From a virus, in IMG/VR virus record IMGVR_UViG_3300021368_000448, positions 1-29,581 of that record: a stretch of DNA of 29,581 nucleotides; one strand, written 5' to 3'. Below are positions 1-29,581 of this stretch, one piece after another. Within the stretch, counting starts at the first letter, position 1, and each line of letters begins with the position of its first letter. The notes below the pieces were generated by a model that saw nothing but the letters and a program-made list of their open reading frames with translations, did no database searches and was not told the DNA's origin. A program made the position numbers and the translations under genes.

Positions 1-921
1 GACACGGGTTCGTACATTTTTAACGGACTTGTATCAGGTAGTATTTTTGGTGGTGTATCTGGGAATAAGATTACTGCCATTGCTGGGGAGTCTTCTACTG
101 GCAAGACTTTCTTTAGTCTCGCTGTGGTTAAGAATTTTCTGGATAGTAATCCTGACGGTTACTGTCTGTACTTTGACACTGAAGCAGCAGTTAATAAATC
201 TCTTCTTGAGAGTCGTGGTGTAGATCTCAACCGCACTGTAGTTGTAAATGTTGTAACCGTAGAAGAGTTCCGTAGTAAGGCACTCAAGGCAGTGGACATT
301 TATCTGAAAAAAGCAGAAGATGAACGCAAACCCTGTATGTTTGTGTTAGACTCTCTAGGTATGCTTTCTACTGAGAAAGAGATTAACGACGCACTCAACG
401 ACAAGCAAGTTCGGGATATGACTAAATCTCAACTTATCAAAGGTGCGTTCCGTATGCTCACACTCAAGTTGGGTCAAGCAAACATCCCCATGATTGTTAC
501 TAACCACACTTACGATGTCATTGGCGCTTATGTCCCTACAAAAGAAATGGGTGGAGGTAGCGGACTCAAGTATGCTGCTTCTACAATCATCCATCTCAGC
601 AAAAAGAGAGAAAAGGATGGAACAGAAATCGTTGGAAACCTTATCAAGGCAAAGACTGCTAAGTCACGTTTAAGCAAGGAGAACCAAGATGTTACGGTGC
701 GTCTGTATTACGATGAGCGTGGTCTTGATCGATATTACGGTCTTCTTGAACTCGGTGAGTCTGCAGGTTTGTGGAAAAACGTTGCTGGACGCTATGAGAT
801 AAACGGCAAGAAAGTCTATGGTAAGGTAATCCTTAACGACCCCGAAACATATTTTACACCTGAAGTAATGCAGCAACTTGATGCTGCCGCGAGAAAGATT
901 TATTCTTATGGAGAGAATTGA
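1..921 (+). CDS. uvsX: UvsX recombinase (RecA-like), 5' truncated
   Basis: This is the phage RecA/Rad51-type recombinase, which coats single-stranded DNA and drives strand invasion in recombination-dependent replication and repair. The reading frame is open from base 1, so the true start lies upstream of the window. A Walker A loop, GESSTGKT, is at nt 85-108, and a Walker B-like hydrophobic strand ending in LDSLG lies near nt 340-360. A RecA-like stretch, VTNHTYDVIGAY, lies near nt 497-532. The C-terminal part is charged and variable, as usual for UvsX. It overlaps the helicase gene by 14 nt, so the two are probably translationally coupled. UvsX next to gp41 is the usual T4-type arrangement. 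The family call is firm; only the missing N-terminus is unknown. Confidence 0.95.
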   Translation, partial: DTGSYIFNGLVSGSIFGGVSGNKITAIAGESSTGKTFFSLAVVKNFLDSNPDGYCLYFDTEAAVNKSLLESRGVDLNRTVVVNVVTVEEFRSKALKAVDIYLKKAEDERKPCMFVLDSLGMLSTEKEINDALNDKQVRDMTKSQLIKGAFRMLTLKLGQANIPMIVTNHTYDVIGAYVPTKEMGGGSGLKYAASTIIHLSKKREKDGTEIVGNLIKAKTAKSRLSKENQDVTVRLYYDERGLDRYYGLLELGESAGLWKNVAGRYEINGKKVYGKVILNDPETYFTPEVMQQLDAAARKIYSYGEN

Positions 922-2287
922 GACAACTATTCTACGGAACCTTGTTTTCAATGAAGAGTATTCTCGAAAGGTAATCCCTTTCATTCAACCTGAGTATTTT
1001 GATCAGAGAACTGAAAAGATTATCTTTGAGGAAATCACTCAATTCATTGTGAACTATGGTGCTTCTATTACGGTAGAGGCATTAGCAATTGAGATGGAGA
1101 ATCGCACAGATCTCTCCGAAACAGAAGTCAAAGAGTCCCGTGAAATCACTGCGGGTCTTACTGACGATCCAGTTGATGATCAGTGGTTGTTGGATACTAC
1201 TGAGAAGTGGTGCCGTGACCGTGCGATTTATCTGGCACTAATGGAATCTATCGGTATTGCTGATGGTGATAGTAAAGACAAAGGAAGGGATGCTATTCCT
1301 AGCATTCTTTCAGATGCATTGGCGGTCTCTTTTGACAACCACATTGGACACGATTACTTACAAGACTACGAGGAGCGTTATGAGTCTTACCATAAAAAGG
1401 AAGATCGGATTCCCTTTGACCTTGAATATCTCAACAAGATTACAAAAGGTGGGCTACCAAACAAGACTCTTAACATCGCTCTTGCTGGTACAGGCGTCGG
1501 CAAGTCTTTGTTCATGTGCCACCACGCTGCTTCCGTACTCCTTTCAGGACGTAATGTATTGTACATCACGCTTGAAATGGCTGAGGAAAAAATTGCAGAG
1601 CGCATTGATGCAAACCTTCTGAATGTTCCTATCCAGGATCTAACTGAACTTCCTAAGTCAACGTTTGAAAACAAGGTTACTAACCTTAGCAAGAAAACTC
1701 AAGGTACTCTTATAATTAAAGAGTATCCAACAGCAAGTGCTCATAGTGGACACTTTAAGGCACTTCTTAATGAGCTTGCACTTAAGAAATCATTTAGACC
1801 TGATATTATTTTCATTGATTACCTTAATATATGCGCTTCCTCCCGCTATAAGCAAGGTGGTTCTATCAATTCATATTCTTATATTAAGTCTATTGCGGAG
1901 GAGCTTAGAGGGATGGCTGTCGAAGCCCAGGTCCCTATCGTATCTGCCACCCAGACCACTCGTAGCGGTTATGGTAGCAGCGACGTTGATCTCACTGACA
2001 CTTCTGAGTCCTTTGGTCTCCCTGCTACTGCTGATCTTATGTTTGCCCTTATTGGCACTGAAGAGCTTGAACAGCTTGGACAGATTATGGTGAAGCAGTT
2101 GAAAAACCGATACAATGATCTTAATGTTCATAAGAGATTTGTGGTAGGAATTGACCGTGCAAAGATGCGTCTGTATGATTGTGAGCAGTCTGCTCAGACG
2201 GACATCCTTGACAGCGGACAGGAAGAGGAGTATAATAATGATGAAGAAAGAAAACCTAAGAAGTCATTCGATGGATTCAAATTCTGA
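908..2287 (+). CDS. gp41: Replicative DNA helicase, T4 gp41/DnaB type
   Basis: This is the hexameric 5'-3' helicase that unwinds the replication fork and works with the gp61 primase encoded further down. The 459-aa length fits the family (T4 gp41 is about 475 aa). The N-terminal half is a helical DnaB-like domain. The RecA-fold core carries Walker A GTGVGKS at residues 194-200, and Walker B (PDIIFID) ends at D304. ATG 908 was chosen over an upstream ATG at 878 because MERIETTIL matches the normal N-terminus and leaves only a 14-nt overlap with uvsX. The stop is followed one base later by the mazG start. No disrupted motif was seen. Confidence 0.95.
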   Translation: MERIETTILRNLVFNEEYSRKVIPFIQPEYFDQRTEKIIFEEITQFIVNYGASITVEALAIEMENRTDLSETEVKESREITAGLTDDPVDDQWLLDTTEKWCRDRAIYLALMESIGIADGDSKDKGRDAIPSILSDALAVSFDNHIGHDYLQDYEERYESYHKKEDRIPFDLEYLNKITKGGLPNKTLNIALAGTGVGKSLFMCHHAASVLLSGRNVLYITLEMAEEKIAERIDANLLNVPIQDLTELPKSTFENKVTNLSKKTQGTLIIKEYPTASAHSGHFKALLNELALKKSFRPDIIFIDYLNICASSRYKQGGSINSYSYIKSIAEELRGMAVEAQVPIVSATQTTRSGYGSSDVDLTDTSESFGLPATADLMFALIGTEELEQLGQIMVKQLKNRYNDLNVHKRFVVGIDRAKMRLYDCEQSAQTDILDSGQEEEYNNDEERKPKKSFDGFKF

Positions 2288-2288
2288 G

Positions 2289-2786
2289 ATGATGTTGAAA
2301 GTCCAAGCAAACTCTCCTTATAATGATGGGTGGACTCAACAATTTTACCGTGAACAACTAGAAAAAAACAAAACTATGAGTAAGCAAGTCGATTTTGATA
2401 AGTACCAAAAGTTTGTAGATGCCGTCACCTCTGACGAATCTACTGACTTCGTTGCCCTTGCTGACCGTCTGGTTGAACTGGATGAGAAAGGTGCTAACAT
2501 TGAGCGTCTTCTGACTGCTGGTGTCGGTATCAATGCTGAGGGTGGTGAGTTTCTTGAGATTATCAAGAAGATTATTTTCCAAGGCAAACCTTGGGATGAA
2601 GCAAACAAGGAGCACCTGTTCATTGAACTTGGTGACCTGATGTGGTATGTTGCTCAAGCATGTATGGCACTGGGATATTCCTTGGATGAAGTTGTTGCCC
2701 GTAACGTAAAGAAACTTGAAAAGCGTTATCCAGGTGGACAATTTGATGTATACTATTCTGAAAACCGTGAGGTAGGTGACCTATGA
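2289..2786 (+). CDS. mazG: MazG-type nucleotide pyrophosphohydrolase
   Basis: This all-alpha NTP pyrophosphatase hydrolyses nucleoside triphosphates to monophosphates. Phage MazG proteins are thought to shape the nucleotide or alarmone pool of the infected cyanobacterium. The Mg-binding signature ExxE...ExxD is complete: E84-G-G-E87 and, 25 residues later, E113-L-G-D116. The chosen start (MMLKVQANSPYND, 165 aa) lies directly after the gp41 stop. An internal ATG at 2376 would remove about 29 residues and still keep the fold, so the start is less certain than the family. The stop overlaps the next ATG (ATGA). The segment GYSLDEVVARNVKKLEKRYP is typical of the family's C-terminal helix. Confidence 0.88.
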   Translation: MMLKVQANSPYNDGWTQQFYREQLEKNKTMSKQVDFDKYQKFVDAVTSDESTDFVALADRLVELDEKGANIERLLTAGVGINAEGGEFLEIIKKIIFQGKPWDEANKEHLFIELGDLMWYVAQACMALGYSLDEVVARNVKKLEKRYPGGQFDVYYSENREVGDL

Positions 2787-2944
2787 TTGAGATTAAACTG
2801 GAAGTGAAACAGGCAGCAGCAGTCCGTGATGCTTTGTTTCGTCAAACAGCACAAGACAGTTATGAGTTTCCCTCTCAACGAACTGTAGATATTAGAGCAG
2901 CGATTATGTCTCTTGATACTGAATTGGAGAAACACACTCTGTAG
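2783..2944 (+). CDS. Small hypothetical protein, 53 aa
   Basis: This 53-codon ORF starts in an ATGA overlap with the mazG stop and ends 22 nt before the next gene. The product begins MIEIKLEVKQAAAVRDALFR and continues as a probably helical, mildly charged peptide with no Cys, no membrane segment and no motif I recognise. Coupling to mazG and codon use like its neighbours support it as real. It probably ends an early/middle operon, because a late-type promoter sequence lies immediately after its stop. Function unknown. Confidence 0.65.
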   Translation: MIEIKLEVKQAAAVRDALFRQTAQDSYEFPSQRTVDIRAAIMSLDTELEKHTL

Positions 2945-2945
2945 T

Positions 2946-2953
2946 CATAAATA
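2946..2953 (+). promoter_or_regulatory. T4-type late promoter (CATAAATA)
   Basis: CATAAATA matches seven of eight bases of the T4 late consensus TATAAATA. It sits just after the 53-aa gene and 13 nt before the next start codon, with an AAAGGA ribosome site between. It would start the run of late, structural-type genes from 2967. Confidence 0.55.
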
Positions 2954-2966
2954 ATCCAAAAGGATA

Positions 2967-3899
2967 ATGGCAGGACTGTCACCTACGGAACTAAAAAAGA
3001 GAAATAACTTTTCTCTTTTTAAACAAAGGATTACAAACAGGCAAGAATTTACTCTTGCAGAGGGTAAAGGTCAAAAAGTAAAAATAGATCATCGCGTTGC
3101 TGCCACAATTAGTTCCATAGATGATTTGGTTAATCAGTATAGTGTTGGTAAGAGTATCATTCTACCAACAGCAATGGGAACTCAGGTTAGACTGACCCAG
3201 TTATATAAGGATGCAGCATTCGTTGGTAGAACACAGAGTACTACCGCTGCTGAAGATTATCAAGTTAAAGTCATCAGAGAAAGTCTTGCTAAAATAAAAG
3301 ATAAACTAGGTAGTGACTACGTTGATTTGCAAGTAGGTAGAAAGTATTATAAAGTAGTTAATGTAGAGAGCACTCCAGGAACACCCAAATCAGATTTCCA
3401 TTTTAGAGATATTAATGGAAATATGGTTGGGTTTGTTTCACATAAAGATGGCAATTCACCTTCTGCTATTCAGCAGTGGGGTGGTATTAGTGAAAGGGGT
3501 GAACCCATACTAGCAGCACATCCAGAGACTAAAGCATTTGTTGAAACATTGAGAGCAATGTATCCAGGTGGTATTCCTCCAGCAACAACAGTTGCTAGAA
3601 AAATACAGGATAGAAATTTAAGAATGAAAGCAGTATATGGAAATCAATATACTGCAAATGCTAAACCTAGTACACAGAATGTAGACATACTACTTCAAGG
3701 TAATGTTTCTATCCAACAAATTGGAAATAGATATAAATTAACAGCACCAATAAATCATGATAATGGTGAAGATATTGTTGGTCAAAATGAACCTGTGTTC
3801 ATGGCGATATACAAAGGAGATAGAAGCAATTATGGTATAAAAGGTGCTAGATTAGTAATAAGTGCAAAGGGTGGTAGATCTATTAAACAGTATGTCTGA
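2967..3899 (+). CDS. Conserved cyanophage protein, possible PD-(D/E)XK-like nuclease fold
   Basis: This 310-aa protein begins MAGLSPTELKKRNNF behind AAAGGATA. The most telling stretch is residues 139-172: TPKSDF, then a Gly-containing turn, then GFVSHKDG, then QQWGG. A buried acidic residue (D143) followed by a beta strand ending in a Lys (K160) resembles the core of restriction-endonuclease-like folds, where D...(D/E)xK chelates the metal. I have the impression that related SHKDG...QWGG proteins occur in other large phages, but I could not check this. A final GARLVISAKGG strand is also phosphate-binding-like. The protein overlaps the next gene by 8 nt. The nuclease idea is inference; structural or DNA-processing roles remain possible. 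Confidence 0.6.
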   Translation: MAGLSPTELKKRNNFSLFKQRITNRQEFTLAEGKGQKVKIDHRVAATISSIDDLVNQYSVGKSIILPTAMGTQVRLTQLYKDAAFVGRTQSTTAAEDYQVKVIRESLAKIKDKLGSDYVDLQVGRKYYKVVNVESTPGTPKSDFHFRDINGNMVGFVSHKDGNSPSAIQQWGGISERGEPILAAHPETKAFVETLRAMYPGGIPPATTVARKIQDRNLRMKAVYGNQYTANAKPSTQNVDILLQGNVSIQQIGNRYKLTAPINHDNGEDIVGQNEPVFMAIYKGDRSNYGIKGARLVISAKGGRSIKQYV

Positions 3900-4095
3900 T
3901 TATATTCGTCAACTAATTGTAGAATATGAGGGAGTAGATTATAAGGACTTCGTTGCTTATGTCTACATGTCTTTAACTAAAAAGTCCCTCAAGTGTAAGG
4001 GTAAAAGCAAAGATAAATATATAAAGATACGAAACGACGTTCTTCGGTATATTGATTTAAACAAGAACGTTATTAGTTTAGAACTCAAGAAATAA
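3892..4095 (+). CDS. Small hypothetical protein, 67 aa
   Basis: The product starts MSDYIRQLIVEYEGVDYKDF at an ATG inside the last codons of the previous gene (8-nt overlap). An upstream in-frame ATG at 3862 would deepen the overlap and is less likely. The N-terminal half is aromatic and acidic; the middle is Lys-rich (KSLKCKGKSKDKY); the end is probably helical. No catalytic motif or membrane segment is visible. Its stop shares one base with the next start (TAATG), so it is probably co-translated with the putative virion proteins downstream. Function unknown. Confidence 0.7.
   Translation: MSDYIRQLIVEYEGVDYKDFVAYVYMSLTKKSLKCKGKSKDKYIKIRNDVLRYIDLNKNVISLELKK
4012..4019 (+). promoter_or_regulatory. 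Possible internal late promoter (GATAAATA)
   Basis: GATAAATA differs from the T4 late consensus at one base. It lies inside the 3' half of the 67-aa gene, 75 nt before the ATG at 4095. It could add late expression of the following genes. The motif is short and AT-rich, so chance is a real alternative. Confidence 0.3.
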
Positions 4096-4676
4096 TGAAA
4101 ACCTTTTCTGCTTTGAAGAACAACGCCGAGTTCCAGGCGGCACGCCTTGGACTGGTAAGAGGCGATGAAAAGAACAGAGGAAGTTGGTATGATAGAAAGA
4201 CTGGAGAGTTTGCTGCTAAGACTGTTGGTAATGGTCTAGAGTTTTATAATAAAGGTCAGCGTATTGGTAAGAAGGATAGACCACAGACTGATAAAGAGAA
4301 GAGAATATCCAAACCAACATATGCTCCTATCAACTCTTCTTTTGATTATGGAACTTCCGAGTATGAGCATGAATTAAGAGAGAAGTACATCAACGAAGAG
4401 ATTTTTGCCGTTGGTGATATGATTAAATGTATGGAGAGTAATAGGGAAGGAGAAATTATGCGCCGTGGTGCGAACTATCTTATCTGTGTAACTGACGATG
4501 ATGAGATGTTCAAACCTTGGATTAAGAATGTTTTTGAGCAGGTTGTGAACTATCCAGGACCATCTGGTGTTCCTGCTAACCAGAGAGAAGTTGGAACTGA
4601 TGCTCTCTTTAAGTATGCTGCACGTCTTACAGGATACAATTTCATAAATAAATATAGGAAAAAAGTAAGCAAGTAA
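4095..4676 (+). CDS. Conserved cyanophage protein, putative virion/scaffold component
   Basis: This 193-aa protein begins MKTFSALKNNAEFQAARLG. It has a basic N-terminal half (RKTGEF, KKDRPQTDKEKR) and a compact segment at about residues 110-145, AVGDMIKCMESNREGEIMRR followed by GANYLICV. That segment reads like a small SH3/KOW-type beta barrel, a domain I associate with cyanophage structural proteins. A C-terminal amphipathic tail follows (ALFKYAARLTGYNFINKYRK). Position in a run of Lys-rich proteins with late-type promoters suggests a capsid or scaffold role. It has no enzyme signature. Role is inferred from context. Confidence 0.6.
   Translation: MKTFSALKNNAEFQAARLGLVRGDEKNRGSWYDRKTGEFAAKTVGNGLEFYNKGQRIGKKDRPQTDKEKRISKPTYAPINSSFDYGTSEYEHELREKYINEEIFAVGDMIKCMESNREGEIMRRGANYLICVTDDDEMFKPWIKNVFEQVVNYPGPSGVPANQREVGTDALFKYAARLTGYNFINKYRKKVSK
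4643..4650 (+). promoter_or_regulatory. T4-type late promoter (CATAAATA)
   Basis: CATAAATA lies in the last codons of the previous gene, 35 nt before the ATG at 4686. The distance is right for a short leader. It fits late expression of the large Lys/Glu-rich protein. Confidence 0.45.
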
Positions 4677-4685
4677 AATCTTCCA

Positions 4686-6086
4686 ATGAATATCAATATT
4701 TCTGAAGAGCTTCCAGCAAGAAAGCCAACCAGCATTGGTTTAAATTCTACTGCCAAACCTGCTGCAGGTGGCGATTCCAAGAAACCTGAAGCAAAGAAAG
4801 CAGATTCTAAGAAGTCTGGTGGTAGCGGAACTACTGCTGAGAACGCTGCTAAGAAAGTTCGTCAGGCAGTATATGATATTCGCTATCGTGCCAGAAGGGA
4901 AGATATTGATCTGAAGAAGGCATATTCTCAGTATATGTCTAACACCTCCATGAGTCCTGCAGAGCAATCCCAAGTTCGCAGCAAACTCTTCGGTAAAGAA
5001 TCTGGCGGTGGTGTTAAGGAGCAACACGATCTCAAGAGCATTGGTTGGGCAGAAAAGAACTTTGCTAATGCATATCATAAAGTCTTCTTTGAAGGTATCA
5101 AGAAAGAAGAAGAACCAATTGAATTGGTTTATGAGCAAGAGATGGCTGGAGACAAGGAGAGAAAGTATAAGGTAAGAGTTTTTGATCCTAAGAATGAAAA
5201 GTCATACGTCAGAATGGCAACCCGTTCTAAGATTTCTGCACTGAGAGCAAAGGGTCTCAAGGTTGAGATGACTGAGCACGGTGAGACTTATGAAGGTAAG
5301 AGAGCAGAAGAGAAGGCAAAGGCTGCCGCTGCTGTTAAGAAACCAGCAGTAAAGAAAGAAAGATTAGAAGATAAAAAGACTGTAAAGGAAGGGAAAAAAC
5401 TTGATCCTGTAGGTAAAGAGGACGAGGACATTGATAATGACGGTGATGTTGATAAGTCTGATAAGTATCTGAAGAATCGCCGTGATGCAGTTGGTAAGGC
5501 AATCGCCAAAGCAAAGAAAGGTAAGGGATCTGTAAAAGAGGACTTCCTTGCTGATGGTGCTACCGGAACTACCAGCACTGAAGGTCAGAATGCTAGAGAG
5601 ATCGACATTCTTCCAGAGAAAGTTGCTAAGAAACTAAGTCAAGTAACTGTTATGCCTCAAGATGGTACTGATCCTCAAGCAGGTAAGGCACCTCTGAACA
5701 TGAGTCAGGAGATAGAAGGCGAAGAACTGACTGAGGAAGAGAAGGATTATCGCCAAAGATATGCTTTCATGAATGTTGTTAGAAACACCATCAGAGCAAA
5801 GTATCCTATCAAGCGTCCTATCGTAATGCCTGACGCTACCGATGAAGCAGAAAAGGATCTTGCTAAGGTAGTAAATCAAGATCTTCCTGATAAGGATAAG
5901 AAGGAAGAGTCTCCTTGCGAAGAGACACAACTGTCTTTAGCAGATACATTTAATAAGATTGCTCTTGGTGAAGCTGGTATGCACCGTGAAGCTGATACTG
6001 GTAAGGTTGTCGATAAGGCTGTACCAGGCAAAACATATTATCCAAATCAACCAAAGCAAAAGTTCGGTCAATCGAAAAAAGTCTAA
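4686..6086 (+). CDS. Lys/Glu-rich putative virion or scaffold protein with EF-hand/dockerin-like loop
   Basis: This 466-aa protein is very rich in Lys, Glu and Ala, with long low-complexity stretches at about residues 20-50 and 205-245. Residues 248-259 read [12 protein letters not shown], with Asp at loop positions 1, 3, 5, 7, 9 and 12 exactly as in a calcium-binding EF-hand or dockerin half-repeat. A helix with [19 protein letters not shown] follows. A second ordered region, [20 protein letters not shown], lies near residues 355-375. I recall similar loops in other cyanophage structural proteins. It follows a late promoter motif and its C-terminus is Gln/Lys-rich. Scaffold or internal-head protein is my best guess, without proof. 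Confidence 0.65.
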
Positions 6087-6121
6087 AGTCGTCTATATAG
6101 ATTAGAGTATGATTTAGAACC

Positions 6122-6325
6122 ATGTTGGCATTCCTCCTTCCATTAGCATCAAAAATTATTAAAGATGCAATCAATAAAATTCCAGAAAACGAAGAACTCG
6201 GTGAAAAGATGGTTGAGATCTGTCTTGTTATCTTGGGTAAGGCGGTTAAGTTGACCAAGACGGAGATGGATGATCAATTGCTGGAAGTTGTCACTAAGGC
6301 AATCAAAGCAAGAGATGCTGAATAA
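6122..6325 (+). CDS. Small conserved cyanophage protein with hydrophobic N-terminus, 67 aa
   Basis: The product begins MLAFLLPLASKIIKDAINKI, a short hydrophobic then amphipathic helix, and continues with two probable helices (GEKMVEICLVILGKAVKLTK and LLEVVTKAIKARD). It lacks a strong membrane span, so membrane-surface association or a small helical bundle are both possible. The gene stands alone between two putative structural genes, with 35 nt upstream and a perfect late promoter directly after its stop. I recognise the pattern as common in marine T4-like phages but know no function. Confidence 0.7.
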   Translation: MLAFLLPLASKIIKDAINKIPENEELGEKMVEICLVILGKAVKLTKTEMDDQLLEVVTKAIKARDAE

Positions 6326-6333
6326 TATAAATA
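6326..6333 (+). promoter_or_regulatory. T4-type late promoter (perfect TATAAATA)
   Basis: TATAAATA is a perfect match to the T4 gp55-dependent late promoter. It begins the base after the TAA stop of the 67-aa gene and is 30 nt before the ATG of the next structural-type gene, leaving room for a leader with an AGGTAA ribosome site. Confidence 0.75.
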
Positions 6334-6363
6334 TCAATATAGAAAAACAGCAGGTAAAGAAAC

Positions 6364-6858
6364 ATGTCTCTGTGGGGCAATAAAGATTCCGTCTATAGTG
6401 ATGGAACCGTCGCAATTAGCGGCAAAACCGTAACTGGAACTGGCACTACGTTTAATACTGCTGGTTTGATTAACGAAGGTGATGTAATCACTGTCGGTGC
6501 TGGTCAAACCCAAGGCGAAGCAGTTATTGCTAGCGTAACTAACGCAACTGTCCTTGTTCTTAAAGATGCTTCTCATCTGGATACTGGACTCATCTCTGGT
6601 GCTACTTACAGCATTAGTCAGAAGCCAGTCTATACTCTTAAGGATACTGAATACGCATCTACCGAAATTTTCGGTGTTGATGCTACTGAGGTTGGACTTG
6701 CTAGAACTACTTCTTTCGCAGTACCACACGCTGGTTGGGTTGGCGTTCAGTCATATATTGATGCCCACGGCAGACTTAGAGTTAAGTCTGAAGTTCTGGT
6801 TGCTGGTAGCACCATCACTGGTGATGCAGATGACGATGATAAGTTCCGCGATAGCTGA
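6364..6858 (+). CDS. Putative virion structural protein (cyanophage HAGWV family)
   Basis: This 164-aa protein begins MSLWGNKDSVYSDGTVAISG and is beta-rich, with many Gly, Thr and Val. The N-terminal region (GKTVTGTGTTFNTAGLINEG) looks like repeated beta-hairpins. The C-terminal part contains VPHAGWVGVQSYIDAHGRLR followed by KSEVLVAGS, a signature I associate with small virion proteins of T4-like cyanophages. It has no signal peptide or catalytic motif. It sits behind a perfect late promoter and ends in an acidic tail (DADDDDKF). A capsid decoration or tail-associated role would fit. Confidence 0.72.
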   Translation: MSLWGNKDSVYSDGTVAISGKTVTGTGTTFNTAGLINEGDVITVGAGQTQGEAVIASVTNATVLVLKDASHLDTGLISGATYSISQKPVYTLKDTEYASTEIFGVDATEVGLARTTSFAVPHAGWVGVQSYIDAHGRLRVKSEVLVAGSTITGDADDDDKFRDS

Positions 6859-6874
6859 TAATATGGGTTAATAT

Positions 6875-7246
6875 ATGAGATTCGATGAATTGAATGAGAG
6901 TAACTATTTGCTCTTTGCTATAAAATTTTATGACAATCCACAGTCAGTTACAAAGGATGACTTTGAGTCAGACCTTAAGCGTATCAGATATGTTAAACGT
7001 TTGTTGAAGAGATATAAGAATAACGGTGAACTCAAAGTTCACCTTATTCTCAATCACCTTATTATATTGTTCAACGTTTTTAATGACGCGGCAGTTCCCT
7101 TATTGTTTTATAATTTGGATGAGGAACTTTGGCCATCTATTAAAAGTTTTCTAATATTCTTAAATAGATTTCCTGAATATCCAAGAACGTCATTGAGTGA
7201 TATAGAACCAGACTACAATTGTTTAGTAGAGTTAAAGAACCTATGA
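6875..7246 (+). CDS. Conserved T4-like cyanophage protein of unknown function, 123 aa
   Basis: The product begins MRFDELNESNYLLFAIKFYD and is helical, with a basic segment (LKRIRYVKRLLKRYKNNGEL) followed by a hydrophobic core (HLILNHLIILFNVFNDAAVP). I recognise this as a protein widely shared by marine T4-like phages, though its role is unknown to me. The hydrophobic stretch contains His and Asn and is probably a buried helix rather than a membrane span. Its stop overlaps the next start (ATGA), forming a translationally coupled chain of three genes to 7877. It lies between structural genes and the primase, which does not settle a function. Confidence 0.75.
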   Translation: MRFDELNESNYLLFAIKFYDNPQSVTKDDFESDLKRIRYVKRLLKRYKNNGELKVHLILNHLIILFNVFNDAAVPLLFYNLDEELWPSIKSFLIFLNRFPEYPRTSLSDIEPDYNCLVELKNL

Positions 7247-7470
7247 ATATCGATAGGATTATCAAACATATCCGCGATTCTAAGTTGTCAGAAGAAATGA
7301 TGACTACTGGTTCTGTTGCCGGAAAACCAGGATTCAGTGGTTCTGCTGATGCTGCAGGTCCTGTAGCAGGTTATGATAAACCATTAGGTAAGAAGAAAAA
7401 GAAACCAACCATCCTTGCCAGAGGGAAGTTTCCGGGTTTGAGAAAGCGTTGGAGAACTGGTGAAGTCTGA
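7243..7470 (+). CDS. Small conserved cyanophage protein with Gly-rich motif, 75 aa
   Basis: The start at ATG 7243 overlaps the previous stop (ATGA). The product has a helical N-terminus (MNIDRIIKHIRDSKLSEE), then a Gly/Ala/Ser motif (MMTTGSVAGKPGFSGSADAA, GPVAGYD), and a strongly basic tail with KKKKK and RKRW. I remember this MTTGS...GPVAGYD type of motif from cyanophage virion proteins. The tail could bind DNA or an acidic partner. It ends in a TGATG overlap with the coiled-coil gene. Role unknown; minor structural component is an inference. Confidence 0.65.
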   Translation: MNIDRIIKHIRDSKLSEEMMTTGSVAGKPGFSGSADAAGPVAGYDKPLGKKKKKPTILARGKFPGLRKRWRTGEV

Positions 7471-7877
7471 TGTTTGATTCTAAGGTTGCAGCTTTAGAAA
7501 CGAAGCTGGATATATATGAAGAGTTGTCACGCGAAATGCTGACCAAGTTAGAGACTGCGGTAGATAAGATATCTGAAGGTAATACAAGAATTGCTGAAAT
7601 CCTTGCGAAGCATGATGAAAGGATTGAGCAAAGTATAAAGAGCGATGAACTTATCATCAAAATGATTGACGAGTTGAAAGATAATAGTGAAAAGAATAAT
7701 CAAATCATTCACGGTAGAATTGATAAGGTACAGGAAGAATTAAAAAGTTTATCTAAGTTTAGATGGCAGGTTGGTGGTGTTCTTATCGTAGCAGCACTCA
7801 TCATTGGTGCTGGTAGTAGAGTGGCACCTATCTTCTTGACGCCAGAACCACAACAGGGTATAATAAGGGGACAGTAA
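7470..7877 (+). CDS. Coiled-coil protein with C-terminal membrane anchor (XhlA-like layout)
   Basis: This 135-aa protein has a long coiled coil over about residues 1-92 (LETKLDIYEELSREMLTKLE and later KSDELIIKMIDELKDNSEKN). A single membrane segment follows at about residues 98-116 (WQVGGVLIVAALIIGAGS), then a short tail with Pro. The layout resembles phage XhlA-type cell-surface/holin-associated proteins. A second protein with the same plan is encoded at 18002-18376 in this window. It starts in a TGATG overlap and its stop lies inside a hairpin just before the primase gene. Topology is clear; a lysis or membrane-tethering role is inference. Confidence 0.68.
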   Translation: MFDSKVAALETKLDIYEELSREMLTKLETAVDKISEGNTRIAEILAKHDERIEQSIKSDELIIKMIDELKDNSEKNNQIIHGRIDKVQEELKSLSKFRWQVGGVLIVAALIIGAGSRVAPIFLTPEPQQGIIRGQ

Positions 7878-7885
7878 AGTCCCTT
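7866..7885 (+). repeat. Hairpin just upstream of the primase start
   Basis: AGGGGAC pairs with GTCCCTT around a 6-nt loop (AGTAAA), giving seven pairs with one G-U. There is no T-run, so this is not a terminator. It contains the stop codon of the coiled-coil gene, ends four bases before the primase ATG, and buries the purine-rich AGGGGA. Confidence 0.5.
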
Positions 7886-7889
7886 CAGA

Positions 7890-8861
7890 ATGGATCTAAT
7901 TGACTCCAAGTACATTGGACTTATATCATCAAGATTATCAAAGTTTAAGAAGGTAAAGACTAATCTGTATACCTTCAGGTGTCCTCTGTGTGGGGACTCT
8001 CAGAAGAACAAAAATAAGACACGGGGATATTTCTACCAGGTCAAAAATAACACTAACTTCAAGTGCCACAACTGTGGTGCTAGTATGTCCTTCAATAACT
8101 TCTTAAAGGGGCAAGATACTACACTACACAAGCAGTATACACTTGAGAAGTTTAAGGAGGGTAATACTGGTAAGAACTTTGTTGTTGAAGAACCAAAGTT
8201 CGATTTTAAGAAACCAGTATTCAAGAGCAAGTTAGATTTGCCCAAGGCAACAGAGAGTTCTCATGCCAGAGAATACCTTGAGAAGAGAAAGTTAAACCCA
8301 GAAAAGTTTTACTTTACTGACAGTTTCAAAAGGTGGACAAACACCAAAAAACGCACATTCGACACCATAGGTAGGGATGAACCGCGTATTATCATACCGA
8401 TGTATGATACTGAGAAGAACTTGATTGGTTTCCAGGGTAGAAGTCTACTTCCTAACTCTGTTAAATATATCACTGTGATGTTGAACGATGATTCTCCGAA
8501 ACTATACGGACTTGAAAGAATCAATGAAGAAAAACCAATCTATATCGTCGAAGGACCCTTCGACTCCACGTTCGTGGAAAACGGTGTTGCTATGTGCGGT
8601 GCCGATGTTGATGTTGGGTCGTTTGGTTGGAGCGATTATATTTGGGTTCTTGATAATGAACCACGTAACAGAGAAATCGTCAACAGAGTCGCCAAACTCA
8701 TCGATAGAGGAGAGAAGGTTGTAATCTGGCCAACTAACATCGTAGAAAAAGACATCAACGATATGGTTCTCTCTGGACATGACGTGATGTCTGTGATAAA
8801 ATTAAATACACATTCTGGTTTACAGGCAAAAGTTAAATTCAACACTTGGAAGAAAATATGA
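7890..8861 (+). CDS. gp61: DNA primase, T4 gp61 type
   Basis: This primase makes RNA primers for lagging-strand synthesis and acts with the gp41 helicase. The 323-aa length is close to T4 gp61 (342 aa). The N-terminal zinc ribbon is intact: C31-P-L-C34-G-D and C59-H-N-C62-G-A. The TOPRIM catalytic core is visible in the second half: IYIVEGPFDS supplies the conserved Glu, and YIWVLDNEPRN supplies the acidic Asp pair. The ATG at 7890 gives the expected N-terminus; no better start precedes it. Its last bases overlap the nrdA start (ATGA), tying priming and dNTP supply into one transcript. Confidence 0.93.
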   Translation: MDLIDSKYIGLISSRLSKFKKVKTNLYTFRCPLCGDSQKNKNKTRGYFYQVKNNTNFKCHNCGASMSFNNFLKGQDTTLHKQYTLEKFKEGNTGKNFVVEEPKFDFKKPVFKSKLDLPKATESSHAREYLEKRKLNPEKFYFTDSFKRWTNTKKRTFDTIGRDEPRIIIPMYDTEKNLIGFQGRSLLPNSVKYITVMLNDDSPKLYGLERINEEKPIYIVEGPFDSTFVENGVAMCGADVDVGSFGWSDYIWVLDNEPRNREIVNRVAKLIDRGEKVVIWPTNIVEKDINDMVLSGHDVMSVIKLNTHSGLQAKVKFNTWKKI

Positions 8862-11155
8862 GCAACGGCACGAAAGTTGTAAAGAGAGATGGTAAGACCG
8901 AACCTCTTGATTTGAATAAACTTCACATCATGGTGGAGCACGCATGTAAGGACCTTGCAGGAGTTTCAGCATCGCAAGTTGAAATCCAGTCAGGCATTCA
9001 GTTTTATGATGGCATCACTACGGATGAAATTCAAGAGATTCTCATTCGCTCTGCTAGTGATTTGATTGATCTGGATCATCCTAACTACCAGTTCGTAGCA
9101 GCACGCCTTCTGCTGTTTGCGCTGCGTAAGCAACTCTTTGGTCGTATGCATGAGTCTCCTACTGTTAAGCAGCACGTAGAGCACTGTGTGGCGCGTGGAG
9201 TGTATGATGCAGAGATTCTTGATCTCTATACGGATGAAGAGTTTGATAAACTCGAATCATTTATTGATCATGAACGTGATATGCTTTTCACCTATGCTGG
9301 TCTTCGCCAGGTAGTTGATAAGTATCTTGTTCAAGATCGCAGCACTGGGGCACAATATGAGACCCCACAGTTCATGTATCTTTTGATTGCAGCTACGATC
9401 TTTTCAAAGTATCCTAAGGAAACACGATTAGACTACGTTAAAAAGTACTATGACGCAATCTCCAGACACAAAATCAACATTCCCACACCTATCATGGCAG
9501 GAGTGCGAACTCCACTTCGACAATATGCTAGCTGTGTTCTTGTTGATGTTGATGACTCCCTCGATAGTATCTTTAGCTCTGATATGGCAATTGGCAAATA
9601 CGTTGCACAAAGGGCGGGCATCGGCATCAACGCAGGCAGAATCCGTGGCATCAACGCTAAAATCAGAGGCGGAGAAGTTCAGCATACTGGTGTTGTCCCA
9701 TTCCTCAAAAAGTTTGAAGCGACTGTCAGATGCTGCACTCAAAATGGCATCCGTGGTGGATCAGCAACTGTCCACTTCCCCATCTGGCACCAAGAAATAG
9801 AGGATATCATTGTACTTAAAAATAATAAAGGGACGGAAGACAACCGTGTCCGAAAACTGGACTACAGCATCCAAATTTCTAAACTCTTCTACGAACGATT
9901 CATCAAGAACGAAGACATCTCCCTCTTCAGTCCTCACGATGTTCCAGGTCTTTATGATGCTTTTGGCACTGATTCGTTTGATGACCTTTATGTGGGTTAT
10001 GAATCTGATAAGTCAATCCCTCGCAAGACTATGGGAGCTCAAGAACTCTTTCTGGACATTCTGAAGGAACGTGCAGAGACTGGTCGTCTCTACATTATGA
10101 ACATCGACCATTGCAACTCTCACTCTTCGTTCTTGGACAAGGTTGAGATGAGCAACCTCTGTCAAGAGATTACCTTGCCTACAAAACCACTTCAACATAT
10201 TGATGACCCAAATGGTGAAATTGCTCTTTGCATCCTTAGTGCTATTAACATTGGCAAAATCCGTGATTTGGAAGACCTTAATGTTCTCTGCGATCTTGCT
10301 GTTCGGTCTCTCGATGAGCTTATTGATTTTCAAGGATATCCTGTCAAAGCAGCAGAAATTGCAACCCGTGCCCGCCGCTCCCTTGGAATCGGTTATATCG
10401 GACTAGCACACTACCTGGCGAAGAATGGGGAGCACTATGGTGATCAGAGGGCATGGAAACTGGTCCACGACCTCACAGAGGCGTTCCAATACTATCTAAT
10501 CAAAGCAACTGTAAACCTTGCAAAAGAGAAGGGTGCGTGTGAGTATAGTAGCCGAACCAAATATGGTAATGGAATTCTTCCGATCGATACATATAAAACA
10601 GATGTGGATGAAATAGTTCCAAATGAGCTTCACTACGATTGGGAGGGTCTTCGAGCACAAGTACTTGAACATGGAGTCAGGAACAGCACTTTGTCCGCAC
10701 AGATGCCTTCGGAGAGCAGTTCCGTTGTGTCAAATGCCACAAATGGAATTGAACCGCCTAGGGGATACTTGTCCATTAAGAAGTCCAAGAAAGGACCTCT
10801 TAAGCAGATTGTCCCTCAATATCAATCTCTCAAGAACAACTATACGCTTCTTTGGGATATGCCTAGCAACACTGGGTATATTAACATTGTTGCTGTAATG
10901 CAAAAGTTCTTTGATCAGGCAATCTCCGGTAACTGGAGTTACAATCCACTTCAATATCCTGATAATGAAGTGCCCATTTCTGTCATGGCACAAGACCTTT
11001 TGACTACATATAAGTACGGTTGGAAAACTAGTTACTATCAAAATACATATGACTTCAAGACAGATGAAGTCGAAGAGACTAAGGAGTCTCTTGAAAGTTT
11101 AATTGCAGAGTTAGAAACATCAGAGGAGGAGCAGTGTGAGTCTTGTTCAATTTAA
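8858..11155 (+). CDS. nrdA: Ribonucleotide reductase class Ia, large subunit NrdA
   Basis: The large subunit reduces ribonucleoside diphosphates to deoxy forms, using a radical passed from NrdB. The 765 aa match the family. An N-terminal ATP-cone-like region begins VVKRDGKTEPLDLNKLH. Active-site residues are all present: C226 (SCVL), N433-L-C435-Q-E437, and the radical-transfer pair Y726-Y727 in YYQNT. The C-terminal redox arm ends C760-E-S-C763-S-I, so thioredoxin- or glutaredoxin-type rereduction should work. Diagnostic strings such as QRAGIGINAGRIR and SPHDVPGLYDAF leave little doubt. ATG 8858 was chosen because it overlaps the primase stop. NrdB follows immediately. Confidence 0.98.
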   Translation: MSNGTKVVKRDGKTEPLDLNKLHIMVEHACKDLAGVSASQVEIQSGIQFYDGITTDEIQEILIRSASDLIDLDHPNYQFVAARLLLFALRKQLFGRMHESPTVKQHVEHCVARGVYDAEILDLYTDEEFDKLESFIDHERDMLFTYAGLRQVVDKYLVQDRSTGAQYETPQFMYLLIAATIFSKYPKETRLDYVKKYYDAISRHKINIPTPIMAGVRTPLRQYASCVLVDVDDSLDSIFSSDMAIGKYVAQRAGIGINAGRIRGINAKIRGGEVQHTGVVPFLKKFEATVRCCTQNGIRGGSATVHFPIWHQEIEDIIVLKNNKGTEDNRVRKLDYSIQISKLFYERFIKNEDISLFSPHDVPGLYDAFGTDSFDDLYVGYESDKSIPRKTMGAQELFLDILKERAETGRLYIMNIDHCNSHSSFLDKVEMSNLCQEITLPTKPLQHIDDPNGEIALCILSAINIGKIRDLEDLNVLCDLAVRSLDELIDFQGYPVKAAEIATRARRSLGIGYIGLAHYLAKNGEHYGDQRAWKLVHDLTEAFQYYLIKATVNLAKEKGACEYSSRTKYGNGILPIDTYKTDVDEIVPNELHYDWEGLRAQVLEHGVRNSTLSAQMPSESSSVVSNATNGIEPPRGYLSIKKSKKGPLKQIVPQYQSLKNNYTLLWDMPSNTGYINIVAVMQKFFDQAISGNWSYNPLQYPDNEVPISVMAQDLLTTYKYGWKTSYYQNTYDFKTDEVEETKESLESLIAELETSEEEQCESCSI

Positions 11156-11189
11156 GACAAATAAGGAAGAGGGTTCGACAATAGAATCC

Positions 11190-12320
11190 ATGACGGTTTT
11201 CAATTCGGAGGTAGTTGACACCAAAAAGCAACCGATGTTCTTCGGTAAACCATTGGGTATTCAGAGATATGATTCTTACAAATATCCAATCTTTGATAAA
11301 CTGACCACACAACAACTTGGTTATTTCTGGAGACCTGAAGAGGTCTCTTTACAAAAGGATCGCAGTGACTATCAGACATTACGCCCTGAGCAAAAGCACA
11401 TTTTTACCAGCAATCTTAAGTACCAGATCATGCTGGATTCTGTACAAGGGCGGGGTCCTGGGATGGCTTTTATCCCTTACTGTTCACTACCTGAGTTAGA
11501 GGCGTGTATGGAAGTCTGGGGATTCATGGAAATGATCCACAGTCGTTCCTACACCCATATTATCAAGAACGTTTATGCAGACCCTTCTGACGTGTTCGAT
11601 CATATCCTGACGGATGATCGCATCGTAGAGCGTGCCGCCAGTGTTACTGAGGCATACAATGAGTTTATCAATGCAGCACATGCTTGGGATAATACCCAGA
11701 CATGGCAGCACGCATTAGAACAAGTCCCCTACGCACAAGAGGCAAGGTATGAACTCAAGCGCAAACTCTTCAGAGCAGTTGCAAACGTTAATATTCTTGA
11801 AGGTATTCGCTTTTACGTTTCATTTGCTTGCAGTTTTGCATTTGGCGAACTCAAGCTTATGGAGGGAAGTGCAAAGATCATCTCCCTGATTGCTAGGGAT
11901 GAGAATCAGCATCTTGCCATCACTCAGAACATTATGAACAAGTGGAAGCAGGGTGATGACCCAGAGATGGCAAAGATCATGAAGGAAGAAGAACAGTGGT
12001 TGATTAGCACTTTTGAGAACTGTGTCAATCAAGAAAAACTCTGGGCAGAGTATCTGTTCAAAGATGGTTCTATGATTGGTCTGAATGATAAACTATTACA
12101 ACAATATGTTGAGTGGGTTGCCAACAGAAGGATGAAAGCCATTGGTCTGAAACCTATATACGATATACCAGCGAAGAACAATCCTCTGCCCTGGACAGAG
12201 CACTGGATTTCTTCAAAGGGTCTTCAAGTCGCTCCTCAGGAAACTGAGGTTGAGTCATATATCGTTGGGGGTATTAAGCAAGATGTCAAAAAAGATTCAT
12301 TCGCAGGATTCAGTCTCTGA
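11190..12320 (+). CDS. nrdB: Ribonucleotide reductase class Ia, small subunit NrdB
   Basis: The small subunit houses the diiron-tyrosyl radical. The radical site reads EMIHSRSYTH, giving one Glu and one His iron ligand and the radical Tyr in the normal spacing. The second half supplies FGELKLMEG and LIARDENQHL, with the remaining Glu and His ligands. The start at ATG 11190 gives MTVFNSEVVDTKKQPMFFG, which lines up with the T4 NrdB N-terminus, and a 376-aa protein. A GTG at 11136 in the same frame, overlapping nrdA and preceded by AGGAGG six bases away, would add 18 residues and cannot be excluded. The C-terminus (DSFAGFSL) is of the kind that docks into NrdA. Confidence 0.97.
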   Translation: MTVFNSEVVDTKKQPMFFGKPLGIQRYDSYKYPIFDKLTTQQLGYFWRPEEVSLQKDRSDYQTLRPEQKHIFTSNLKYQIMLDSVQGRGPGMAFIPYCSLPELEACMEVWGFMEMIHSRSYTHIIKNVYADPSDVFDHILTDDRIVERAASVTEAYNEFINAAHAWDNTQTWQHALEQVPYAQEARYELKRKLFRAVANVNILEGIRFYVSFACSFAFGELKLMEGSAKIISLIARDENQHLAITQNIMNKWKQGDDPEMAKIMKEEEQWLISTFENCVNQEKLWAEYLFKDGSMIGLNDKLLQQYVEWVANRRMKAIGLKPIYDIPAKNNPLPWTEHWISSKGLQVAPQETEVESYIVGGIKQDVKKDSFAGFSL

Positions 12321-12486
12321 TCCAAGAAACGAAGAAGATTATGATACTTGGGAGTATGGTACTGAACCGCTCCCAGATGACCATACTTGGGAAAGAAAAT
12401 CAATGGATGCCTACCAAAGGGCAGCAACATTTGATCATATGATATTCGGCGATTATGACGGATATGAAGCATACAGGGAGGACTAA
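12283..12486 (+). CDS. Small acidic aromatic protein, 67 aa
   Basis: The product begins MSKKIHSQDSVSDPRNEEDY and is acidic and rich in Tyr, Trp and Asp (DTWEYGTEPLPDDHTWERKS; FGDYDGYEAYRED). It starts 38 nt inside the end of nrdB in another frame; a later ATG at 12403 would give a shorter form. It is the last gene of the nrd operon, and its stop lies in the loop of a strong terminator. I recognise no family. The acidic character could suit a nucleic-acid mimic or an adaptor, but that is only a guess. Confidence 0.65.
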   Translation: MSKKIHSQDSVSDPRNEEDYDTWEYGTEPLPDDHTWERKSMDAYQRAATFDHMIFGDYDGYEAYRED

Positions 12487-12501
12487 GGTCCTCCTTTTTT
12501 T
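12477..12501 (+). terminator. Intrinsic terminator after the nrd operon
   Basis: GGAGGAC and GTCCTCC form a perfect 7-bp stem with a 4-nt loop (TAAG), followed by seven Ts. The loop holds the stop codon of the 67-aa gene. It closes the primase-nrdA-nrdB transcription unit. Confidence 0.9.
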
Positions 12502-12508
12502 ATGTTTG

Positions 12509-12515
12509 CTAAATA
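12509..12515 (+). promoter_or_regulatory. Possible late promoter (CTAAATA)
   Basis: CTAAATA keeps the TAAATA core of the late consensus and lies between the terminator and the ATG at 12542, 26 nt before it. The following gene starts a new unit after a terminator, so a promoter is expected here. Confidence 0.45.
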
Positions 12516-12541
12516 GGTATACGGAAAGAAATCACCATACC

Positions 12542-13693
12542 ATGAATCCTCTATCGCCAAAACAAATTAGATCCCTCATTGATATGTGGGCAGATATTCA
12601 TGATGAGAAAGAAGAAGAAGAAGTAGTAGAAGTAGAAACCACTGAAGAATCTGTTTCTGAAGAACCTCTTGATGAGGTTAATATGGGACTGCAGACAGGA
12701 CTGGCGAACTTCTCTAAGGGACTCTACAATGTAGGCAAAAAAGTATTGCAGACCGGTGCTCAAGCCGTTGGTGGCGCCGCAAAAGAAACTGAAAAGAACC
12801 GCCCCGCTATTCAAAGGGAAGTTGGTAAAGCAGCTACAGGTGCTGCTAATGTAGTTGGTGGAGCAGCACAAACGGTAGAGAAGAATCGCCCTGCTGCCCA
12901 AGGTGCTGTCGGTAATGCAGCTAAAGCTGCTTTAAGTGCTGTTAGTGGTGCCGTTGGTGGAAGTCCTTCTATTCAAGGTTCTATCGGTAAGGCTGTTAAG
13001 AACTTCTCCGATACTGTTGCCCCACCACCAGAAAGGTCTAATGAACCAACGGTAAGATCTGGTGAGAGGACACCACAAACTGGAATGTCTTATGTTGCAT
13101 CCAGAGATAAGTCTGGTGAGAGATATGATAAGACGGGAACTATTGCTCCAGCAAAACTTGATCCAGGCACTCGTGGATCAACAATGCCTTCTAACCCTCA
13201 GTTTAAGGGTGTGGGAGCAAACACAGTTAAGAAGGTCTCCTATCCAACTGCATCTCAGACACAAGCAGCGGCAACTCCAGCACCTACCCCTGCCCCTGCT
13301 CCAGCAGCAGCGGCACCTACTCCTGCTCCAGCGGCAGCACCTGCTCCAACAGCACCACCCAAAATCAAGGATTATGGTTCTAAAGCAGCAAATATGGATG
13401 CCTGGGCAAAGGCAAATCCAAAACTCGCTGCTCGTCTGAAACCCCGCCCAGCACCTATCAAACCAGCAGCGGCATCTACAGGTGGTTATAACCCCAGAAT
13501 GAAGAGTGATATTGGCGGAAACCTTGGTAGGGCACTCAGCGGCAATGTAAGCGATTTCAAGTTCAAAGAAGGGTATGACGTGGTTTTGGACCATCTGCTC
13601 TCTGAGGGGCACGCAGACACCGTAGAAGAGGCACACTACATTATGCTCCAGATGACCCCAGAACACATTCAGGAGATTGTTAAAGACGCCTGA
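12542..13693 (+). CDS. Ala/Pro-rich putative virion structural protein
   Basis: This 383-aa protein begins MNPLSPKQIRSLIDMWADIH, then a poly-Glu segment. Two or three diverged repeats follow in residues 60-150 (AAKETEKNRPAIQREVGKAA, AAQTVEKNRPAAQGAVGNAA). A Pro/Ala/Thr linker occupies about residues 242-290 (TPAPTPAPAPAAAAPTPAP). The C-terminus has an ordered helical module (YDVVLDHLLSEGHADTVEEA then HYIMLQMTPEHIQEI) that I associate with cyanophage virion proteins. The alternating A/P linker resembles flexible spacers. The upstream in-frame extension to 12455 crosses the terminator and was rejected. A late promoter-like element precedes it. Exact particle location unknown. Confidence 0.7.
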   Translation: MNPLSPKQIRSLIDMWADIHDEKEEEEVVEVETTEESVSEEPLDEVNMGLQTGLANFSKGLYNVGKKVLQTGAQAVGGAAKETEKNRPAIQREVGKAATGAANVVGGAAQTVEKNRPAAQGAVGNAAKAALSAVSGAVGGSPSIQGSIGKAVKNFSDTVAPPPERSNEPTVRSGERTPQTGMSYVASRDKSGERYDKTGTIAPAKLDPGTRGSTMPSNPQFKGVGANTVKKVSYPTASQTQAAATPAPTPAPAPAAAAPTPAPAAAPAPTAPPKIKDYGSKAANMDAWAKANPKLAARLKPRPAPIKPAAASTGGYNPRMKSDIGGNLGRALSGNVSDFKFKEGYDVVLDHLLSEGHADTVEEAHYIMLQMTPEHIQEIVKDA

Positions 13694-13782
13694 TGTTGGT
13701 GATTATCCTAGCGTCATTTCTCTGGGGTGTAGTTTTTTCATCAATATTTTACAAATATAACGATTTATTTCCAGGGGGTTGA
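13693..13782 (+). CDS. 29-aa membrane peptide
   Basis: This tiny ORF starts in a TGATG overlap with the structural gene. It encodes a single hydrophobic helix (MLVIILASFLWGVVFSSIFY) with a short polar end (KYNDLFPGG). Its stop codon forms part of the following terminator hairpin. Single-helix peptides of this kind recur in this window (see 27596-27771). Size makes chance possible, but the coupling and the clean membrane profile argue for a real gene. Function unknown. Confidence 0.5.
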   Translation: MLVIILASFLWGVVFSSIFYKYNDLFPGG

Positions 13783-13799
13783 CAAGACCCCCTTTTTTT
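13774..13799 (+). terminator. Intrinsic terminator
   Basis: GGGGGT pairs with ACCCCC around a 7-nt loop (TGACAAG), followed by seven Ts. It ends the unit that starts at 12542 and overlaps the stop codon of the 29-aa gene. Confidence 0.85.
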
Positions 13800-13826
13800 A
13801 TTAGACTCGCTTTGTCTGGGTTCAAG

Positions 13827-13854
13827 GATAAATAATAGCTCAATATTATAAATA
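13827..13854 (+). promoter_or_regulatory. Two late promoter motifs (GATAAATA and TATAAATA)
   Basis: GATAAATA is at 13827-13834 and a perfect TATAAATA at 13847-13854, both before the ATG at 13859. The second is so close that transcription would begin about at the start codon, so the first is the better candidate for a leadered transcript. The second would give a nearly leaderless one. No clear Shine-Dalgarno sequence precedes this ATG. Confidence 0.55.
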
Positions 13855-13858
13855 TAAT

Positions 13859-14296
13859 ATGAGTTATGAGAATCCTTGGATTTTTGAGGGTAAACCTTTC
13901 TTATCTGAAGACATAGGTGAATTGTTTGGGTTCGTCTATAGAATTACAAATAAGGTCACAGGTAAGAGGTATATCGGTAGAAAGTACTTTTGGTCTTTTA
14001 GGAAACCACCAGGCAAAAAACGAAGAGTAAAACAAGAATCTGATTGGCAGAAATATTACGGTTCTTGTCCTGAATTAAAAGAAGATCTCAAATTATACGG
14101 CAAAGAGATTTTCAATAGAGAAATTTTAAGTCTTCACGACACAAAGGGTAACTGCAACTTTGAGGAAACAAAGCAGTTATTCTTAAATAATGTCTTATCT
14201 GAGACTCTTGACAACGGAACGCCCGCATATTATAATAGCAACATTCTCGGACGTTACATGCGTAAGGACTATGGTAATTTTGCGAGAGACAACTGA
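13859..14296 (+). CDS. GIY-YIG-like endonuclease family protein
   Basis: This 145-aa protein begins MSYENPWIFEGKPFLSEDIG. It carries FGFVYRITNKVTGKRYIGRK, where the FVY...YIG pair with the intervening beta-turn is the GIY-YIG core, here with Phe-Val-Tyr in place of Gly-Ile-Tyr, and an Arg right after YIG. A following segment has the basic KKRRVKQESDWQKYYGSC and KLYGKEIFNREILSLHD, resembling the downstream catalytic region of Seg-type nucleases. I recall it as a conserved T4-like phage gene. It does not interrupt another gene, so it is probably free-standing rather than intron-borne. Activity is untested. Confidence 0.75.
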   Translation: MSYENPWIFEGKPFLSEDIGELFGFVYRITNKVTGKRYIGRKYFWSFRKPPGKKRRVKQESDWQKYYGSCPELKEDLKLYGKEIFNREILSLHDTKGNCNFEETKQLFLNNVLSETLDNGTPAYYNSNILGRYMRKDYGNFARDN

Positions 14297-14447
14297 ATGG
14301 GCGATTAATCGTATACATACTCTCTGTGAAACTAATCTAGAAGATGCGTTTTCGATTCAAAGTGAATTTTCCGAGTGGTTAGACCCAGATTTTCTAACTC
14401 ATGACATCATCTCACTAGAATACATAGGAGACAAGCATGACAACTAG
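14271..14447 (+). CDS. Small hypothetical protein, 58 aa
   Basis: Starting at ATG 14271 the product is MVILRETTEWAINRIHTLCE and continues acidic and aromatic (SIQSEFSEWLDPDFLTHDII). It overlaps the end of the GIY-YIG gene by 26 nt in another frame and overlaps the next ORF by 11 nt. Its composition is like the other small helical proteins of this region. No motif or membrane segment. An earlier ATG at 14190 is unlikely because it would lie deep inside the nuclease gene. Function unknown. Confidence 0.6.
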   Translation: MVILRETTEWAINRIHTLCETNLEDAFSIQSEFSEWLDPDFLTHDIISLEYIGDKHDN

Positions 14448-14583
14448 TCACGGTCCTTCAAAGGAATTTAAAGAAAAAATCCTTAAAGAATGTAAACGTT
14501 TGAGTGCCCAAGGCGAGCATATAGAAGCATCGCATATTTTTAGAACTTACTTCCCTGAAGAGGAAAAACTAATTTATGATTGA
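14437..14583 (+). CDS. Small hypothetical protein, 48 aa
   Basis: The product begins MTTSHGPSKEFKEKILKECK and ends IFRTYFPEEEKLIYD. A Cys, then an xQG turn (LSAQGEH), then an aromatic helix (IFRTYF) gives it a loose likeness to the small C-W-G-Y family encoded at 15402, 15608 and 27399, but too weak to claim homology. It overlaps the genes on both sides by 11 and 8 nt, as expected for a coupled operon. ORF this short is supported mainly by packing. Function unknown. Confidence 0.55.
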   Translation: MTTSHGPSKEFKEKILKECKRLSAQGEHIEASHIFRTYFPEEEKLIYD

Positions 14584-14977
14584 TTTACTATTTCTACAAT
14601 CTTTGACTGCAACAGATTATTATAATCTAGCAAAGGTTGTACATGTTGAAGCAGCATTGAATACTGAAGATGAGTATTGTGTTGCCGCTTCAGTTCTTAA
14701 TCGGGTTAAGCACGATCGATTCCCACATACTGTGTATAGAGTAATCCATGCCCCTGGGCAATATGAGGGCATATATAATAGGTATAATGTCACCCCAAGT
14801 TCAGCACTTATTAATCGTCTGAGCTCTTCCCATGGGCAGCAAAGGGTGCTATACTGGTCTAAGATTCTAGACGGTCGAACAGACTACAAAGGACAGAGTA
14901 TGTTGAGATATCGGGTCTCTTCTCAAGATCCGATGTGCCACCCTAGAGGAAACTTCTATCACTATCACTGGCAATGA
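14576..14977 (+). CDS. Cell-wall hydrolase, SleB/CwlJ-like (putative endolysin)
   Basis: This 133-aa protein contains the SleB-type (hydrolase_2) domain, a lytic transglycosylase-like fold that cleaves peptidoglycan. The signature is clear: VVHVEAALNTEDEYCVAASV with the catalytic-type Glu at E25, then LNRVKHDRFPHTVYRVI and an APGQYEGIY substrate-cleft strand. There is no signal peptide, so release would need a holin or another route, as for other phage endolysins. It may equally be a virion-associated lysin. It overlaps both neighbours (8 and 4 nt). The small membrane proteins that follow are natural holin/spanin candidates. Confidence 0.8.
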   Translation: MIDLLFLQSLTATDYYNLAKVVHVEAALNTEDEYCVAASVLNRVKHDRFPHTVYRVIHAPGQYEGIYNRYNVTPSSALINRLSSSHGQQRVLYWSKILDGRTDYKGQSMLRYRVSSQDPMCHPRGNFYHYHWQ

Positions 14978-15405
14978 GATTTAAGCAACTATTCCAAACC
15001 GCAAAAGAAGAGATCAAGAAAGTCTTGACTCCTCCCGAACCAGTAGAAAAGGTTGAAAAAAAAGAAGAAGAAGAGGAAGTAGTTGCTTGTACTGTCAAAC
15101 CAGAAAAATCCAGTTATACTGGTATTCCAGCTCCTGCTTACTTACAAGAAGACTCTTGGTTTGGTCCTGTTCCTGAGTATACTGAAAAGCAACGCGATTA
15201 TATGGAAATGGAATTTGAAATGAAAAAGCGCGAACAAGAAGAGCGCAAAGAAACAACTAAAGAACCAGAAGACATTCATGAGATTATGTACCAGATGTCG
15301 CAAGGCAACTGGAACACAGTCATTGAATCTCAAGGTGGTTCTGAGCACTTCCATGAAGGTCCAGGAGGTTGGAACTCTGGTACTGGTATGGGGCAGTTTC
15401 GATGA
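14974..15405 (+). CDS. Hypothetical Glu/Lys-rich protein, 143 aa
   Basis: The product begins MRFKQLFQTAKEEIKKVLTP and has a charged stretch (VEKKEEEEEVV), a Pro/Tyr-rich middle (GIPAPAYLQEDSWFGPVPEY), then a strongly charged helix (EFEMKKREQEERKE). The C-terminus is Gly-rich (GGSEHFHEGPGGWNSGTGMG). No signal peptide, membrane span or enzyme motif is visible. It is coupled to the endolysin by a 4-nt ATGA overlap and to the next gene by another short overlap. A flexible adaptor or minor virion protein would fit the composition. Not recognised. Confidence 0.65.
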   Translation: MRFKQLFQTAKEEIKKVLTPPEPVEKVEKKEEEEEVVACTVKPEKSSYTGIPAPAYLQEDSWFGPVPEYTEKQRDYMEMEFEMKKREQEERKETTKEPEDIHEIMYQMSQGNWNTVIESQGGSEHFHEGPGGWNSGTGMGQFR

Positions 15406-15611
15406 CTGACGAAGAACTAAAAGAAGAGAAGTATCGAGAACTTCGTGAGCAGGCACACAAATGTCTTCTTACAAAATATGGTCATGAGATGAATGGTGTT
15501 TCACCAAAGCATACTAATGAGAACTTGTATAAGTGTGCTGAGGATTGGGTTTCCAAAGGTAATATAACTACCTTCGGAATCATAAAATATTATGAGGCAT
15601 ACTATTCATGA
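15402..15611 (+). CDS. Small helical protein of a C-x2-W-x3-G family, 69 aa (paralogue 1)
   Basis: The product begins MTDEELKEEKYRELREQAHK and ends YKCAEDWVSKGNITTFGIIK followed by YYEAYYS. The end pattern (Cys, two residues, Trp, three residues, Gly, then an Ile/aromatic helix with Tyr pairs) recurs in the next gene and in 27399-27611. This suggests a small domain duplicated inside this genome. It overlaps the previous gene by 4 nt and the next by 4 nt. No catalytic motif; I would expect a small structural or adaptor protein. Start ATG 15402 was chosen because it forms the usual overlap. Confidence 0.65.
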   Translation: MTDEELKEEKYRELREQAHKCLLTKYGHEMNGVSPKHTNENLYKCAEDWVSKGNITTFGIIKYYEAYYS

Positions 15612-15886
15612 GTGGTGACTGGAGATACAATGATGACCGGATGCAACTTCGAGCATCAGTCTTCTGGGCTCTGCAGCATCACTTAGATGAACATACTAGA
15701 GCAGTTTATGAGTTTTGCCATGATTGGGTAAGTCAAGGCAATCAAAATATTGATAACATTGAATTTTATTTTCAGGAGTATCTACACGATGATCACGACA
15801 CGAATGTTAAAAAACTTGAGAAATGTCTTCTCGCCGATTCTGGTGAGCAGTATGCTGATCGCCCCTGGGATCGCAGACCCGATTGA
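15608..15886 (+). CDS. Small helical C-x2-W-x3-G family protein, 92 aa (paralogue 2) with overprinted tail
   Basis: The core MSGDWRYNDDRMQLRASVFW through YEFCHDWVSQGNQNIDNIEF YFQEYL parallels the preceding gene in the C-x2-W-x3-G...Y pattern (shown here as two joined pieces). Unlike both paralogues, which end just after the aromatic helix, this one carries about 30 extra residues (DDHDTNVKKLEKCLLADSGE, then QYADRPWDRRPD). These are encoded in the 98-nt overlap with the secreted peptidase gene in another frame. The tail may be a by-product of overprinting. The core is credible; the importance of the tail is not known. Confidence 0.6.
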   Translation: MSGDWRYNDDRMQLRASVFWALQHHLDEHTRAVYEFCHDWVSQGNQNIDNIEFYFQEYLHDDHDTNVKKLEKCLLADSGEQYADRPWDRRPD

Positions 15887-16481
15887 AGATCACCAATACA
15901 ATACCATGCATTCTATGGGATGTATGCTTTTGCAAGACTGCACCGATCATGTCAAAGAAATCAAATCAATTGAAGATCTGGCTGCTGAGATCAATGATGT
16001 TGATTATGATTATGTGTCTGATGAGTTTAATTCTCTCCTCAGATCACTTAATGCAGTCGGAGTTAAAGTTTTTCTAGCAGACGAACGATACTTCCCAACA
16101 CAGCATCGTGGGGTCTATCATACCGTCAGCAATAACTTCTATCTGAACAGGAACTTCATGGGTAGTCCTTCTACTCTGATGGCAGTGATGCGTCATGAAG
16201 GATGGCACGCAGCACAGGATTGTATGGCAGGTACTATTGATAATAGTATGATTGCTATCATTGTGCCTGAAGAAAAAGTTCCTATGCTCTGGCGTGAAAT
16301 GGTCAAGCGTACCTATCCTAAGTCTGCACAACCCTGGGAAGCAGAAGCATCCTGGGCAGGTCGCACAGAAGGTATGACTGCTGCTGCTCTTAAGTCCTGT
16401 GCTGCAGGCACTATGTGGACTGATTATGAACCCACTCCAATGACCCGCGAGTGGTTGGTCAAGAACGGATATCTTAAATGA
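15789..16481 (+). CDS. Secreted HExxH metallopeptidase-like protein
   Basis: This 230-aa protein has an N-terminal signal sequence (MLKNLRNVFSPILVSSMLIA, cleavage expected after APGIA) and a mature domain with LMAVMRHEGWHAAQDC. H136-E-G-W-H140 is a textbook zinc site, and a WEAEASWA segment at residues 183-190 offers a likely third ligand Glu. Six cysteines (C45, C51, C145, C204 among them) suit an oxidising periplasm. It would be a gluzincin-type peptidase acting outside the cytoplasm, perhaps on host envelope proteins. ATG 15789 follows AGGAG by ten bases; ATG 15804 is an alternative. The signal peptide is encoded inside the overlap with the preceding gene. Confidence 0.72.
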   Translation: MITTRMLKNLRNVFSPILVSSMLIAPGIADPIEDHQYNTMHSMGCMLLQDCTDHVKEIKSIEDLAAEINDVDYDYVSDEFNSLLRSLNAVGVKVFLADERYFPTQHRGVYHTVSNNFYLNRNFMGSPSTLMAVMRHEGWHAAQDCMAGTIDNSMIAIIVPEEKVPMLWREMVKRTYPKSAQPWEAEASWAGRTEGMTAAALKSCAAGTMWTDYEPTPMTREWLVKNGYLK

Positions 16482-16720
16482 ACTTTCTAATCGCTGCTTT
16501 AGCACCTGTATTCATTACAAGTCCAATCACTGAGAAACCAGTTCAGGTTCCTCCTATTGTTGTTCAGAGATGTCAGACTATTATGGAGTTTGATGTCTAT
16601 AAAGAAAACAAGTCAGAGATTGAAGAACTAAGAACCCTTGATTGTTATTACATGAATATGGGACACTATAGTCTCCCTTACGATCTTTACTTTCCAAAAG
16701 AAAGGTATCCACGGCGCTAA
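16478..16720 (+). CDS. Small secreted or membrane-attached protein, 80 aa
   Basis: The product starts with a short hydrophobic N-terminus (MNFLIAALAPVFITSPITEK) that could be a weak signal peptide or anchor. It goes on with a Cys-containing region (VVQRCQTIMEFDVYKENKSE, TLDCYYMNMGHYSLPYDLYF) and a basic tail (ERYPRR). Two Cys could form one disulfide. It is coupled to the HEGWH peptidase by an ATGA overlap, which hints at a shared envelope role. Not recognised. The stop overlaps a late-promoter-like CTAAATA. Confidence 0.62.
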   Translation: MNFLIAALAPVFITSPITEKPVQVPPIVVQRCQTIMEFDVYKENKSEIEELRTLDCYYMNMGHYSLPYDLYFPKERYPRR

Positions 16721-16723
16721 ATA
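16717..16723 (+). promoter_or_regulatory. Possible late promoter (CTAAATA)
   Basis: CTAAATA overlaps the stop of the 80-aa gene and precedes the ATG at 16747 by 23 nt. It is one of four CTAAATA-type sites located in an intergenic gap, here before a membrane-protein operon. Confidence 0.4.
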
Positions 16724-16746
16724 AAACTGCCTGACCACCTACCTAA

Positions 16747-17187
16747 ATGCCAGAAGAAGTAAAGAAGGAAGAACCTAAAAAGAAAGGTCCTCTTGGAAAA
16801 CTGAAGGAGAAAATCGATGATCCTGAAGAGAAACTAGAAGCACTTTCTACACTGGTCAGACTTGGTATTCTTATTTGGAGTGGAGGTATTCTCACACTCG
16901 CATATATCAAACTCCCAGCAGCACTAGGTATTCCTGAACAGAAGCTTGATCCAACTTTCATTGCATCTGTCTTTACTGGTGTTCTAGCAACTTTCGGAGT
17001 TCAAACTGCTAAGAAGGGTGCTAATGGTGGTGGTGCAAATGGTAGCAGCATAACTAAAGCAGATTTGCAAAAACTTATTGATGCCGCCTCTCAAACTGCA
17101 CCTTCTCAAACGATCAGGATCGAGCAAGGACCAATCAAAATTGCAGGAGTTGGTGATGGAGAACCCCCAGTCAAACCAACCATTTAA
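16747..17187 (+). CDS. Conserved cyanophage membrane protein (holin candidate), 146 aa
   Basis: The protein begins with a Lys/Glu-rich segment (MPEEVKKEEPKKKGPLGKLK). It then has two hydrophobic segments at about residues 33-53 (LSTLVRLGILIWSGGILTLA) and 72-86 (FIASVFTGVLATFGV), followed by a Gly-rich, soluble C-terminus. Two spans with charged ends is a common class II holin plan, and the gene lies downstream of the SleB-like lysin. That is context, not proof. The protein type is widely conserved in T4-like cyanophages as I recall. The next gene starts 32 nt inside its end, behind AGGAG. Confidence 0.65.
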   Translation: MPEEVKKEEPKKKGPLGKLKEKIDDPEEKLEALSTLVRLGILIWSGGILTLAYIKLPAALGIPEQKLDPTFIASVFTGVLATFGVQTAKKGANGGGANGSSITKADLQKLIDAASQTAPSQTIRIEQGPIKIAGVGDGEPPVKPTI

Positions 17188-17710
17188 GTGGGTGGTATTA
17201 AGTGTGGGCACGCTGTTTGGCGTTGCCCACATTGGTGTATTAGGACACCTGATAAACAAGAATGACCTTCCAGTCATAAACCTGCCTGTAGGAGATTACA
17301 CTTCTTATAGTGTTGAGGCGGGTAAAGATGGATATAAAATTAAATACAATGCGAACGATCCTAAGGTTATGGGGATTCGCAAACACGTAGATAAGAACAA
17401 TGGGTTCTTTGGTATTGGAGGAAACTCAAATATTACGACAGAAGAAGAATATACAATGGATGGAGGAAAACATCTCCAGGGTGGTGGTGAAAAAAAGTTA
17501 ACTGCTCAAAACCTAGAATGTATCAAAGCGGAGGGCGCTGGAGAATCAACGGGAGGTCTGATAGGTGCTAGTGCCGCTGCTGGTGTAGCACCCGTATTTG
17601 CTGGTATTCCATATGTTGGATGGTTGATATCTGGATGGGCAGTATTGTTTGGACAGCAGCAGGGTGCTGAGATTGGTGGAGAGGTAGCAACTATGTTGAA
17701 GGATTGTTGA
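17156..17710 (+). CDS. Conserved cyanophage membrane-associated protein, 184 aa
   Basis: Start ATG 17156 is preceded by AGGAG six bases upstream, which decides it over earlier ATGs. A first hydrophobic segment (WVVLSVGTLFGVAHIGVLGH) lies near residues 12-32 and acts as an anchor. The middle is polar (YSVEAGKDGYKIKYNANDPK). A second Gly/Ala-rich membrane segment (STGGLIGASAAAGVAPVFAG to IPYVGWLISGWAVLFG) lies near residues 130-170. The C-terminus ends in Cys. The stop overlaps the next ATG. Possible roles include membrane pore or channel formation; unproven. Confidence 0.65.
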   Translation: MENPQSNQPFKWVVLSVGTLFGVAHIGVLGHLINKNDLPVINLPVGDYTSYSVEAGKDGYKIKYNANDPKVMGIRKHVDKNNGFFGIGGNSNITTEEEYTMDGGKHLQGGGEKKLTAQNLECIKAEGAGESTGGLIGASAAAGVAPVFAGIPYVGWLISGWAVLFGQQQGAEIGGEVATMLKDC

Positions 17711-18021
17711 TGGATCCTACACAACCAGTTTGGGAAATATTTGTTATGATACTCTTACTTCTCATAGGAGTCTCATATTCGATTGTCTATATAATGAGAT
17801 ATGATGATAAGCATGATGACCACATTATTAGCACAAGCGAGCTTGAACTTGAACGACGCATGGAACATGAGTTGGGGGGAGGGGATTCAGTTCCTCCTGA
17901 TGCTGACGTTCCTGTATTGGGTGAAGAAGAGAATGGATCTACACTTTGTAAAGAAGACAGCGAAGACGACAGTCTACAGAGTCAAGTTGGAGGAATAGTG
18001 TATGAGCGATCTGACGAATAA
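17710..18021 (+). CDS. Membrane protein with N-terminal anchor (outer frame of a nested pair), 103 aa
   Basis: The gene starts in a TGATG overlap with the previous stop. An N-terminal transmembrane helix (WEIFVMILLLLIGVSYSIVY, about residues 8-28) is followed by charged, His/Asp/Glu-rich sequence (RYDDKHDDHIISTSELELER). The last third (GDSVPPDADVPVLGEEENGS onwards) is acidic and lies over a second ORF in another frame (17813-17998). Its end overlaps the next gene by 20 nt. The N-terminal half looks genuine; the C-terminal third may be a by-product of the overlapped frame. Spanin-like (i-spanin) topology is a possibility. Confidence 0.5.
   Translation: MDPTQPVWEIFVMILLLLIGVSYSIVYIMRYDDKHDDHIISTSELELERRMEHELGGGDSVPPDADVPVLGEEENGSTLCKEDSEDDSLQSQVGGIVYERSDE
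17813..17998 (+). CDS. Nested membrane protein in another frame, 61 aa
   Basis: This ORF lies wholly inside 17710-18021 but in the +1 frame. The product (MMTTLLAQASLNLNDAWNMS, then a span WGEGIQFLLMLTFLYWV at about residues 21-37, then a basic tail KKRMDLHFVKKTAKTTVYRV) reads as a real single-pass protein. It ends three bases before the next start, and its last codons provide the GGAGGA ribosome site for that gene. That tight packing favours it. It has no clear Shine-Dalgarno sequence of its own, so coupling to the outer gene or frameshifting at the G-run (17874-17884) is possible. Confidence 0.5.
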   Translation: MMTTLLAQASLNLNDAWNMSWGEGIQFLLMLTFLYWVKKRMDLHFVKKTAKTTVYRVKLEE

Positions 18022-18376
18022 GGATGCTGAACAGGACTCCAAACTTGCAGTATTAGAAAGCAAGATTGAAAGTTATCGTGAAAGAATTCATGCTCTTGAA
18101 GCAGAGACATCAAATGTTTCTGTTATTGATAGTACTCTAGAGAATGCTATTCGTCGTATTGAAATGGTCCATAGTCGTATAGATAAGACTGAGGAAAAAC
18201 TCAAAGAACTTAGTAATGAATTGCGTGGAAGAATCCGTAAAGCAGAAATGTGGATTGCAGGGGCTGGTGCAGTTATTGCAGCAGCAACAACAATTATAGG
18301 AATTGCCGTATCAGTAGAATCACAGGAGATGAATCATGGGAGCAATGACCCCACCAAGCAGGAAATCCTGCTATAA
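18002..18376 (+). CDS. Coiled-coil protein with C-terminal membrane anchor, 124 aa (second XhlA-like)
   Basis: A GGAGGA ribosome site seven bases upstream marks ATG 18002. Residues 1-75 form a coiled coil (KLAVLESKIESYRERIHALE; IEMVHSRIDKTEEKLKELSN). Then comes one membrane helix (MWIAGAGAVIAAATTIIGIA) and a polar tail (SVESQEMNHGSNDPTKQE). The plan repeats that of 7470-7877, although the sequences have clearly diverged. Proteins like this often work with holins or bridge membrane and virion. It overlaps the nuclease gene start by 41 nt. Function inferred from layout only. Confidence 0.68.
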   Translation: MSDLTNKDAEQDSKLAVLESKIESYRERIHALEAETSNVSVIDSTLENAIRRIEMVHSRIDKTEEKLKELSNELRGRIRKAEMWIAGAGAVIAAATTIIGIAVSVESQEMNHGSNDPTKQEILL

Positions 18377-18803
18377 CTTTAGAGTAATTAAAATTAACAG
18401 GGTAGTCGATGGCGATACTATTGACGTTACTATTGATCTCGGGTTTGATCTATACAAGAAAGAAAGAGTTAGAGTTGCAGGAATTGATACGCCGGAGAAA
18501 AGGACCCGTGATCTTGAAGAGAAGGCGTTAGGTATTGATGCTACAAACTGGTTAAAGGAAAAACTAGATGGTGCTATCAAAGGAGACGATGACCTTATTA
18601 TCAGAACAGAGTTGGTTGGTGGTATGGGTAAGTATGGTCGTCTCCTTGGTTGGTTATATGTTGGAGACGGCACAATCTCGTTAAACGAACAAATGATTAC
18701 CGCAGGATATGCCTGGGAATATGATGGCGGAACAAAGAACAAAAACTTTGAGGAACTTCGTGAGATTAGGCGTAGACTTGGTACGCTAGTTGAGGCAGAT
18801 TAA
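18336..18803 (+). CDS. Thermonuclease-like nuclease (SNase family)
   Basis: This 155-aa protein has the staphylococcal nuclease fold. Near residues 24-28 is VDGDTI with the Ca-ligand Asp D27. RVRVAGIDTPE supplies R46, D51 and E54, and GKYGRLLGWLYVGD supplies R102. These correspond to SNase D21, R35, D40, E43 and R87, so the site is complete. No signal peptide is visible, so it would act in the infected cytoplasm, perhaps on host DNA or RNA. AGGAG is seven bases before ATG 18336. It overlaps the coiled-coil gene by 41 nt. The C-terminus is charged (EIRRRLGTLVEAD). Confidence 0.9.
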   Translation: MGAMTPPSRKSCYNFRVIKINRVVDGDTIDVTIDLGFDLYKKERVRVAGIDTPEKRTRDLEEKALGIDATNWLKEKLDGAIKGDDDLIIRTELVGGMGKYGRLLGWLYVGDGTISLNEQMITAGYAWEYDGGTKNKNFEELREIRRRLGTLVEAD

Positions 18804-18833
18804 TGAACATTGCAATCTTACTTTAGGAGAACT

Positions 18834-19079
18834 ATGCAAAAAGTAATCAACATCCTTTCCCTCATATCTTTTGTAGGGGTCGCTGGTATTGTCGGCGGTG
18901 GAGCTTATGTTTATACTCAAAAAGATGCCATCATCGATGGCGTCAAAAAACAGGTAATGGAAGCTGCTGTAAATGGTGTCTCTGACGCTCTTCCAGGAAT
19001 GTTGGACGGTGCTGTGCCTGCTCTTCCTGAGACGACTGGTGGAGTAATCCCTTCATTACCCTCTACGCCTGGTTTCTGA
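18834..19079 (+). CDS. Small conserved cyanophage membrane-anchored protein, 81 aa
   Basis: TTTAGGAG four bases before ATG 18834 fixes the start. The product has a membrane or signal segment (VINILSLISFVGVAGIVGGG), then AYVYTQKDAIIDGVKKQVME and a Pro/Leu/Gly-rich tail (ALPGMLDGAVPALPETTGGV, then IPSLPSTPGF). It has no Cys, so it is not a lipoprotein, and the lack of an AxA site suggests an uncleaved anchor. I recall this shape in other cyanophages near the same gene that follows at 19234. Function unknown. Confidence 0.7.
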   Translation: MQKVINILSLISFVGVAGIVGGGAYVYTQKDAIIDGVKKQVMEAAVNGVSDALPGMLDGAVPALPETTGGVIPSLPSTPGF

Positions 19080-19095
19080 AAATCTGGTGAGTCGT

Positions 19096-19120
19096 GTTAA
19101 ATAGCTCAGAATTATTTAAC
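19096..19120 (+). repeat. 8-bp inverted repeat before the 36-aa gene
   Basis: GTTAAATA and TATTTAAC are perfect inverted copies around a 9-nt loop (GCTCAGAAT). The repeat ends three bases before the ATG at 19124. It contains TTAAATA, close to the late-promoter core, on both strands. It may be a small RNA hairpin or an operator. No T-run follows. Confidence 0.5.
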
Positions 19121-19123
19121 ACT

Positions 19124-19234
19124 ATGACTTCATCATACAGAAAAGCTGCGAAGAGAGAAGCAGCACAGACCTTTGGTCTTTATGTATTCTTTCATTCAAT
19201 CTGGACTTCGGTATTTGACTTTTTTAATGACTAA
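19124..19234 (+). CDS. 36-aa hypothetical peptide
   Basis: The product is MTSSYRKAAKREAAQTFGLY followed by VFFHSIWTSVFDFFND. The first half is basic and the second half aromatic and hydrophobic, like a peptide that lies on or inserts in a membrane. Its stop overlaps the next ATG by one base (TAATG), which is the usual coupling in this genome. It has no clear Shine-Dalgarno sequence and lies behind the inverted repeat, so it could be translated through a structured leader. Modest confidence because of its size. Confidence 0.5.
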   Translation: MTSSYRKAAKREAAQTFGLYVFFHSIWTSVFDFFND

Positions 19235-19920
19235 TGGATATACCCAATATTGGAATTAGAAACATAGATGTTGATGATGTAAGTGTTCCAAACTGGATGC
19301 TTACACCACCAACTATCTCACCTTATGCTCCTGTAACTACACAGGTGGGAGTTCCAATTATTGATATACCAGGATGTGTTGAATCGCACCTTGATAATGA
19401 TAAGGGCACTAATGATAATCTGGTAGGGGATGACCCTAAGGGTGCCAGAGTGTTTTGTGATGGTAATATGCCATCGTTTAGTCCATTGGACTTTACGCCA
19501 GAGAACATGACTATCACTAAACCTACTGCAATTCCTAAGGTTCCCCCACCACCAGAACCGCCTGTTCCAGAAACACCAGAACTTCCAAAACCACCTGTTC
19601 AGACTGTCGTGGTTGAGGAACAACCAGAACCTGAACCAGAGATACCCTGGGTAGACAAATACTTACCTGCACCAGAAGCAGCGACTACAACTGCTGCTAT
19701 TGCTGTGGTTGCTACTACTTCTGCTTTGTTAGCGAAACCATTAGCAGATATTCTGCTAAAAGTGATTAAACCAGCAATCAAAAAAGTTCTTACTAAGATA
19801 TCAAAACTTAGGGGGAAGAAAATTGCAGTCCTCTCCTCAGGGGAGCGCCGAGCAGAGCAGCGTCAGAGAAACCATGCAATTCGCGATTTGCGCTCTGTTC
19901 TCCCCCGGAAGAAGGGATAG
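19234..19920 (+). CDS. Conserved cyanophage structural-type protein with Pro-rich linker, 228 aa
   Basis: The product begins MDIPNIGIRNIDVDDVSVPN. It has a conserved region (VGVPIIDIPGCVESHLDNDK, GARVFCDGNMPSFSPLDFTP) with two Cys. A Pro/Glu linker occupies about residues 100-140 (PPPPEPPVPETPELPKPPV). Then comes an Ala/Thr membrane-like segment (ATTTAAIAVVATTSALLAKP) and a strongly basic tail (KPAIKKVLTKISKLRGKKIA to RHAIRDL-type sequence). I recall this family from cyanophage genomes. Its last 113 nt overlap the minus-strand gene end to end. Particle or membrane location is unclear. Confidence 0.68.
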   Translation: MDIPNIGIRNIDVDDVSVPNWMLTPPTISPYAPVTTQVGVPIIDIPGCVESHLDNDKGTNDNLVGDDPKGARVFCDGNMPSFSPLDFTPENMTITKPTAIPKVPPPPEPPVPETPELPKPPVQTVVVEEQPEPEPEIPWVDKYLPAPEAATTTAAIAVVATTSALLAKPLADILLKVIKPAIKKVLTKISKLRGKKIAVLSSGERRAEQRQRNHAIRDLRSVLPRKKG

Positions 19921-20695
19921 TGTGCCTGTGAGGCATAACAGTATTTACATTATTAACCACAACATCAGCACAGATTGCTGCGAAAGGACTTTTAGGGTGG
20001 AAGTAAATACCCTGTTTCATTAAGTCGCCGCAGTTCTTAAGTCTAGCGATTTCAAAATCCAATCTCTTATTGGCAGTTAGTTGTTGCTGCAGAGCAATCT
20101 GAGTTGCTGCTGCTTTTTTACATTGATCTTGTAATTTTTTATCTAATGGACTAGACCAAGTAGCACTAAAACCAACAGAGAGACTGGTATTATTCTTTTG
20201 ACCAGTTCTTGTAGGAACATTATATAAGATGTCTCCTGGATTGTCTGGAGCACCATCTTCATCTAAGTCTCTCATATCATAGACTGGAGAATCAAAGTAA
20301 GCTTCATAGGGGTTCTGCATTGATACAGCACCCGTCACATATGGAGTGAAGTTTACTGTAGGTCCCTGACATTGAATACCTCCACCATATGTGTTGGTGA
20401 TATACGGTCCCTGTAAAACTTGGATTGCTTGATTGGTGACAGACCCAGAAGAATTAGCAACAGGGGCAGCAGTAGCGGAAACGCCGCCAACAGTTTCAGC
20501 ATAAGAAGGTGTTGCGAAGAGTAGAGATATTATTGCTGGAAGATACTTGTAGTATCGGTTACGCTTGTGACTTCCGTTGTTCTTTGAATTATTGTGTGAT
20601 TGCTTAAACCTGGACCAGATACTGTTTCTGTGAACTGAAACGCTTGACCTGGTGTTGACTGTCTGAATGTTGGGGTTGACGATATTCCTTTCCAT
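19808..20695 (-). CDS. Secreted conserved cyanophage protein, start codon uncertain
   Basis: The mature part is well formed: AETVGGVSATAAPVANSSGS, VTNQAIQVLQGPYITNTYGG, then a Cys (GIQCQGPTVNFTP). An Asp-rich turn (MRDLDEDGAPDNPGD) and a helical C-terminal half (QIALQQQLTANKRLDFEIAR) follow. The export signal is RNRYYKYLPAIISLLFATPS-YA. No ATG, GTG or TTG lies in frame close to it; the only ATG is at 20695, 60 residues upstream and inside the neighbouring gene. So either a long N-terminus, an unusual start, or a -1 shift from the upstream frame is needed. The 3' end overlaps the plus-strand gene by 113 nt. Confidence 0.75.
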   Translation of the reverse strand: MERNIVNPNIQTVNTRSSVSVHRNSIWSRFKQSHNNSKNNGSHKRNRYYKYLPAIISLLFATPSYAETVGGVSATAAPVANSSGSVTNQAIQVLQGPYITNTYGGGIQCQGPTVNFTPYVTGAVSMQNPYEAYFDSPVYDMRDLDEDGAPDNPGDILYNVPTRTGQKNNTSLSVGFSATWSSPLDKKLQDQCKKAAATQIALQQQLTANKRLDFEIARLKNCGDLMKQGIYFHPKSPFAAICADVVVNNVNTVMPHRHTIPSSGGEQSANRELHGFSDAALLGAPLRRGLQFSSP

Positions 20696-20979
20696 GATGA
20701 ACTCACTCCATTAATATTTACATTGATGTTGCTCGTGGAAGGACTTAATGTTCCACTGGTTGGTTCAACACCACTTCCAGTTACTGAATATTGATATCCA
20801 GTATTATAATCCATGCTGTTTATAGTCTCAGTCACCTTTGAAGTCGTCTCTGTGTGACTGGTCATCGATCCCTGTGTGAAGTTTGGGACAACGGGGACTG
20901 CTAGAGCGGTGGCATTTGTATATAGGATTGCCACCACACACGTTGCAATAGACCAGTTTATCTTTCCAAAACGGGTCAT
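20530..20979 (-). CDS. Secreted Ser/Thr-rich protein, 149 aa (paralogue of next gene)
   Basis: The product has a signal peptide (INWSIATCVVAILYTNATAL, cleavage near ALAVP). The mature chain is rich in Ser, Thr and Gly (GYQYSVTGSGVEPTSGTLSP). Segments YSVTGSG, then SGTLS, then GQAFQFTETVSG line up with the upstream gene's FSVSGSG, GGSLS and GDAFSYSNSFTAG, so the two are diverged copies. A few Cys are absent from the mature part. Beta-rich, secreted or surface-exposed. It overlaps the downstream minus gene and begins 11 nt after its upstream paralogue. The exact role is unknown. Confidence 0.7.
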   Translation of the reverse strand: MTRFGKINWSIATCVVAILYTNATALAVPVVPNFTQGSMTSHTETTSKVTETINSMDYNTGYQYSVTGSGVEPTSGTLSPSTSNINVNINGVSSSWKGISSTPTFRQSTPGQAFQFTETVSGPGLSNHTIIQRTTEVTSVTDTTSIFQQ

Positions 20980-20990
20980 TACGAGGGTCC

Positions 20991-21500
20991 TCAGTCAATT
21001 ACAGTAATTTCAGTTACGAACTGAGCAGTTACACTAGTACCAGCACCTTGAGTAGTGCCAGTAACTGCAAGACTATGATCTTGACCAATGGTGCCAGGAC
21101 TGCCACCACCACTGTAATCACCAGCAGTACCTGCCGTGTATATGGTGCTTACAGTTCCAGTTCCATTGGAAGCATCACCTGCAGTAAAAGAATTGCTGTA
21201 AGAGAATGCATCACCAGCAGTTGTTTGATATGCAGTTGAGAATGAACCTGCTGCTGCACCATTTGTAAGGGTGCCAAGACCACCAACAACTAAGTCTGCG
21301 GAAGAAAGGGAACCGCCAGAATCATCCATAGTTATTCCACTACCAGAAACAGAAAAACTATTTGCGGTTCTAGAAGTGATGGTTCTAGTGGGGTCTACAG
21401 TGTGTTGTAAACTTGATTGATGTCTAGTAACAAGTCCGCCAGCATTTGCTGCACCTGCGGTCATCAGAAGCATACCAAAAGCAATCCAAGATGCTTTCAT
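20991..21500 (-). CDS. Secreted Gly/Ser/Thr-rich protein, 169 aa (paralogue)
   Basis: The signal peptide is MKASWIAFGMLLMTAGAANA and the mature chain begins GGLVTRHQ. The rest is Gly, Ser, Thr and Ala (SFSVSGSGITMDDSGGSLSS, TSVTAQFVTEITVID) and is probably beta-strand repeats. It is the first gene of the minus-strand island. A CTAAATA late-type element is about 25 nt upstream on that strand. Shares motif order with 20530-20979. Secreted adhesin-like or virion-surface roles would fit, but no known domain is visible. Confidence 0.7.
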   Translation of the reverse strand: MKASWIAFGMLLMTAGAANAGGLVTRHQSSLQHTVDPTRTITSRTANSFSVSGSGITMDDSGGSLSSADLVVGGLGTLTNGAAAGSFSTAYQTTAGDAFSYSNSFTAGDASNGTGTVSTIYTAGTAGDYSGGGSPGTIGQDHSLAVTGTTQGAGTSVTAQFVTEITVID

Positions 21501-21525
21501 TTTTTTGACTAAGTACGATTGACTT

Positions 21526-21532
21526 TATTTAG
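21526..21532 (-). promoter_or_regulatory. Possible late promoter for the minus-strand island (CTAAATA)
   Basis: On the minus strand, CTAAATA lies 25 nt before the ATG of the first secreted gene (start at 21500). It abuts the plus-strand TTGACA of the tRNA promoter, so the two strands have adjacent late-type and host-type signals. Confidence 0.4.
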
Positions 21533-21533
21533 C

Positions 21534-21562
21534 TTGACACGGTTTGAGAAATAGGTTATACT
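21534..21562 (+). promoter_or_regulatory. Host-type sigma70 promoter for tRNA-Arg
   Basis: TTGACA (21534-21539) and TATACT (21557-21562) are separated by exactly 17 bases. Transcription would start a few bases before tRNA-Arg, at about 21569. This is a near-consensus early promoter readable by host RNA polymerase. Confidence 0.85.
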
Positions 21563-21574
21563 GGATACATTCAA

Positions 21575-21648
21575 GGGTTAGTAGCTCAGCTGGATAGAGC
21601 AACTGCCTTCTAAGCAGTCGGTCACAGGTTCAAATCCTGTCTAACCCG
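21575..21648 (+). tRNA. tRNA-Arg (anticodon TCT)
   Basis: The acceptor stem GGGTTAG pairs perfectly with CTAACCC. Positions 8-10 read TAG as usual, and the D arm follows (AGCTCAGCTGGATAGAGC). The anticodon stem ACTGC/GCAGT encloses loop CTTCTAA with anticodon TCT. The T arm is CACAGGTTCAAATCCTGT. The discriminator is G and there is no encoded CCA. It reads AGA (and AGG) codons, which are frequent in the AT-rich late genes here. Confidence 0.95.
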
Positions 21649-21663
21649 TTGTCTTTTCTTCTT

Positions 21664-21918
21664 ATGGACCCTAGAGACCCCAGTTTCCCCGAACCACTTC
21701 AGCATGTTGAGATGGATTCATCTAAGTATGTTTATGGTGGTTTAGAGATAACTACAATGAATATCCTTCGTTTAGTTAGCGAAATAGAGAGTGCATATCA
21801 ACTCTCTAAGTACATGGCATTCGACGAAGATATGAAGACCCTTGAGTCAATGAAATCTAAGTATCTGAAAATGTATTTCAGAATGGTCAAAGAAGAAAAG
21901 GCAAACACGCCACTCTAG
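21664..21918 (+). CDS. Small conserved cyanophage protein, 84 aa
   Basis: Starts at ATG 21664, only 15 nt after tRNA-Arg, with no clear ribosome site. The product begins MDPRDPSFPEPLQHVEMDSS and is helical (MNILRLVSEIESAYQLSKYM; EDMKTLESMKSKYLKMYFRM). Its stop codon TAG is positions 8-10 of tRNA-Thr, so the final ten bases are shared with the tRNA. It is probably cotranscribed with the tRNAs from the early promoter. Unrecognised function, though the sequence looks like a conserved cyanophage protein. Confidence 0.68.
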   Translation: MDPRDPSFPEPLQHVEMDSSKYVYGGLEITTMNILRLVSEIESAYQLSKYMAFDEDMKTLESMKSKYLKMYFRMVKEEKANTPL

Positions 21919-21982
21919 CTCAGCTGGATAGAGCAACGGTTTTGTAAACCGTAGGTCGTCGGTTCAAGTCCGACGAGTGGCT
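21909..21982 (+). tRNA. tRNA-Thr (anticodon TGT)
   Basis: GCCACTC pairs with GAGTGGC. The D arm is AGCTCAGCTGGATAGAGC. ACGGT/ACCGT encloses loop TTTGTAA with anticodon TGT. The T arm is CGTCGGTTCAAGTCCGACG. Discriminator T; no encoded CCA. The first ten bases overlap the preceding CDS, and the last base is the first T of the next TTGACA. Confidence 0.95.
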
Positions 21983-22010
21983 TGACAGATAATATAAAAC
22001 CTGTTATAAT
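21982..22010 (+). promoter_or_regulatory. Consensus sigma70 promoter for tRNA-Gly
   Basis: TTGACA (21982-21987) and TATAAT (22005-22010) are both perfect with 17-bp spacing. The -35 element starts on the last base of tRNA-Thr. Transcription from about 22017 would carry the GAAA hairpin and tRNA-Gly. Confidence 0.9.
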
Positions 22011-22033
22011 AATGTGGTGTGAAGGAAGTGCGC

Positions 22034-22053
22034 GTGAGAGAGAAATCTCTCAC
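22034..22053 (+). repeat. GAAA-loop hairpin in the tRNA-Gly leader
   Basis: GTGAGAGA and TCTCTCAC form a perfect 8-bp stem closed by a GAAA (GNRA) tetraloop. With one bulged C the stem extends by GCG/CGC. It lies between the promoter and tRNA-Gly and has no T-run, so it looks like a structured 5' leader or processing signal. Confidence 0.7.
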
Positions 22054-22058
22054 CGCTT

Positions 22059-22129
22059 GCGGGTTTAGTTTAGAGGTAAAACTAAAGGTTTCCAACCTTT
22101 CGTCAGGAGTTCGATTCTCCTAACCCGCT
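22059..22129 (+). tRNA. tRNA-Gly (anticodon TCC)
   Basis: GCGGGTT pairs with AACCCGC. The D arm is short, as usual for tRNA-Gly (71 nt in all). AAAGG/CCTTT encloses loop TTTCCAA with anticodon TCC. The T arm is CAGGAGTTCGATTCTCCT. Discriminator T; no encoded CCA. Confidence 0.95.
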
Positions 22130-22130
22130 T

Positions 22131-22148
22131 CGGGTAACCGAATACCCG
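22131..22148 (+). repeat. Hairpin after tRNA-Gly (weak terminator candidate)
   Basis: CGGGTA pairs with TACCCG around ACCGAA, followed by TAATTTT. Stem and T-run are weak, so read-through is likely. It may instead help 3'-end maturation of tRNA-Gly. Confidence 0.4.
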
Positions 22149-22161
22149 TAATTTTGAGTAG

Positions 22162-22169
22162 TATAAATA
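22162..22169 (+). promoter_or_regulatory. T4-type late promoter (perfect TATAAATA)
   Basis: A perfect TATAAATA lies 105 nt before the ATG of the first barrel gene. The leader between contains three hairpins and a CTTAACCT half-site resembling a Pho box unit. Confidence 0.75.
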
Positions 22170-22174
22170 CTTAA

Positions 22175-22253
22175 CCTTTTGTTTATTTTGTAACAAAAGG
22201 ATACAAACAGACTCATGTCGAGAGTCTTTTCATCCGTGGGTTAATACTCCACG
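22175..22253 (+). promoter_or_regulatory. Structured 5' leader with three hairpins before the first barrel gene
   Basis: Hairpin 1: CCTTTTGTT/AACAAAAGG (22175-22183 with 22192-22200, perfect, 8-nt loop). Hairpin 2: GACTC/GAGTC (22210-22214 with 22222-22226), followed by a short T-run. Hairpin 3: CGTGG/CCACG (22235-22239 with 22249-22253). The ribosome site AGAGGTAA comes after them. Three stems in about 80 nt is more structure than in other leaders in this window. Confidence 0.6.
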
Positions 22254-22274
22254 AGACAAAATAGAGGTAAACTA

Positions 22275-22649
22275 ATGATCAAATCTGTATTCGCTGCAGC
22301 CGCTGCTGCTGTCGCTTTCGCTCCTGCTGCTGCCCTTGCAGGTCCCTACGTTAACGTAGAGGCAAACTCTGGTTGGACTGGTTCCGACTACAATGGTACT
22401 TCGACCGACCTGCACGTTGGTTATGAAGGCACCTTTGGTGATGACGCTTCCTACTACGTTCAAGGTGGTGCTACTGTAGTCAGCCCCGATGGTGGTGATT
22501 CTGACACCGTTCCTTCCGGTAAGGCAGGTCTGGGTCTGGCACTGACTGATTCTCTGGGTGCTTATGGTGAGGTTTCCTTCGTCGGTTCTGGCGATAAGGA
22601 CATCGACCGTGGATACGGCACCAAGATTGGTCTGAAGTACAACTTCTGA
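22275..22649 (+). CDS. Secreted outer-membrane-barrel-like protein, 124 aa (paralogue A)
   Basis: The signal peptide (MIKSVFAAAAAAVAFAPAAA, cleavage after ALA) releases a chain starting GPYVNVE. Alternating polar and hydrophobic residues with Gly/Tyr (DLHVGYEGTFGDDASYYVQG; GKAGLGLALTDSLGAYGEVS) and a final Phe (GLKYNF) resemble an outer-membrane beta barrel, though the 100-residue mature size is small for one. The paralogue at 22851 shares the leader, GPYV start and TEL/HVGYE strand. AGAGGTAA is the ribosome site. A strong terminator ends the unit. It may sit in the host outer membrane or on the virion. Confidence 0.68.
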   Translation: MIKSVFAAAAAAVAFAPAAALAGPYVNVEANSGWTGSDYNGTSTDLHVGYEGTFGDDASYYVQGGATVVSPDGGDSDTVPSGKAGLGLALTDSLGAYGEVSFVGSGDKDIDRGYGTKIGLKYNF

Positions 22650-22692
22650 TCTTTCTAAGTTAGTAAAGTAAAACCGGTTATTACAAAATCTT

Positions 22693-22719
22693 ACCCGCCT
22701 TTTATGGGCGGGTTTTTTT
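22693..22719 (+). terminator. Intrinsic terminator after the first barrel gene
   Basis: ACCCGCC pairs with GGCGGGT around a 7-nt loop (TTTTATG), with a seven-T tract that includes the last stem base. It separates this gene from the Pho-box unit. Confidence 0.88.
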
Positions 22720-22772
22720 ATGGTTAAATTTATATTAACCCTCTCTATATACACCGGTTTCTCTCATATCAA

Positions 22773-22802
22773 CTTAACTTGATATTAACTTTATATTGAT
22801 AT
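22773..22802 (+). promoter_or_regulatory. Pho box (three 8-bp direct repeats, period 11)
   Basis: CTTAACTT (22773), ATTAACTT (22784) and ATTGATAT (22795) lie exactly 11 bases apart, with 3-bp gaps. This matches the cyanobacterial Pho box: tandem PyTTAAPyPy(T/A) units bound by PhoB/SphR. The third unit can act as -35, with TATTAC (22820-22825) as -10; TATAAT at 22800-22805 is an alternative. The unit downstream holds a barrel gene and pstS. No equally good set was noticed elsewhere in the window. Confidence 0.82.
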
Positions 22803-22850
22803 AATGTTTGAGTAAACCATATTACTTTAATTTTAAAAGAGGTATTACAA

Positions 22851-23222
22851 ATGAAAAACGCAATCGCTATTGCAACTCTGGCTGCTCTGTCTGCCGTATC
22901 TGCTGCTCCTGCCCTTGCTGGACCTTATGTTGGTGGTAAAATCACTGCCAAAGGAACTGATGAAGATTTCAAAAAGACCGAAACCGAACTGCGTGTTGGT
23001 TACGAAGCCAAGGTTGGCGCTCTGAAGCCTTACATCGAAGTTGGTCCTGCATGGGAAATGAAGGATGGCGAAGACGAAGCTTCCTTCTACAAGCAACTGG
23101 AAGTTGGTTCTAAAATCAAGATGACCGATAACCTGGGTGCTAAGGTCAAGGCTGAGTACACCATCGATGATGATAGTGCTGTTGATTGGAAGTACGAAGC
23201 TTCCCTCTCTTACGATTTCTGA
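22851..23222 (+). CDS. Secreted outer-membrane-barrel-like protein, 123 aa (paralogue B, Pho-linked)
   Basis: Signal peptide MKNAIAIATLAALSAVSAAP-ALA releases GPYVGGKITAKG. The layout copies paralogue A: a charged strand (KKTETELRVGYEAKVGALKP), repeated two-residue alternation (KVKAEYTIDDDSAVDWKYEA) and the terminal SLSYDF. The chain is more charged and has no Cys. AAAAGAGGT is its ribosome site. It is the first gene behind the Pho box and is 34 nt before pstS, so it is probably induced by phosphate starvation. A phosphate-selective outer-membrane entry role is tempting, but unproven. Confidence 0.7.
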   Translation: MKNAIAIATLAALSAVSAAPALAGPYVGGKITAKGTDEDFKKTETELRVGYEAKVGALKPYIEVGPAWEMKDGEDEASFYKQLEVGSKIKMTDNLGAKVKAEYTIDDDSAVDWKYEASLSYDF

Positions 23223-23256
23223 TAGAAAATAATATACAACCACTCACGGTAAAGAA

Positions 23257-24225
23257 ATGAAATCACTTCTCTCTATCGGTGTCGCAGCTGCCGCAATTGC
23301 TGCTCCCTCTGCCGCCATGGCAGACACTCTGAATGCTGCTGGTGCATCATTCCCTGCTCCAATCTATCAGGCATGGTTCCAAAACTATGCTAAGCAGACT
23401 GGTAATCAGGTTAACTACCAGGCAGTTGGTTCTGGTGCTGGCGTTCGTCAGTACAAAGCAGGAACTACTGACTTTGGTGCTTCTGACAAGGCAGTTTCTG
23501 ATAAGAAGCTGAAGGGTATTTCCCGTCCTATGGTTCAAATCCCTATGACTGGTGGAGCAATCGCGGTTGCTTATAACAAGCCAGGTTGCGATCTTAAGAT
23601 TACACAAACTGAATTGGTTCGTGTTTTCTATGGTGATATTGATAACTGGTCTCATTTCGGTTGTGGCAATAAGCCCATCACTGTTGCTGTCCGTTCTGAC
23701 GGTTCTGGCACCACTGCTGGGTTTACCAACTCCCTCTCTTCTTTCTCTAGAAAGTGGAAACTGATGGTTGGTCGTGGTAAGGCAATCAACTGGCCTGCTA
23801 GCAACACTGTTGCTGGTAAGGGTAACTCTGGCGTTGCTGGTGTTATCAAGAATACAGAAGGTGCTATTGGTTATCTGAACTATGGTTATGTTGTTGGGGG
23901 TAAGTTCCAACAAGCTGCTGTCCAAAATAAGGCAGGTAACTTTGTAAAGGCAAACAGTGAAACATCTGCTGCTGGACTTGCACAAATCAAACTTGATAGT
24001 AAACTGCGTGGAACCGACGCTAATCCCGCTGGTGCAAATGCATTCCCTATCGTTTCTTTGACTTGGATCCTTGCGGAACCAGGTCATAAGGTTGACTCTG
24101 TTCAACCTGCTCTTCGTTATATGTTGAGTGAAGAAGCACAAGGTATTTCAGATTCTTTGGGTTATGTACCTCTCCCCGAGTCTCTTCGACAGAAATCTCT
24201 TGCTGCTGTTGAATCGCTCCGTTGA
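23257..24225 (+). CDS. pstS: Periplasmic phosphate-binding protein PstS
   Basis: This 322-aa protein is the substrate-binding part of a PstSCAB transporter. A signal peptide (MKSLLSIGVAAAAIAAPSAA-MA) leads to DTLNAAGASFPAPIYQAWF, the classic PstS opening. Phosphate-contacting segments are present: VGSGAGVRQYKAGTTDFGAS and RSDGSGTTAGFTNSLSS. It is a host-derived auxiliary metabolic gene: infected cells under phosphate limitation could keep uptake going with the host permease. It sits in a unit headed by the Pho box and ends at a strong terminator. No pstC, pstA or pstB is seen here. Confidence 0.96.
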   Translation: MKSLLSIGVAAAAIAAPSAAMADTLNAAGASFPAPIYQAWFQNYAKQTGNQVNYQAVGSGAGVRQYKAGTTDFGASDKAVSDKKLKGISRPMVQIPMTGGAIAVAYNKPGCDLKITQTELVRVFYGDIDNWSHFGCGNKPITVAVRSDGSGTTAGFTNSLSSFSRKWKLMVGRGKAINWPASNTVAGKGNSGVAGVIKNTEGAIGYLNYGYVVGGKFQQAAVQNKAGNFVKANSETSAAGLAQIKLDSKLRGTDANPAGANAFPIVSLTWILAEPGHKVDSVQPALRYMLSEEAQGISDSLGYVPLPESLRQKSLAAVESLR

Positions 24226-24238
24226 TTAAATTCTCATA

Positions 24239-24265
24239 CCCCACCCTTCGGGGTGGGGTTTTTTT
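24239..24265 (+). terminator. Strong intrinsic terminator after pstS
   Basis: CCCCACCC pairs perfectly with GGGTGGGG through a TTCG tetraloop (24247-24250), with seven Ts. It lies at the very start of the next gene, so the propeller gene needs read-through or its own promoter. Confidence 0.95.
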
Positions 24266-25555
24266 ATGCTCTTTACCCCCTTTAAAGATATGTTAGAACT
24301 TCTTCAATTAATGGCATTGCCGGTAGTAACTTTAGGTACTGTCATGGGAGCTGATATCTCCCCACTACAGAATGTATATGCGGATAAAGATGCACCATCT
24401 TTTGAGCAAGTTGGTAAGTATGGTGTCGGTGAAGATTCCGCTGCTGAAATTATTGCTTCCGATGGAACAATCCTCGCCTATACAAATTCAGATAAAGGAA
24501 GTGTTGACTTCGTTAACATTGCTGATCCTACCAATCCCACTAGTGTTGCTTCTGTGGATGTTGGTGGAGAACCCACGAGTGTTGCAATCCGTCGTGGATA
24601 TGCCATTGCTGCAGTCAATACAAGTGAATCCTATACTAACCCTTCGGGACAAGTCATAGTAATTGATTTGTTTGACTATGAGATTGTCAAACAGATTCCT
24701 CTTGCAGGACAACCAGACTCTATTGCTCTTGATCCTAACGGCAACTTTGCTGCTGTTGCCATTGAGAATGAAAGAAATGAGGACATCAATGGTGAGATGA
24801 TCCCTCAGTATCCTGCTGGTAATCTGGCGTTGATTGATCTTAGAGGAAATGTAACTTATGTCGATCTTACAGGCATTGCTGATATTGCTCCTAGTGATCC
24901 TGAACCTGAGTTCGTTGATATCAATGATAAGAGTGAGATCGTTGTTACATTACAAGAGAACAATCATATTGTGGTTGTATCTAGTGATGGCACTATCCTC
25001 AACCACTTCTCCGCTGGCGCAGTTCAGTTAGACAACATTGACACTGTGAAGGATGGTGTCTATAATCCTGTTAACAGCAGATATTCACGTCGTGAGCCTG
25101 ATGCTGTTACCTGGATCGATTCTGATCACTTTGCCACTGCCAATGAGGGTGATTACAAACTCAAAGGATATCAGGGAACCCACAAACGTGGTGGTTCTAG
25201 GGGGTGGACAATTTTCCATAAAGATGGTACAGTGGTATATGAATCGGGTGCTTCCTTTGAAACTGCACTTGCTGAAGCAGGTTACTGGCCTGATAAGCGT
25301 GCTGGTAAGAAAGGTGTTGAACCAGAATCAATTACTCTTGGAACCTATGGTGGTCGTCGTTTGATCTTCGTTGGTGCTGAGAGAGCAAATGCTGTTGGCG
25401 TTTATGATGCTACAGATTTGACTGCTCCTAAGTTGATTCAGATTCTCCCTACAGGTAAAGCACCTGAAGGTCTTCTTGCTCTGGATAATGAAGGTCTCTT
25501 CATTACTTCCAATGAGAAGGATGCTAAGAACTCTATCTCCATCTTTAAATTCTGA
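24266..25555 (+). CDS. Beta-propeller protein of choice-of-anchor I/alkaline phosphatase-like type
   Basis: The N-terminus is hydrophobic (LLQLMALPVVTLGTVMGA), a probable export segment. Repeated blades follow (VDFVNIADPTNPTSVASVDV; AIAAVN; VIVIDLFDYEIVKQIPLAGQ; LIDLRGNVTYVDL), each Gly/Asp-rich with a hydrophobic strand. Such repeats are seen in choice-of-anchor I proteins and in atypical cyanobacterial alkaline phosphatases/phytase-like enzymes. The neighbouring pstS makes a phosphate-scavenging role plausible, but I cannot identify a catalytic set. ATGs at 24266, 24290 and 24311 are possible starts. The first is directly on the terminator T-run and lacks a ribosome site, so a later one may be correct. 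Confidence 0.75.
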   Translation: MLFTPFKDMLELLQLMALPVVTLGTVMGADISPLQNVYADKDAPSFEQVGKYGVGEDSAAEIIASDGTILAYTNSDKGSVDFVNIADPTNPTSVASVDVGGEPTSVAIRRGYAIAAVNTSESYTNPSGQVIVIDLFDYEIVKQIPLAGQPDSIALDPNGNFAAVAIENERNEDINGEMIPQYPAGNLALIDLRGNVTYVDLTGIADIAPSDPEPEFVDINDKSEIVVTLQENNHIVVVSSDGTILNHFSAGAVQLDNIDTVKDGVYNPVNSRYSRREPDAVTWIDSDHFATANEGDYKLKGYQGTHKRGGSRGWTIFHKDGTVVYESGASFETALAEAGYWPDKRAGKKGVEPESITLGTYGGRRLIFVGAERANAVGVYDATDLTAPKLIQILPTGKAPEGLLALDNEGLFITSNEKDAKNSISIFKF

Positions 25556-25767
25556 TGAACTGTGATCCCAAGTGGAAGCAATGGTGTATTGCTTGTTGCT
25601 CCTCCCAACTATGGATATTCCCAACGCTTCTACTTGTGGTCGTTCTTTTTATAGAATCGATACATACTAAAGCCCATATTGATATGGAGATGGATGTTCA
25701 TAAGTATTGTTTGAACAATGCAGAACATCAAAAAAACCAAGAGTACGCAGGAGACGACGAATGGTAA
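25555..25767 (+). CDS. Small Cys-rich membrane protein, 70 aa
   Basis: It starts in a TGATG overlap with the propeller gene. The product begins MNCDPKWKQWCIACCSSQ, then has one transmembrane span (LWIFPTLLLVVVLFIESI) and a charged, Met/Asp-rich tail (HIDMEMDVHKYCLNNAEHQK). Four Cys lie in the first 16 residues, including CIACC, which could bind metal or be acylated. It overlaps the next gene by 7 nt. Not recognised. Coupling to the propeller gene suggests expression together. Confidence 0.62.
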   Translation: MNCDPKWKQWCIACCSSQLWIFPTLLLVVVLFIESIHTKAHIDMEMDVHKYCLNNAEHQKNQEYAGDDEW

Positions 25768-25958
25768 AAACTATTATTGTTGCAACTATATTATTTTCAT
25801 CTCCTGTTTTTGCATTTGAAAGTACAAATGAAGGTGTGGATTTCTTTAATGAAGCACTAAAAAACGTAAAAGAGTATCATCTCCAGCAAACAAGAACTGA
25901 CCCAGAAGATGCACTTGATGATGCACTTGATAATTTCTGGAACACTTACGAGCAGTAA
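25761..25958 (+). CDS. Small secreted protein, 65 aa
   Basis: AGGAG seven bases before ATG 25761 decides the start. The signal peptide is MVKTIIVATILFSSPVFA, and the mature chain begins FESTNEGVDFFNEALKNVKE and is helical and acidic (DPEDALDDALDNFWNTYEQ). No Cys. It overlaps the upstream membrane gene slightly and is one base before the next ATG. A small periplasmic helper protein would fit. Unrecognised. Confidence 0.68.
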   Translation: MVKTIIVATILFSSPVFAFESTNEGVDFFNEALKNVKEYHLQQTRTDPEDALDDALDNFWNTYEQ

Positions 25959-25959
25959 A

Positions 25960-26172
25960 ATGAAAAAACGAACGAAAAAATTTCTAGATTGGTTTTTTGA
26001 AACTGATAGGGGTGAAGAGAACGTAGTAAACTGTTCTAACCTTTATGAGTTAGTAGAGAAACTCCAATATCGTCTAGAAGATTTGGAGAATGAGCATATG
26101 CTACTTATCCGTCAGATTGGTAACCTAGATAGTAGATTAACAGATATATTACTTTCTAAGGATGAAGATTAA
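25960..26172 (+). CDS. Small coiled-coil protein, 70 aa
   Basis: The product begins with a basic, aromatic stretch (MKKRTKKFLDWFFETDRGEE). It ends in a coiled coil (LYELVEKLQYRLEDLENEHM; LIRQIGNLDSRLTDILLSKD). There is no membrane span. It starts one base after the previous stop and overlaps the next start by 11 nt. The coiled coil suggests an oligomer or binding partner for another small protein in this chain. Not recognised. Confidence 0.63.
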   Translation: MKKRTKKFLDWFFETDRGEENVVNCSNLYELVEKLQYRLEDLENEHMLLIRQIGNLDSRLTDILLSKDED

Positions 26173-26353
26173 TCTCTGGTATTCTAAAGGTATGCAGCAG
26201 TGGCGTTGGACTTTATGTGAAGAATTACAGAATGGTATTACCAAAACAGGTGACTGTCATTCTGGTCAACGTCCTATCTTAAGAGATGCAATGGAAGATG
26301 TTGCCAAAACCGTAGAGTATATGTTAGAATTAAAGTCAATGAAGGGCGAGTAG
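26162..26353 (+). CDS. Small hypothetical protein, 63 aa
   Basis: The product begins MKINLWYSKGMQQWRWTLCE and ends VEYMLELKSMKGE. It has several Trp, two Cys, and an AMEDVAKTVEYM helix. Its TAG stop is at positions 8-10 of tRNA-Val, so the last ten bases belong to the tRNA, exactly as for the gene before tRNA-Thr. The WRWTL strand and later helix look like a small alpha/beta protein. Function unknown. Confidence 0.65.
   Translation: MKINLWYSKGMQQWRWTLCEELQNGITKTGDCHSGQRPILRDAMEDVAKTVEYMLELKSMKGE
26301..26330 (+). promoter_or_regulatory. Possible promoter for tRNA-Val
   Basis: TTGCCA (26301-26306) and TAGAAT (26325-26330) are spaced by 18 bases, inside the end of the preceding gene. It is weaker than the other tRNA promoters but in the right place, 14 nt before tRNA-Val. 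Confidence 0.4.
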
Positions 26354-26416
26354 CTCAGAGGTAGTAGCGTCTGCTTTACACGCAGAATGTCGGGGGTTCG
26401 ATCCCCTCCTCGCCCA
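26344..26416 (+). tRNA. tRNA-Val (anticodon TAC)
   Basis: GGGCGAG pairs with CTCGCCC. The D arm is AGCTCAGAGGTAGTAGC-type. TCTGC/GCAGA encloses loop TTTACAC with anticodon TAC. The T arm is CGGGGGTTCGATCCCCT. The discriminator is A and there is no encoded CCA. The first ten bases overlap the preceding CDS. Confidence 0.95.
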
Positions 26417-26424
26417 TATAAATA
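26417..26424 (+). promoter_or_regulatory. T4-type late promoter (perfect TATAAATA)
   Basis: TATAAATA begins immediately after the tRNA-Val discriminator base and is 33 nt before the ATG at 26458. A palindromic GTATAC lies between. Confidence 0.7.
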
Positions 26425-26457
26425 AAAAAAACATGAAGACGTATACTTCGTTATACA

Positions 26458-26715
26458 ATGGAACCAATAAAGATTAGGTGCCGTGCCTGTGGCAAAGAAC
26501 TTATCGGGCACCCAAGCAGGAGTGTAACTTGTGGATGCTCCAATATGACCACTATTCGTGGGGATAAGATTTCTGCTGTGGATTTAGATCAGGTAGTAAT
26601 GGTAAGTAATGCCCCTATCAAATCCAAAACTAAGTTTCTTTCTCAATCGGATATTGAGTGGCAAGAGGCAAGACGAAAGAGAAAAGTAAGAAAACTAGAC
26701 TTTGAAGTCAGATAA
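26458..26715 (+). CDS. Small zinc-ribbon-like protein, 85 aa
   Basis: The N-terminus reads MEPIKIRCRACGKELIGHPS followed by RSVTCGCSN. The pair C-x2-C (C8, C11) and C-x-C (near C25, C27) form a plausible zinc knuckle. The rest includes ISAVDLDQVVMVSN and a basic C-terminus (RRKRKVRKLDFEVR). I recall such short CxxC...CGC proteins in cyanophages. The fold may bind nucleic acid or a protein partner. It has its own late promoter behind tRNA-Val and no overlapping neighbours. Confidence 0.7.
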   Translation: MEPIKIRCRACGKELIGHPSRSVTCGCSNMTTIRGDKISAVDLDQVVMVSNAPIKSKTKFLSQSDIEWQEARRKRKVRKLDFEVR

Positions 26716-26756
26716 CTAAAGATTGTCTTAATCTATGTTATGAGCCGAACATAAAC

Positions 26757-26784
26757 TTGACATCTTGAGGTTAGTAAATATTAT
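26757..26784 (+). promoter_or_regulatory. Host-type sigma70 promoter
   Basis: TTGACA (26757-26762) and TATTAT (26779-26784) are spaced by 16 bases. It lies in a 97-nt gap and would start the run of small genes from 26813 to 27917. Confidence 0.65.
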
Positions 26785-26812
26785 AGCTAATAAGTAATTT
26801 CACTTTAAAAAA

Positions 26813-26968
26813 ATGCACCCCGACGAGTATTCTAATTGGGTGAAAATAAAAGAGGTCTTTGAGACCAATGGAACTACAGACAATTATTTTTACACCAGAG
26901 CGTGTGCTATAGTGAGCGGTCAACCAGACCCCATCGATATTAAACCAATACTTTCACATGATGACTGA
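26813..26968 (+). CDS. Small hypothetical protein, 51 aa
   Basis: The product begins MHPDEYSNWVKIKEVFETNG and ends with FYTRACAIVSGQPDPIDIKP and ILSHDD. It starts behind an A-rich region and overlaps the next gene by 11 nt. No membrane span. The YTRACAIVSG helix, followed by a Pro-rich end, gives it a loose likeness to the small helical proteins of region 5, but not enough for homology. Likely real from its position after a promoter and its coupling. Confidence 0.6.
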   Translation: MHPDEYSNWVKIKEVFETNGTTDNYFYTRACAIVSGQPDPIDIKPILSHDD

Positions 26969-27164
26969 ATTGAAACCAGATCCATTATTGACACGTTCAG
27001 AGTGTCAGGAGATGATAGATGCTGCTATTCGGAAACACAATAGGAACGCAAGTGTCATTAGCATGTGCGTTGGTTGGGTTGTTCTCGCTTTATTTGCTGA
27101 AGGTATGCTCCGACTCGTCGGAGTAATTGATCCTATATTTCCATGGCTTAAAATAACTCTATAG
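26958..27164 (+). CDS. Small conserved cyanophage membrane protein, 68 aa
   Basis: Starts at ATG 26958 (a second ATG follows at once). The product begins MMTELKPDPLLTRSECQEMI then a helix (DAAIRKHNRNASVISMC). One or two membrane segments follow (VGWVVLALFAEGMLRLVGVI and DPIFPWLKITL). I recognise the PDPLLTR...IRKHNRNAS opening as typical of a widespread T4-like cyanophage protein of unknown function. The basic N-terminal helix would stay in the cytoplasm. Overlaps the previous gene by 11 nt. Confidence 0.72.
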   Translation: MMTELKPDPLLTRSECQEMIDAAIRKHNRNASVISMCVGWVVLALFAEGMLRLVGVIDPIFPWLKITL

Positions 27165-27170
27165 AGATAA

Positions 27171-27311
27171 ATGGAAGCAGACGAAAGAAGGGAGTTTTAT
27201 AAACAACTGCGAGAGAGAATATCTCAACTGAGGATGCAGCATTTATTTGAGGAGCCATGTCCTCTATATGAGGATGATGACGAACAAGACTTTAAACTAG
27301 GGAGAACTTAA
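27171..27311 (+). CDS. Small charged hypothetical protein, 46 aa
   Basis: The product is MEADERRREFYK-like in composition: a basic/acidic helix (EFYKQLRERISQLRMQHLFE), then an acidic tail (YEDDDEQDFKLGRT). It starts six bases after the previous stop and its own stop overlaps the next ATG (TAATG). No Cys pair or membrane span. Its acidic end could bind a basic partner. Support is packing and codon use only. Confidence 0.55.
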   Translation: MEADERREFYKQLRERISQLRMQHLFEEPCPLYEDDDEQDFKLGRT

Positions 27312-27439
27312 TGTTAGGTACAGCACTTATGTGGATTGCGATACCTTTCGTATGCACAACAATATTCTTTGGTATATTCAAAGGAGAAGAGGTCTATTAT
27401 GACTCAGACGATTACACCGGAAACGGCACTGCACATTAA
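27311..27439 (+). CDS. Small membrane protein, 42 aa
   Basis: TAATG coupling to the gene before it. The product has one membrane helix (MLGTALMWIAIPFVCTTIFF) followed by GIFKGEEVYYDSDDYTGNGT and AH. The acidic tail after the span would face one side of the membrane. It overlaps the next gene by 41 nt in another frame. One of four single-span proteins under 50 aa in this stretch. Confidence 0.6.
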   Translation: MLGTALMWIAIPFVCTTIFFGIFKGEEVYYDSDDYTGNGTAH

Positions 27440-27611
27440 CCAGAGATTCTTATTTGCAGAATCTTCATTTGCAAGGATATTCAGCGTGCCTCATGTTACT
27501 ACAGAGATGCGACGATTTTGCTCAAACTGGGCACAAGGAACGGAGGAGGCACCACTAGATTCATTACAAAACGTAGATCTTTATTTTAGAGAACTATGGA
27601 ATCGCAAGTAA
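27399..27611 (+). CDS. Small helical C-x2-W family protein, 70 aa (paralogue 3)
   Basis: AAGGAGAAGAGG precedes ATG 27399, which decides it over an upstream ATG at 27336. The product begins MTQTITPETALHINQRFLFA and ends MRRFCSNWAQGTEEAPLDSL then QNVDLYFRELWNRK. The C-x2-W-x2-G then Val/Tyr/Phe helix parallels the two genes at 15402 and 15608, suggesting a duplicated small domain 12 kb away. It overlaps both neighbours. No catalytic signature. Confidence 0.68.
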   Translation: MTQTITPETALHINQRFLFAESSFARIFSVPHVTTEMRRFCSNWAQGTEEAPLDSLQNVDLYFRELWNRK

Positions 27612-27685
27612 TCATCATGGGAACTTTCCTATCAATAGGAATTTTTCTAACAGTACTTTCACTAATATCAGATCTTTTAATTTAA
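27596..27685 (+). CDS. 29-aa membrane peptide
   Basis: The product is MESQVIIMGTFLSIGIFLTV then LSLISDLLI, essentially one transmembrane helix. It overlaps the C-W protein gene by 16 nt and the next ORF by one base (TAATG). It is one of three consecutive coupled membrane peptides. Small size lowers confidence, but the hydrophobic profile and the chain of overlaps support it. Confidence 0.5.
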   Translation: MESQVIIMGTFLSIGIFLTVLSLISDLLI

Positions 27686-27771
27686 TGAGCACACTATTTG
27701 TATTTCTTTTTGTTATCCTTCTAGTTACTGCTATGGAGGTTACATGGCCAATAAGATATAGAGGAAAATGA
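27685..27771 (+). CDS. 28-aa membrane peptide
   Basis: The product is MSTLFVFLFVILLVTAMEVT then WPIRYRGK: one strongly hydrophobic helix with a basic end, so the C-terminus should stay in the cytoplasm. It starts in a TAATG overlap and ends in an ATGA overlap. Function unknown. Confidence 0.5.
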   Translation: MSTLFVFLFVILLVTAMEVTWPIRYRGK

Positions 27772-27917
27772 TACTACTAGTCAGACACATGATGGAGTCT
27801 TCCATCACACTTGCCGCTATGGGTCTATCTATAATCTATGTGCCTATCATAGGTATCTGGGCAATCCATAAGTTTAACTGGCAACACTGGGAACCATTTG
27901 ACAAGGGACACGATTAA
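27768..27917 (+). CDS. 49-aa membrane protein
   Basis: The product begins MILLVRHMMESSITLAAMGL and continues SIIYVPIIGIWAIHKFNWQH and WEPFDKGHD. There is one clear membrane segment, possibly extended. The tail is aromatic and His-rich. ATGA coupling with the 28-aa gene. Its last codons contain the TTGACA of the tRNA-Pro promoter. Best supported of the small membrane peptides because of its length. Confidence 0.58.
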   Translation: MILLVRHMMESSITLAAMGLSIIYVPIIGIWAIHKFNWQHWEPFDKGHD

Positions 27918-27926
27918 CGTTATAAT
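27898..27926 (+). promoter_or_regulatory. Consensus sigma70 promoter for tRNA-Pro
   Basis: TTGACA (27898-27903) and TATAAT (27921-27926) are both perfect and 17 bases apart. The expected start near 27933 gives a leader of about 65 nt before tRNA-Pro, containing a 9-bp hairpin. Confidence 0.9.
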
Positions 27927-27960
27927 TAATACGTCCAGTAATGGGCTGCGGTAATCCCCT

Positions 27961-27995
27961 TGGTAGTTCAGGGTTAGCGGCGATAGGAACTACCA
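27961..27995 (+). repeat. 9-bp hairpin in the tRNA-Pro leader
   Basis: TGGTAGTTC (27961-27969) pairs perfectly with GAACTACCA (27987-27995), with a 17-nt loop. It ends three bases before tRNA-Pro. Without a T-run it cannot be an ordinary terminator. It may be an RNA leader structure or a small RNA. Confidence 0.65.
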
Positions 27996-27998
27996 TTT

Positions 27999-28070
27999 CG
28001 GGGCGTAGCGCAGAGGTAGCGCATCTGTTTTGGGAACAGAGGGTCGCAGGTTCGATCCCTGCCGCCCCGA
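27999..28070 (+). tRNA. tRNA-Pro (anticodon TGG)
   Basis: CGGGGCG pairs with CGCCCCG. The D arm is GCGCAGAGGTAGCGC. TCTGT/ACAGA encloses loop TTTGGGA with anticodon TGG. The T arm is GCAGGTTCGATCCCTGC. Discriminator A; no encoded CCA. Confidence 0.95.
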
Positions 28071-28074
28071 CTTG

Positions 28075-28082
28075 GATAAATA
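28075..28082 (+). promoter_or_regulatory. T4-type late promoter (GATAAATA)
   Basis: GATAAATA, continuing into ATATAAAAA, begins four bases after the end of tRNA-Pro. It is 18 nt before the GTG start of the coiled-coil gene and would give late expression of this large protein. Confidence 0.5.
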
Positions 28083-28100
28083 TATAAAAACAGCAATACA

Positions 28101-29581
28101 GTGTTAAAGAAACCCTCACAATTTTTTAATAGTGAAAAATCTCCTGTACAGGAGTCATTCGATAACATTAATAAAAATTCTGAAGCTTTTCAATCTCTGA
28201 AGCAGAACATTGGGAAGATAAACTCAATCTATGAAGTTAGTGAAACTTTAGAACAATATCGTCAAAGTGTCGAGGAAGTTAATACATTATCTGAAGAGGT
28301 ACAAGAACTTCGTACAGAACTTAAAAAGTTTCTGACTAGTGAAGACCTTGATCGCGCAATGATGGGTCAGTGTGTTCTCATTGACCAGACTATTGCTGAT
28401 GTTCAGCAGAAAGTAAAGACGATTAATAATAGTAAGTTAAATGAAATCCGTGAAGAAGTAACGGTAGCAACTAATCAAGTTAATGAGTTTCTTGAGGAAG
28501 AACTTCCAAAGTATAAGAGATTATTCTTTGATAGTGAAATTCGTAATGATAAAAAATATCAGCAGTATAAAGAATCTATAGGTGCATTATTTGAAAACTC
28601 ACTTGAAGAGTTTGAGAAATCTATTGATGAAGTAAAGAGAGATGTAGAACAGATTTGTGAAGATGCAACTTCTGAAGTTAAGGGTATCAATCTCAAAAGT
28701 CTTTCTAACATCATTGAGAATGTAAAAGAACTTGGAGCTGAGCAAGAATCAAAATATAAGAAGATTATTTTAGAAGGTCAAGTTAGTGATGCTAAAAGGC
28801 AACAGCAACTTGAGGAGAATGTAAACAGTAGATGTGATGACCTGACTTCTATTATCAATGAACTGACCGAAAAGGTTTCATTGGTTGAGGGAGACAATAG
28901 TGATATTGTTAATATTCTCAATGAGAAGATTAGTGATGTTGCTTCCATCAAGAAATCTTTCAGAGATGTTAAAAAATCTTTTAACGAACAATCAAAACAG
29001 TTTGAAGAATATACGAAAGAGATTGTTGAAGAAGTTGGAAGTCTTAAGGTTGACATTGCTCGTAACGAAACTCACATTAAAAACCAGGAAGCCTATGTTG
29101 TAGGATACGAAGGTTATAAGAAACAGATTGATGAGAAGATTGAGGTCTTCAAAGAAGATATTGCTAATCAGCAACTATCCGATAAGGAGTTGCGTGAAGC
29201 AGTTGAGTTGTATAAGAGCAACTTAGATCAAGAGTTAAAGGAGATTGCTGATAGAGTTATCGATCAGCAAAACTATAATGATAACTATAAGAATAGATTA
29301 GAAACCTTTACTGAAGAATACAGAAAGGAGATTGATGATAAGGTCAATAGTATTCAACAAGAAATACTTCGCAGTGATGCTGACCTAAGGATACAGAACT
29401 CAAACATCTCAGATATCAAAGAGAGTGTTCAGTCTGCTATCAAGAAGTTAAACTATAATGAGATTGAGAAAAAGAATCATCAACTTGCTAGTAAGATTAA
29501 ATACTTGGAGGAGGTATTTAAAAAGTTTAATCAGAAAGAAATCCTCACTGAGAATATTATTGTAGAACCATCTAGTACAAA
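28101..29581 (+). CDS. Large coiled-coil protein with GTG start, 3' truncated
   Basis: The frame is open from GTG 28101 to the window end (493 codons shown, no stop). The product begins (V)LKKPSQFFNSEKSPVQESF and is almost all charged coiled coil: Glu, Lys, Asn, Ile and Leu with few Pro or aromatics (SEEVQELRTELKKFLTSEDL; KSIDEVKRDVEQICEDATSE; IKKLNYNEIEKKNHQLASKI). There is no signal peptide or membrane span. It probably continues far beyond the window. GATAAATA lies just upstream. Long coiled-coil proteins of this kind in cyanophages are often virion proteins, so a fibre or whisker-type role is likely but unproven. A GTG start is unusual here. Confidence 0.75.
   Translation, partial: MLKKPSQFFNSEKSPVQESFDNINKNSEAFQSLKQNIGKINSIYEVSETLEQYRQSVEEVNTLSEEVQELRTELKKFLTSEDLDRAMMGQCVLIDQTIADVQQKVKTINNSKLNEIREEVTVATNQVNEFLEEELPKYKRLFFDSEIRNDKKYQQYKESIGALFENSLEEFEKSIDEVKRDVEQICEDATSEVKGINLKSLSNIIENVKELGAEQESKYKKIILEGQVSDAKRQQQLEENVNSRCDDLTSIINELTEKVSLVEGDNSDIVNILNEKISDVASIKKSFRDVKKSFNEQSKQFEEYTKEIVEEVGSLKVDIARNETHIKNQEAYVVGYEGYKKQIDEKIEVFKEDIANQQLSDKELREAVELYKSNLDQELKEIADRVIDQQNYNDNYKNRLETFTEEYRKEIDDKVNSIQQEILRSDADLRIQNSNISDIKESVQSAIKKLNYNEIEKKNHQLASKIKYLEEVFKKFNQKEILTENIIVEPSST

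Follow-up and report, generated by a model that had tools for sequence, protein, structure and literature searches.

The window, by which we mean the whole stretch of DNA analysed, is a 29.6-kb IMG/VR virus fragment with genes for ribonucleotide reductase, primase, helicase and tRNAs, and it has strong sequence similarity to cyanomyoviruses. Our best explanation, which we consider quite likely when taken as a whole, is that the region 22773–25555 is a cassette of phosphate-scavenging genes carried by a cyanomyovirus, which infects ocean cyanobacteria. The cassette is placed after a tRNA-Gly gene and a late-type barrel gene, and the window thereby has both barrel types side by side, in two units divided by a terminator at 22693–22719. 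The genes and their boundaries are as follows.

22162–22169, + strand: T4-type phage late promoter TATAAATA, assigned to the late-type barrel gene (the same element lies 5′ of 66/110 late-type copies)
22275–22649, + strand: late-type Phage_OMP paralog, 124 aa (PF24653, 175.3 bits, cutoff 27; phrog_417; late or ‘dist’ clade in the tree)
22693–22719, + strand: intrinsic terminator between the late-type barrel unit and the Pho unit (8-bp stem, T run)
22851–23222, + strand: Phage_OMP (DUF680) barrel of the Pho type, which opens the unit and is orthologous to PSSM2_247 of P-SSM2 (PF24653, 118.5 bits, cutoff 27; tree; model and fold matches)
23257–24225, + strand: pstS, periplasmic phosphate-binding protein (TIGR00975, 249.3 bits, cutoff 205; phrog_5385; solved relatives 7xg7 and 7xg8)
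24238–24265, + strand: strong intrinsic terminator after pstS and before phoA (9-bp GC stem and T run)
24266–25555, + strand: cyanophage phoA, atypical alkaline phosphatase-like, choice-of-anchor I (phrog_23282; PF22494, 38.1 bits; identity to S-SM1 and S-SM2)

A sequence-only reading of this DNA had claimed that the first gene under a Pho box is a barrel-like protein and not pstS, and the match of 22851 to Phage_OMP bears this out; all 23 aligned members of its clade match the same family (PF24653). PstS aligned with its solved relative 7xg7 at an E-value of 1.6e-121. The same reading regarded a barrel gene in first position as unusual, which did not survive comparison: every fetched isolate with an OMP gene beside pstS has it directly upstream (P-SSM2, S-SM1, S-SM2, Syn19, Syn30, S-SSM5, S-SSM7, Bellamy, S-TIM5, S-BM1, P-RSM1, S-H38, SynMITS9220M01, Sf-CH5 and S-SKS1). 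DUF680 (PhCOG173) has been tied to phosphate limitation and Pho boxes before (Enav 2018, PMC6224464; PMC9146016). Judged by sequence comparison, the cassette is a further instance of an arrangement already known from cultured relatives and is ordinary for cyanomyoviruses. The barrel paralog at 22275–22649 and the terminators at 22693–22719 and 24238–24265 are additions to the earlier description of the region.

The Pho box and its promoter

The intergenic region 5′ of the Pho-type barrel gene contains the following elements.

22735–22760, + strand: element TTAA-N7-TATATA-N4-GGTTT, 5′ of the Pho box (recognised by eye in many relatives; CTATATA tallied)
22762–22769, + strand: weak first Pho repeat TCTCATAT (register set by the spacing to the −10)
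22773–22780, + strand: strong Pho repeat CTTAACTT (host-matrix match)
22784–22791, + strand: strong Pho repeat ATTAACTT (host-matrix match)
22795–22802, + strand: ATTGATAT, the third repeat of the sequence-only reading (weak, 5/8 positions; overlaps the −10)
22800–22805, + strand: TATAAT, −10 of the Pho promoter (perfect match in sequence)

We scored the window with a matrix derived from the cyanobacterial host Pho boxes tabulated by Su 2007 (PMC1906773), without phage sequences. CTTAACTT-GAT-ATTAACTT (22773–22791) was the top two-repeat site on both strands of the whole window (15.9 bits); dinucleotide-shuffled versions of the intergenic region reached this score in 0.65% of cases (p = 0.0065). 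The three-repeat site 22773–22802 likewise ranked first (16.05; p = 0.0155), with ATTGATAT contributing approximately nothing to the score. Three 8-bp repeats with an 11-bp period had been proposed; two of them are strong and form the top-scoring site of the window, but the third is weak and overlaps the TATAAT, and this part of the proposal has to be replaced.

The replacement comes from the spacing. The second strong repeat ends 8 bp short of the TATAAT (22800). Among relatives, 51 pstS-linked loci have a good box, and in 41 of these 38–39 nt separate the start of the first strong repeat from the −10; in the window this distance is 27, one 11-bp period short, and the box is thus 11 bp nearer the −10 than is the rule in relatives, as it is in SynMITS9220M01 and in locus L128. 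Counting 38 nt back from the −10 leads to an in-register triplet TCTCATAT/CTTAACTT/ATTAACTT at 22762–22791, and because the spacing to the −10 fixes the register, we place the box at these positions. It has the marks of a cyanobacterial Pho (PhoB/SphR) box, namely repeats like CTTAACCT at an 11-bp period, placed just 5′ of a −10.

Two further candidate sites were rejected. A second Pho box at 22170 (CTTAACCT, 15.6 bits) abuts the late promoter TATAAATA (22162–22169) on its downstream side, and CTTAACCT recurs at the identical 8-nt offset after TATAAATA in other late-type copies (loci L021 and L061). A TTAA pair at 22723–22741 (11.65 bits) belongs to a different conserved element without Pho geometry.

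Cyanophage pstS is controlled by the host PhoBR system, and predicted Pho boxes were poor predictors of PhoB binding in S-PM2d (both PMC10976474). The fixed geometry together with the gene linkage described below is stronger support for the box of the window than one matrix match. In S-TIM4, where no barrel gene adjoins pstS, the Pho box sits directly 5′ of pstS (14.3 bits). Taken together, these comparisons indicate that the Pho box and the unit behind it are real and that the regulatory interpretation of the sequence-only reading is likely right.

Two barrel clades with different promoters

In a first tree of 62 aligned barrel proteins, nearly all taken from pstS loci, the pstS-adjacent copies formed a single group with one exception, and this group included a copy from the podovirus P-SSP2. 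The upstream copies all formed the other group, which also contained the exception, S-SKS1. A second set of loci was gathered by the barrel itself and not by pstS, and repeats were removed. Among the 69 copies of the Pho clade in this set, pstS was the next gene in 56/63 with enough sequence, whereas in the late clade (114 copies) it was next in 3/109 and one gene away in 39, which corresponds to the tandem arrangement. A Pho score of at least 11 was found in 51/56 pstS-followed Pho-clade loci vs 6/110 late-clade loci, the latter also showing how often the matrix scores as high by background (Fisher p 5e-30; the loci are related and not independent). The late promoter TATAAATA was distributed the other way, with 1/68 in the Pho clade vs 66/110 in the late clade (p 9e-18, again for related, non-independent loci). 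The mean number of lysines was 11.1 and 3.1, respectively.

S-SKS1 is an exception that fits the rule, since its pstS-adjacent copy belongs to the late clade and has no Pho box. Seven Pho-clade copies have no pstS directly after them. In two of these the Pho box is retained and pstS lies ~1.25 kb downstream; another two, with scores of 5–6, precede phoA, shortly after which the contig ends; the remaining three lack any phosphate gene within reach and score below 4. We conclude that the Phage_OMP family contains two deep, long-separated paralog clades, each with its own promoter type.

These data also bear on the explanation that the box is a chance match, TTAA-rich in an A+T-rich promoter, and that the unit is driven independently of PhoB by a phage promoter, TTAA-N7-TATATA-N4-GGTTT. 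That element is kept 5′ of the Pho box in many relatives and is the sole recognisable promoter-like element in S-SSM7 and P-SSM4, and the misprediction of bioinformatic Pho boxes in S-PM2d (PMC10976474) points the same way. Against this, the box comes out top in the window when scored with a matrix of host sites, its distance to the −10 is conserved in 41/51 loci, and its presence separates the pstS-linked loci from the sister clade. We therefore regard a chance match as very improbable; the element at 22735–22760 is probably a second, phage-type promoter alongside a Pho box that would respond to PhoB.

The papers that we examined lump both barrel types as a single ‘DUF680’. Loss of ORF224 in S-TIM4 was favoured on Synechococcus WH8102 (PMC6224464); by its features, which were read outside the tree, ORF224 is of the late type (TATAAATA 5′, no Pho box, few lysines, away from pstS). 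A DUF680 protein was detected in S-SZBM1 virions (PMC9146016), and this copy fell outside both clades of the 62-protein tree. Both observations have little bearing on the Pho-type barrel and should not be taken as evidence about what it does.

Structure, charge and origin of the barrels

The proteins have the marks of outer-membrane barrels: an AxAGPY signal-peptide junction, an alternating (dyad) pattern in the strands and a C-terminal F. A terminal F with Y at −3, present in both copies of the window, is the signal expected of BAM-inserted proteins. AlphaFold models of the two window barrels (pLDDT 78 and 74.5) have six strands each. One face of the strands holds 94% of the strand charges in the Pho-type barrel (permutation mean 64%; 0/5000 as high) and 91% in the late-type barrel (permutation mean 68%). 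The calculated net charge of the face away from the lipid is ~+2.9 in the lysine-rich Pho clade and ~−2.8 in the acidic late clade; the lipid face was chosen by hydrophobicity, which makes the location of the charges partly circular but not the sign of the net charge.

Matches to solved structures were of low to middling significance (KdgM, Z 9.7; OprF, Z 9.2; OmpX, first hit of Foldseek). They include OmpX, OmpA, OprF, NspA and KdgM, with the closed 8-stranded OmpX, OmpA and Ail among the nearest. A strict OmpA-type 8-stranded barrel was considered and rejected: the corresponding match of the late-type model (OprF, Z 12.4) uses signal-peptide residues (range 3–124, pLDDT <50). Searches with porin profiles gave no Pfam family match to the barrel, just OMP_b-brl below cutoff and a weak PagL. 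In the model, invariant K and E residues of the interior lie opposite each other across the strands of the last hairpin, where they could pair (K100–E116 and E102–K114, both summing to 216, within the 105/111 hairpin). Both a closed barrel like OmpA and a pore would be compatible with this arrangement.

We weighed two functions for the Pho-type barrel. It may be a phage-only, starvation-induced outer-membrane pore with a cationic lumen, forming a path from seawater to the Pst importer, with the acidic-lumen paralog in a separate late or virion-related role. In a variant, six-stranded subunits would close only by pairing, two of them possibly making up a 12-stranded barrel like KdgM. A phosphate pore would be expected to have a cationic interior, yet the K–E pairs are as in closed barrels; we rate the pore as rather unlikely. 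Our search of the literature found no proposal of a cyanophage-encoded porin.

Alternatively, the barrel may be a closed OmpA/OmpX-like protein that alters the surface of the starved cell (e.g. in superinfection exclusion, stability, or grazing and adsorption) and passes no phosphate, its linkage to pstS reflecting co-regulation only. The invariant K–E positions, the closed 8-stranded barrels among the nearest folds and the DUF680 protein in S-SZBM1 virions (PMC9146016) speak for such a protein. Two observations speak against it: the Pho clade is strictly linked to pstS while its sister clade is not, and the calculated net charges of the two interiors are opposite. We give this explanation a little less than an even chance.

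The barrel seems to be phage-only. A scan of 84,980 bacterial and archaeal genomes with short peptide patterns, by which distant relatives may be missed, yielded just two contigs of one Lewinella MAG. An origin from a host was considered on this basis and rejected, as one of these contigs carries a pstS 69% identical to that of the window, which makes mis-binned cyanophage DNA the probable source of the hits.

phoA and the terminator before it

The last gene of the region had been read as an additional secreted propeller protein; it is instead the known phage phoA (phrog_23282, E 5e-216), 71–72% identical to phoA of S-SM1 and S-SM2. Its score against Pfam PF22494 was above the cutoff of 32, although modestly, and against NCBIfam NF038117 (choice-of-anchor I) it reached 128.6 bits, under the cutoff of 300. 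No solved homologs were found at a useful E-value. Conserved N-termini indicate that the start is probably the ATG at 24290 and not 24266. Cyanophage phoA is called a putative alkaline phosphatase (PMC10976474).

The position of this gene downstream of pstS was correctly given in the sequence-only reading; given the strong terminator at 24238–24265, co-transcription with pstS is less certain. One explanation is that phoA lies outside the Pho unit in this phage, uncoupled by the terminator and either transcribed in some other way or almost silent. The strong GC stem with its T run directly between the two genes is consistent with this, as is its absence from the directly coupled pstS–phoA pairs of S-SM1, S-SM2, S-BM1, Syn30 and Sf-CH5; locus L010 likewise has such a terminator, with phoA 2 kb downstream. 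On the other side, the gene order pstS–phoA is kept, and read-through of phage terminators is common. Weighing both, we consider the uncoupling of phoA close to an even question, leaning slightly against.

Discussion

Two claims of the sequence-only reading are backed by the comparison with relatives: host-type Pho control of the barrel–pstS unit, and a phage whose genes would supply an outer-membrane-type protein together with a phosphate binder for the periplasm. We propose the following mechanism. In a phosphate-starved host, PhoB (SphR) would bind the TTAA-type direct repeats at ~22762–22791 and bring the sigma-70 RNA polymerase of the host to the −10 (TATAAT, 22800). The Pho promoter would produce one transcription unit encoding the predicted outer-membrane barrel (22851) and PstS (23257), ending at the terminator 24238–24265, with phoA (24290) reached via read-through or another promoter. 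PstS would supply the host Pst importer with phosphate, and PhoA would free phosphate from organic esters. The barrel, in the outer membrane, would most likely ease the entry of phosphate or organic phosphate, or adapt the infected cell's surface during starvation. The 22275 copy, a long-separated paralog, would be expressed late from the phage TATAAATA promoter, outside the phosphate response.

The closest cultured counterpart that we compared is S-SM2 (SSM2_217–220, GU071095; Sullivan 2010, PMC3037559), with the same order as the window (DUF680–DUF680–pstS–phoA), ~75% DNA identity over 88% of the query and Pho-like repeats 5′ of the second DUF680 gene. In S-SM2, however, phoA follows pstS after 13 nt and with a ribosome-binding site, whereas in the window the terminator lies between them. 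S-SM1, S-BM1 and Syn30 share with the window a Pho-box-driven Pho-clade barrel, pstS and phoA. Unlike the window, they have a single DUF680 gene and no late-type barrel directly upstream; their cassette follows hsp20, and in S-SM1 and S-BM1 it precedes gp43. P-SSM2 (PSSM2_246-247-248) has tandem late-type and Pho-type barrels before pstS, as in the window, and a Pho box at the 38-nt spacing 5′ of PSSM2_247, but it has a Prochlorococcus host and no phoA in the fetched region. In work by Lin from 2016, its ‘g247’ was reportedly induced together with pstS under phosphate limitation. Lysis by S-SM1, S-BM1 and P-SSM2 is not delayed when phosphate is low (PMC10976474).

PhoE and OprP/OprO are phosphate-induced outer-membrane porins with a lysine-rich interior and with pst co-induced, and their likeness to the barrel is an analogy only. 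PhoE and OprP are 16-stranded trimers, whereas the barrel has ~100 residues and six predicted strands, and no sequence relation was found.

That phoA adjoins pstS and that promoters surround pstS was already described by Sullivan 2010 (PMC3037559). What is new here is modest: the barrels fall into two clades, each with its promoter type and with interiors of opposite calculated charge, and phoA may be uncoupled by a terminator in the window. ‘DUF680’ is thus two different things, differing in promoters and interiors, and work on phosphate should target the pstS-adjacent, Pho-boxed, lysine-rich type. If the barrel of this type is a pore, the virus would be contributing an outer-membrane component to the uptake of a nutrient. 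The cassette, with its probable host-type Pho control, would be among the clearest examples of a virus responding to a nutrient sensor of its host.

Promoter-like elements in the window

Ahead of the tRNA cluster of the window lie two divergently oriented genes, and the Pho box is preceded by a conserved element:

19808-20695, minus strand, conserved cyanophage gene phrog_848
20991-21500, minus strand, conserved cyanophage gene phrog_564
22735-22760, TTAA-N7-TATATA-N4-GGTTT element, 5' of the Pho box

Many relatives keep this element 5' of their Pho box, and in S-SSM7 and P-SSM4 it is present by itself. It looks like a class of phage promoter.

A perfect sigma-70 promoter match (TTGACA-17-TATAAT with TG; 21982-22010) was located immediately 3' of tRNA-Thr and 5' of tRNA-Gly. 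A second perfect TTGACA-17-TATAAT match (25038-25066) lies within the phoA coding sequence and is oriented toward the small genes downstream.

Barrel loci and gene order

L068 (P-SSP2) 2441-2800, Pho-clade barrel, between hli and psbA
L017 (IMGVR_UViG_3300021356_001968) 1445-4032, barrel-phoA-pstS
Window 24238-24265, strong intrinsic terminator separating pstS from phoA

P-SSP2, a podovirus, encodes a Pho-clade barrel; this locus has no adjoining pstS and no recognisable Pho box. A contig in a Lewinella metagenome bin (L155, CAJXMP010000220.1) carries barrel and pstS genes, the latter 69% identical to pstS of the window, and is probably mis-binned cyanophage DNA.

In L017 the Pho box still precedes the barrel, with barrel-phoA-pstS replacing the order barrel-pstS-phoA. 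Where pstS and phoA are directly coupled in relatives, their junction lacks the terminator seen in the window; in the window, phoA expression may depend on read-through past that terminator.
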